The notes beneath the pieces are model-generated. The model searched no databases and was not told where the DNA came from. It saw nothing but the letters and a program-made list of their open reading frames with translations. The translations under genes were made by a program, and so were the position numbers. Positions 1 to 64,000 of a stretch of 64,000 nt of DNA are shown here, piece after piece. The stretch is from Thermothelomyces thermophilus ATCC 42464 (lineage: Eukaryota; Ascomycota; Sordariomycetes; Sordariales; Chaetomiaceae), in assembly GCF_000226095.1 (NCBI RefSeq), contig NC_016477.1, forward strand, positions 2,604,001-2,668,000, in the 5' to 3' direction. Numbering within the stretch: position 1 is the stretch's first letter; every line of letters begins with the position of its first letter.

Positions 1-116
1 TGATTATGTTAGGACTTATGCATATAGACCGCCAAACATTCCTCGGAATCAGCTCATGGCCGTGCCCGCCCTCCCGCCAACTGTTGACCATGAACCGCTT
101 CGCTTCGCTTCCCAGA

Positions 117-1376
117 TCAGAGGGTTTTCTCTGATCCGGGCCCTCCCGGTCTGGATTGTGCCTGCAATCCCTCCGATGGCGCGGCAGACTCAGTCTGCTG
201 CCCGCTCTGGGTCTCGGCCTCGGCCTGCCGTTGCGACTGTCGAGACCCGGAGCTTTTCGCAAGGGCAGACGGCGGTGACCCCCGCGAGTTGCGCGATGGT
301 CCGGCGGCAGTTGCAGTTGCAGTTGCGGGTGCCGGGAACTGCGCATAGTATCCTTGCACCAGTACCTGGTCGCCTGGCAGCTGCCGGGCGCTCTGCTCCT
401 GAGGTGCAGGCGCGTAGTACCCAGTGTACAGAGCAGCCGGCTGAGGCGGCGCAGGACCGATTCCCTCAGCCGTCTGTGGGGGAACCTGGGTCATAAGCGG
501 GACCGGTTGTTGCCCTGGCTGTGTGCTTGCCTGCGGTGGGACAAATAAGGAAGGGTAGCCATAAACTGGGTATGGTACACCCTGATACCCAGCGCCAGCC
601 TGGATCGGCACCCTGACCACAACCGTTCCCCTGCTTGCCCTATTCAACCGATTTGTCATGACACAAGCGTCAACGAAGAGCACGAAATGTATGAGCAGTA
701 GAATGCAGTCGAATGCGAGCAGGACGTGTTGAAAGGTTGTGGTCTGGTCGTTGAGCCGGTAATATGCGTTGAGAAATGAGGTATAGACGACGGCAGCAAG
801 AACCACCAGCCAGATGATGAGATGGGCAGCAACGAGCGTCCCCGGATGCAAGCCCTCGTTTCGGCGAGAGAAAAGGGTCTTGAGGAATTCAAGGGTCGTT
901 ACCACTATCGCAAGCCCCGCACCGCCGCCGGACAACCCGAATTCGTAATCCACCGCCCCGTAACCCAAATCAGACGAGTCGTATGACGCGATCCGGAAAC
1001 CGAGGGCGATGCCGATGCCGAAGATGACAGCGCAAACCATCAGGGACAACAGAAGCAGCCCCAGTTTCGTCTTGTGCCACCAAATGGGGCTTTCCAAGCG
1101 TTCGGTTTCGACATGGTCATGCAGTTGGTCTACCGGCAGGGAAGCGGGATAGACGGCGTGCGGTGGGGGAAGTGGCAGCCAGGGTTTTAACGACTCTTGA
1201 TGAGAAGGTGGCAATGGCCTGGATGAGGGAGGCGATGATGGCTGCGTCTTTGTCTCCTGTTGCCTCCCATGCTGGGGCTGGCTTTGAGCTTCCGCATGTT
1301 GCGAATCACGGGTCTCTGCGCCGGGATTTGACTGCGCAGCCCTAGACCCATTGGCAGAGGCATCGTCGCCTGTCAT
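117..1376 (-). CDS. Four-pass membrane protein, function unknown
   Basis: An uninterrupted 419-codon frame starting at the ATG complementary to 1374-1376 and ending in TGA. The first ~95 residues are hydrophilic and rich in Ser, Pro and Gln. Four hydrophobic segments follow at about residues 104-127, 149-168, 181-203 and 218-240, each long enough to span a membrane. The C-terminal ~170 residues are Pro/Gln/Tyr/Ala-rich low complexity with several YG and YP motifs, presumably cytosolic. Four closely spaced segments with disordered tails recall MARVEL-like or tetraspan fungal proteins, but I see no diagnostic motif and do not assign a family. No splice sites are needed. GC content and codon use match the neighbouring host genes. 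That it is a real gene is fairly secure, because a long frame with coherent membrane topology is unlikely by chance. Its role is unknown. Confidence 0.8.
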   Translation of the reverse strand: MTGDDASANGSRAAQSNPGAETRDSQHAEAQSQPQHGRQQETKTQPSSPPSSRPLPPSHQESLKPWLPLPPPHAVYPASLPVDQLHDHVETERLESPIWWHKTKLGLLLLSLMVCAVIFGIGIALGFRIASYDSSDLGYGAVDYEFGLSGGGAGLAIVVTTLEFLKTLFSRRNEGLHPGTLVAAHLIIWLVVLAAVVYTSFLNAYYRLNDQTTTFQHVLLAFDCILLLIHFVLFVDACVMTNRLNRASRGTVVVRVPIQAGAGYQGVPYPVYGYPSLFVPPQASTQPGQQPVPLMTQVPPQTAEGIGPAPPQPAALYTGYYAPAPQEQSARQLPGDQVLVQGYYAQFPAPATATATAAGPSRNSRGSPPSALAKSSGSRQSQRQAEAETQSGQQTESAAPSEGLQAQSRPGGPGSEKTL

Positions 1377-2156
1377 CCTCGTCCCGTCCTTGCTGGAGTG
1401 CTATTCGCGCCGTCCTGAAGAAACTGAAGATCCTGAGGCTGAGATCGAAAACACGAATCCGAAAGGTATACGAACGGGGGAAAGCGAGGGTGGTTGTAAA
1501 CATAAAAGAAACGAGTGACGAGGGCCAGACAGAGCAGCAAAGCAAAAAGGACCCGGGAAGGGACAGGCAGCAGCAGTTAGCGGCAGCGGTGTTGCTTTTA
1601 TTAAAATTCCATCCACACCGCGGCGGTTGAGACGCTGCCTCCTTGGCGGGCTTGGCATTGGCCCCAAGACGAGCGAAAGGCGGAAGGGCGTTTGCCAGGG
1701 TCCTCCATATTGAACCTAGTTCCTGGCCCCCAAACGCGAGGATAGGGTAGTATCGCAACTCTTCCAGGCCATTTGGGTTCTTAATAATAGGACGCCGGAG
1801 TTAATGAAATCTGGTGTGAGAAGGCATTCCGAATATCGCAAGAATATTGCTCGTACGGATAATAATATTATATCTGAAAGCGCCTGCGATCAACCTACCT
1901 CGCTTCACCAACTTGGCTTGGCCAGGCTGCCGGCCCACACACAAGTTCCTCGCAGGGAGGATGTCACGCAGCAATGCAATGCTGCAAGTGTCTAGAATTT
2001 CTGGTGAGAGCTGCTGTGGGAACATGAAATAGCAGGAGAATTGCGATGGGCCCTTGCCTATGACCCACGAAGCTCTGTATGTCTACCTCCTGGAGAAAGG
2101 TGAGAGAAAACGCACCGTAGAGCCGGACACACGTCGTTGGTAGGGTTTCGGTAGTA
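1377..2156. other. Intergenic region between two minus-strand genes
   Basis: Upstream region of the four-pass membrane protein and downstream region of SEC11. On the minus strand it contains pyrimidine-rich stretches near 1420-1560 that suit a fungal promoter or 5' leader. Open frames here (for example 1342-1758 minus) have no recognisable composition or family. I see no RNA gene. Confidence 0.5.
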
Positions 2157-2893
2157 CTATTCGCGCTGAAGAACGACAACCAACCCCATGATTCCAAGCA
2201 TGACTGTCTTTAACCAAGGATGTTCTGACAGCATGATGGTCACGTATCCCACAAAGGGCACGTATCCAACAACGCTCCTGAGAGCACATGTCAGCTTCCA
2301 AAATGCGAGCACAGGCTCGGATGCGGTGAACTTACCCGACGATGTCTTTCCTGTTCAGATAATCCTGCCCGCGAGCGTAGAGTTCGGTATCATCTGCTGC
2401 ATTGTTGTCTCCCTTTGTAAGAAGTTTCGCGTCTGGCCTAGACGCTGCTGTCAGTACCACCCACGGATCTCAGCAGCTAACCGGGCGTAAAGCCGAGGTC
2501 TGATCGGTTAGACGAACCCAGTCCCAAACTTTCTCACTACCCGGTGGACGATGGGGATGTCCTTTCCCTTCACATTGTACACAACAACCTCGCCGACGTT
2601 GGTCTCGGACATGAGATTGCGATTCCAGAGGAGAAGCAGGTCGCCACGCTGGAATGCGGGTTCCATGCTGCCAGACAAGACGACGACAATCGGGGAGGGG
2701 GAGTCTGTGATGACCGAAAGACCTTTCCACATCTGCGGCAGGAAGTCAGCCATGGACAAGACGAGCCGGACCGAAATGTCCACGGAAGCTGCGGACACGA
2801 GAAGGAACCTACCATGAATGCCGACGATAGGATTAGCCCAAAGTTCATGAGCTGCGCCGCAGCTTGCCGCGGGTTCCCTAAGCTGGACAGCAT
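2157..2893 (-). CDS. SEC11: Signal peptidase complex catalytic subunit SEC11
   Basis: Four exons on the minus strand: 2813-2893, 2518-2732, 2336-2437 and 2157-2277, giving 172 residues, the usual Sec11 length. The introns (80, 80 and 58 bp) all begin GT and end AG, and the first has a clear CTGAC branch site. Sec11 is an ER-membrane serine protease that removes signal peptides from secretory proteins. After a short N-terminal membrane segment, the catalytic Ser lies in the motif SGSMEP (about residue 45), followed by the [10 protein letters not shown] box. The catalytic His lies in IPIVHRVVR. The block KGDNNAADD, with the conserved acidic residues, is in exon 3. Exon 4 supplies the [11 protein letters not shown] block and a C-terminal hydrophobic helix ending QRE. 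All family blocks are present in order and the reading phase is kept across every junction. Splice sites were read by eye, but the protein matches the family so closely that I regard the model as firm. Confidence 0.96.
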
Positions 2894-5282
2894 CCTAAAA
2901 GGCTATGTCGTAGTTGTTAGAGGCCGGGAGCGAGGTTGTGGTGCGAAGTTGTTGCGGCTCTCCGAAGCGCTGTTGACAGGCGACGGATGCGATGTGGTGT
3001 CGGCAAGCAGCAGTGACCACCGTGTTGAATTGGCGTCCGGTGATTGGGATGCACCCAAAAATAATGTGGGGCACTGGTGGGTCCACACCAAGCTTGCAGA
3101 ACAACCCCACTTCTCCAGAGTACGGGTTACTGGGTTATTCTCTGTATCTGTCGGGAAGTTAATATGTGTAATCCGTAGTGTATAACATCACCAGATGCAG
3201 TATGTACGGCACCTTTGCACATTGACAGCTTTCTTTGTAGAGAGCATTTTATCGGCTTAAGTAGCTACACTTTTAACCCATTGTGAATCAATAAACGTAT
3301 CCTTAAATGTCCATCTAAGTACCTATCTGCTATCTCAACCTCACGTATGACCGTACATACGTTAAACTCATCCCTCCCATCCCGATCCTTGATCATTTGG
3401 GCCACAATACTCAGTAAGCAACACTCTGATAAGTTGTCATTACTTCAATTGGAAGACCTTACGACATGATGGTGGACAGGTTCGTTGCTTACGCGGCGGG
3501 ACTCGTGAATTGAGAGCTGAGTAAGTTAGTCGATGTCCTAACGTCAATGTTGACGACAGCTCAGGCGCCGATGTTCTTTGTCGCTAGCGTAGCGGTGGCG
3601 CGTACGATTCCCTAATCGAGGGGTGAGCTGCAATGCGCTCTGGCTTGATCGATGAGCATGAGCAGGCTCAGCAGGCGAGAATTTCGGGCGAGCAAGATTC
3701 GTAATTTTGCCTTGAGCTCATTGCCCATTAATAAGCGGATGGATTGGCGCTTGGTTAGAGGTGATGCTAGGTCGGGTGTTGGTCACACAATAATACCACT
3801 TTAACATTCTGATGTGTAAGGGTATCTCCAACTGCCTTACAGCTCCTCTTAAATTCATCACCGCTGCCAGCAATAGATGGCAGTTCCTACATACAGTCTC
3901 GTTTGGTCAAGAAAAAAGCACTACGAGACAATTGCTGACGTACAAAGTTCAGGACGATGCTGGAAGTGACATCATCCACTTGAAATTGGCGCAGGTTCTT
4001 CCTCCTGTGAAGCTTGGGTTCAGTGGTTCACCTTCAGACACAAGCGGGGCAAGCAGGGGCAGACAGGGGCAGGCAGGCGGGCCCTGGAGGTCGGGTCTTC
4101 AGCCCCACGCTTCCCGCATCTCGATACCGTGTAGAAAGGTGCTTGTCTCCACAGCAGGTGACAGGGATCGAGGTGCATCATCCAAAGGGCAATGCTGAAG
4201 TCGCTCCCTTCGCAAGCGACCAGAATCCGGCCGAGTATATCCGATTCCCAGTTTAACCCTCCGCTTCTGCTTGAGCCGAATGAGGCTATGCTTTAACTCA
4301 CGTGGCCTGTTTAGAACCATACCCGGTGCAGGAGCAGTTGATTGCTGCGGCGAAGCGCTGTCCAAGTGGACGCCTGAAGGCGTTCGCCTTGATTCGTTGC
4401 GTTGGCAACCATTTTGACCAATCCCTTGCCTGATAACGGCTTACGATTTCAATGCTAGAGCCTAGCGGAGATCATCACCCAACATTCAAGCCCTGCCGAA
4501 GCCTGGTTTACCAACTAGCTTGCTCTGCCGGCCGAGGAGGCATATGATTAGTCGACGTTCGAAGCGTGGCAGCACCAGCTTCACCTTCTGCATGTACAAA
4601 GTGGTGTAAAGCCGACTGTCTCTGGCCTTTGGACACACGGGAAAGGCTAGCACAACAATTCACGCCCATGTGAATTCATGACAAGGCAAACAGGGCGCTG
4701 ATACCAGTGCTTGGTAGAGGTAACGTCAACCCAATGTCTGAGTTCCAAATCCGTATCCCGCTTGCAAACTGAACCATCCAATTGAAGATGGGTCAGGGAC
4801 GGAGGGCAGCCTATCGCGACAATCCCAGCCCACTTTGTTTCTTTCCCGGCGGTTGATGTGTGATGCCAGTGTTTTCCCAGGCACACACGCGCGCACCTGG
4901 GTTGCCTTGCCCCACCATGGCCGGAATGCTTGAATAAATTGATCAATGAACCCCCACACTTTTTGCCTGTTTCCCTCCTTCTCTCTCCCTCCCCCGTCAC
5001 ACAATCCAAAGGGTCGCAAAGCTGTTGCTGGGGTTGTCTCATGAGTTTTTCTCTGGGATAACTCCGCCCGGGCCCCGTCAATCTTTCTTTTGTGCATCCT
5101 TCTTTTCGCTTCGGTATCTTCTAGTCCTTCGTTCTTTCTCGTCACTCCCTATCAAGTCGAAGCAGCGGCGACCGTCCTTCCCTTTGCCGCGCTTCCCACT
5201 GTCCCGCAGGCTTTAGGCACCAGTACGAAATTCTTCCGTCTCGCTACGGCCGAGTACCGCCAACGAACCGCAGACTGCCACC
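2894..5282. other. Long intergenic region between SEC11 and the BTB gene
   Basis: About 2.4 kb separating the divergent SEC11 and BTB genes. Positions 4,020-4,085 carry an imperfect purine-rich CAGGGG-type repeat. Positions about 4,960-5,220 are strongly pyrimidine-rich on the plus strand, as in many fungal promoters and leaders, and probably belong to the BTB transcript. The frames at 3812-4198 plus and 4647-5081 minus look like chance. I found no tRNA A and B boxes. Confidence 0.5.
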
Positions 5283-6272
5283 ATGTTCAAGCGCTCGTTC
5301 CGAAGCCGCGACGCCAGCGTCTCTCACCGAGAGGCTGCCTCGGCGGCGATGGATTCACAGCATCGGGTGGACAAGTCTACGAGGCTGACGAGGAAGGGTA
5401 CCTCGCGGGATCCGCAGAAAGTGTCGAGATTGCAACGGTCGCTCAAGGACGAGGAGTCCTCGCGCCTGCGGCCCGAGCAGGCGAGGCTCGCTGACAAGTC
5501 CCTCGCCCCCTCGCCCATCGTCACCCTGGTGGTGGGCCGGGATGCGCGGCTGTTTGCAGCGCACGAAAACGTGCTGTGCCAGGCGCCATTTTTTGAAAAG
5601 GTCCTGCGCAGCACATACGTCGATGCGCAGAACAAGAGGATCATGCTCCCGGACGAGGAGCCCGAAGTCTTTAGCGCGGTCCTCGAGTATCTTTACAAGG
5701 GCGACTACTACCCGCGCCTGCTCCACAACAAGCAGCGCAACACTTGGGAACTCGAGGACTCGCTGCCCCGTCGGGACACGCCACAAACCTCCCCGACGGT
5801 TCACGAATCACCAAAATCCGGAGGTGGTCGCGCAGGCCAAACACCCCAGACCCCTTCGGCTGTCGAGGCGACCGTGTACCTCTCGAGCATCGGTCAGCAC
5901 CTGCTCCGCGACACTGTCATCTACTGCACCGCGGAGCGCTACGGGCTGGAGGAGCTCAAGAAGCTGGCGCTGCGGAAGCAGGGGCTGCAGTCGGGCATCG
6001 ACGTCGGCACCATCCTCCGCAGCGCGCAGTACTGCTACGCTAACACGCCCGACTCGGACAGCCGCCTGCGCGCCCATTACCTGGCGCTCATCATCCGGTG
6101 CCGCAAGACCTTCAAGCGCAGCGGCACCATGCAGGCCGAGATGGAGAAGTGCGGCAGCGACGTGTACGGCGAGGGCAGCGGCAAGCTCTTCTTCGACCTG
6201 TTCGTCGCCATGTGCAACCACCTCGACGACGTCATTGAGGCGAGCAACGCGCGGACCCCGAAGACCATCTGA
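5283..6272 (+). CDS. BTB/POZ domain protein
   Basis: An intronless frame of 329 residues. The start is preceded by GCCACC, an ideal fungal initiation context, right after a CT-rich leader. The BTB/POZ fold begins near residue 77 with PIVTLVVG, continues through the FAAHENVLCQAPFFEKVL segment (inner helices) and IMLPDEEPEVFSAVLEYLYKGDY (about 120-142), then is broken by a ~45-residue Ser/Pro/Gly-rich insert (about 152-195). It resumes with the helices LLRDTVIYCTAERYGLEELKKLAL (about 207-230). A C-terminal helical part (about 240-320) includes a Cys-containing basic stretch. BTB domains mediate protein-protein contacts, often dimerisation or Cullin-3 recruitment; no BACK, Kelch or zinc-finger domain is seen to fix the role. 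The first ~75 residues are basic and low in complexity. Family membership is secure, the biological role is not. Confidence 0.9.
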   Translation: MFKRSFRSRDASVSHREAASAAMDSQHRVDKSTRLTRKGTSRDPQKVSRLQRSLKDEESSRLRPEQARLADKSLAPSPIVTLVVGRDARLFAAHENVLCQAPFFEKVLRSTYVDAQNKRIMLPDEEPEVFSAVLEYLYKGDYYPRLLHNKQRNTWELEDSLPRRDTPQTSPTVHESPKSGGGRAGQTPQTPSAVEATVYLSSIGQHLLRDTVIYCTAERYGLEELKKLALRKQGLQSGIDVGTILRSAQYCYANTPDSDSRLRAHYLALIIRCRKTFKRSGTMQAEMEKCGSDVYGEGSGKLFFDLFVAMCNHLDDVIEASNARTPKTI

Positions 6273-7606
6273 GAGGCGTAAAACGTCGTACACCGAGGCG
6301 TAACAACGAATAGGTTCCCGGCGTCCTCTTTCCAGGCGTAATACGGCCAAATGTCCCGACAGGCTGGAGGACCAGGTTCAGTCAGAGGTTGTGTCTTTTT
6401 TCTCTCCTCTGCATCCGGCGTTTGGGTCTTTTTCTCACCGAAGCTCCCGGCATCTTGCATCAGATTGGAACACCGTTTGGGAGATCTTTCATTCACCTGA
6501 AACATCTTCACTTCTCATGAGGTTGGCCGACCAATTTTGCATTCAGGATCTGCGGAGCGAGAGGGGCTTTAATGCCGATACACGATGTGGGTATGTCCAG
6601 AAAGACACACGCAGCTCGCTGCCCCTCTGCTGTCTCAGTTCTTCTTTCTTGTTTTCGTTTGCGATTTGGGGATGCTGGGCTGGTTGTGATCTTCACGGAA
6701 CCCCGGCGTTTTTTTTTGGTCCTTTCTGAACCCTGTCAGATTGGGTGGCGTCGTCGCTAGTCGAACGAATCGCGAAAACGACGTCGGGGGAAAGGGAAAT
6801 CGTTAGCCAGGGATATACGGGCTTTCTGTCAAACTCGGCGTCCAACAACATCGAAAAAAGATACCACGTCGTTGCGAGTGGCCGCACCTCGACATCCAAA
6901 CCCTCACCAACCATGAATTGCTTTCCGTTTCTTGCTTTTTGTCTGCTTAAGCTGGGCTTTATCAGCACGGGATTGGGCGATGACATCTCAGCTTTTCTGT
7001 CTTTTCTGGCGTTCGGGGACGTACAAGGCTGGATTCGGGACCACACACCACTCAGATTGACCAATGTGGCAGCGAGGAGGAGCAAGGAAAAGGGGGGACA
7101 AAAATGGTCCATCCCTTCCTGGCAGCTCCAACCTGCCGTGCATCGATACCACTCAAGCGCGCTCGGCCGCACATGCTTTCTTTTGTCAAAGACAACACAG
7201 GCAGTTCGGATGATCATGGTTGGGAATGAGGGAAGATGGGGGGGATAATAAACGCAACAACCCCCTGGCAGGGAAAAGGGAGAGCCTGCATGGTTGCCTG
7301 CAATAATTCGCCGCGCAGAGCAGGGCGGTCATTCGTTTCTTTTTTCTTGTAACGATTGATGATGATGACGACCTTCACTTCGTGACAACCCCGGTCTCGG
7401 GGCTTTTATATCATCGGGTTGGCATGGAACTGTTGTTGGTTGAGCTGCCCCTAGAGGGCTGCTCGGCAATAATCCTGCCGATTCCGCAAGGCTCTGAACG
7501 GCCCGCTTGAGGGGCTAGGTAATGGGAGAATTTCGGCCACCTCCAAAACTCTGCTTCGCTCTCTGATCATGATTACAGTGTTTTGTTGTGTGCTTGTACT
7601 GCCGTC
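6273..7606. other. Intergenic region between convergent genes
   Basis: Lies between the 3' ends of the BTB gene (plus) and the DUF1349 gene (minus), so it should hold both 3' UTRs. T-rich tracts occur near 6,395-6,430, 6,640-6,720 and 7,335. The two overlapping frames at about 6,693-7,248 on opposite strands start with non-ATG codons and show no family features. I see nothing else I can support. Confidence 0.5.
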
Positions 7607-8465
7607 TCACTTAGCCCACCTCACCTTCAAGTCTCCAAACTCCACTGTCAACCCCCCTTTGGCTTTCTTTTCGGGCCTCGCCGCCATTGCGTGCACCTCC
7701 ACCTCCCTGTCCTCCAGCCGCTCCTGCCCAAATACCCAGCAGATCTCTCGGAGTGGCACCTTCGTCTCTCCCCCATTCCCGTCCTCCAACACCCGGTACA
7801 CCCACACGCCGGTTCCGTTTCCGTCTTTGTCCTTCTCGATAGCAATGGTCGTCCACCCGGTCTCGGCACCCGTCCCCATCCCCGTCTCTGACCGGCTCTG
7901 CCCGGACGCCTCGGCCGGCAAGAGGTCGGCGACGGACCAGTCGGCCCAGTTGTCGCAGGAGACGGTGGACAGGCGCGGGCGGCCGTTGTAGAACTCGATG
8001 CCGGACTTGATCCACTTTGGTGGCGGGGCAGCGGCAGTGGAAGAAGAAGCTCTGTTGTTGTTGTTGTTGTTGTCGTCGTCGTCGTCGTCCTTGCGCCGCT
8101 GGCGGAAGCTGAGGAGGATGCCTCCTTGGTCGTACTGCTCTTGCGGGGTGAAATTGAGCGAGAGGCGGGCCGACAGGAAGGAGGTCAGCGGGCCCGAGTG
8201 GCGAAGCGGCGTGGCGCCGGCGGGAGGGAGGGCAATCGGGGCTGTGACGGGCGAGGAAAAAGAGGTTCCGTATGTTAGTAGACGCTATGGTTGGCTACGG
8301 TGCTGGGTGTCGGTGTCTTTCTGTGTTGTTCTTCGCATGGATCTGAGTGGTGGGTTTGGGAGTAATTAAGGGTCATTCACCATTGAAGACATCGGTCGTG
8401 GGAGGCTTGCGCCAGATGTCGGTGCCTGGGTCCGCAGTGATAGTGAAGGTGTTTGTCGGAGCCAT
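7607..8465 (-). CDS. DUF1349 / Ree1-like concanavalin-fold protein
   Basis: Two exons on the minus strand, 8381-8465 and 7607-8241, joined in phase to give 239 residues. The 139-bp intron starts GTGAAT; a consensus TACTAAC branch site lies about 28 bases before the CAG acceptor. The protein opens with MAPTNTFTIT and the DIWRKPPTTDVFNAP block, then SARLSLNF, YDQGGILLSF, WIKSGIEFYNG and STVSCDNWADWS, the conserved order of the DUF1349 family, which includes yeast Ree1 (reported as a regulator of enolase 1). Family members are predicted beta-sandwich (concanavalin-like) proteins, probably cytosolic; none of the signals of secretion is present. The C-terminal third holds REICWVFGQ and ends GDLKVRWAK. 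A (TTG)n(TCG)n microsatellite near 8,053-8,090 encodes a run of Asp then Asn after residue ~75, a lineage-specific insertion. The substrate or partner is unknown. Confidence 0.88.
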
Positions 8466-9532
8466 GATGATGAGGGTGACGATGGGGCTGGATTCAGGTG
8501 CTGAACAGTTCGCTGTTGGAATGAAAAGGTAGTCTGTGAGCAGAGGAGAGAGGAGGTGAAGGACAGACGGCTTTATTACTGGTCCGGCTATTTATCTCGC
8601 CTACTCCGTTCTTCGCTCATATGATAGCTTCTAACGTATAAAGCTTCGCGCTGGTCGCCGACGACCTCTCGAGTCTTCCCTGCCGGTAAAGGCAACTCCG
8701 CCAGTGACCCTCCACAGTGAAGCGGAACGCGTTCTTCTCCACTAGCAGATGAGTCATGGGAGGTGCGTCTCACGATGACCCGCGGACCCGTCTTCTACGT
8801 GTTGGCTAGACTATCAATTTCAGATGGATGAGCTTGTCTTCTACGTGTTGGCTAGACTATCAATTTCAGATGGATGAGCTTAGCTGGCAGTCGCTAATTT
8901 GTTTCTTCATGCTCGCGTACATTCGATGTATACGGCGTACAGAGGAATAATAACTGCACATGACCGTTACTTTGGGGCAAGGTACTTTTGGTGGGGCAGT
9001 GGACGCGATCAAATGGGAAGCGGGGTCATCCACATCCAAAAACCAGAGCTCAGTGCTCGAGTCGAACCTTTGCCCTCCTCCCACTCTAGCTGACTCAGCA
9101 GTGGCCCACTGATGGGTTTTTTCGTGGTTCCTTCGCACCCCGCTTGGCTAACTGCGTTTCTTTTCAAAATTCGCACCCCACCAACAGACGGGCGTTCGAC
9201 AATTTCGTCACCAGTATCACAATACAGGGCCCTTTTCTCGCCAATCACACAATATCCCCTTGTACATCGGCATCAGGGGATTCGCTTCCTGGGGTACAGC
9301 CGTTGTTGGGGATCGCGATCAATTTTATAACAGCCCCAGGCGAGCTCCGGGCGGAGCACCTTCGGCGGGCGCTTGGTGGGGGACGAGCCCAGCTTCCGGT
9401 CATTGCCTGGCCCCATCGCTCATCTTTACCCGTCTTTTGCTTCATCACGACTTTCCATGAAATAAATTCCCAGGAGACGACCGAGAACGAGAGCCCCTGT
9501 TGCGAATATCATATCTGGGCCCGGAACTCACA
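8466..9532. promoter_or_regulatory. Divergent promoter region, DUF1349 gene and BRF1
   Basis: About 1.07 kb separating the divergent start codons of the DUF1349 gene and BRF1; both promoters must lie here. It contains the 46-bp tandem duplication listed separately. No convincing TATA box or pathway-specific operator could be picked out by eye. Several open frames (for example 8,866-9,138 minus and 9,144-9,653 plus) are shadows or chance. Confidence 0.5.
8790..8881. repeat. Perfect 46-bp tandem duplication
   Basis: Positions 8790-8835 and 8836-8881 are the same 46 bases repeated head to tail without a mismatch. Each unit starts gtcttctacgtgttgg and ends gatggatgagctt. It lies in the divergent promoter region. 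The absence of differences suggests a recent duplication, or an assembly artefact. Confidence 0.95.
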
Positions 9533-12091
9533 ATGTCTTCAGCACCCACCATCAGAGCCGGCGGACCCCCCGGCAAGGCCAAACCCAAGCGGAAGCCAAA
9601 CTCGGTCCGCCGGATCATGGAACAGGAGCAGCGTGTCCGGGAGAAGTCTGTAGCGTTGGCCTCGTCCGCGGGCGCCCCGGCTGCGAAGCCAGCAACATCT
9701 GGCGCGGTGTGCAACAATCCGGAGTGCGACAAGTCAGACGTCCGTGACGGAGCCTGCCAGAACTGCGGCCGCGTGGTGTGGGAAAGCAACATTGTCGCCG
9801 AAGTCACGTTTGGCGAGAGCGCCAACGGTGCTGCTGTGGTGCACGGTAGCTATCTCGCAGCAGACCAAGGCTCAGTCCGGCCGACCGCGCCTGGTTTAGC
9901 TTTCCGCCGTGTTGCCGGCGCAGGCGCGAGCGAGGCCCGCGAGCGGAGTCTCAGGGAGGCCAGGCAGCTCATGAACCAGTTCGCGCACCAGCTGCAAATC
10001 GCACCCCACGTCGCCGAGAAAGCATTCCAAGTGTACAAGTTTGCTTCCAACAGCAACTTCATCCAAGGCCGTCGGAAGAATACCGTGGCGGCCGTCTGTA
10101 TTTATGCAGTATGCCGGAAGGAAGACAACAACAAGGTCATGCTGATCGACTTGGCCGACATCATCAAGACCGACGTCTTCCTGCTCGGCCGCAGCTACAA
10201 GGACTTGCTCAATGCCCTGCCCGACATGAAGGACGGCACCAAACCCATCATCATCGAGGACCTCATCTTTCGCTTCGCTAGCAAGCTCGAGTTCCTCCAC
10301 GACACCAACAAGGTAGCCCTCTCCGCCATCCGCATCGCTCAGCGGATGCGCCACGACAACATCACCCATGGCCGTCGACCCGCCGGTATCTGTGGTGCCG
10401 CCTTGATCATGGCTGCACGAGCCCACAACTACCGCCGCACGGTCCGAGAGGTTGTCTACATTGCCAAGGTCACCATGGCCACCTTGCAGGAGCGCATGGA
10501 GGAGTTCGCCAATGTACCCTCGGCGCAAATGACGGTTCGGGATTTTCATGAAGCCAAGTCGCTTCCGGAGGCTTCGCATGACCCTCCGTTTGTCTACAAG
10601 CAGTCCAAGGAGTGGCAGGAAAAACACGGCAAAAGGTCGAAGAAGAGAAAAGCAGGCTCCATCAGCAGGGACAGCAGCCACCCAGTCACAGCACCGGAAC
10701 AAGACAACCCTGAAAAACGCCAGAGAACAGAGGCAGCCCAGCCAGAGGTTGATTCCGTTCCGATTGACCCAGCACTCCGGGACCAGAGTGCGTCCTCTGC
10801 AGCCACTGAAACACCCGCTCCCGGGGTGGATGGAGATGGTTTCGCGGTCCCGTACCGGAGACCCACCCAGGAAGACCTTAGCATCGCCAACGCTGCGACG
10901 GCAGAGGTGGATGGGCAGCTCGAGAACCTGGCCAACGAGTTTGGCGATCCCGAGGACGAGGAGGGATCAGAGGAAGTGGACCCGAGCAGCGAGATAGCCA
11001 TGGCTGCAGCTCAGGGTATCCAAATACCCGGCATGGAGAATATGAAGATCAAGCAGAGGGGGGCGGCCGGGAACGGGGCCCGGACCGCAGCAGCCGGGGC
11101 CGGCAGAAGCAGAAAGAAGCCGACCTTGCCCATTGACGAGGAGTGGGAGCTGGATGAGAACAACCTTGAGAAGGAGGTGCAAGGACACCTTGAAGATCCC
11201 GCAATGATTGGCGCTTCTGCCCTTGTGCGGCAAGACATTGAGCAGCGGCGGGAGCAAGAGGAGAGGGCCCAAGCACGTCGGTCACTTCCTCCGCAGCCCG
11301 AGGCCCAAAGGGATAGCTCCGCCCCTCCTGAAAGGGCCGAGACGAACCAACAAACCGACTCTGCCCCCATCAACCCCTGGGTTACCCCTCGATCCAAAGT
11401 TTCGGACGATCCGATTGTCCACGAGGACGAGTTCAAGGACGATCCGGAGGTCATGTTCTGCAAGCTCCCCGAGAAGGACGTGCTGCTCAAGGAGATGATC
11501 TGGGCGAACCACAACAAGGACTACATGCGCAAAGTGCAGCAGAAGATTTTTGAGGCCAAGGTGTCGCAGAACAACCCGCCCAAGCCGAAGCGCAGCAGAG
11601 CCCGGAAGCCGCGGATCGGGGAAGGCCAGGCGACGCCCGCCGGGTCTGCCACCGAGGCGGCGCAGAACATGCTACGGACGCGGGCCATCAGCACCAAGCT
11701 CGACTACTCGCGCATGGGCAACCTCTTTGAGTTCTCCAAGTCGGGGCCCGGCAGCACCTACGGCGGCGCCAGCTCCGTCGGCAGCCGCAGCGCGCTACCT
11801 AGCAGCGCTGGGAGCGACGCCGGCAGCGACGCCACCGGGGATGACGGTGCCCGAGCTACGACGCCGGCCACGACCGCGCCCACGGATCCGGCCACTGCGC
11901 GTGAGAGGGTTGCCAAGGCGCTCGCCCCTCCCGAGGAAGACGAGCAGGAGCAGGAGGAGGAGGAGGAGGAGGAAGAAGAAGAAGAAGCTGGTGGATTCGA
12001 TGAAGAAGAGGCCTTCCAAGATGATAACTACGGCGAGGAGGACTTTGACCCATTCGGGGATCACAATGGCGAAGAGGATTATGAGGAATGA
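9533..12091 (+). CDS. BRF1: TFIIIB subunit BRF1 (TFIIB-related factor)
   Basis: An intronless 852-residue frame; the ATG at 9533 is the first in frame and puts the zinc ribbon at the usual place. BRF1 bridges TBP and RNA polymerase III in TFIIIB at tRNA and 5S genes in the nucleus. A zinc ribbon uses Cys60, Cys65, Cys75 and Cys78. Two cyclin-like TFIIB repeats follow at about residues 137-232 (with AFQVYKFA and AAVCIYAVCR) and 240-327 (with FASKLEF and RRPAGICGAALIMAAR). The Brf1-specific C-terminal homology block, DPEVMFCKLPEKDVLLKEMIW and onward, lies at about 636-677 and is the part that contacts TBP and Bdp1. The tail is disordered and acidic, with a long Glu run (about 805-820) encoded by a GAG/GAA microsatellite near 11,945-11,990. 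The start is preceded by an A at -3. Function is assigned with high confidence. Confidence 0.96.
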   Translation: MSSAPTIRAGGPPGKAKPKRKPNSVRRIMEQEQRVREKSVALASSAGAPAAKPATSGAVCNNPECDKSDVRDGACQNCGRVVWESNIVAEVTFGESANGAAVVHGSYLAADQGSVRPTAPGLAFRRVAGAGASEARERSLREARQLMNQFAHQLQIAPHVAEKAFQVYKFASNSNFIQGRRKNTVAAVCIYAVCRKEDNNKVMLIDLADIIKTDVFLLGRSYKDLLNALPDMKDGTKPIIIEDLIFRFASKLEFLHDTNKVALSAIRIAQRMRHDNITHGRRPAGICGAALIMAARAHNYRRTVREVVYIAKVTMATLQERMEEFANVPSAQMTVRDFHEAKSLPEASHDPPFVYKQSKEWQEKHGKRSKKRKAGSISRDSSHPVTAPEQDNPEKRQRTEAAQPEVDSVPIDPALRDQSASSAATETPAPGVDGDGFAVPYRRPTQEDLSIANAATAEVDGQLENLANEFGDPEDEEGSEEVDPSSEIAMAAAQGIQIPGMENMKIKQRGAAGNGARTAAAGAGRSRKKPTLPIDEEWELDENNLEKEVQGHLEDPAMIGASALVRQDIEQRREQEERAQARRSLPPQPEAQRDSSAPPERAETNQQTDSAPINPWVTPRSKVSDDPIVHEDEFKDDPEVMFCKLPEKDVLLKEMIWANHNKDYMRKVQQKIFEAKVSQNNPPKPKRSRARKPRIGEGQATPAGSATEAAQNMLRTRAISTKLDYSRMGNLFEFSKSGPGSTYGGASSVGSRSALPSSAGSDAGSDATGDDGARATTPATTAPTDPATARERVAKALAPPEEDEQEQEEEEEEEEEEEAGGFDEEEAFQDDNYGEEDFDPFGDHNGEEDYEE

Positions 12092-12599
12092 AGAGAACAT
12101 GGGGACCGCCATTTTGTAAGGTAATTACTGGGAATCTGGAGTTCATGGGCATACGGTTCTGGGATGGCTTGGGCTCTGTTCCGATACCCACTAACGTAAA
12201 CATGTTGCATTCCATATTATATAGAGTGATGCTGTGGGCGACCATTAGAGGTGTCGTACGTGACGTCGCCTGGCGCATAACATAATTGAGGCTCTCGAAC
12301 CAGAACGATGCTCTCGGGCCAATCGTTCCTGCTCGGGGTGAAGGTGCAAAGTGTGAATCCATTGCGGCCCTGCTCTGGTAGTGCCTTCCCATTTGCTGTG
12401 ACGGAGTTCGTTCTACACTAATATTGACCAGGTGAGGAGAGAGGAACCCAGAAAACAAACCACCACACTATAAGGTAACTATATATAAAATCGCGTCTTT
12501 GCCATCACCAAAAAAACGAATTCGGGACGAAGTGGCTGCCGACCATGACTTCAGCGGGGGGACGCGAAACACTCAGACGTTCATTTCTCTGTTGGTGCG
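12092..12599. other. BRF1 3' flank and boundary to the repeat nest
   Basis: Non-coding stretch after BRF1, still of gene-like composition. It should contain the BRF1 3' UTR and terminator. The copia LTR begins at about 12,600. No further gene seen. Confidence 0.5.
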
Positions 12600-12859
12600 T
12601 GTCGGAAGCTGTGGAGCTTCCAAACGTATTAGCCACGCGTTTGCCACAGCTGTATAAGGCTGTTCAACGCACTAGGCAGTCCCTTTGTCTATAAATACCA
12701 CTCTTTTTGTCTCCTTTGTAGATAGTTCAATAAGGCACTCTTTTCCTTCGTATAGCCACCCACTATAGACTGCTTTTAACGCTCCCAGAAGCTCATCACT
12801 ACGTTCGGCAGTTATGAGCCTGGCGCCTTGACTGCTCCTCTGCTAACGTATCTTTAATA
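12600..12859 (+). repeat. Probable 5' LTR of the copia element
   Basis: Starts TGTCGGAAGC and contains a TATAAATA box at 12,690 and an AATAAG signal near 12,729, the expected U3/R elements. A TGGTAGC sequence at 12,864, suitable for a copia primer binding site, follows at once. A perfect 7-bp inverted repeat (GGAAGCT/AGCTTCC, 4-base loop) lies at 12,604-12,621. The partner LTR is not in the window, so both ends are estimates. Unlike the rest of the element it is hardly RIP-mutated. Confidence 0.6.
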
Positions 12860-12869
12860 TGAGTGGTAG

Positions 12870-15416
12870 CTTCTTCTATTACGAACTCTCTTACCCTGCT
12901 TTAATATACTTTCGATGATATATCTGTCTATTATATTCGAGATCCTAGTTAAGACTTCTACATGCCTTATAAGGCCTAGTTCCTAGAACTTATAGTATAT
13001 CGAACTATAATTATGGGCTAAATTTGCTAGTATATAGAGATTTATTAACCTTAATAGTAATTATAAGCTAGATCTAGAAGTTCTATAGTATTTAACTTAT
13101 AAGTAAGTTAGAGATAACCTTATCTTAGCTTTTTAAGAGTAACTTATAGAAGGATTATTGCCCTTAATATCTATAGATTGAATACCTTCTAATATAGCTA
13201 TTATAGCTAAATTTATATATTTATAAGACTCCTTTTATAAAGATATTATATATACTATAGACATTAGTAAGTAGATAGGATAATTATAATATTAGCTAGT
13301 ATATACTATAGATCTTAAACTCTATAAAGTTATAAAAGTATATAAGAAGAAGGATATTAACCTTATTAGAGGGATTATCTAGGTACTTTACTCTATACTT
13401 ATACTATCTATTATAATACTTTATATAATAATCATAGTATAATATATAACTAGTCTTAATATAGCTAAGTATTTAGGAATTAATCCATAGTATTAGATTT
13501 ATAACTTTAATATTACCTTCTAATAAGCTATCTAGTATAATATCCTAGAAGTATAAGGTATATAAGGACTTCATATCTTTCTTAATACTATTACTATATA
13601 TATCTTACTAACCTAGGTAGCAAATAAAAAGATAGAAATCGAGCTTACTAATAATATAAGATAACTACTTCTAGAGCTTAGTACCTTTATTATAATAGCT
13701 AAGATTCTAATTAATAATAATATATAACCTAGAGTCTCTTAGAAGTATAGAATCTTCTTAATAACTTATATACTAATACTTTCTATAGCTTAGAAGAGCG
13801 GTAAAGGGAGAGGTAGAACCTTATATAGAGACTCTTATAGTAGTTAGCAATATAATACGAGATATCCTTATAAGTATCTGAGATATCTATAGGATCTAAT
13901 AGACTATTATATATTTAAGTAAGCTATTTATAGTAATAAGTAACGCTTATACCTTTCTAATAAGGAGTATAAGAGGATTTGTTAGGAGCTTAACAAGTCA
14001 AAGTAGGCTAGACTAAAAGATTAATTTATTACTAAATAGGGGGAGTTATCCTATTTTAGGTAATTAGGGATAGGATACCCTAATTCCCTTAATATGTTAA
14101 TTATTAGTCTTTAGCTACTTAGTAAGCTCTTGACTTACTATAGAGCGTTTAATATAGTCATTCTATAGCGTTATCCTCTTTTAGAAAGCACTTTACTAGA
14201 CTTATACGGTATAACCTACTTAGTTAGTAATGAGAAGTTCCTTTTACCTAGGACATTTATTAAGGTAGAGGATCCTAAGTTTGTTAAAGTAGGTATAACG
14301 ACCTTTCCTATTACTAGAAGGGGTACCTAGGTAATTAAGAATGTTCTAGATGGACTATATAGATCGTATACTAAGAGCCTAACGCTTAAGGATATTGTTA
14401 TTATTAAAGGATTCTATATTAATATTGTCTTAGAAGCTCTATTACTTAAGGTAAGCGTTTAGTACTATAACTTAGACTACTTACTACGTTTCGGAACACT
14501 AGAAAATAACATTATACTTTATAAGTTAGAACGTAAGTATAATCTTACTTTCCTTAAATATAAGCTACTTTCTTACTACCTAAGCTTCCTGGACTATATC
14601 TTAATTAGTAAAGCAGGTATTATAAACGTTTATATATCCTTATAGAACGTATTTACTACGTATAGTAAAAGGTCCTAGACGTAAGTATTACCTACTATAA
14701 GAGAGGATACCGAGGATCTTTAGCATTTAAGAGCTAGTTACCTTGGACTAGAAGCGTTAAAAGCGCTTATTAATAATACTAGAAATATCTATATTAAGGG
14801 GATAGTATATATTAAGTATAAGAGCTATACTTATACTTATATAAGTAAGGTTATCTCTAGGAAAATACTACCTAAATAGAAATCTATATACCTGTTCTAG
14901 CAAATAGCCTAGGATTTATTTAACTATCCCAAAGCGATTAATAGATCGCGATAGCTACTTATAATCATTAATAAGTATAGTAGGAAGCTCTTCTCTTTCC
15001 TCTTAATAATAAAGTTACTAGACTAGATTATAGGAGTTATCTAGAATTTTAAGAGCTTGGTAAGACATTAATATAGGCTTACTATCTATAAGATTAAGTA
15101 GGATAATAATATTATAACGATTAGTTTAGTAAGGCATATACTAATATATTACTAGACTTAGGCTATAGAAAGTAATATTAATCTTAAACTCTTACCTTTA
15201 TATACTTATAAGCTTAACAAACTAGTAAAGTAAGTAAGGTAAGAACTAATCTTATACTTAATTAAGATACTTAATAGTACAAATCTCCTTATAAAGCTCT
15301 AGTTAGAAAGTATATAGGCAGTAATATACTTATATATAATAAGCCTAAGCTATACTTACTCGTTTAGAACTCCTAACAAAGTGCTTTATAGCTAGTTTAA
15401 ATAGTATTTTCACTAA
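12870..15416 (+). pseudogene. Copia gag, protease and integrase remnant
   Basis: Read through TAG/TAA stops, the plus strand shows a decayed gag (to about 14,000), a protease-like part (about 14,050-14,600), then a gag-pre-integrase region (HLRASYLGLEALKAL, about 14,726-14,760) and the integrase core (AYNGARW-like block, ISRKILPK, about 14,860-15,160). The frame ends at the LINE insertion and resumes at 36,294. The CCHC knuckle of gag is probably near 13,860-13,990 but its Cys codons have become Tyr, so I cannot place it safely. Indels appear few; almost all damage is C-to-T or G-to-A. Confidence 0.7.
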
Positions 15417-15435
15417 CCAGGGAAAAAAGCTTCTC

Positions 15436-17070
15436 TTGCATCTTTGCGAAAACCCCACCAAAACACACGAAACTACCATCGCTGGAAAGCTCTCGAAAAA
15501 CGCTATCCAACGGTACCACTTTCAACTACGCGCGAGCCGTTGCGGGTGTGCAACAGGCATCGCAGGCGTAGGAACCGGACCCGACCGCAAACCGACCGCA
15601 CCTCGCGCGCCCGTCAAATTTTCACCGCACAGACCACCTAGCGCCCCTGAACGCGACGTCGACTTAAGGCCTAACGCTAAGCCACTAAGTAGGGAGGCCT
15701 ATAGCTTCGAACCAATCAAAGGGGGGCCTATTACAGGCCCACCCTGCCTCGGATATCAAGGAGCTAAGGGGTCTCGTCGCGTAACTAGTCGACCTTATAC
15801 CGAGCCCTAAATGGGGCAAGGCATAGGACCTCGCCGATAGGCTCCTATAGGGCCTTACGACCACTATTATAGGCCCGGTTCCAAACCTATAGGAACTTGT
15901 GGCCGAAGAAGTTAAAAAGGGGCTTAAAGAAGCCCTCAAGGCTACCCCCCGCCCTACCTGGGCGCAGGTGGCCGTAGGGCCGCAACAGGGGGCAATAGGC
16001 CCCTAAGGAGGCCTACCGTCGGCTAGGGCAGTGCCGTTACGGGCCTCGTGGGAGGTCACGATACGGAACGCAGGCCTATAGGAGGACCTTAAAGCCCGGA
16101 CCCCGGCCGAGATAGTCTAAGCAGTCAATAGAGCTTCTAGCCGCCAGGGAGCCGTTATAGCTAGGAAGCTCCTAAGCGGGGATGTAATAGTGGTCTTCAA
16201 GGATAAGGCCACTAAGGATTGGTATTTGGCTAATAAGCGATAGGTAGCTATAGCCTTCGGAGAGGAGGCTAGGGAGGTCGGTAGGGCCTATATAGTCCTA
16301 GCCAAAGGAGTCCGGAAGGAAGAGCTATAGGGGGTCAGCGAACAAGACTTTAAGGGGGCTATAGGCCTATACTCGATCGAAACGGTCAAGTTCCGGCTGC
16401 CAAAGAGCCCGCAGAGGAAATGGGCCATAGTACTCCTAGGCTTACGGGACCTCGAGGAGGCCCGGAAGGCCTATAACAAGGGTATAGTCTAGGATACCTA
16501 GGTACTAGACTATAAGCCTTACTAGGATGCTCTAGAGCCGAGGTAGTACTATAGGTGCTAGAGCTTCGGCTATACCTAGCAGTACTGCCAGCGGCTGGCC
16601 CGTTGTGGCCATTGCGGCGCAAAGGCCTACAGGGAGGGGGGGAAGACTAGGGAGGCCTAGTACCCTACCCACTCTAACTAACTCCCTTGCAGGTATACGG
16701 CCTATAAGGGCCCCTATATAGCCTAGTATAAGGGCTGCCTAAAGAAAGTCGAAGCCTAGGAGAAAGCTAGGGAGGCTTACTAATATAGACCCCGGACCTT
16801 CTAACTACTAGAGCAACCACACCAGAAGGTAGCCTTCGAGTTCAATAGCCAGCCAGAAGAAGACGACCACTACCAAACCGGGGCTAAACGCCCCTATAGG
16901 AGGCCTACCCTAGCCTAACGGGCAGCTAGGAGTGCCTTGTTTAATGCCCGACAGACCCGTATCTCCTTTCTACAGCCTAGAACCCCTTCCCTCTCGCAGC
17001 CGGCCAAGGGGGTAATGGCTATAGAGCCCACTACTACTACCGTACCTTCGTCCTCTGCCCCGGCCACCTT
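15436..17070 (+). pseudogene. LINE ORF1 (gag-like, zinc knuckles)
   Basis: The plus strand reads as a basic nucleic-acid-binding protein broken by many TAG stops. Near 16,545-16,770 the C-terminal part shows Cys/His knuckles in the order typical of Tad and I-clade ORF1 proteins: SFGHT-like (His lost), CGHCGAKA and a following Cys-rich stretch whose Cys codons are partly Tyr. In the element such a protein would coat the RNA in an RNP particle. The start codon could not be placed with confidence. The first frame from 15,436 differs in composition from the rest and may be 5' UTR. Confidence 0.65.
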
Positions 17071-19700
17071 AAATGCAAATTAAGATCCTTTAGTAGAACA
17101 CCTAAGGCAACAAACAGGCCCTCGAGGTCCTACTAGAGGAGGCTAAATACGACCTACTAGCCATCTAGGAGCCGTAGATCAACCAGTTTATAGGGTTAAC
17201 ATACTGCCCCCAGGCTTCGAAATACTACCTGGTTTACAAGCCTAAGGGCAAGGTAGCTATTCTAGTGGCCAAGCGCTTCCCGGTTAGCTAGTAGGACTAC
17301 TCGGCAGAGGAGAACTAGTATAAGGTAACCTTTCCGGCCCTAGGAGAGAGGGGGTTCAAGCTCTGCTAGTCTATAATAATAAGGGGGAGCAGGCCCTCTT
17401 ACAGGACCTGCTAGCCCTACCTCGGCCAACCTACCCCCTAGTTCTTATAGGTGACTTTAACCTCCACCACCCGGTCTAGGACCTATTTGACAGGCTTAGC
17501 CCGGAGGCCAGGGACCTCCTTAGCCTTGCGGACCAGTAGGACCTCGACCTACGTACGCCCTACAGCCAGGTCACCAGGGCCCCCTAGGGGGACTAGCGCG
17601 GCCGGCCTTCTACGATAGACCTATTCTAGGCCTCGGCCGGGCTAGAAGCGACCTATAGGGATATCGCGGAACGTGGGAAATCCGACCACTACCTACAGGC
17701 CCTAAATGTCTCCCTCTAGGGGACTAACGGGCCTATGCCGGCTAGTAAAGGGTAGGACTAGAAGAGCCTAGACGAGGAGGTCACGCGGGCCGAGGCGGCC
17801 TACCTCCCACTCCGGCTTAGTAGATAGGCATCGGCCCGGGCCGGGCCTGTCTTCCGGGGCCCGGAGGAGCTTCTACAGGCCTTCGACAGGCTTATAGAGG
17901 CCCTCAAAGAGATAGCTACGGTCTCGGCCCCGGCAAAGAAGGCTAGTATAGGTGGTAAACGAGCTTGGTAGTGGACGAAGAAGGTTCGAGAGGCCTGGAA
18001 GAGGGCCAAGGAGGCAGAGAAGGCCTACAGGGGCACTCTAAACCCCTATACGCAGGAAGCACTTCGGCAGGCCCTACGGGACTAGGCTAAGACTATTACG
18101 GCCGCGAAGACCAAGAGCTAGAGGGCTATATTACGGGAGGTAACCAACCGGCCAGACCTGTTATAGAGACTAGAGTAGTAGGCAAGGCTATAAAGCTACC
18201 TACTGGTCGACCCTCTAAAGCTCCCGGCCTTCGAAGGAGGGCTTACAACTTACTAATAGAAGGCTAAAGCACTGGCCGATAAGTTCTTTCCGAACCCGGA
18301 AGCAGACCTGTCAGATATTAACGACCTGGATCTAGACGACTACTAGGAGCCGAAGTTCGAAATAAGCTAAGGGGTTATAGTAGGCGAAGTCAGGGTAATA
18401 CTAGCTAGAGCGGCCCTATGGAAGGCCTTAGGGGAGGACCTCCTCCCTATAGGCCTATTAAAGGCCTGTAGGCGGCCGCTCTACTAAATACTAGCTAAAC
18501 TAGCCTCGGAGAGCCTACGGCTCGGCTGTTTCCTAGCCCGGTTTAAAAGGGCTAAGACAGTAGTCCTCTGTAAGCCTAGCAAACCCCTACAGGCCTACTT
18601 TACCCTAGGTGGCTACAGGCCTATAGTGCTCCTACCAATAGTAGGCAAGGTGCTAGAGGCTATAGTCGCCCGGAAGGTAACGGCCGTCATAGAGGCCTAT
18701 AGGCTTCTACCGGCCGAATAGATAGGCAACCGGGAACACAGGTCTACAGAACTAGCTATCCGGCTTGTTACGGCTCAGGTTTAGGAGGCTTAGAGGTATA
18801 AGGCGGCTGCCTCCCTCCTATAGCTCGATATCTCAGGGGCTTTCGACACTGTCAACCATACCCGGCTACTAGCCACCTTACAGAGCCAGGGCTTCCTGAA
18901 GTGATTAGTAGTCTAGGTCAGGGAGTGGCTACGAGATAGGGTGGCTATCCTTTACTTCGATGGCCAGGAAATAGAGGATATAGCAGTAAGGGCTAGGGTC
19001 CTATAGGGGTTACCCCTCTCCCCTATATTGTTTATCCTCTATATAGCCTCCCTTTACTAGGCCATCTGCCAGGCCAGCCCCGCGGTTAGTTTGATAGGCT
19101 TCGCCGACGATACTAACCTCCTAGCCTTTAGGAGGGCCGAGGAGGCCTACAACGGCCAGCTACGGAGGGCCTAGAAGGCCTGCCTTCAGTAAGCGAGGAC
19201 CCGGGGTATGGCTTTTACCCCGGAAAAGTGCGAGCTCATTCACTTTAACAGGGGCCGGAAATAGTAGTCACGACCGCTAGAGCTCCTACAGCCCGGAGGG
19301 GGTACTACCACTATAGCCCTGTCGAAGTCGGCCAGATTCCTCGGGGTCTGGCTAGACTAGAGGCTATAGTAGGGCCCCTACTACGTAAAGGTAGCTAAGA
19401 AGCTAGAAACCTAGAAGTTTGCCCTAACTAGGCTTGCTACGAAGACCTAGGGCCCTAGCTTCCTATAGGCCTGCAAGGTCTATACTAAGTGTATCCGTAA
19501 TGCCCTAGCTTACGGGGCCTCGAACTTCCACAAGCCTACTAAGCCAGGGGGCAAGCCGGAAGGCCCCGCTAGGGAGCTATCGAAGGCCTAATATAGGGCC
19601 CTTCGAATGGTTACCAGGGCCTATAAGGCTACCCCTATCCGGTGCCTCGAAACGGAAGCCTAGGTGCCGCCCCTCGACCTCTACCTTAACAAGAGGCTAG
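17071..19700 (+). pseudogene. LINE ORF2 first part: endonuclease and reverse transcriptase
   Basis: Starts at ATG 17,071 (MQIKIL then RIP stops). The apurinic-type endonuclease is recognised by the N-terminal asparagine block (QNT), YDLLAIQEP at about 17,150-17,175 (catalytic Glu) and a DFN-type block near 17,455. The reverse transcriptase follows: GYRPI/LLPIVGK around 18,615-18,650, SGAFDTVNH near 18,835-18,860, GLPLSPILF at about 19,010 and the catalytic FADD at about 19,100. The frame runs into gypsy E1 at 19,701 and continues at 34,894 (LYLNKRL joins ANFEAKL). Numerous TAG stops make it non-functional. Confidence 0.8.
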
Positions 19701-20148
19701 TGTCACGGATAAGCACATGGGCGGCCTGGCAGGCTGCAGCTAGGACACGGGACATTCCGACAGCCAATCACTCGACGGACCAATTAGAAGATTATCACCG
19801 CCAAGACTAAGGTCTTCACTGGTGATAATAACATGTCACTATTAACAACGTAGAATCACGAAGTGAAAGGAGAAGTAGTACTAGTGATAACTATTAAAGA
19901 AGGACAGACCATTGTATATATATAGCTAGCTAGTCACTCGTTATAGTAGACTCTAGGAGTTCGCTAGTGGTAACAATCATAATCACAGTACTTATACTAA
20001 GTATTGCTAATTACTATAAGAGATAACTCTAAGTGTTGTTATAAACCCTTTAACTTTACCGAATCCCTTAGACGACCTGCCTACTTGTCCCACTTCACCT
20101 ACCTCTGTCTGGACCCTTTTAGAAGAAGTCTGAGTTAGGTTCGTTACA
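19701..20148 (+). repeat. G1 LTR of E1, 5' copy
   Basis: 448 bp, starts TGTCACGG and ends GTTACA (originally GTCACA). Contains the conserved LTR hairpin (TTATCACC...GGTGATAA) and a TATATATA box. Preceded by gctag. Confidence 0.93.
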
Positions 20149-20175
20149 TGTTGTTACCACTCCCTTTGTTCTGTC

Positions 20176-22437
20176 ATAGTTTAGAACGGAGGTGACTTTA
20201 ACCTCGATATCGATATGGCTACTAACGTCACGGCCGAACAGCTGCTTGCTTAGCTTGGTTAACTCTAGCAGCAGATCTAGGAGTTGGATTAGAAAGACAA
20301 GGCTACTTAAGCTCGAATTAAGGAACTTGAGAACTACGAAAAGTACTTGTAGAAGTTAGTTAACAAGGCCTACGCCAAAATCGAGACACTTAAAGGCACT
20401 AAAGCGAAGTATATTAAGATCGAACTACCTGGCAAATACGGAGGAACTAAGGAGGATCTTGTAGGATTCTTAATAAACCTCTAATCCTACTTCTGGCTTA
20501 ATAATAACAAGTTTCTAGACAACAAAGCCAAAGTCCTCTACGTAGCTATAAGACTAGAGGGCAAGGTACTTAGATGGTTCGAGCTTACGTAGAATAACTA
20601 TCTCACTAAGGAAGACGAAGACGAACGAGACGCGTTTACGTAGGTAGTCTTCTGATCTTATGACCGTTTCGAAGAAGAGCTTCGGAAAGTTTTTAGCGAC
20701 AAAGATAAGAAGATTTATATATAAGAAAGACTCGCTAATCTCCGATAGACTAAGTTAGCAGCCTCCTATACTATATAGTTTAGACAAGACATGCTTAAGT
20801 CTTAGCTTAATAATAAGGCGTTAATGTAATTGTTTTATAATGGCCTGAAGGAAAAGGTTAAGGACAAGCTATATAAGTATAATCGGCCTAAGACTCTAGA
20901 TAAATATATCGTATAGGCTATTAAGATCGATAATCGACTCTATATATAAGAGTAGTAGAAACGAGGTCAAATGAACAAAACTATAGTTAAAGCCAATAAC
21001 AAGAAAAAGCAAGCGTACGTTAATACCTTATATAAGACGTACCCCGGAGCTATAGATATAGATATAGCATAGAAGCAGGACTAGAAGAAGATAGCCAAAG
21101 ACAAGTCCAATGTTACCTACTATAACTATAGAAAGAAAGGGCACTATAAGCAAGAATATCGGAGCCTAAAGAAAGAATAAAAACTAACCCCTAGAAAGGA
21201 AATTACGACTATCGACAAAACTACTAAGGACGTTATCGAAGTAGCGGCTACAAGCTATAAAGACAAGGGCAGTGACACGGATAGTCTCGGACACGATGGC
21301 AACGGAGAAGACGAACAAGCACCGTACTCCGAACTAGTCACTGTAGATCTAGAGACAGGTCTCGCCGAATAGGACATGGCAGGAGAATATACACCGCTAG
21401 TTTCGATTCTCCTAGCCTTGAGATAGTGGGGCTTTACGGTCACGTAGAGGCAGGATAGATCGTAGATAACCGATACCTAAGGAATTAAAAAACCCGGACC
21501 TAATGTTCTATTCCTCTAGGAACGAATCGAATAGTATCGTAACAAAGTTTTCTAGCTTAATATAGAACTATACGAATAGGATAGGTACTTAACTTGACTT
21601 GCCTAGTAGAGCGTTAAGATAAGGGACGAAATGAGGGAACTCTAACGTATTATAGAAACTATTAAAGGAGAATAGCCCGTAATATATAATAGGCCTGATA
21701 GCTATACCGAGTATCTTGATAGCTAGTAACTTAGTAACGATATACGAAACCCGGAATACTAGTTTATACACGTGAACCGCGGAAAAGATAAGCGTACGTG
21801 GGAAAGCTACTAGATGAAATACTCCTATATTAGCACTAGAGTACCTACAGTCTATATACAATGGGAAGGATTTAGGAAAGAATTCTAATACCTCCTAGGC
21901 AATGCTACACGACTATACCCTTGACACGAGGCATATACGCAAGTGCCCTGGTTCTAGTGTATGGTATACAAATGCCGATACTACTTCCGCAATAAATTCG
22001 AAAACAATCACTAGCCGACCTGACAAGGAAATAAGGACAGAAGCTTACGCCCTATGGAATAGGTCTATAATATAGGAAATAGAGCGGCCAAATTACTCTA
22101 GAAGATTGAAGCCTGTAATTTAGAAAGCATTATAATAGTTCTAAGACGAGCCTGGCCTAGGTACTATAGAACCGGACGAGATATATAAGACTTGTACTAG
22201 AGCAACGATTACCTCTATTACATAGAAGAAAAGAAATTGTAAATTTGGGAGCTTTAGACGAAGCTATAGCACGTACGATAGAAAGCGGAACAGACCTAAT
22301 AGTAGGAAGCCGTAAGCACTTAATAGCTTATAGAAATAAGCACGATTAACAAAGCCGCTATTAGCCGAATAACCAAAGAGGTTAGCACTAACCTAGGAAA
22401 CGGGTTAGGGCCCTTCAAGGGGCCTGGAAACCATTAA
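20176..22437 (+). pseudogene. G1 gag, copy E1
   Basis: Same frame and length as the E2 gag (754 codons including stop) with many TAG and TAA codons; the start is ATA. The CCHC knuckle at about 21,127-21,168 has lost Cys residues to Tyr. The frame ends at TAA 22,435-22,437, the stop found at the same place in all four copies, which therefore appears to be the true gag stop rather than a RIP product. The frameshift heptamer at 22,395-22,401 is damaged (first G is A). Confidence 0.85.
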
Positions 22438-25400
22438 CGCCCGCGTAGCGGCAAGTGGTAGCGCAGTATAGGAGGGACTAGCGCAAGAGACCACTATATC
22501 GAGACCTCCCGGTAGAAACATAGGAAATCGCCGCAATCTTTGGACGACGGCGGCAAGACAAGTAACTATAGATAATAGTATAATGGAAATAGCATAAAAT
22601 GCTCGTATTAGTAGATAGTGGAACAGAGATAAACCTGATTTCGCTGACATTTGTAAATTAGCTATAGATACCCTAGAGAATGAAGTAGAAGTATAGCATA
22701 GTCAAAGGGCTATTTCTGACGTAATAGGTACGTAGGGAGACTAAACCGATCGACATCACTATAGCAGGGAAGACTATAGCAGTTGTATTTAGCATTATAG
22801 ATATAGGTAACGACAAAGACATGATATTAGGGTTACTATAGTATAAAGATTACAACCCGGACATTAGCTAAAAGAATAGTAGCTACCTGTGACCCCGAAC
22901 GGAGTCGTATTCGACTAGCAAGATAGGGAGTATACAAGGATTACAAGCAGACAATGCTTAAGGAAAGGCATATCTTACGGATCCACTATAAGAGACGGAT
23001 AGTGGTAGGCAGACTACTACGGACTCTAGAAGAGGCAGCATAACGACATTAATATCGTGACAGGAGGAACGAGCTAAACTACTAATAGCTATTCTCTCCG
23101 TTAACGAATATAGAGTACTATAATTAGAGTAGTAGGTTAAGACAGGAGAAATCGCTAATATCGCTATAGACGGAACTAAGTTTATATACTACTAGAAAAC
23201 CAAGAGACAAGACAAGACTAGGGAAGTACTAAAGGAATACGAAGGACACCTAGCATTCGAACCGAAACATCTAGAAGGACTACTAGAATACGGCCTATAG
23301 GATCACGAGATTAAGCTTAAAGAAGGAACACGACTAAAGTTCTTTAAGATTTACTATACGAGCTAGACATAGAACGAAGAACTTAAGCAATATTTAGAGG
23401 AGAACCTTCGAAGAGGATATATCTACCTGTCGATATCGCTAGTAGGCTACCTAATCCTATTTATGCCTAAGAAAGACAGAAAGCTACGGTTATATGTCAA
23501 CTATCGGCAACTTAATAAACAGACCATGAAAAATCGATACCCGTTACCACTAATCTCATGGCTCTGAGATCAGTTAGTAGGAGCCTAATATTTTACGCGT
23601 CTTGACTTGCTATCGGCCTATAACTATATACAGATCAAAGAAGGCGACGAGTAGAAAACGGCCTTTAGGACACCCTATAGCTACTATAAGTACCTCGTCA
23701 TGCCATTTAGACTTATAAACATGCTAGTAACATTCTAAGCCCTAATTAACCAAGCTATCTAACCCTTTCTCGACAAATTTACGGTATATTATCTCGATGA
23801 TATACTTATCTTCTCTAAGACGATAGATAAACACTAGAAGTACGTGAAAGTAGTGCTAGACGCGCTATACGCGTATAAGCTATTAGTTAACAAGGAAAAG
23901 AGCGAATTCTATATTAGGAAGATAGTCTTTTTAGGATACGAAATATCCCTAGGACAAATCTAGATAGAACCTTTAAAGGTTAAAGCTATTAAGAATTAGC
24001 CCTGACCGATGTTAGTCACGGAAGTATAAAGCTTCATCGGATTTACAAACTTCTACCAAATGTTCATTAGGAACTTTGGAGCAATCGTACGACCTTTATA
24101 CGAACTTACTAAAAAGAACGCTAAATTCCAATAGGAAGAGCGACATAAGCAAACATTTACGCAGATCTATAACGCCATTACTAAGGATCTAGTACTAGTA
24201 CTACTAGACCCTAAGAAGCTATTCGAGGTAGAAACGGACGCTTCAGACTACGCTATCAGAGGATAATTAGGATAACGAGACAAACAAGGGAAGCTATATC
24301 CTATAGCCTTCTTTTTAAAGAAGCTTAATAGACTATGTCTTAATTATCTGATTTATAATAAGGAACTACTTACGATTGTCGAAGCTTTTAAGGAATGGCA
24401 ACTATACCTTAGTAGTATGATTGAACCAGTATAAGTATATACAGATTATAAGAACCTGCGATACTTTACGACGACAAAGGAGCTTAACGGACGACAAATA
24501 TAATAGGCAGAATTCCTTACAGAATTTAACTTTGAGATCCGCTATAAGAAGGGCAAAGAGAACGTACGAGCGGACATCTTAAGCCGACAAATAGATCACA
24601 CGGAAGGATAAACGGGAATAATACTACCGTTGTTTAAGGAACGAATAGACGGAATGCTACATTACGAAACGTAGACACCTGTAGAAGATGATCTACTAGA
24701 CTCGTTCCTAGAATGCTATACAATCTTTCGAGAAGAAAGGATTAACGAGGTATAGTATCAAGCAGTACCTAGACCACTAGTACCTAACGGAGTAGAAGAA
24801 AGAGATGGGAAACTCTAGTACTAAGGCAAAGCATATATCTATAATAAAGACTAATAGCTACGAATGATTCGAGAACTCTATAAGTCGAAACTTGGAGGAC
24901 ATAAAGGAGTTACGAAGACTGTCGTACAAGTTAAGAAATACTACGACTTTCTATAGTTAACGGTACGAGTTAAGGAAGTTGTATAGAACTACGATATCTG
25001 TAATCGGAGTAAAACGGTACGATATAAGCCGTACGGGCTACTTTAGCTACTACTAATAGCTGACAAACTATGGAGTTTAGTCATAATAGACTTTATTACA
25101 AAGCTGCCGGAATCTAAGGATATAGCTATAGGAGTGACCTACGATAGTATTCTTACTATAGTAGATTGCCTAACTAAGTAGGTATACTTCTTTCCTTATA
25201 AGGAGTCCTAGATAGCAGAACAGTTAGTAGACGTAATCTATTGGCAAGTTACATTAGTATATGCTTGGCTATAAGAATAGATCACCGACAGAGACACTAA
25301 GTTCGTATCGAAGTTCTGGCAAGCATTAATATAACGATTAGGCGTTAATAGCAAGCTATTAACGGCATATTACCTGTAGACCGACGGACAAATAGAGTAA

Positions 25401-26186
25401 CTAAACCAAGTTATTAAATAGTACCTTCGCTTTTACGTTAACTACTAGCAAGACGACTAGGTTATACTATTACTAATAGTATAACTCGCTTACAATACAA
25501 CGCCAACAGAAACGACCAAAGTTACACCGTTCTTTACAAACTACAGATATAAAGCAGACCTTAGGCAAGGACTAGAGGTCATAGTGCCGAGAGTAGTAGT
25601 CAAAGCGGAACAAATGTATATACTATATAAAAAGCTTAAAAAGGAACTCGAGTTTGTCAAAACTAGAATAAAGAACTACTACGACAAACATAGGCTCGAG
25701 GGACCTTGCCTAGAGAGGGGAGACAAAGTCTACCTAATCGTACGAAACTTACGAACTAAACGACTAAGCGCGAAGCTAGACTTTAAGAAGGTTAGACCCT
25801 TCGTTATCAAAGAACGAATTTCGACATCTAACTACCGATTATCGTTATTGTCATCTATGTGACTACAGACAGATGTTTTTCATATTTCACTTCTCGAACC
25901 AGTACTAAAGAACGCTAAGGTTATTATATATATCGAAGTAAAGGACAAAGAGGAAGAATAGGACATTAAAGAAATTCTAGATTTATGTATTATTAATAGG
26001 GAACTATAGTACCTAGTTAAATGGCTTGATTTCGGACTAAAAGACAACTTATAGGAACTAGTCAAGAATTTAAACTGCCCTAAGAAACTAGAATAGTTCT
26101 ACCGGCAGAACCCGGATTGACTAAAGGAAAACCTGGGATAGAACCAAAGACGGCGCCCTAGTCGATAGTATCGATGGCATCATTAA
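22402..26186 (+). pseudogene. G1 pol, copy E1
   Basis: Protease (DSGTEIN-like near 22,617), reverse transcriptase (YLDDIL at about 23,790-23,808), RNase H, integrase and chromodomain in the -1 frame relative to gag, ending at TAA 26,184-26,186. Very many in-frame TAG/TAA codons, no net length change against E2 or E5. Not functional. Confidence 0.85.
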
Positions 26187-26190
26187 TCTG

Positions 26191-26638
26191 TGTCACAAAT
26201 AAGCACATGGGCGGCCTAGCAGGCTGCAGCCAGGACGCGGGACATTCCGACAGCCAATCACTTGACGGACCAATCAGAAGATTATCACCGCCAAGACTAA
26301 GGTCTTCACTGGTGATAATAACATGTCACCGTCGACAACGCAGAATCACGAAGTGAAAGGAGAAGTGGTACTAGTGATAACTATTGAAGAAGGACAGACA
26401 ATTGTGTATATATAGCTAGCTAGTCACTCGTTATGGTGGACTCTGGGAGTTCACCAGTGGTAACAATCACAATCACAGTACTTATACCAAGCATTGCTGA
26501 TTACTGTGAGAGACAACTCTAAGTGTTGTTGTGAACCCTTTGGCTTCACCGAATCCCTCAGACGACCCGCCTGCTTGTCCCGCTCAATCCACCTCCGTCT
26601 GGACCCTTTCAGAAGAAGTCTGAGTTGGGTTCGTCACA
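26191..26638 (+). repeat. G1 LTR of E2, 5' copy
   Basis: 448 bp, TGTCAC...CGTCACA. The LTR hairpin occupies 26,282-26,318 and a TATATATA box lies at about 26,407. Only a 27-bp leader separates its end from the gag ATG. I could not identify the tRNA that would prime from the cgttgttaccactccc sequence that follows. Confidence 0.95.
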
Positions 26639-26665
26639 CGTTGTTACCACTCCCTTTGTTCTGTC

Positions 26666-28927
26666 ATGGTTCAGAACGGAGGTGACTTCGACCTCGACAT
26701 CGACATGGCTACCGACGTCACGGCCGAACAGCTGCTCACTTAGCTTGGTCAACTCCAGCAGCGGGTTTAGGAGTTGGACTAGAGAGACAAGGCTGCTCAA
26801 GCTCGAATCAAGGAACTTGAGAACCGCGAAAAGTACTCGCAGAAGTTGGTCAACGAGGCCTACGCCAAAATCGAGGCACTTAAGGGCGCCAAAGCGAAGC
26901 ATATCAAGATCGAACCACCTGGTAAATACAGAGGAACCAAGGAGGATCTCGCAGGATTCCTAACAAACCTCCGATCCTACTTCCGGCTTAATGACGACAA
27001 GTTTCCGGATGACAAAGCCAAAGTCCTCTACGCAGCCACGAGACTAGAGGGCAAGGCACTTAGATGGTTCGAGCCTACGTGGAACGACTATCTCACCAAG
27101 GAAGATGAAGACGACCGAGACGCGTTCACGCAGGCAGTCTTTCGGTCCTACGACCGTTTCGAAGAAGAGCTTCGGAAGGTTTTTGGCGACAAAGACGAGA
27201 AGATTCATGCGCAAGAAAGACTCGCCAATCTCCGACAGACCAAGTCAGCAGCCTCCTATGCCGCACAATTTAGACAGGATATGCTCAAGTCTTAGCTTAA
27301 CGACAAGGCGTTGATGCAATTGTTCTATAACGGCTTGAAGGAAAAGGTCAAGGACAAGCTGTATAAGTACGATCGGCCTAAGACTCTGGATGAATACATC
27401 GTATAGGCCATCAGAATCGATGATCGACTCTACGCACGAGAGTAGTAGAAACGAGGTCGAATGAACGGAACCACGGTTAAGGCCAACGACAAGAAAAAGC
27501 GAGCGTACGTCAGTACTTCGTACGGGACGCACCCCGGAGCCATGGATGTGGACGCAGCGCAGAAGCAGGACCAGAAGAAGACGACCAAAGACAAGTCCAA
27601 TGTTACCTACTACAACTGCGGAAAGAAAGGGCACTACAAGCGAGAATGCCGAAGCCCGAAGAAAGGATGGAAACCAACCCCGGGAAAGGAAATTGCGGCC
27701 ATCGACGAAACCACCAAGGACGTCATCGAAGTAGCGGCCACGAGCTACGAAGACAAGGGCAGTGACACGGACAGTCTCGGACACGACGGCAACGGTGAAG
27801 ACGAATAAGCACCGAACTCCGAACTGGTCACTATGGATCTAGAGACAGGTCTTGCCGAATAGGACATAGTAGGAGAATATGTACCGCTAGCTTCGATTCT
27901 CCTGGCCTTAGGATAGTGGGGTTTCACGGTCACGCAGAGGCGGGATGGATCGTAGACAACCGACACCCAAGGAATCGAAAGACCTGGACCCGATGCTCTA
28001 TTCCTCCAGGAACGAATCGAATGGTACCGTAACGAAGTTTTCCGACTCAACACGGAACTGCGTAAATGGGATGAACGCTTGACTCGACTTGCCTAGCAGA
28101 GCGATGAGATGAAGGACGAAATGAGGGAACTCCGACGTATCGTGGAAACCATCAAAGGAGAATAGCCTGTGACATATGATGGGCCCGATAGCTACACCGA
28201 GCATCTTGACGGCTAGCAACTTAGTAACGACGTGTGGAACCTAGAATACCAGTTTATGCGAGCGAACCGCGGAAAAGACGAACGTACGTGGGAAAGCTAC
28301 TGGAAGAAATACTCCTACCTTAGCATTGGAGTACCTACGGTCTACGTACAATGGGAAGGATTCGGGAAAGAATTCCAATACCTTCTAGGCGACGCCACGC
28401 GACTGTACCCGCGACACGAGGCACATGTATAAGTGCCCTGGTTCCAGTGTGTGGCACACGAATGCCGATATCACTTCCGCGACAAATTCGAAAACAATCA
28501 CTGGCCGACTCGACAGGAAAACAGGGACGGAGACTTGTGCCCTGTGGAATGGGTCTACGATGCAGGAAACAGAGCGGCCGAATTGCTCTGGAAGATCGAA
28601 ACTCGCAATCTAGAAGGCATCACGGTAGTTCCAAAACGAGTCTGGCCTAGGCACTGCGGAACCGGACGAGACACATGGGACTCGTGCTGGAGCAATGATT
28701 GCCTCTATCACGCGGACGAAAAGAAATTGCGAATTCGGGAGCTTTAGACGAAGCTATGGCACGCACGACGGAAAGCAGAACGGACCTAATGGTGGGAAGC
28801 CGCAAGCACTCAATGGCTCACGGAAATGAGCACGATCAACGAAGCCGCTATTAGCCGAACAACCGAAGAGGTCAGTACTGACCTGGGAAACGGGTCAGGG
28901 CCCTTCGAGGGGCCCGGAAACCATTAA
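26666..28927 (+). pseudogene. G1 gag, copy E2, with long C-terminal extension
   Basis: Starts at ATG 26,666 and ends at TAA 28,925-28,927, 753 residues if the premature stops (at least 15, all TAG or TAA from CAG, CAA or TGG) are ignored. The capsid-type gag domain spans about residues 80-290 (GKYRGTKEDL, LRSYFRLND, RWFEPTWNDYL, SYDRFEEELRKVFGD). A CCHC zinc knuckle, CGKKGHYKREC, is at 318-331 region. Beyond it lie ~420 further residues not found in a standard gag: a charged helical part (about 420-500) and a Trp-rich part (about 520-695) with a Cys/His cluster of the form CX4CX2HX8H at about 593-612. The extension keeps its frame and its Cys/His positions in E1 as well. Gag would form the particle; the role of the extension is unknown. 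Confidence 0.88.
28885..28915 (+). promoter_or_regulatory. -1 programmed frameshift signal, gag to pol
   Basis: The heptamer GGGAAAC at 28,885-28,891 is in the slippery phase relative to gag (G GGA AAC). After a 6-base spacer, a GC-rich stem-loop gggcccttcgaggggccc occupies 28,898-28,915. Slipping back one base enters exactly the frame that runs open into protease (…DSGAEIN…) and on to the chromodomain, while gag itself stops 34 bases later. Heptamer, spacer length and stem are the classical layout. The same signal is intact in E5 (61,742-61,772, minus), with the first G changed to A in E1 and E4. Confidence 0.85.
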
Positions 28928-31900
28928 CGCCTGCGTAGCGGCGAGTGGTAGCGCAGTACAGGAGGAACTGGCGTAAGAGACCACTATATCGAGACCTCCC
29001 GGCAGGAACATAGGAAATCGCCGCAATCTTTGGACGACGGCGGCAAGACAAGCGATTGTGGATAATAGCACAGTGGAAACAGCACGAAATGCTCATACTA
29101 GTGGATAGTGGAGCAGAGATAAACCTGATTTCGCTGACGCTTGTGAATCAGCTGCGGATACCCTGGAGAATGAAGCGGAAGCATGGCATAGTCAAAGGGC
29201 TATTTCTGACGCAATGGGTACATAGAGAGACCGAACCGATCGACATCACTATGGCAGGAAAGACTATAGCAGTCGTATTTAGCATTGTAGACATGGGTAA
29301 CGACAAAGACATGATATTAGGGTTACCATGGTATGAAGATTACGACCCGGACATCAGCTAGAAGAATGGTGGCTACCTGCGACCCCGAACAGAGTCGTAT
29401 TCGACCAGCGAGATGGGGAGCGCGCAAGGATCGCGAGCGGACGATGCTCAGGGGAAGGCATGTCCTACGGATCTACCGCAAGAGACGGACAGTGGCAGGC
29501 AGACCACTACGGACTCTGGAAGAGGCGGCATAACGATATCGATATCGCGACAGGAGGAACGAGCTGAATTGCTGATAGCTGTTCTCTCCGTTAACGAATG
29601 TAGAGCATTGCAATTGGAGCAGTGGGTTAAGATAGGAGAAATCGCCAGCATCGCTATGGACGGAACCAAGTTCGCATACTACTAGAAAACCGAGAGACGA
29701 GACAAGACTAGGGAAGTACCAAAGGAATACGAAGGACACCTAGCATTCGAACCAAAGCATCTGGAAGGATTACCAGAACACGGCCCATGGGATCACGAGA
29801 TCAAGCTCAAGGAAGGAGCACGACTGAAGTTCTTCAAGATTTACCACACGAGCCAGACGTAGAACGAAGAACTTAAGCGATATTTGGAGGAGAACCTTCG
29901 AAGAGGACATATCCGCCCGTCGACATCGCTAGCAGGCTACCTAATCCTGTTTGTGCCCAAGAAAGACGGAAAGCTACGGTTATATGTCGACTATCGGCAA
30001 CTCAACGAACAGACCGTGAAAAACCGATACCCGTTACCACTGATCTTACGGCTCTGAGATCAGTTGGCAGGAGCCTAATATTTCACGCGTCTTGACTTGC
30101 CATCGGCCTACAACTATATACGGATCAAAGAAGGCGACGAGTGGAAAACGGCCTTTAGGACACCCTATGGCCACTACGAGTACCTCGTCATGCCATTTAG
30201 ACTTACGAACGCGCTGGCAACGTTCCAAGCCCTGATTGATTAAGCTATCCGACCCTTTCTCGACAAATTTGCGGTATGTTATCTCGACGACATACTCATC
30301 TTCTCCAAGACGATGGACGAACACCGGAAGTACGTGAAAGCAGTGCTGGACGTGCTACACGCGTACAAGCTATCAGTCAACAAGGAAAAGAGCGAATTCC
30401 ACGTCAGGAAAACGGTGTTTTTGGGATACGAGATATCCCCGGGACAAATCCGGATGGAACCTTCAAAGGTTGAAGCCATCAAGAATTGGCCACGACCGAC
30501 GTCAGTTACGGAAGTACAAAGTTTCATCAGATTTGCGAACTTCTACCGGATGTTCATTAGGAACTTTGGAGCGATCGCACGACCTTTGCACGAACTCACC
30601 AAGAAGAATGCTGAATTCCAATGGGAAGAATAACACGAGCAAGCATTCACGCAGATCCGTAACGCCATTACTGAAGACCTAGTACTGGTACTGCCAGACC
30701 CCAAGAAGTCATTTGAGGTGGAAACGGACGCTTCAGACTACGCCATCGGAGGACAATTGGGACAACGAGACGAACAAGGGAAGCTACATCCTGTAGCCTT
30801 CTTTTCAAAGAAGCTCGACGGACCACGTCTCAATTACCCGATCCATGACAAGGAACTGCTTGCGATTGTCGAAGCTTTCAAGGAATGGCGACTATACCTC
30901 AGTGGCACGATTAAACCGGTACAAGTGTATACGGATCACAAGAATTTGCGATACTTCACGACGACGAAGGAACTCAACGGACGACAAATACGATAGGCAG
31001 AATTCCTTGCGGAATTCAACTTCGAGATCCGCTACAAGAAGGGCAAAGAAAACGCACGAGCAGACATCTTAAGCCGACGAACGGATTACACGGAAGGACG
31101 AACGGGAACGATACTACTGTTGTTTAAGGAACGAACAGACGGAACGCTACATCACGAAACGCAGATACCTGTGGAAGATGATCCACTTGACTCGTTCCTA
31201 GAATGCTGCGCAATCTTTCGAGAGGAAAGGATTAACGAGGCATAGTATCAAGCAGCACCTGGACCAGTGGTACCTGACGAAGTGGAAGAGAAAGATGGGA
31301 AACTCTGGTACCGAGGCAAGGCGTACATCCACGACAAAGATCAATAGCTGCGGATGATTCGAGAACTCTACGAGTCAAAACTCGGAGGACACAAAGGAGT
31401 CACGAAGACTGTCGCACAAGTCAAGAAACACTACGACTTTCTACAGTTAACGGCACGGGTCAAGGAAGTCGTACGGAACTGCGACATCTGCAATCGAAGC
31501 AAAACGGCACGACATAAGCCGTATGGGCTACTTTAGCCACTACCAACAGCTAACAAACCATGGAGTTCAGTTACGATGGACTTCATCACGAAGCTGCCAG
31601 AATCCAAGGACACGGCCACAGGAGTAATCTACGACAGTATTCTTACTGTAGTAGATCGCCTGACTAAGTGGGCATATTTCTTTCCCTACAAGGAGTCCTG
31701 GACAGCGGAACAGTTGGCAGACGTGATCTATCGGCAAGTTGCATCAGTGCATGCTTGGCCGCAAGAATGGATCACCGACAGAGACACCAAGTTCGCATCG
31801 AAGTTCTGGCAAGCGTTAATGTAACGATTAGGCGTTAATAGCAAACTGTTAACGGCATATCACCTACAGACCGACGGACAAACGGAGCGACTAAACCAAA

Positions 31901-32676
31901 TCGTCGAACAGTATCTCCGTTCTTACGTCAACTACTAGCAAAACGACTAGGTCATGCTATTGCCAATAGCATAACTCGCCTACAACACGACGCCAACAGA
32001 AACGACCAAAGTCACACCGTTCTTTACGAACTACGGATACGAAGCAGACCTTAGGCAAGGACCAGAGGTCACAGTGCCAAGAGCAGCAGTCAAAGCAGAA
32101 CAGATGTACGCACTGCACGAGAAGCTCAAGAAGGAACTCGAGTTTGTCAAAACCAGAATAAAGAACTACTACGACAAACATAGGCTCGAGGGACCTTGCC
32201 TAGAGAGGGGAGACAAAGTCTACCTAATCGTACGAAACTTGCGAACCAAACGATTAAGCACGAAGCTAGACTTCAAGAAGGTCGGACCCTTCGTTATCAA
32301 AGAACGAATTTCGACATCTAACTACCGACTATCGTTACCGTCATCTATGCGACTACAGACGGATGTTTTTTATATTTCACTTCTCGAACTAGCACCAAAA
32401 AACGCCAAGGTTGCTACGCACATCGAAGCAAAGGACGAAGAGGAAGAATGGGACATCGAAGAAATTCTAGATTCACGCATCATCAACGGGGAACTGCAGT
32501 ACCTGGTCAAATGGCTTGATTTTGGACTAGAGGACAACTCATGGGAACTAGTCAAGAATTTGAACTGCCCTGAGAAACTGGAACAGTTCCACCGGCAGAA
32601 TCCGGATCGACCAAAGGAAAACCCGGGACAGAACCAAAGACGGCGCCCCAGTCGACAGCATCGACGGCATCATTAA
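28892..32676 (+). pseudogene. G1 pol, copy E2: protease, RT, RNase H, integrase, chromodomain
   Basis: One continuous frame, -1 relative to gag, ending at TAA 32,674-32,676. Aspartic protease: LVDSGAEINLIS at about 29,098-29,130. Reverse transcriptase: about 29,930-30,520, with RLDLPSAYN and catalytic YLDDIL (about 30,277-30,300). RNase H: ETDASDYAIGG at about 30,720-30,755, TDHKNL and ADILSRR. Integrase: HX3H-type start (GHKGVT), CDICNRSK zinc-binding pair at about 31,480-31,505, DFITKLPES (first Asp), WITDRDTKF (second Asp), [11 protein letters not shown] (Glu). Chromodomain: about 32,440-32,600 with EEEEWDIEEIL, LVKWLDF and SWEL, including the aromatic residues that grip methyl-lysine. Chromodomains steer integration of such elements into heterochromatin. 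Several RIP stops inactivate the copy, but the domains are otherwise almost unbroken. Confidence 0.93.
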
Positions 32677-32677
32677 T

Positions 32678-33207
32678 CTATGACGAGGGTATAGCAGGCG
32701 TCTCTTGCCGCTCAACCTCCTCCAACTCGTCCAAGGTCGACAGACCACGCGCCACCATGTCGGCACCTTTCTCCACCAAAAACTCCTTCTGCTGACGAAG
32801 ACGCCGGAGCCGCGCAAGCTTTTCGGACAACTCGCGCTAGGCTTCTTCCAGACGGCATTGAGATTCATCTAGCTCAAGTTCGGTACGACGTTTAGCATCC
32901 TTGATACGACGCTGCTCCTGGAGAATGCGATCCATTAGAACGAACATCAGGAATCACATTCAAAGGAAAAAAAAAAAAAAAGAAAAGGAGACGTGCTTAC
33001 AGGAAGAAAGCGGTATGCCAGAGCCATCGTAAAAACGACCTCGACGAACGCAGGCTTCGCAACGCTTATACGTGCGATCATTTTGCAAACGAGGCCTTGC
33101 GACGCGCACCAAGAGCAAGGCATAACGACAAAACCGTTCTTAGCGATGTTCTGAGCAAGGGAAGCACGGTAACGTGTAGAATGCGACTTCCGTTTCTCTA
33201 TCGGCAT
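32678..33207 (-). pseudogene. G1 antisense gene: Gal4-like zinc cluster plus coiled coil, copy E2
   Basis: A spliced gene on the strand opposite gag-pol, between the pol stop and the 3' LTR. Exon 1 (33,001-33,207) starts MPIEKRKS and carries the zinc cluster; all four copies together support the pattern CX2CX6CX8CX2CX6C, that of fungal Zn2Cys6 DNA-binding domains. The donor is GTAAGC at 32,995-33,000. The ancestral acceptor TTCTAG (seen in E5 and E1) is TTCTAA here, with exon 2 at 32,678-32,934. Exon 2 encodes a charged heptad-like helix (LARLRRLRQQKEFLVEKG) and ends DELEEVERQE plus a short tail. This copy also lost one base between the third and fourth Cys, so it is doubly broken. The stop abuts the pol stop tail to tail. 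In E1 the stop codon reads CAG, so the ancestral frame may have run a further ~42 codons antisense to the end of pol. Similar short proteins recur in fungal predicted proteomes as I recall; function unknown. Confidence 0.75.
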
Positions 33208-33334
33208 TTTGTCAACATGGCGACCACGACGCAGAAACAGGGAGAATGCAGTACTCACAAGCGAAGGGTTGTTGGCGCTATTTGAAACGGCCTAAGAGGG
33301 CTTTCGGGTCGAAAGCCTTGAAGGAGGGGCATCG

Positions 33335-33782
33335 TGTCACGAATAAGCACATGGGCGGCCTGGCAGGCTGTAGCCAGGACGCGGGACATTCCGACAGCCA
33401 ATCACTTGACGGACCAATCAGAAGATTATCACCGCCAAGACTAAGGTCTTCACTGGTGATAATAACATGTCACCGTCGACAACGTAGAATCACGAAGTGA
33501 AAGGAGAAGTGGTACTGGTGATAACTATTGAAGAAGGACAGACAATTGTATATATATAGCTAGCTAGTCACTCGTTATGGTGGACTCTGGGAGTTTACCA
33601 GTGGTAACAATCATAATCACAGTACTTATACCAAGCATTGCTGATTACTGTGAGAGACAACTCTAAGTGTTGTTATAAACCCTTTAGCTTTACCGAATCC
33701 CTCAGACGACCCGCCTGCTTGTCCCGCTCAATCCACCTCCGTCTGGACCCTTTCAGAAGAAGTCTGAGTTGGGTTCGTCACA
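33335..33782 (+). repeat. G1 LTR of E2, 3' copy
   Basis: 448 bp. Preceded by a purine tract AAGGAGGGG a few bases upstream (probable polypurine tract) and by a perfect hairpin GGCTTTCG/CGAAAGCC at about 33,299-33,317. Followed by atctg. Confidence 0.95.
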
Positions 33783-33784
33783 AT

Positions 33785-34311
33785 CTGTAACAAGGGCATA
33801 GTAGGTATCTCTTGCTGCTTAACCTCCTCTAACTTATCTAAGGTCGATAGACCACGCGCTACTATATCGGCACCTTTCTCCACCAAAAACTCCTTCTGCT
33901 AACGAAGATACTAGAGCCGCGCAAGCTTTTTGGATAACTTACGCTAGGCCTCTTCTAGACGGCATTAAGATTTATCTAGCTTAAGTTCGGCACGACGTTT
34001 AGTATCTTTGATATAATGCTACTCCTAAAGAATACGATCTACTAGAACGAACATTAGGAATTATAGTAAAAAAAAAAAAAAAAAAAAGAGGAGACAAGCT
34101 TATAGGAAGAAAGCAGGATGCCAGAGCTATCGTAAGAACGACCCTGACGAACATAGGCCTCGTAACACTTTATACGCGCGATTATTTTACAGACAAGGCC
34201 TTGCGACGCGTACCAAGAGCAAGGTATAACAACAAAACCATTCTTAGCGATGTTCTAAGCAAGGGAAGCACGGTAACGTGTAGAATACGACTTCCATTTC
34301 TCTATCGGCAT
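33785..34311 (-). pseudogene. G1 antisense zinc-cluster gene, copy E1
   Basis: Exon 1 34,104-34,311 (208 bp) and exon 2 33,785-34,041. No indel in exon 1, so the spacing of the six Cys positions is the ancestral one, although several read Tyr. The donor GTAAGC is ATAAGC. The codon at the usual stop is CAG, and E2 inserted exactly here, cutting the frame from its possible continuation before 26,190. An A-run of about 18 lies in the intron. Confidence 0.7.
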
Positions 34312-34438
34312 TTTGTTAGCATAGCGACCATGATATAGAAATAGGGAAAATACAATACTCACAAGCAAAGGGTCGTTAGCGCTATTTAAAACGACCTAAG
34401 AGGGCTTTCAGGTCGAAAGCCTTAAAGGAGGGGCATCG

Positions 34439-34888
34439 TATCACGGATAAGTATATAGGCGGCCTGGCAGGCTATAGCTAGGACACGGGACATTCCGATA
34501 GCCAATCACTCGACAGACCAATCAGAAGATTATCACCGCCAAGACTAAGGTCTTTACTGGTGATAATAACATGTCACCGTCGATAACGCAGAATTACGAA
34601 GTGAAAGGAGAAGTGGTACTAGTAATAACTATTGAAGAAGGATAGACCATTGTATATATATAGCTAGCTAGTCACTCGTTATAGTGGACTCTGGGAGTTT
34701 GCTAGTGGTAACAATTACAATTATAGTACTTATACCAAGCATTGCTAATTACTGTAAGAGATAACTCTAAGTGTTATTGTAAACCCTTTGGCTTTACCGA
34801 ATCCCTTAGACGACCTGCCTACTTGTCCTGCTTTACCTACCTCCGTCTGGACCCTTTTAGAAGAAGTCTGAGTTGGGTTCGTCACAGC
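34439..34888 (+). repeat. G1 LTR of E1, 3' copy
   Basis: About 450 bp, starting TATCAC (TGTCAC after RIP) and ending TCGTCACA, followed by gctag, which matches the duplication before the 5' LTR at 19,701. Confidence 0.93.
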
Positions 34889-34893
34889 TAGCC

Positions 34894-35200
34894 AACTTTG
34901 AAGCCAAACTCGACTAGCCACTCCTATAGACTAGGGCAGGCCTAGGGGCCTCTCGGGTCCCTATAAGGGCTCTTATCTAACAGGCCTGTAATAGGCTAAG
35001 CCTAAGGTTCCGGAAGAGAAGGGCCAAGGCAAGGGGCCGGGAGCCGAAGCCTACAGCCCTAGAGGTAGCAAGGTTAATGGTCTGGCAGTGGGTTTAGGAG
35101 GGCTATAGAGGGGGTTAACCCCCCCTACAGACCCTACAAAGAAGGCTATAGGCTATAGAACTGGCCGTGTTAGCCAGCTAGAGCAACCGTTAGAGGGCCG
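34894..35200 (+). pseudogene. LINE ORF2, middle part
   Basis: Continuation of the LINE ORF2 frame after gypsy E1; the joined frame reads LYLNKRL/ANFEAKL. This part lies between the RT thumb and the C-terminal zinc knuckle. Ends in ggccg, duplicated after the solo LTR. Confidence 0.8.
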
Positions 35201-35653
35201 TATAACGAACCCAACTTAGACTTCTTCTGAAAGGGTTCAGACGGAGGTGAATTAAGCGGGACAAGCGTGCAGGTCGTCTAAGGGATTCGGTGAAGCCAAA
35301 GGGTTTATAACAACACTAGAGTTGTCTCCCACAATAGTCAGTGATGCTTGGTATAAGTACTTGTGATTGTAGGTTAGGTTGCTATCACTAGTAAACTCCC
35401 AGAGTCCACCATAACAAGTGACTAGCTAGCTATATATATACAATTATCTATCCTTCTTTAATAGTTATCACCAGTACCATTTTTCCTTTCGCTCTGTGAT
35501 TCCGCGTTGTTAACGGTGATATGTTATTATCACTAGTGAAGACCTTAGTCTTGGCAGTGATAATCTTCTGATTGGTCCGTCAGTGATTGGCTGTCGGAAT
35601 GTCCTGCGTCCTGGCTGTAGCCTGCCGGGCCGTCTATGTGCTTATCCGTGACA
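35201..35653 (-). repeat. Solo LTR of gypsy G1, inside the LINE
   Basis: A lone 453-bp G1 LTR in reverse orientation, flanked by the 5-bp duplication ggccg (35,196-35,200 and 35,654-35,658): an insertion followed by LTR-LTR recombination. It shares small diagnostic differences with the E5 LTR (a gtaggttaggttgctatc variant) rather than with E1, E2 or E4, so it belongs to the same G1 subgroup as E5. Removing it restores the LINE frame. Confidence 0.93.
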
Positions 35654-35658
35654 GGCCG

Positions 35659-36277
35659 ACTAAGCCGGTAGGAGGATATGGCGTGTGTTAGACAAGGACC
35701 CTCTATGCCTGGTTTTTACCGGGGAAGGCCTATAAAGGCACTAGGGCCTAACAAAGGCCCAGAGCTCCCTACTAGTACAGGCCCGTACAGGGGCTATTAG
35801 CCTCCGTGACTTCCTTTTTAGGGTTTAGGTCCCGGGGGTCAGTACCCCGTACTGTGCCTGTGGCCAGGGGAGGGAAACTATGGAGCACCTGGTTATATGG
35901 TGCCCAAACCTACTAAGAAGCCGAACGTGGGAATCCTGGGAAATACGGTCGCAAAGGGACCTAGACCTCGTTCTACGGGGTATAGGGGCCCGTAACCATC
36001 GGTTGGCAAGGAGGGTTCTATAGTGGCTAATGGACCTAGGGAGGCTCCTAGAATACCGCCTCGTAAGAAGGCTAGACCGGAAGGGAAGGCCTCTATAGGG
36101 CTATTCTAGCCACTTCTCCTTTTCTTTATAGTGTATTAGTATTCTAGATTGGGCGTTAGAGGCGTGACAGAGGTTTTTATCCGGCCTATTAGGCACGGTT
36201 TCCTTTGTATATAACTTGAGTGGCTCCGGCATGCTTATTAGCATAGCGGTGTAGGACTAATAATAATAATAATGATA
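35659..36277 (+). pseudogene. LINE ORF2 C-terminus, 3' UTR and tail
   Basis: The ORF2 frame resumes (GRRIWRVLDKDPLC) and includes a CCHC-like motif at about 35,850-35,910: CACGQGRETMEHLVIWCP, i.e. CXCX8HX4C, typical of the C-terminus of Tad/I-clade ORF2 proteins. After a stop the element ends in (TAA)n at about 36,257-36,277, followed by the 16-bp target duplication. Confidence 0.85.
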
Positions 36278-36293
36278 ATAGTATTTTCACTAA

Positions 36294-37203
36294 TATAAAC
36301 CTAGCTTAATAATTATATTAACTAATAACTTACACCTAGACTAGAGTAGTATCTTTATATATAGATATTAGATATATATTCTTTATAAGAATAGGAAAGC
36401 TAAGTAATATATAAAGGACTTTAAGGTACTACTATATAGGCTAATAAGGTATCTTATAGAATATTATATATCTAATATCCATCGTATTTAGATACCTAAG
36501 CTTGATAAGGTCATTATAACTTATAACATTCGCTTTAATAAGAAGACTTTCTACTATCTAGGCAAAGAATAGCTAATAAAGTCGTCGCTAGTAGTAGTAA
36601 GCTAGGAAGTTAATTAGTTCGACCTTAGTAAAGACTCCTAGAATATTAACTTTCTCTGGGAAGCGTTATAATAGACCTAATAACTAGTAGAAGACTCTAT
36701 TATAGTAGCTTAGCTACCTCTATTATAAGAGAATCTAGTAGTAGACTAACCTCTCTAATAAGGTCAAGACTTAGGGGTAAGGGAGCTCTCTAATATATAG
36801 CCTATAAGTAAGTAATTAGTTCTAGAGACTCTTATAATAGAGATATAAGTAATAGACGAACTTACCGAATAGATAGAGAGCTTTAGAGGACTTTTAATCC
36901 TTAAATATACACCTAAGCCCCTAGTAACTTACCTTATACTAGCTAGTAAAGGGGATGTCTACTAGGAAGTAGGAGGGTTTGAATTAGGGCCTTCCTAGGC
37001 ATTAGCTAGCTAACTAGATACTAGGGAGAGTAGGAGAGCTATCAAATCTAATAGAGGAATATCTTCTATAGAAGAATCTAGTACATATAATAAATAAATA
37101 GAAGAGCTAGAAGCTAGGGATAGTACTACTAATATATTATACCTAGCTAGGCTAGAGGAGTAAAGCGTTAAGCGAAGTCTAGATTAGCTAATATATCTTC
37201 TAG
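36294..37203 (+). pseudogene. Copia integrase C-terminus and linker
   Basis: Continues the copia frame from 15,416. Recognisable is the integrase-to-RT linker IPKLDKVI...IRFNKKTFY (about 36,488-36,560), the block where copia proteins read VxxTRDVxFxE. Downstream is a poorly conserved acidic linker. It ends at CTAG (37,200-37,203), where gypsy G2 inserted. The frame carries on at 49,679. Confidence 0.7.
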
Positions 37204-37654
37204 TAAGCTAGTGCCAACCCTCCAGGGCACCACTCAGCACCTCTAGAACCAAACCTCCGTCTAGTCAGATAGGGAGGAGCCTTAGCTCAAAATGTCTAGG
37301 GCGTCCGAGTATTCGTGGTCATAGCAGGCAAGTCCGACCATCTAGACGGCAACGACGATAGGGGTAAAGGTAGTAATAACGATGTCCCTCTGGATAGACG
37401 TAGAAGAGTCTACTTACGTAGAAAAAGATACTCTAACTTACAAAAGAAAGAAGAACTATATCCTGCTACTCTAATCTATTAGAGTAAACAAATATTAAAA
37501 GCCATCTTATTATTCTTATCTCTTTTGTCTAGTGCCTCTAGGTAGGTAACCTCTATTTATGCCTATCGTATATAATAAAGCTCTATAAAGCCGGAAAAAC
37601 AAAACTGTACTATATATCCCTCTGGTTATATTAAGAACTTCTAGCCTTAGTCTA
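37204..37654 (-). repeat. G2 LTR, 3' copy, short form
   Basis: 451 bp. It matches the 5' copy over its length except that about 510 bp present in the other copy near 49,115-49,625 are absent here. Ends read TA...TA, as expected for TG...CA after RIP. The border with the internal region is the polypurine tract. Confidence 0.75.
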
Positions 37655-37710
37655 TACTTCCCCTTCGAATTCGCTCTAAGGCTCCTACCGGTGAATTCGG
37701 ACTTAAAACC

Positions 37711-40150
37711 TTACTTGCGTTTTTTACGATGCTTAGCCTGTTTGGCTCTACTATTACCTTTAGGCGAGGGTTGTTTCTTAGACGCCTAACGCCTTTACTA
37801 GGCTTCTACTTCGGTATCTAGCATATCCTAGCTTATAAACTACAGCAGGTACTTAGGGACTAGCTTAAGATCTTTAGGCCCTAAATGTTCGAATAGTAGG
37901 GGCCGAGTCTATTTAGTAGGATCATTGTTAAGACGATACTAACGAGCCTGTCCTTTCTTAGTGGCTTAGGTTAAGTATATTTCCCGTATCTATACCGGCT
38001 TATTTAGCTTTATCTTAGTCTAACTAGGTAGCCATTATATTACTAAAGGTATCTACTTAACTAGTTACTATTACTATAAGTCTAAAGGTTCTCCTTATCC
38101 TTCTATAGCTATAACTTGCTCCTCTACCTATTTTACTATATGCTAGTAGATAGCTATCCTTAGCTTATAGGGAGTACTCGAGTGCCTATTAGAGTAGCTA
38201 AGGCAGCCTAAGTCCCTTAGGCGCCTTACTAAGAAATCGCTAGATAGTATTGTCTAGGGGAACCTAACGATCCTTCTTTATAACTAGTTACTCCTTTATT
38301 AGTAGCAGGTTGTCTTTTCCTTCCTCTATCCGGACGGAGATGACTAATTTGGCCTGTCCTAGCTATAGCTATAGCTATAGAACTAGCGGCCTGTAAAGTA
38401 GCTTGTCTATAGGCTACCTAGGTAGTTGATAGGGACGGACATCCCCCTAAGGGTTCTTTAGCTTTTCTAGCCGGAGGGAGCTATTAGGCAGATGGCCTAG
38501 AGCTATCCGGATTGTTCTAAGCCAGAGCATTAATATCTTATTCTTAGCCTCTATTACTTTTAGCCCTATATATAGATAGCCCTTCTACTAGGGAAGTTTA
38601 AGCTATACCTTATCTCCCTATCGTATCTCCTAAAAGTAGAAGCGATAGAACTTAGTAACCTAGACGCTATATTCCTACTAGCCTTTCTGCTTTGACGTTA
38701 CCTATATTATCGGCTAGTATATATAACCTCTAGGCGGCGGAAAAGGAAAGCTAGGGAGAATAACCTTATCCTATAGAGTCTTAAACAAATCTTTTCGACT
38801 CTACTTATTAGAAGGGTAGGAATCTATATAATAGAGATAGGACTCTATCTGGTTATATATAGCTATAGCCTAGTGTAATTGTCATAAGTAGCAAAGGATT
38901 ACCTAGAATCGTTTTCTAGCTATATTCTTCTGTTTTTATAGGGGTAGTACTACCTACTTAGGCTTTAGGTCGCTAACGGCTTCCGGAAAGATATAGACGT
39001 ATAGCTTATAAGATACTAATGTATACTAAAGTAGGTTTAGGAGGTTATAGCCGTTTAGGTACTCCTTTCTTAATATAAGCCCTTTAATATTATATAGGCT
39101 TATAGTAATATTATATTAGCGCTATCCGAAGTATATCTTCCCTTAGCTATATAGCCTAATATATAAGGGAAATAGGTAATTAACGATTCGCTTGTTAGTT
39201 TTAAGGCTAGGACTTATAAGCTACTCTAGCCTTCTAGCTATAACCTCCCTAGGATAGGGAATAAGCCTAGTATACGGTTCGTTAAAGAGCTTCTAGGTAT
39301 TACTACTTCTAAGGTAGTTAGCGATTTCTTCCCCTAGAACCTAAGTTATAAGGAGGTACCGAAGAAAGAGCCTTAGAGTTTTAGGATCCTCCCCTAGGAG
39401 GAGTAAAGGTAGTCCTACACTTAGTTAGCTTGGCCCTCTAGTCGGAGGGAGAGGAACCGATCCTTCTCTTCTTCTTTGATCTAACTCTCTAACGTTATCT
39501 CTATACGTATTTGCCGTTAGAAGACTTACGTAGAGTCGCTTAAAACCTAGACTACTAATATTTAGAAAAGAATCGCTCGGTAGAATACTTACCTAATAAT
39601 GCCTAGCCATCTAACCAGATAGAGAAGACATTTTATTTAGTGTTTTTATAAGTTAGCGATTTATGGTTTTATAGTTATTAGTTATAGAAAAGAGAAAGGA
39701 GGAAGGTTAAGTTAGGGGTATTTATAGACCTTCTAGTTCCTCTTAGATACCTTTCTTATCTAGCTATTCTAGGCTATATTTATTAGTTCTAGTGCTATCC
39801 GATAGGTAACTACGTTAGCCTCTATATAACTAGGTCATTCTTTATTATAACCCCAAGGAATAACCTTGACTTACGTTTTATCTAGTAGTAATAAAGGAGT
39901 ATAACCTATTATATAATAGGTTATTCTAGCCTAGGCGTGCCTTCTTCGAATAGAAGTCTAGTAGTTCTAGTGCCTTAACTATTAAATCGTTTAAAGGATA
40001 AGTATCCCCTATTTCTCTTTAAACTTCTTCCTACTTTTCTACCCTTCTAACTAACTCTTGCTTGTAATCGTCTTCCTCTGCTTAGACGGCTAGTACTACT
40101 TCTTCTTATATTACTTCCCCTTCGAACTTGCTATAAGCTTCTATAAGCAA
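37711..40150 (-). pseudogene. Extra G2 coding remnant downstream of pol, minus strand
   Basis: Read through RIP stops, one minus-strand frame gives long stretches of protein-like composition, for example KFYRFYF-EIRQGDKV near 38,640, LKVIEAKNKILMLWLRTIRI near 38,540 and a basic end SRAKQAKHRKKRK with TAA at 37,711-37,713. An ATG at about 39,634 (MSSLSG) is followed by a GTAAGT donor, so the gene may be spliced. An acidic helical part seems to extend to about 40,150. I do not recognise the family. It is neither the gypsy integrase nor the chromodomain, both of which lie or end upstream. Could be an accessory gene of G2 or a captured sequence. Confidence 0.45.
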
Positions 40151-40169
40151 GTTCGACTACTATATCTAC

Positions 40170-41210
40170 TGAAAGAGTTAAGCGCTAGAGATATGAATTC
40201 TCTATCTAGGAAGATATGGAAATTGACAAGGATACTAAGCTTATACTTCCTTTAATAACTAACCGGCTAGTAGATTTGATAACTACCTAGGATAATTAGT
40301 TCCTAGCGCCTCCTAAGTTCGTATAGGTAATAAGAGCAGCTTACCTAGAAGATCCCTTAATGCCTTTAGATTATCTGGAGATAGCCTTGATATAGTACTA
40401 GTATAAACTATTCCTTTTATACTATAGATTCTTCTTTATTAAGTACCCTAAGATGTAGGTAGTCCTATATACTTGCTAGGAGCTAAACCCTAATCCTAAT
40501 ACCTTAGAGCGGATATTTAGAATCCTAAGACTTGCTCTTACCTATATAGAATTCTTCCGTACCTATAAGGGAGCTCTAGCAAAGCGGTTATACCTGGCTT
40601 TTACGGAAATTAATAACGGTAGTCCGTTTGGTCGGTAGATTTATACTATAGTTACCTACTAGGCCTAAGTTCTCGGTTTATTTATCTAGGTATTCGGGGA
40701 TATATAAGAATAACTTCCTCCCTCTAGTTAGAGGAAGAGCTAATTAGGGATATAGGAAAACGGTACCGTACTAGGCCTATAAATAGTCCTACCAAAGGTT
40801 GATAACTAAGATTATTCCTCTAGGGAATAAGAAGTCTATTACTATCTATACTATATAGCTATTCTATAGCTATATTTCAATAGGTCCTATCCTAGATAGA
40901 CGGTACGGAAACTACTACTAGAGTGATAAAAAGTACTTATAGGAAGATATAGTTAATGATAGCTCCTAAGATCCTAACCTTTGGCTTATAGATTAGGCCA
41001 AATTTGACTTTAATAGCTAGCTAAAGAATGTCTAGCTAATAATATAGAAAAAGAGCTCTCTAATTTCAACGGATTTGGATAGTATAGTTAGGGATTAACG
41101 GGTAGCTTATAAATAGAGTAGATAGCGCTTATAGGTAGGGAATTAGAGATTTAGGGGAAAGGGGCAAAGGTAGTATAAAAAAAGAGGTAATTAGGGGTTT
41201 AGGTAGTAAA
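40170..41210 (+). pseudogene. Antisense coding remnant within G2, plus strand
   Basis: On the plus strand, opposite to G2 pol, a frame with only TAG/TAA/TGA stops of RIP type runs from about 40,170 to 40,680 (EDMEIDKDTKLILP, LMPLDYLEIALI, NTLERIFRILRLALTYIEFF). A second frame continues to about 41,210 with a basic end (RFRGKGQR-YKKRGN). The change of frame means an intron or an indel. I know no family for it. It is divergent from the minus-strand remnant at about 40,150. Composition and stop type argue that it was once coding. Confidence 0.4.
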
Positions 41211-41464
41211 GAGTAAATAGAAGTAAAATCAAACAGGGTTAACTTGTACTTTTATTAATAGTTTGAAAGTTAAAATCTAGGTAGTTTCCCTTTAGCCAAT
41301 TCGACTATAAGCTCCTACTATTACCATCGTTACTCTCAGGCTTTAGATCTAGTAAGTCGGTCGCTCGGTTATAGTTACCTAGTTCGTCCGGGAGCTTCCT
41401 CTTCTATTACTACTTCTTTAAGTGCTTCTAGTAGCGAAGAACCTGCTTCCTAGCTCTAGGGGTT

Positions 41465-44400
41465 TTACGTGCCTAGAAAACTATCAGATCCGTCGGCTTT
41501 AAGCTAAACTCCATCCTACTTAAAAAACTTCTTAATACGGTTTACGGAATATAATGTCTATATAGTTATACCGTTAAGAGTCTCTAGGTAATAGGTATTT
41601 CTATTCCTAACTTCCCAGACCTGGTACGGACTATGCCACTAGTACTAGAGTTTTCGAAACGAGCTTATATCGATCTGCCGAATATTATTATAAACTAGAA
41701 TAAGATCGCCTACTTTGACTTAGGCATTCTCGGCTCTAAATTTATAGTAATAGGCTTCGTTTTAGCGTTTAGCTATCCTTTATCTAACTTTAGTAACCTT
41801 TTTAGTAGTAACTTCTAGGTCAAATTCCATATTAAATAATACCTTAGTACGGAGCTCTAATAATCGTAGATAGGCTTTTACTTAATTCTCTCTATCTAGT
41901 TAGACGGCTATAAAGTCCTAGTAAAAGATTTGCTAGGTAGGAACATCGTTTTCGATTAGGCTAATAAGATTATAGTTATAGATAAGGTTAAAGGGTAAGC
42001 GGCTATAGCTATTTCGAACGGTAGTACGGTTAGTATATAGGATATAAGGAAGAAGCTATTACTAGTTCTTTCTAGTTCCTATGGTTATCTTTACTAGGGT
42101 AGCTATAATAGGTATATACCTAGCCTTACTAACACCATTAGCCCTAGAGTTATAGGGAGAAATAATAATACGTTTTACCCCTAGTTTCTCTAGGATAGCT
42201 TTTGCTTCCCCTTTAAATTTAGATCCCCTATTAACGACTATAACTATCGGGAGTCCCTAACGAAGGAGAATGTTACGGTTAATGAAGTTCTTTACCGCTC
42301 TAGCTGACTTATTAGGTAAGACTTTGGCTTCTATAAATCCTAAAAGATCGTTACGTGCCTCGAGGAGGAAACAAGGCTTCCCCCCCTGGTTAGAGGGCAT
42401 AAACTAGATATCTAAGTACCATTTTGTAAATAGGATTAGAAAAGGTTCCGAATACAAATATACCTTTTTAAATCTTTTGGTATCTTACGCCTAACACTCT
42501 AGGCAGGTATAAATCTACTCTACTATATTAGTATATATTCCCTTCTAGTAATAGTAGTTAGTGACCCTCTAGTAAGTAGCTTCTCTGCCCTTATAGCCTA
42601 TCTTATCGTGGTAAGCCTAGAAAATTCGTTGCCTTTCTTCCGGGGTATCTACTATATAGCAAGGATTCTAGGTATCGTTTGCTAGCCAAAGGAATAGATA
42701 GCCCTTGTCTACTGAATATTTAAGCGCTTCCTTCTTAAATAGACGTTACTACTAGTATGGTCGGATGGCTATAGGTTCTTCTAGAGTAGCCAAGTACCGT
42801 GCAATAGCTCTAGAGTGTTCGGAGTATCCTTCCTTAAGGTTCAGGTCTATGGGTTTAGGAGGATCGCTAATATAGTTGATATAGATTTGTATATCAACCT
42901 AATTATCAATATCCTCCTCGTTTGCTTTCTCTATCTAGTTAGACGGACTAGGAGGCTTCTACGAGAGCCCATTAATAATAGTATTTTTAGAACCTAGAAT
43001 ATACTTGACTTTAAAGTTAAATAGCCGAATCTATATAATCTACCGTAATATTAAGGCTCCTAGTATATTACTAGCCATACCGTTTAACTGGTAAACTAGG
43101 ATAAGAGCATCTGTCTTTACAATAAAGTAAATACTAAAGAGGTACTATCGGAAACGTTTTAATAGAAAAAGTAGTCTATAGAGCTCCTATTTGGTAGGAT
43201 CGTACTACTTCTCTATCTTAGACTATATCCTACTCTTAAACTAGTATGGGTACCTCTTCTTATTAGGGCCGACTTGTTTAATAACCCCTCCCTAACTAAA
43301 AAGACTTACATCGATCATTAGGTATATCTAACTATACCTAGGGTTATTAAAAATAAGCGGTATAAGGACTAGGGCAGTAGTTATTCGAGTTTAAAGTTCC
43401 TTTATAGCTTGCTATTAAGTAGGGCCCTATTCCTAATAGGCATTCTTCTTTATTAGGTCGTATAATAGCCGAGTAATTATAGCAAAGTGCTCTATCTAGA
43501 TCCGGTAGTAGCTAATAATCCCTAGGAAGGTATAAACATCCTTTAAATCTAAATAGGAAGTCTACTTAAGATTTTTTTAACACTGGTATTATTAGGCAGT
43601 CGCCCTTCGGGTGTATAGAGATAGCTAAGTAATACCGCTTATAGGCGGCATTACTAGGATTTCCTAGCTATAATGGTAGCTCTAGCAAGTTTAGTATTTA
43701 GGAGAATTACGTTAACGTTTTAGAGGTATTTGACTATAAACTTCCGTAACCTAGGGGTAACTTCTTCCCTGTTATAGTCAGACTACGGCCCCTTTATATA
43801 GATATTATCTAGGTAAACGTGGCAGATATCCGGAATTAGGTTCCAGAAGATCCGGGTCATCGTACGTTGAAACTAGGTAATAGAGTTCGTTCCACCTATA
43901 GGGAGGGTATATATCCGGAAGAGGCTAATAGGCGTTTAAAAGGTAGTAAGATCCTAGCTCTATTCGTTAAGGCTAACTTGGTCGTACCCGGAAAATAGGT
44001 CTAAGAGAGAGATAACTTTATAACTACTAAAGTCCTTACTAAATTCCTCTATAGCTGGCGGTACGAATACGTCCTATATAGTTATAGCGTTAGCTTTCTA
44101 GGCATTATTGATTAGCTAGAGACTACTATCCTTTTTAAGGACTAGAAACTAGTTATTACGGTAGCTCCTATAGCTAGGCTCGATAATCCTATACTAGATC
44201 TGCTGCTTTAGGAGGTTAATAACCTTTGGCATTAATAGCTTCGGGATAGGGATACTCTTTGATTACTACACTATATAAGGAATAGTCTAGATAACCTAAG
44301 GAGGGACAATATTAAGGTAAATCTGCCTATATTTAGTGAAATTCTATTTTAGGGCGGCCTCCCTATTCTATAAGACCTATATGAAGAGTTCCTTCTCCTG

Positions 44401-44700
44401 GTCAGATAAAAAGCTTCTTATAGATATAAATAACGTATTAAGCTATTTAGCTATAAGCCGTATCCTAGGCTTTAAGTCCGAAAACTATAGCGTAATAAGG
44501 CTATCCTACTCTAACCTAAACTTTATCCTCTTAGTAGCTTCCCCTAGGCGCCGTTCCTACTAGTTAGGGTCACCGTCAGGTACCGAACCATCGCTAACAG
44601 CCGTATCTATAGGGCGAACTTTTCTAGCTATAGACTTTCGTATAGTAAATGTCCGTACTTCCTATAACCCTTTTCTAACCTCTAATATAAGTTTCCTAAG
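41465..44700 (-). pseudogene. G2 pol: reverse transcriptase, RNase H, integrase
   Basis: Minus strand. Reverse transcriptase: LLDLFSGYDQVSL-type block near 44,000 and VYLDNIYIKG at 43,790-43,818 (second catalytic Asp changed to Asn by RIP). RNase H about 43.4-42.9 kb. Integrase: Cys pair of the zinc-binding domain near 42,495, core with WYLDIQFMPS near 42,410, GSKFKG and SPYNSRANG near 42,140-42,230. A C-terminal SH3-like block (VKVGDLILVYN, near 41,710) leads to a stop at 41,465-41,467. No chromodomain seen. Broken by very many stops. Confidence 0.75.
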
Positions 44701-47700
44701 TATTTTCTATCTATCTAGACAGCTAGGCTTGTCTATTTCGCCCTCCGTTTCCTAGTATCTCTATTTTAAAGTGTCTTCTCTATTTTAAAGTGTCTTATCT
44801 AGTAAGACAAAATGTTAAAACTTTAGTAAGCGTATTAATAAGAGGTAGGCAAGAAATCCTTAGTATTATATTAAAAATAGCTTTACTAGCCTGATTATTA
44901 AGAAATCTAAGTAGAATTTTGCTATTCTAAACGTTAGTAAACGCGGAGGTAGTAGTAATCGTTATAACTAGACGTTAGAGTTTATCCCCTATAAGTTAAT
45001 ATTTTCTCTTAAATATTATTTTAGCTATAATATCTAAGATAACTAACGCTTTAATTAATTTATTCTTAATAACGATGTTTGCTATAACTAGACGGCTAGC
45101 TTTATAATTAAATGTTTGACTTATATTATGGATAAATGGTATATCTAGTAAGATTTAATAACTATTAGTATCTCTATCCAAAATGAAGAAATGCTTATAG
45201 ATTGAGATAGCCCTTAAGATAATTATACTAACTATTTCCCTAGTAAACGGCCTACTATTATGAAGACCTTAGGAAATTATTATTATTATCCATATAGGGA
45301 GATAGTATCTTTATACTAGGCTAAAGGTAATTATATTATATTTAGATCTAGTATTAATTAAAGTAAGCACTTTCTTACCCCTTAGATCCTTAAAGTTATA
45401 ATAGAGTATTAATAGTATGTATATCTATATAAGTATATCTATCTAGATCTTCTAGCTAGTAGAGAGTATATAGATCGGAGCCTAAAAGGATGTTTCGATT
45501 TCTTCTAAATCTAGCTAGTCTCGCTATCTAATAAGGTAATCACTCTAGAACCTATCCGTTACGATGGCCTACTAGCTATCACTAGTAACCCCTAGAAATA
45601 CTAGAACCGTGATTACGGACTCTTTTCCCTTAATGCTACTTTATCTGCCTAGATAGCTAAGGTATATCTTAATCTCTTATAGCGCTCTCCCTCTTGTTTA
45701 TAAAGCCAGCTTGTTAGGGAAAGAAATAGCCGAGCCCTTATACTTAATCACCTCCTAAGGACTTTTATAATCCTACTTAAGGAATGTAATCAACGTGTTC
45801 TTAAACGCTAGGGAGATCCCTAAAACCTCGTTAATAGTAAGTATCTTTGCTTAAAGAGCCTTACTAATTAGAGAGAGTATATTATAGGCTACGTTCTCCT
45901 TGGTTAATTTCTCTAATTCCCTAAAATAAACGGTTTATTTCCATCTAGCTAAGGGGAGAGCTCCCTTACTAGCTAGATTAGTAGCCCTCTTAATAGTAAC
46001 TATAACCCTTTAGCTTATAACTAGAGGTTTAGCTCCTCTTACTTCTATATTCCTTTTTAATAATTAAATAGTCTTTACTTTATTAGTCCCCTCTTACCTA
46101 ATAGGATCCTACATTAGTTTATCTTCCGTTTCTATAAAATAGCGCTTTATAAGGGTAGTGCTCTATATTATAGTCACTATATCGCTATCTTTATTAGAAA
46201 TATCTTTACTATTAACCTTTGACTTGATAGCATTAAAAGCTTATATCGCCGTCTGGTCAGACTATGACGTGTCTATTAGTAAGCCCTTATAGTCGGTAGC
46301 AAAAACAGAGTCGTCCGTCCGAGACGCTATCTACTTTACCTATTAGATAAGGGTATATCTACCTTACTTACGGTCTATCTAGAAATTAATCTCCCTAGCC
46401 TTAGTATAGTTATAAATTAACTCTAGAGAAACTCTCTTAGTATTAGTAAGGTGATTAAAAGAGGTTGTAACTACTTTTAGTAGGTATAAACCTTTAGTAT
46501 ACTAAAGGAAGGCCTTATTGGTAATAAGGTTTAGGTCTAGATAGTACTCCTAACTATACTCCTTTTGGTAGCTCTCTATAAACCGTTAATATAGCTCTTA
46601 ATTAGAAAGATCTAGCTAGAAAGAGGTATAAGTATAAATAATATACCATTAGGTCCCTTAATTAGCTATAGTAGTTATATCCTTACTAAGGATTTTAACT
46701 TACTAGCTTTCTAAAAGAGTAAGATCTCTCTTACCTAAGATCTACTTAAAACTAAGCTAATAGATAAGACCATTATAGATATCCTTTACTAGGACTAGAC
46801 ATCAATAAGCAAAGTATATCTAGTTATTATAGTAGTAGTAGCTATAAGGTATAGCTAAGGTCGAACTTAGCCGGAATCCGCTATTCTTCTTCTTCTACTA
46901 AGACTCTTAAGTAGCCAATAGGTAGGTTCGGATTTCCTTAATCTTATTGTCGCTTAGATCGTCCGTCTAGTTATAAGAACGCCTACCTCTATTTAAAGAC
47001 TTACGGCTAACTTTGCCCTTGTTAATCTAAAGCTTATATAAGGCATCTATAAGCCTATCGACGATCTTATCGAAGGTAGTATCTCTCTAGGCAGATAAAC
47101 CTAAAGGACTTTCCTATATCTAGGGAGCCAAAGGACCTTTCTTAATAGTCTAGCTTACCTATAGTTTGACTTCTCCTCCTTTTAGATCTAGCTTATAATA
47201 TACTAACCTAGTATTAACTCCCTTATATAGACATTCCTATATAAGGTTATAGAAGTCCTCTTACTCTATGTCATCGACCTACGAATTACCCTTTTTATAG
47301 ACTTAGAGACTAGTCTAGAGAGTAGGGGGAAACCTATCCTATACCTTCTAGATAGCTAATAACTAATAGACCGCTTTCTTCTTCTTTAGCACTTAGGTAA
47401 GTAAGACGTTAATATACTCTAGGTAGTTATAGATAGACTTGGCCGAATCTATATACTAGAAATCTAGAAGACGCTCTAGCTTTTAAGTAGAGGTTTCCTA
47501 GTAAGAGTCGTTCTATTTCTAACGTTCCTTAATAGCAGCTTTAAAAGTAGCCTAGTCCTTCTTCTTTAACTCTAGCTACTAGTCAAGGATTTCTTGAAGA
47601 TTATCTATATACTATTACTTAAAGTAGGAGATCTTATTAACGTTATCTCTACTAAAGATCTTATAAGCCTTTTCAAAACGCTTAAGGTATTTGATAGTAT

Positions 47701-48712
47701 TATAACTAGAGAAGAGACTAGGTAATCCCTTATCTACTAGCAAAGGGAATATAACCTAAATAACTTTAATAAGTTTGTCCGCTATAATGTCTACTTAAGT
47801 ATAACACTTAACTTCTAAGTCTAAAGTAAGGTTTCTAAACTCTAGCGATTAAGGTAATTCTAATAACGTTCTTCTTAACAAGGTTTCGGTATACCTAAAT
47901 ATAAGAGGCATTGAAAGTAATAATTCTAATTAAGGTATTTATTAAACTAATAAGAAGAGTAGTACCTAAGGTTACTATTCTTAATTATACCTTCCTATTT
48001 AGGTAACTTCCTTAAAGATAACTCTTCTATCTAAGTAGCTAATCTAGGAAGCTTTCCTCCCTTCCTTTAAGTCTTCCTATAACTAGTAAGATCAAACGTA
48101 AACTTAGTTTACTACTTTTACTCCTTTAGAATATACTTAGTAAAGCTATTCCTAAACCTTCTAATAAGGGATACCTTATAATAATAGCGCTCTAACCCCT
48201 AAAGTCAGAACTCCTAAAATAATAAGATAAATCTATACCAGACTACCAAAGAGTAGCGGTATATAGGTAGACACACCCTTGCTAGTAAGCGCTAGTACCG
48301 AGGTAACTAGGGCTAGGATAGTCATAAAGCTCTCCTCTAGTGCCTATATAACTTTAAAATCTTGTTTCTAAATCCTAAATAGTCCTAACGTCGCTAATCT
48401 GTATTTCGGAGTTTCTATCCCTCTAAACAGACGTCAAACTCCTTTAAACTTATCATCTCGCGATTCTCGCCATCTCTACTAGCGGTATTATTACGTTAGG
48501 GCAAGAGTGGTTCCCTAGTCTACCGCCAGATATACCAATCTCTTAGCACCTATATTCGCTCTTCTTACTTTCCTAACAGTTTTACTATATACGCCTCTAC
48601 ACGTATATCCTCGCTCCTCTATTACAAACGTTACTATCCTACTACGCTCGAAGTCTAGTAATCTAGTTTGGACTTAAAGTTATACTCTTTCCTAATTAAG
48701 CCCCTAAAAATA
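44701..48712 (-). pseudogene. G2 gag and upstream pol remnant
   Basis: The minus strand between the 5' LTR and the reverse transcriptase has protein-like stretches through RIP stops (for example LSDNKIKEIRTYLLATQES near 46,900), consistent with gag, protease and a spacer. I could not locate the zinc knuckle or protease active site with confidence because Cys and Gly codons are heavily mutated. A 19-bp tandem repeat (tctctattttaaagtgtct twice) lies at about 44,759-44,796. Confidence 0.5.
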
Positions 48713-49674
48713 TAAGCTAGTATTAACCTTCTAAGGCACTACTTAGCACCTCTAAAACTAAACCTCTATCTGGTCAGATAGGGAAGAGCCTCGGCTTAAA
48801 ATGTCTAGGGCGTCCGAGTATTCGCGGTTATAGTAGGCAAGTCCGACCATCTAGATTGCAATGACAATAGGGGCAAAGGTGGCGATAACGATGTCCCTTT
48901 GGACAGATATAGAAGAGTCTACTTACGTAGAAAAAGATACTCTAACTTATGAAAGAAAGAAGAACTATATCCTGCTACTCCAATCTATTAGAGCAAACAA
49001 GTGTTAAAAGCTATCTTGTTATTCTTGTCTCTCTTGTCTAGTGCCCCTAGGTAGGTAACCCCTATTTATACCTATCGTATATAACAAAGCTCTATAGAGC
49101 TAGAAAAACAAAACGACAAACCCTATATAACTATATCTACCCCCTTCTCTACTAGGAACTCTCGTTATTTACGAACCTAAGTCAGATAGGCTAACGCCTT
49201 AGAAGCTTTATATTAATATTCCCATAACAAGGCTTTAGCCTCTTTCTCTTTAGCCTTTAAATGACGTTACTCGCGTATAATACGATCTACTACGTTACGA
49301 TTAGAGACGTACCCTCATAAGAAAATGGGAACTTACAAAAAGAAACTAGAACGCCGGAACTATCGTAAGCACGACCCCGACGTATATAAGCCTCGTAGCG
49401 ATAAGAGTTTTTAATCATTTTATATACTCGGTTGTACTCTGTGTAATAGGAACACGCTATCACTATAAACCTATAATCGGAAATAAACTAAGCTAAACGC
49501 TTACGACAAATAGACACTAGGGATCTACGTACGTTAGATGGCATAATTGACAGTATAAAGGGCAATAAGAGGCTAAGGAGAAAAATATATACAAGGAACG
49601 TAAGGGATGTTAGCGCTATTTAAACTATACCCTATATCCTTCTAGTTATATGAAGAACTTCTAGCCCTAGTCTA
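48713..49674 (-). repeat. G2 LTR, 5' copy, long form
   Basis: 962 bp. Matches the 3' LTR in two blocks (48,713-49,114 and about 49,626-49,674) separated by ~510 bp that the partner lacks. The extra block holds a diverged copy of the G1 antisense zinc-cluster gene. Short similar sequences (TATAGGGT...) flank the extra block, so it may have been lost from the 3' LTR by recombination or gained here. Confidence 0.7.
49115..49544 (-). pseudogene. Diverged zinc-cluster gene inside the G2 5' LTR
   Basis: Minus strand, starting ATG at 49,542-49,544. Exon 1 aligns with the G1 antisense protein: an ACSYYTEYNRVYKMI-type stretch, then YEAYIRRGRAYD, in which the six zinc-binding positions keep the CX2CX6CX8CX2CX6C spacing, with all but the first Cys turned to Tyr by RIP. 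A GTAAGT donor follows at the equivalent place, and exon 2 starts after an acceptor-like GTAG with VDRII. It includes REFLVEKGVDIV and breaks off at the equivalent of ARGLS, so the acidic C-terminus is missing. It runs in the same direction as G2 pol, unlike the antisense arrangement in G1. Confidence 0.65.
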
Positions 49675-50464
49675 CTAGAAGGTAAAAGCGAAGGAGAAGC
49701 TATTTAGTAACCTCTTATAAGGAAAGGTAGAGGTAGGAAAAGGGCTTATAAGCCTAGGGACCTTATCTAATTAAACGAAAGGCTATAAAATAAAGAGAAG
49801 GTTAATTACTATTATTTCTTTATCTATATAACTAAGGAACTCTAGTAATAGTTCTATAAGACTTACCTACCTAATTAATAGGAAGCTTACCTAGAGAATT
49901 GGAGTATAAGAACAATATATATAGTATTTACTACTACTATATAATAGAAAGATACTATATATCTTAGAGTAGCCCTAAATGAGCTATATTAGTATATTAA
50001 CGATCCTACTTATATTCCTACTAACTAGTAAGACCTATATAACTACCTATTAGAATAATAGTTTAAAGACATAGCTTACAAGGAAATATATAACTTGGAG
50101 AGCAAGGGAATATAGAAGATCGTACTATACGAGTAGGCGAAAGTATAACCTATCCTATTAAAATAGGTCTTTATATATAAGTTTGATAAGGACAGTTTCT
50201 TAGAGAAGTACAAGGCAAGGATCCATATATAAGGAGATCTATAAGATATTAGCTTAGTAAAAAGTACGTACGTAGCTACTCTAACGGCGTAATCATTCTA
50301 TATAATAATAGTGATCGCTACGTACTTTGACTTAGAAGTTAAGCAGTTCAATATAGCATAAGCGTTCCTTAACGCCAAACAACCAGAAGACAATCCTATC
50401 GTCTGCGAATTACTAGAAGGATTTAAGTAGCTAGGGAAATACGTAGAGTTACAAAGAGCTCTAT
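49675..50464 (+). pseudogene. Copia reverse transcriptase, N-terminal part
   Basis: Continues the copia frame from 37,203. After a basic linker it shows the reverse transcriptase start: EIYNLESKGI-KIV, VFIYKFDKDSFLEKYKAR (about 50,164-50,222), and the YFDLEVKQFNIA-AFLNA block with the first catalytic Asp (about 50,319-50,380), then NPIVCELLEGFK. The frame ends where gypsy E4 inserted at 50,465, before the catalytic YxDD. Confidence 0.8.
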
Positions 50465-50910
50465 TGTCACGGATAAGCACATAGACAGCCTAGCAGGCTA
50501 TAGCCAGGACACGGGACATTCCGACAGCTAATCACTTAACAGACCAATTAGAAGATTATCACCACCAAGACTAAGGTCTTCACTAGTAATAATAACATGT
50601 CACCGTCAATAACACGGAATTACAGGGTGAAAGGAGGAATAGTACTAGTAATAACTATTAAAGAAGGACAGATAATTATATATATATAGCTAGCTAATCA
50701 CTTATTAGGTAGACTCTAAAAGTTTACTAGTAGTAATAATTACAATTACAGTACTTATATTAAGCATTGCTAATTACTATAAGAGACAACTCTAATATTG
50801 TTATAAACCCTTTAGCTTTACCAAATCCCTCAGACGACCTGCCTACTTATCCCGCTTAATCTACCTTTGTCTGAACCCTTTTAGAAGAAGTCTAAGCCAG
50901 GTTTGTTATA
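50465..50910 (+). repeat. G1 LTR of E4, 5' copy
   Basis: 446 bp, TGTCACGG...TTGTTATA (from CGTCACA). Carries the LTR hairpin in degraded form. Confidence 0.9.
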
Positions 50911-50937
50911 CGTTATTACTACTCCCTTTGTTCTATC

Positions 50938-53179
50938 ATAGTTTAGAGCAGAGGTGACTTCGACCTCGATATTAATATAGCTATTAACGTTACGGCCGAA
51001 TAGCTACTTACCTAGCTTGGTTAACTCTAGCAGCAGATCTAGGAGTTAGACTAGAAAGACAAGGCTGCTTAAGCCCGAATTAAAGAACTCGAGAACGGCG
51101 AAAAGCACTTGTAGAAGTTAGTTAACGAGGCCTATGCTAAAATTAAAGCGCTCGAGACTACTAAAGCGAGCTATATTAAGATCGAACTACCTAGTAAATA
51201 TAGAGGAACTAAGGAGGATCTTGTAAGATTCCTAATAAACCTTTAATCTTACTTCCGGCTTAATGATAACAAGTTTCTGGATAATAAAGCTAAAGTCCTT
51301 TATATAACTATGAGACTGGAGGGTAAGGTACTTAGATAGTTTAAACCTATATAGAATGACTATCTTACTAAGGAAAATAAAGACGACTAAGACGTATTTA
51401 TACAAGTAGTCTTTTAATCCTATAACCGTTTCGAAGAAGGGCTTTAGAAGGTTTTTAGTAATAAAGATAAGAAGATTTATATATAAGAAAGACTTACTGA
51501 TCTCTAATGGACTAAGTTAGTAGCCTCCTATACTATATAGTTTAGATAGGATATACTTAAGTCTTAGCTTAATAATAAGGCGTTAATATAATTATTCTAT
51601 AATAGCTTAAACGAAAAGGTTAAAGACAAGCTATATAAGTATAATCGGCCTAAGACCCTAGATAAATATATTATATAGGCTATTAGAATTAATAATCGAC
51701 TCTATATATGAGAGTAATAGAAATAAAATTAAATAACCAAAACTATAGTTAAGGCTAATAATAAGAAAAAGCAAGTATACGTTAGTACCTTATATAGGAC
51801 GTACCCCAGAGCTATAGATATAGATATAATATAAAAGCAAGACCGGAAGAAGACAACTAAAGACAAGTCTAATATTACCTACTATAACTATGGAAAGAAA
51901 GGGCACTATAAACAAGAATATCAAAGCCTAAAGAAAGAGTAGAAGATAGTCCCTAGAAAGGAAATTACGGTTATCGACAAAACTATTAAGGATATTATTA
52001 AAGTAGTAGCTATAAGCTATAAAGATAGGGGTAATGACATAGATAGTCTCGGATACGACAGCAATAGTAAAGACGAACAAGTACCGTATTCTAAACTAGT
52101 TACTATAGACCTAGAGACAGGTCTTGCTAAATAGGACACGGTAGGAGAGTACGTACCACTAATTTCGATTCTCCTAGCCTTAAGGTAGTAGGGTTTCATG
52201 GTTATATAGAGGTAGGATAGATTATAGATAACCGATACCTAAGGAAATGAAAGACCTAAACCTAATGTTCTATTCCTCTAGGAACAAATCGAATAGTACC
52301 GTAATGAAGTTTTCTAACTTAATACGGAGCTACGTAAATGGGATAGACGCTTAACTTGACTTGCCTAGTAAAGCGATAAAATAAGGGACAGGATAAGGGA
52401 ACTCTAATATATTGTAGAAACCTTTAAAGGAGAATAGCCTGTAATATATAATAGGCCTAATAGCTATACAACTTAGTAACGACGTATAGAACCTGGAATA
52501 CTAGTTTATATACGCGAGCTATAGAAAAGATAAGTATATATAGGAAAGCTACTAGAAAAAATACTCCTATCTTAGCATTAGAGTACCTATAGTCTATATA
52601 TAGTAGGAAGGATTTAGGAAAGGATTCTAATACCTCTTAGGCAACGCTATATAACTATACCCTTGATATAAGGTATATATATAAGTGCCCTAGTTTTAGT
52701 ATATAATATATAAATGCTAATACTACTTCTATAATAAATTTAAAAATAATTACTAGCCGACCCAATAGGAAAACGGGGACAGAAGCTTATACCCTATAGA
52801 ATAGGTCTATAACGTAGGGAATAGAGCGGCCGAGTTACTCTAGAAAATCAAAGCTCAGAGTCTGGAAGGCATTATAGTAGTTCTAAAACGAGCCTAGCCT
52901 AGGTATTATAGAACAGGACGAGATATATAGGACTCGTGTTAGAGTAACAATTACCTCTATCACGTAGACGAAAAAAAGTTACGAATTCAGGAGCTTTAGA
53001 TGAAGCTATAGCACATACGATAGAAAGCAGAACAGACCTAATAGTAGGAAGCTATAAGCACCTAATAGCTTACAGAAATAAGCACGATCGACGAAGCCGC
53101 TATTAGCCAAATAACTAAAGAGGTTAGCACTGACCTAGGAAACGGGTCAGGGCCCTTTGAGGGGCCTAGGAACTATTAA
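50938..53179 (+). pseudogene. G1 gag, copy E4
   Basis: Start codon ATA, stop TAA 53,177-53,179. Length 2,242 bp against 2,262 in the other copies because of a 20-bp deletion near 52,475, the only indel noticed in a G1 gag in this window. Many RIP stops. The frameshift heptamer at 53,137-53,143 reads AGGAAAC. Confidence 0.85.
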
Positions 53180-56100
53180 CGCCTATATAGCGGCAAGTAG
53201 TAACGTAGTATAAGAAGAACTAGTGTAAGAGACTACTATATTAAGACCTCCTAGTAGAAACATAGGAAATCGCTATAATCTTTAGATAACGGCGGCAAGA
53301 TAAGCGACTATAGATAATAGTACAATGGAAACAGTACGAAATGCTTGTACTAATAGATAATAGAGCAGAGATAAACCTGATTTTGCTAATACTTGTAAAT
53401 TAGCTACGACTACCCTGGAGAATAAAGCGGAAGCATAGTATAATTAAAGGGCTATTTCTGATATAATAGGTATATAAGGAGACTAAACTAATCGATATTA
53501 CTATAATAGGGAAGACTATAGTAGTTATATTTAGTATTATAGATATAGATAATGATAAAGATATAATATTAGGGTTACTATAGTATAAAGATTACGACCT
53601 AGATATTAGCTAGAAGAATGGTAGCTACCTACGACCCCGAACGGAGTCGTATTCGACTAGCAAGATAGAGAGCGTACAAGGATTACGAGCAGACAATGCT
53701 CAAAGGAAGGTATATTCCACAGATCTACCGTAAGAGACGGATAGTGATAGGCAGACCACTATAGACTCTAGAAGAAGCAATATAACGATACTAACGTTAC
53801 GACAGGAGGAACAAGCTAAACCGCCGATAGCTGTTCTCTCCGTTAACGAATACGGAGCACTATAACTAGAGTAATAGGTTGAGATAGGGGAAATCGCTAG
53901 CATTGCTATAGATGGAACCAAGTTTATATACTATTAGAAAACTAAGAGACGAGACAAGACTAGGGAAGTACCGAAGGAATACGAAGGATACCTAGCATTT
54001 AAACCGAAATATCTGGAAGGATTGCTAGAATATGGCCTATAGGATTACGAGATCAAGCTTAAGGAAGGAGTATAATTAAAGTTCTTTAAGATTTACTATA
54101 CGAGCTAGATATAGAACGAAGAACTTAAGTAATATTTAGAGAAAAACCTTTAAAGAAGATATATCTGCCTATTAATATCGCTAGTAGGCTACCTAATTCT
54201 ATTTATACGTAAGAAAGATGGAAAGCTATAGTTATATATTAACTATTGGTAACTTAACAAATAGACTATGAAAAATTAATACCTATTACTACTAATCTTA
54301 TAGCTCCGAGATTAGTTAGTAGGAGCCTAATATTTTACACATCTTGACTTGCTATTAGCCTATAACTATATATAGATTAAAGAAGGCGACAAGTGGAAAA
54401 TGGCCTTTAGGATACCCTATAGCTATTACAAGTACCTCGTTATGCCATTCGGACTTACGAACGCGCTGGTAACGTTATAAGCCCTAATTAATCAAGCTAT
54501 CTGACCCTTCCTTGACAAATTTATGGTATATTATCTCGATAATATACTTATCTTCTCTAAGACGATAGACAAATACTAGAAGTACGTAAAAGTAGTACTG
54601 GACGCGTTATATATATGTAAACTATTAGTTAGTAAGGAAAAGAGCAAATTCTATATTAGGAAAATGGTATTTCTAGGATACGAAATATCCCTAGGATAAA
54701 TCCGGATAGAACCTTTAAAGGTTAAAGCTATTAAGGAATAGCAATAACTAACGTTAATAATGGAAATACGAAGCTTTATCGGATTTGTAAACTTCTATTA
54801 AATGTTTATTAGAAACTTTAGAGCGATCGTACGACCTTTATATAAACTTACTAGGAAGAACGCTAAATTCTAATAGGAAGAATAATACAAGTAAGCATTT
54901 ACGTAGATCTGCGACGCTATTACTAAAGATCTAGTACTAGTATTACTAGATCCTAAGAAGCCATTTGAGGTAGAAATAGACGCTTTAGACTATACTATTA
55001 GAGGATAATTAGAATAACAAGATAAACAAGGAAAGCTATATCCTATAGCCTTCTTTTTAAAGAAGCTTAATAGACTATGTCTTAATTATCTAATCTACAA
55101 TAAGGAACTACTTGCAATTATCGAAGCTTTTAAGGAATAGCGACTATACCTTAGCGGCACAATTAAACTAATATAAGTATATATAGATTATAAGAATTTA
55201 CGATACTTTACGACGACGAAGGAGCTTAATAGACAACAAATACGATAGGTAGAATTCCTTGCGAAATTTAACTTTAAGATCCGCTATAAGAAGGGCAAAG
55301 AGAACATACAAGCGGATATCTTAAGCCGACGAACGGATTATACGGAAGGACGAACGGAAACAATACTACTATTATTCAAGGAACGAATAGATAGAACACT
55401 ATATTATAAAACGTAAATACCCGTAAAAGATAATCTACTTGACTCGTTCCTAGAATGCTATATAATCTTTTGAGAAGAAAGGATTAACGAGGTATAATAT
55501 TAAGCAGCACCTAGACTACTAGTACCTAACAGAGTAGAAGAAAAAGATAGGAAACTCTGGTACCGAGGCAAAGTATATATCTATAACTAGGATTAATAGC
55601 TATAGATAATTCGAGAACTCTACGAGTCGAAACTCGAAGGACATAAAGGAGTTACGAAGACTATTATACAAGTCAAGAAATACTACGACTTTCTATAGTT
55701 AACGGTACGAGTTAAGGAAGTTGTACGGAACTACGATATTTGCAATCGAAGCAAAACGGCATAATATAAGCTATATAGGCTACTTTAGCTACTACTAATA
55801 GCTGACAAACTATAGAGCTCGGTTACGATAGACTTCATTACAAAGCTGCTAAAATCTAAGGATATAGCTATAGGAGTAATCTATAATAGCATTCTTACTA
55901 TAGTAGATTGCCTAACTAAATAGGTATACTTCTTTCCCTATAAGGAATCCTAGATAGCTAAATAGCTAGTAGACGTAATCTATCGGCAAGTTACATTAGT
56001 ATATGCTTAGCCATAAGAATAGATTACTAATAGAGATACTAAGTTCGTGTCGAAGTTCTAGTAAGCGTTAATGTAACGATTAGGCGTTAATAGTAAGCTA

Positions 56101-56874
56101 TTAATAGCATATTACCTTTAGACTAACGGACAAACGGAGTAACTAAACCAAGTTATTAAGTAATATCTCCATTCTTATATTAACTACTAGTAAGATAACT
56201 AGATTATACTATTACTAATAATATAACTTGCTTATAATATAATACTAACGGAAACGACTAAAGTTATACCGTTTTTTACGAATTATAGATATAAAGTAGA
56301 CCTTAGGCAAAGACTAGAGGTTATAGTGCTAAGAGTAGTAATTAAAGTAGAACAAATATACGTACTATATAAGAAGCTTAAAAAGGAACTCGAGTTTATT
56401 AAGACTAGAATAAAGAACTACTACAATAAATATAGGCTTAAGGGACCTTGCCTAGAGAGGGGAGACAAAGTCTACCTAATTATACGAAACCTACGAACCA
56501 AACGACTAAGCACAAAGCTAGACTTTAAAAAGATTAGACCTTTTGTTATCAAAGAACGAATTTCGACATCTAACTACCGACTATCGTTACTGTCATCTAT
56601 GTGACTACAGATAGATGTTTTTCATATTTCACTTCTTAAACCAGTACTAAAAAACGCTAAAGTTGCTATATATATCGAAGCAAAAGACAAAGAAGAGGAA
56701 TAGGACGTCGGAGAAATTCTAGATTTACGTATTATCAATAGGGAACTGTAGTATCTAGTCAAATGGCTCGATTTTAGACTAGAAGATAACTTATAGGAAC
56801 TAGTTAAGAATCTAAACTACCTTAAGAAACTAGAATAGTTCTACCGGTAGAACCCAGATCGACTAAAGGAAAAC
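53144..56874 (+). pseudogene. G1 pol, copy E4, 3' end cut off
   Basis: Protease to chromodomain in the -1 frame, 3,731 bp to the E5 insertion point, the same distance as in E2. The catalytic RT box reads YLDNIL (about 54,533) instead of YLDD. Heavily interrupted. Ends in gaaaac, where E5 begins. Confidence 0.85.
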
Positions 56875-57328
56875 TGTGACGAACCCAACTCAGACTTCTT
56901 CTAAAAGGGTTCAGACGGAGGTAAATTAAGCGGGACAAACGTACAGGTCGTCTAAGGGATTCGGTAAAGCCAAAGGGTTTATAACAACACTAGAGTTGTC
57001 TCCCACAATAGTCAGTGATGCTTAGTATAAGTACTTGTGATTGTAGGTTAGGTTGCTATCACTGGTAAACTCTTAGAGTCTACTATAACGAGTGACTGGC
57101 TAGCTATATATATATAATTATCTGTCCCTCTTCAATAGTTATCACTAGTACCATTTCTCCTTTTACTCCGTGATTCCGCGTTATCGACGGTAATATGTTA
57201 TTATCACTAGTAAAGACCTTAGTCTTGGCAGTAATAATCTTCTAATTGGTCTATCAAGTGATTAGCTGTTAGAATATCCTACGTCTTAGCTATAGCCTGC
57301 CAGGCTATCTATATACTTATCCGTAATA
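56875..57328 (-). repeat. G1 LTR of E5, 3' copy
   Basis: 454 bp in reverse orientation, TGTGACG...CCGTAATA (from CCGTGACA). Inserted after aaaac in E4 pol. Confidence 0.92.
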
Positions 57329-57455
57329 TAATGCCCCTCCTTTAAGGCTTTCGACTCGAAAGCCCTCTTAGGCCGTTTCAAATAGTGCTAACAACCCTTT
57401 GCTTGTGAGTACTGCATTCTTCCTATTTCTACGTTATAGTCACTATATTGATAAA

Positions 57456-57979
57456 ATGCCGATAGAGAAGCGGAAGTCGTATTCTATACGTTACTATGCT
57501 TCCCTTGCTTAGAATATTGCTAAGAACGGTTTTGTCGTTATGCCTTGCTCTTGGTGCGTGTCGCAAGGCCTTGTCTGCAAAATGATCGCGCGTACAAAGC
57601 GTTACGAAGCCTACATTCGTCGAGGTTGTTCTTGCGATAGCTCTAGTATACCGCTTTCTTCCTATAAGCATGTCTCCTTTTTTTTTGAATGTAATTCCTA
57701 ATGTTCGTTCTAGTAGATCATATTCTCTAGGAGCAGCGTCGTATCAAGGATGCTAAACGTTATACCGAACTTGAGCTAGATAAATCTTAATGCTGTCTAG
57801 AAGAAGCCTAGCACAAGTTGTCCGAAAGGCTTATACGGCTCCGGCGTCTTCGTCAGTAGAAGGAGTTTTTAGTAGAGAAAGGTACCGATATAGTAGCACG
57901 TAGTCTATTAATCTTAGACGAGTTAGAGGAGGTTAAGTAGCAAGAGCGGTAAGAGGTACCTACTATACCCTCGTCATAG
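57456..57979 (+). pseudogene. G1 antisense zinc-cluster gene, copy E5
   Basis: The best guide to the ancestral gene. Exon 1 57,456-57,663 (208 bp, MPIEKRKS start, MPCSWCVSQGLVCKMIARTK, then the second Cys pair and RRG-C). The donor is ATAAGC (from GTAAGC). The intron has a T-run and a CTAAT branch-like site; the acceptor TTCTAG is intact at 57,708-57,713. Exon 2 57,714-57,979 encodes the coiled-coil part and has three extra codons near its end compared with E2. The joined phase is open apart from RIP stops. The frame is opposite to gag-pol of E5 and overlaps neither pol nor the LTR. Confidence 0.75.
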
Positions 57980-57980
57980 A

Positions 57981-60900
57981 TTAATAATACCGTCGATGCT
58001 ATCGACTAGGGCACCGTCTTTAGTTCTATCCTAGGTTTTCCTTTAATCGATCTAGGTTCTGCCGGTAGAACTGTTCCAGTTTCTTAGGGCAGTTCAAATT
58101 CTTAACTAGTTCCTATAAGTTATCTTCTAGTCTAAAATCAAGCTATTTGACTAGATACTATAGTTCTCTGTTGATAATACGTAAATCTAGAATTTCTTTG
58201 ACGTCCTATTCTTCTTCTTTGTCCTCTACTTTAATGTACGTAGCAATCTTAGCGTTCTTTGGTACTAGTTCGAGAAATAAAATATAAAAAACATCCATCC
58301 GTAGTTATATAGATGACGGTAACGATAGTCGATAGTTAGATATCAAAATTTGTTCTTTGATAACGAAGGGTCTGATCTTCTTAAAGTCTAGCTTCGCGCT
58401 TGGTCGTTTGGTTCGCAAGTTTCGTATGATTAGGTAGACTTTGTCTCCCCTCTCTAGGCAAGGTCCCTCGAGCCTATGTTTATTATAGTAGTTCTTTATT
58501 CTGGTTCTGACAAACTTAAGTTCCTTTTTGAGCTTCTCGTATAATGTATACATTTGTTCTGCTTTGACTGCTGCTCTTGGCACCGTAACCTCTGGCCCTT
58601 GCCTAAGGTCTGCTTTATATTTGTAGTTTGTAAAGAACGGTATAACTTTAGTCGTTTCCGTTAGCGTTATATTATAAGCGAGTTATGCTATTAGCAATAG
58701 TATGACTTAGTTGTCTTGCTAGTAGTTGACGTAAAAACGAAGGCATTACTTGATAACTTAGTTTAGTCGCTCCGTTTGTCCATTAGTCTGTAGGTAATAT
58801 GCCGTTGACAGCTTGCTATTAATGCCTAATCGTTGTATTAACGCTTGCTAGAACTTCGATACGAACTTGGTGTCTCTATTGGTGATCTATTCTTATAGCT
58901 AAGTATATACTGATGCGACTTGCCGATAGATCACGTCTACTAACTGTTCAGCTATCTAGGACTCCTTATAGGGAAAGAAGTATACCTATTTAGTTAGGCG
59001 GTCTACTATAGTAAGAATACTATCGTAGATTACCCCTATAGCCGTATCTTTAGATTCTAGCAGCTTTATAATAAAGTCTATCGTAACTAAACTCTATAGT
59101 TTGTCGGCTATTGGTAGTGGCTAAAGTAGCCTATATAGCTTATATCGTGCCGTTTTGCTTCGGTTGTAGATGTTGTAGTTCCGTATGACTTCCTTAACTC
59201 GTGTCGTTAGCTATAGAAAGTTATAATGTTTCTTGACTTATACGACAGTCTTCGTAACTCCTTTATATCCTCCAAGCTTCGACTCGTAGAGCTTTCGAAT
59301 CATTTGTAGCTATTGGTCTTTATCGTAAATATATACTTTGCCTCAGTACCAGAGTTTCCTATCTTTTTCTTCTACTTCGTTAGGTACCGCTAGTCTAGGT
59401 GTTGCTTAATACTATGCTTTGTCGATCCTTTCTTCTCGAAAGATTACGTAACATTCTAGGAACGAGTCGAGTAGGTCATCTTCTACAGGTATCTACATTT
59501 CGTAATATAGCGTTCCGTCTATTCGTTCCTTGAATAACGGTGGCGTTGTTTCCGTTTGTCCTTCCGTATAATCCGTTCGTCGGCTTAAGGCGTCTGCTCG
59601 TATATTCTCTTTGCCCTTCTTATAGCGGATCTCAAAATTAAATTCCGTAAGGAATTCTACCTATCGTATTTGTCGTCTATTAAGCTCCTTTGTCGTTGTA
59701 AAGTATCGCAAGTTCTTATAATCTATATATACTTATACTGGTTCGATCGTGCTACTAAGGTATGGTCGCCATTCCTTAAAAGCTTTAACAATTATAAGTA
59801 GTTCCTTATCGTAGATCAGATAATTAAGACATAGTCTATCAAGCTTCTTTAAAAAGAAGGCTATAGGATATAGCTTCCCTTATTTGTCTTATTGTCCTAA
59901 TTGTCCTCCGATAGCGTAGTCTAAAGCGTCTGTTTCTACTTTAAATAGTTTCTTAGGATCTAGTAGTACTAGTACTAGATCTTTAGTAATGGCGTTGCGG
60001 ATCTACGTAAATGCTTACTTATATTACTCTTCCTATTAGAATTTAGCGTTCTTCTTTATAAGTTTGTATAAAGGTTATATAATCGCTCTAAAGTTCCTAA
60101 TGAACATCCGGTAGAAGTTTGTAAACCTAATGAAACTTTGTACTTCTGTGACTAACGTTAGTTATAGCTAATCCTTGATAGCTTTAATCTTTAAAGGTTC
60201 TATCCAGATTTGTCCTAGGGATATCTCGTATCCTAAAAACACTGTCTTCCTAACGTGGAATTCGCTCTTTTCCTTGTTAACTAATAGCTTATATATATAT
60301 AACGCATCTAGTACTGCTCTTACATGCTTCCGGTGTTTGTCTATCGTTTTAGAGAAGATAAGTATATCGTCGAGATAATATACTGTAAATTTGTTAAGAA
60401 AGGATTAGATAGCTTGATTAATTAGGGCTTAGAACGTTGCTAGCGTGTTTGTAAGTCTAAATGGCATGACGAGGTACTTATAGTGGCTATAAGGTATCCT
60501 AAAGGCCGTTTTCTACTCGTCGCTTTCTTTGATCCGTATATAGTTATAGGCCGATAGCAAGTTAAGACACGTGAAATATTAGGCTCCTGCTAACTAATCT
60601 TAGAGCTATAAGATTAGCGGTAACGGGTATCGGTTTTTTATAGTCCATTCGTTAAGTTACCAATAGTTAATGTATAACTATAGCTTTCTATCTTTCTTAG
60701 GCATAAATAGGATTAGGTAGCCTGTTAGCGATGTCAATAGGCAGATATATCCTTTTTAAAGATTTTCCTCTAAGTATCGCTTAAGTTCTTCGTTTTATAT
60801 CTAGCTCGTATAGTAAATCTTAAAGAACTTTAGTTATACTCCTTCCTTAAGCTTAATCTCGTAATCCTATGGGCCGTGTTCTAGTAATCCTTCTAGATGC

Positions 60901-61765
60901 TTCGGTTCGAATGCTAGGTGTCCTTCGTATTCCTTTAGTACTTCCCTAGTCTTGTCTTGTCTCTCGGCTTTCTAATAGTATACGAACTTAGTTCTGTCTA
61001 TGGCGATATTAGCGATTTCTCCTATTTTAACCTACTACTCTAGTTATAGTACTCTGTATTCGTTAATGGAGAGAATAGCTATCGGCGGTTTAGCTCGTTT
61101 CTCCTATTATAATGTTGGTATCGTTATACCGCTTCTTCTAGAGTCCGTAATGGTCTGCCTGCTACTGTCCGTCTCTTACGGTAGATCCGTAGGATATGCC
61201 TTCCCCTAAGCATCGTCCGCTCGCGATCCTTATATACTCCCTATCTCGCTAGTCAAATATAACTCCGTTCGGGGTCGTAGGTAGCTACTATTCTTCTAGC
61301 TAATGTCTAGGTCGTAATCTTCATGCTATAGTAACCCTAGTATTATATCTTTGTCGTCGCCTATATCTACGATACTAAATATAACTGCTATAGTCTTTCC
61401 TACTATAGTAATGTCGATTAGTTTAGTCTCCCTATATACCTATTATATTAGAAATAGTCCTTTGACTATACTATACTTCTGCTTCATTCTCTAGGGTATC
61501 TATAGCTAATTTACAAGCGTCGGCGAAATCAGGTTCATCTCTACTCTACTATCTACTAGTACAAGCATTTCGTGCTATTTCCATTGTGCTATTATCTATA
61601 GTCGCTTGTCATACCGTCATCGTCTAAAGATTACAGCGATTTCCTATATTTCTACTAGGAGGTCTCGATATAGTGGTCTCTTACGCCAGTTCCTCCTGTA
61701 CTACACTACTACTCGCCGCTATACGGGTATTAATGGTTTTCGGGCCCTTTAAAGGGCCCTGACCC
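57981..61765 (-). pseudogene. G1 pol, copy E5
   Basis: Minus strand, 3,785 bp from the frameshift site to TAA 57,981-57,983. Protease DSGAEIN-like motif near 61,545, reverse transcriptase with YYLDDIL near 60,365-60,385, integrase zinc pair near 59,165, chromodomain near 58,060-58,230. Interrupted by RIP stops, but long pieces stay open. Confidence 0.88.
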
Positions 61766-63991
61766 GTTTCCCAGGTCAGTGCTAACCTCTTTGGTTGTTC
61801 GGCTAGTAGCGGCTTCGTTAATTATGCTCATTTTTGTAAGCCATTAAGTGCTTGCGGCTTCCTACCATTAGGTCCGTTCTGCTTTTTGTCATACATACTA
61901 TAGCTTTATCTAAAGCTCCTAGATCCGCGATTTCTTTTCGTCCGTGCGGTAGAGGCAGTCGTTACTCTGGCACGAGTCCTATATGTCTCGTCCTGTTCCG
62001 TAGTGCCTAGGCTAGGCTCGTTTTGGTACTACTATAATGCCTTTTGGATCACGGGCTTTGATCTTCTAGAGCAATTCGGCCGCTTTGTTTCCTATATTAT
62101 AGACCCATTCTATAGGGTAGAGGCTTCTGTCCTTATTTCCTTGTCAGGTCGGCTAGTGATTATTTTCGAATTAATCGTGAAAGTGGTATCGGCATTTGTA
62201 TGCCATATACTAGAACTAGGGCACTTGTATATGTGCCTTGTATCGCGGGTATAGTCGCGTAGCATTGCCTGGAAGGTATTAGAATTCTTTTCTAAATCCT
62301 TCCTACTATATATAGACTGTAGATACTCTAATGCTAAGGTAGGAGTATTTCTTCCAATAGCTTTCCTATATATACTCATCTTTTCCACGGTTTATATATA
62401 TAAACTAGTACTCAGGGTTCCATACATCGTAGCTAAGTTGCTAATCGTCAGAATACTCGGTATAGCTGTCAGGCCCATCGTATATCATAGGCTATTCCCC
62501 TTTAATAGTTTCTATAATATATCAGAGTTTCCTTATCTTGTCCCTCATCTTATCGCTTTGCTAGGCAAGTCAAATCAAGCGTCTATCCCGTTTACGTAGT
62601 TCTATGTTAAGCCGGAAAACTTCGTTACGATACCATTCGATTCGTTCCTAGAGGAATAGAACATTAGGTCCGGGTCTTTCGATTCCTTAGGTGTCGGTTG
62701 TCTACGATCTATCCTACCTCTGTATAACCGTAAAACCTTACTATCTCAAGGCTAGGAGAATCGAAATTAGTAGTATATACTCTCCTACTATGTCCTATTT
62801 GGCGAGACCTATCTCTGGGTCCATAGTAACCAGTTTAGAGTACGATGCTTGTTTGTCTTTACTATTGTCATTATATCTGAGACTATCTATATCACTGCCC
62901 CTATCTTTATAGCTTGTAGCTACTACTTTAATAATATCCTTGGTGTTTTTGTCGATAGCCGTAATTTCCTTTTTAGGGACTAGTTTCTAGTCTTTCTTTA
63001 GGCTTTGACATTCTCGTTTATAGTGTCCTTTCTTTCTATAGTCATAGTAGGTGACGTTAGACTTGTCTTTAGCCGTCTTCTTCTTGTCCTACTTCTATGT
63101 TACGTCTATATTTATAGCTCTAGGGTACGTCCCATACAAAGTACTAACGTACGTTTGCTTTTTCTTATTATTAGCCTTAACTATGGTTCTATTCGTTTGA
63201 CCTCATTTCTGCTACTCTTGTATATAGAGCCAATTATCGATTCTAATAGCCTATACGATATATTTATCTAGGGTCTTAGGCTAATTATACTTATATAGCT
63301 TGTCTTTAACCTTTTCCTTTAAGCTATTATAGAATAGTTATATTAATGCCTTATCGTTAAGCTAAGACTTAAATATATCTTATCTAAACTATATGGCATA
63401 GGAGGTTACTAACTTAGTCTGTCGGAGATTAGCAAGTCTTTCTTACGTATAAATCTTCTTGTCTTTGTCGCCAAAAACCTTCCAAAGCTCTTCTTCGAAA
63501 CGGTCATAAGATCGGAAGACTGCCTATGTAAACGCGTCTCGGTCGTCTTTGTCTTCCTTAGTGAGATAGTCGTTCTATATAGGCTCGAACCATCTAAGTG
63601 CCTTGCCCTCTAATCTTGTGGCTATATAGAGAACTTTAGCTTTGTCGTCTGGAAACTTGTCGTTATTAAGCCGGAAGTAAGATCAGAGGTTTGTCAGGAA
63701 TCTTACAAGATCCTCCTTGGTTCCTCCGTATTTACTAGGTAGTTCGATCTTAATACGGCTCGCTTTAGCAGTCTCGAGCGCTTCGATTTTGGCATAGGCC
63801 TTGTTAACTAGTTTCTACAAGTACTTTTTGCCGTTCTCGAGTTCCTTAATTCGGGCTTAAGTAACCTTATCTCTCTGGTCTAACTCCTAGATCTACTACT
63901 AGAGTTGACTAATCTAGGTAAGCAGCTATTTGGCTATGACATTGGTAGCTATGTCGATGTCGAGGTCAAGGTTACCTCCGTTCTAAACTAT
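61730..63991 (-). pseudogene. G1 gag, copy E5
   Basis: Minus strand; start codon ATA at 63,989-63,991 (from ATG), stop TAA at 61,730-61,732. 2,262 bp, as in E1 and E2. Capsid part about 63.75-63.1 kb, zinc knuckle near 63,030-63,050, C-terminal extension with the Cys/His cluster near 62,190-62,225. RIP stops throughout. Confidence 0.85.
61742..61772 (-). promoter_or_regulatory. -1 frameshift signal of E5, intact
   Basis: On the minus strand the heptamer GGGAAAC (complement of 61,766-61,772) is followed after 6 bases by gggccctttaaagggccc (61,742-61,759), a perfect 9-bp inverted repeat. It differs in sequence from the E2 stem (two base changes) but keeps pairing. Confidence 0.8.
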
Positions 63992-64000
63992 AATAGAACA

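What the first reader, a model, noticed from the sequence alone, without database searches (positions are those of the whole stretch)
32678..33207. Spliced antisense gene in gypsy G1 encoding a Gal4-type zinc cluster
Three G1 copies carry, between pol and the 3' LTR and on the opposite strand, the same two-exon gene. Seen directly: conserved start, six Cys spaced CX2CX6CX8CX2CX6C, a donor and acceptor at equivalent places, and a charged helical exon 2. Known: this spacing is that of fungal Zn2Cys6 DNA-binding domains. Inference: the element encodes its own DNA-binding protein, perhaps controlling its LTR or pol by antisense transcription. Gypsy elements normally have only gag and pol.
Basis: partly seen in the sequence, partly recalled or inferred. 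Interest (0 to 1): 0.85.

Follow-up and report, generated by a model that had tools for sequence, protein, structure and literature searches.

The report
Retrotransposon's antisense gene for DNA-binding protein
A fungal jumping gene carries, on its reverse strand, a conserved gene for a small zinc-cluster protein of a family already known from grey mould (BRTN), and this gene is inherited together with the element's own control region, as if the two were a switch and its key exchanged between elements.

Summary
The window copy (33207-32552, minus strand) is mutated, but 18 of 30 genomic copies read have an uninterrupted, identical 196-residue two-exon frame with Cys spacing X2-X6-X8-X2-X6. The gene is not unprecedented: it is homologous to BRTN, the antisense gene of Boty in Botrytis (BLASTP 6e-14; profile-profile 1.8e-41). 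165 of 204 related proteins held have the six-Cys motif. Codon-position bias and dN/dS of about 0.13 (saturated dS) indicate selection on the protein. New here: five gene types occur on similar pol backbones. Types A and B differ by 5% in pol (dS 0.18), but their genes are at synonymous saturation and their LTR U3 regions are at shuffled-level identity. In all 56 scorable places examined (of 57) the gene lies beside its own U3 type. U3-A repeats GGTGATAA, U3-B GGATCAC; other types give weaker or no repeat signal. Best reading: a self-encoded, Gal4-like regulator of its own LTR, inherited with its U3 as an exchangeable cassette. DNA binding, the U3 target, splicing and expression are not shown; physical linkage alone could explain the pairing.

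The parts
   Evidence: LTR boundaries, TSD and LTR-LTR differences (12, all transitions); repeats; integrase, SH3_Tf2-1 and Chromo domains in the pol end of type A copy L010
26191..26638 (+). 5' LTR, with its U3 at about 26191-26406
32074..32676 (+). 3' end of pol (end of integrase and chromodomain); stop codon ends at 32676
   Evidence: domains found on the L010 copy
33001..33207 (-). antisense gene exon 1: N-terminal basic part and six-Cys zinc cluster (about 33117-33029, placed by hand); one base deleted in this copy
32935..33000 (-). intron, 66 bases, donor GTAAGC; acceptor mutated to AA in this copy (TTCTAG in the other 29 of 30 copies read)
32552..32934 (-). antisense gene exon 2: long predicted helix and acidic DWGAVF tail; last about 125 bases overlap pol
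   Evidence: (model of a homologue)
33208..33334 (-). leader between 3' LTR and antisense gene; its LTR-proximal 72 bases are 99-100% identical between types A and B
33335..33549 (-). U3 of the 3' LTR: type-specific region with GGTGATAA (either strand) at 33426, 33455 and 33517
33335..33782 (+). 3' LTR
33782..34311 (-). second type A gene copy (exon 1 34311-34105, exon 2 part 34042-33782), truncated by insertion of the younger element; its U3 is at 34653-34441
57456..58003 (+). third type A gene copy, with type A U3 at 57116-57324 and pol on the minus strand at 58106-59405
49114..49544 (-). divergent, gamma-type remnant of the antisense gene without an adjacent LTR

Best explanation
The gene is a BRTN-family antisense accessory gene of a fungal gypsy element. 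Shown by sequence: it is a conserved protein-coding gene; its product has a six-Cys cluster, a predicted long helix and usually a tail with a DWxxV-like motif; in the 56 scorable places examined it lies next to its own type of LTR U3, while pol and R-U5 (and, between types A and B, the leader) are shared between types. Inferred: the protein is a small, probably dimeric zinc-cluster DNA-binding protein that recognises repeated short motifs in the U3 of its own lineage and regulates LTR transcription, more likely as an activator or anti-silencing factor than as a repressor. The gene would be transcribed antisense from the 3' LTR side, so the same U3 would drive gag-pol from the 5' LTR and the regulator from the 3' LTR. 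U3 and gene thus form an operator-regulator cassette that has been moved between element backbones.
Confidence: 0.6

Rival explanations
1. Linked hitchhiking: the protein does something else (cDNA or RNA chaperone, integration tether, nuclear import), and the U3 travels with it only because recombination during reverse transcription near the 3' end of pol moves everything downstream.
For: Gene and U3 are only about 130 bases apart; the similarity break between A and B lies at the pol stop codon, as expected for a template switch there. Some reviewed antisense proteins are nuclear without a known DNA target (PMC7264820 passages). U3 and gene similarities are not parallel for gamma.
Against: The 72-base leader between U3 and gene is 99-100% identical between A and B although both neighbours are unrelated, so more than one exchange or strong constraint is needed; it is only 82-85% between A and delta. 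U3-A and U3-B carry repeated motifs, and the first Cys half is variable as in a specificity region.
Confidence: 0.25
2. Anti-silencing factor like Arabidopsis VANC: the protein binds clustered motifs in the element's non-coding DNA and removes silencing rather than acting as a classical activator.
For: VANC proteins are TE-encoded, and their targets often form tandem repeats that vary between related TEs (abstract of PMC5735166); motif clusters in U3-A and U3-B and the divergence of types here are a similar pattern. Many copies in this host carry RIP-like changes and stops (RIP recalled).
Against: No sequence relation to VANC was tested; no methylation or chromatin data here; repeats are weak or absent in other types.
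Confidence: 0.2
3. Repressor or immunity factor: the protein shuts down its own LTR type, so that new U3-gene types escape repression by resident copies, as with immunity modules of lambdoid phages (recalled).
For: Five mutually different U3-gene cassettes on related backbones in one genome is what selection for hetero-immunity would give.
Against: The C-terminal acidic DWxAVF tail resembles an activation domain (recalled likeness to Gcn4); its loose pattern is in 117 of 165 motif-bearing proteins, against 25 in shuffled tails. No test of the sign of regulation.
Confidence: 0.15
4. Regulation by the antisense RNA itself (double-stranded RNA, copy-number control); the protein frame is secondary.
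For: Transcription through this gene would run antisense to the end of pol (about 125-base overlap).
Against: Conservation of the protein and of six Cys across genera is not expected for an RNA function.
Confidence: 0.05

Closest known systems
BRTN, antisense gene of Boty-like gypsy retrotransposons of Botrytis cinerea (Zhao et al. 2011, Virology; not held, seen only in passages citing it: PMC7264820, PMC8365987, PMC4227169; PMC5987419 names BRTN)
   Same: Position and orientation (antisense, between pol and 3' LTR); colinear homology over nearly the whole protein, BLASTP 6e-14, profile-profile 100% and 1.8e-41; six Cys present in the Botrytis protein.
   Different: 25% identity; Cys spacing X2-X6-X9-X2-X6 in the Botrytis protein; here an exon-intron model, U3 repeats and U3-gene pairing were examined, which I could not compare for Boty. 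Whether Zhao et al. noted the zinc cluster is unknown to me.
Fungal Zn2Cys6 (Gal4-type) transcription factors, PF00172
   Same: Six-Cys spacing, two short helices each followed by a strand or turn in the model, a following long helix, a possible acidic tail; a profile of eight host domains aligns on the Cys.
   Different: No large regulatory domain; first loop not RRxKxK in type A (recalled as usual); no Pfam Zn_clus match for the host protein and weak ones for relatives; encoded antisense in a retroelement.
VANC anti-silencing proteins of Arabidopsis VANDAL transposons (PMC5735166, abstract and outline seen)
   Same: TE-encoded, diverging proteins and lineage-specific repeated motifs in non-coding DNA.
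   Different: Plant DNA transposon (recalled); homology not tested; binding shown there, not here.
Antisense additional ORFs of plant gypsy elements: Grande gene23, RIRE2, Retand ORF4 (PMC7264820 passages)
   Same: Antisense gene between pol and 3' LTR, function unknown, Grande's product nuclear.
   Different: The word zinc does not occur in that paper's text; no homology tested.

Membership tests
[quoted passage not shown]
   Boty position as stated in PMC7264820
BRTN family | sequence homology to an annotated BRTN protein | tested here: met
   P0125, UniRef 'Putative BRTN': 1.8e-48 with profile A5; 6e-14 direct; profile-profile 1.8e-41
Zn2Cys6 binuclear cluster (PF00172) | six Cys spaced CX2CX6CX5-12CX2CX6-8C (spacing recalled) | tested here: met
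   host protein X2-X6-X8-X2-X6; Cys invariant in 44 sequences
Zn2Cys6 binuclear cluster (PF00172) | match to Pfam Zn_clus above its cut-off | tested here: not met
   no Zn_clus row for the host protein up to E 10; P0007 16 bits against a cut-off of 21; 8 of 44 members match up to E 0.1, best 0.0011. So I call it Zn2Cys6-like, not a filed member
Zn2Cys6 binuclear cluster (PF00172) | fold of a solved Zn2Cys6-DNA complex | tested here: inconclusive
Zn2Cys6 binuclear cluster (PF00172) | profile-profile relation to host Zn2Cys6 domains | tested here: inconclusive
   aligned Cys on Cys, E 0.0022 but probability 12.8
Zn2Cys6 binuclear cluster (PF00172) | zinc binding and sequence-specific DNA binding | not testable with these tools
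   needs protein
VANC-type anti-silencing system | loss of DNA methylation at motif-bearing copies | not testable with these tools
   no methylation data held
VANC-type anti-silencing system | repeated short motifs in non-coding DNA that differ between related elements | tested here: inconclusive
   clear for B, supported for A (7-mer 0.038) and gamma (6-mer), weak for epsilon, absent for delta

The most novel reading that the evidence does not exclude
Fungal gypsy elements carry a swappable immunity or activation cassette: an antisense-encoded Gal4-like protein plus the U3 operator it recognises. Cassettes reassort between element backbones as regulator-operator modules do in temperate phages, giving each lineage private control of its LTR and explaining the unassigned function of BRTN.
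Probability: 0.4. Interest if true: 0.88.

Novelty: new variant of a known kind. Interest (0 to 1): 0.7.

Why it matters
According to the review passages read (PMC7264820), antisense genes of LTR retrotransposons have no known function. A zinc-cluster protein inherited with its own U3 type gives a concrete, testable function: self-encoded, lineage-specific control of the LTR. If right, it would be a eukaryotic retroelement counterpart of phage immunity modules and of plant VANC, would explain how related elements coexist in one genome, and would offer natural protein-operator pairs of new specificity from a family whose first Cys half is highly variable.

Tried and rejected
Chance open frame: rejected by homologues, codon-position bias and invariant Cys. 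Captured host gene confined to one element: rejected, since several element types of this genome and proteins named from other fungal genera carry it. Whether the homologues outside this genome lie in gypsy elements was not checked; I had no DNA of other fungi, so the tree compares proteins only, and horizontal transfer of modules is not excluded. Viral contigs: no relative. Structure searches gave only weak matches; sequence searches of solved structures gave no Zn2Cys6 entry. Literature: ten searches, of which I saw listings, capped for (20 of 49; 12 of 307; 6 of 14; 8 of 9); I saw in them no paper that joins Zn2Cys6, an antisense retroelement gene and U3, but the BRTN paper itself is not held. 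PMC9409477 was a false hit. The GTGAT-type counts used motifs chosen after seeing the U3s, so I rely on the commonest-k-mer test. The idea that type delta is intronless was dropped: its frame seems to read through an in-frame intron. dN/dS within type A was not possible because its intact copies encode one identical protein.

Counts: in the U3-gene table several locus ids for one place were counted once. 57 places = A 33 (30 loci L009-L038, L076, window copies 2 and 3), B 9, gamma 1, delta 3, epsilon 10 (L082 resolved), plus W49 (no adjacent U3). L010, L043, L046, L071 and L072 supplied reference sequences and agree by construction, which leaves 51, and most of the A places are one recent burst. 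Searches list over 150 matches each (exon by exon) and say more exist; those not fetched were not examined.

Full report
What the window holds. The window is G000:C6:2604001-2668000 of a 38.7-Mb, seven-contig genome. At 26191-33782 lies a gypsy element with 448-base LTRs and a 5-base target duplication ATCTG. In a young copy of the same type, L010, the pol end carries integrase zinc-binding, Tf2-1-like SH3 and Chromo domains. The window element sits inside an older copy of its own type. Its LTRs differ by 12 transitions, the kind of change that RIP makes (recalled).

The gene. On the minus strand, between pol and the 3' LTR, is a two-exon frame: exon 1 33207-33001, intron 33000-32935, exon 2 32934-32552. 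In this copy it is broken (deletion, lost acceptor, stops). Of 30 genomic copies read, 18 encode one identical, uninterrupted 196-residue protein with donor GTAAGC and acceptor TTCTAG; the other 12 are broken. The protein has N-terminal basic residues, six Cys spaced X2-X6-X8-X2-X6, a helical exon 2 and a tail with DWGAVF. Its last part overlaps the end of pol by about 125 bases.

Relatives. A search with the protein gave 15 proteins, some from this genome, with an alignment 107, and with an alignment of distant hits 199 (120 listed; candidates were capped at about 8000 in the last two). Names include Chaetomium, Canariomyces, Corynascus, Verticillium, Colletotrichum, Metarhizium, Pyricularia, Pseudogymnoascus, Hymenoscyphus and Botrytis, that is, Sordariomycetes and Leotiomycetes (classes recalled). 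Of 204 proteins held, 165 contain the six-Cys motif; many of the rest are fragments. The Botrytis hit P0125 is named 'Putative BRTN'; it aligns with the host protein along nearly its whole length (25% identity, 6e-14), and profiles of the two groups match at 100% and 1.8e-41. BRTN was described as the antisense gene of Boty (Zhao et al. 2011, not held; cited in passages). The passages of PMC7264820 read say the function of such antisense genes is not known.

Selection. Types A and B (both in this genome) are 50% identical in protein; codon positions differ at 63, 57 and 106 of 163 codons (p = 2e-8), with dN 0.51, dS about 4 and ratio about 0.13, dS being saturated. The type B copy is nearly intact (one stop in the tail, outside the stretch compared). 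Six Cys and the following Asp are invariant in 44 aligned sequences.

Modular exchange. Between types the pol ends are 80-96% identical (12 copies compared). A against B is 95% with dS 0.175 and dN 0.015 over 429 codons; A against delta is 94-96%. Yet U3 is 62-78% (A-B shuffles mean 64, maximum 70), with B, gamma and epsilon U3s related to one another above that level and A and delta not. The gene without its pol overlap is 61-66% in five type pairs tested, within the range of shuffled sequence. Along the A-B alignment identity is 90-100% in most of R-U5, 38-62% in U3, 100% in the leader, 40-67% in the gene, then rises from the pol stop codon on to 80-100%. In a protein tree A groups with Chaetomium, Canariomyces and Corynascus proteins, B with Staphylotrichum and Corynascus, and epsilon with Canariomyces, at starred support; delta's place is uncertain. 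The gene types are older than the shared pol history: the 3' module has been exchanged.

U3 and gene go together. In 56 of 57 places examined the gene type and the adjacent U3 type agree, 51 of them not by construction; one has no adjacent U3. Most A places are one recent burst, so the independent evidence is five types. Type A U3 has GGTGATAA three times; in the 64-kb window all 11 occurrences lie in type A U3s. Type B U3 has GATCAC six times. Against 1000 dinucleotide shuffles the commonest 7-mer gives p 0.038 (A), 0 of 1000 (B), 0.069 (gamma), 0.96 (delta), 0.069 (epsilon); the commonest 6-mer 0.30, 0 of 1000, 0 of 1000, 0.44 and 0.027. For gamma and epsilon these are slightly weaker at 7-mers than the single-base-shuffle figures.

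Interpretation. The simplest account is a self-encoded DNA-binding regulator with its operator in U3. Against it: proximity alone would keep U3 and gene together; gamma has a U3 like B and epsilon but a protein closest to A; delta shows no repeat; and no binding, RNA or sign of regulation is known. The identical leader between unrelated neighbours in A and B argues mildly against a single simple transfer, though constraint on that stretch is possible. Activation or anti-silencing is favoured over repression only by the acidic DWxAVF tail (likeness to Gcn4 recalled; loose pattern in 117 of 165 tails against 25 in shuffled tails) and by analogy with VANC (PMC5735166 abstract) and with HTLV-1 HBZ (recalled).

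Verdict. Real, conserved and homologous to BRTN, so not a new kind of gene. The zinc cluster of the family and the U3-gene cassette did not appear in the search listings and passages I saw, and they make the function directly testable.

Noticed in passing
window 24762-26190 and 33783-34884: Older, more mutated type A copy split by the younger element, which inserted in the older copy's antisense gene.
   Followed up: partly
window 49544-49114: Remnant of a gamma-type antisense gene without a recognisable LTR beside it; a separate type A LTR lies at 50465-50896.
   Followed up: yes
window 19701-20144 and 35205-35653: Further type A LTR copies, the second in opposite orientation, with no antisense gene found beside them.
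   Followed up: no
G000, many places: 159 matches (counted exon by exon, lower bound) to an epsilon-type homologue, most of those listed with several TAG/TAA stops as expected from RIP: the gene seems to have been carried through earlier waves of these elements.
   Followed up: no
L082 1-438 and 1180-2148: A delta-like gene fragment lies upstream of a complete epsilon U3-gene module, apparently nested or tandem elements.
   Followed up: partly
NCBI proteins P0005, P0015, P0063, P0066, P0070, P0073: Host annotation holds several mis-spliced or truncated pieces of this gene as hypothetical proteins (MYCTH_105130, MYCTH_66448 and others).
   Followed up: no
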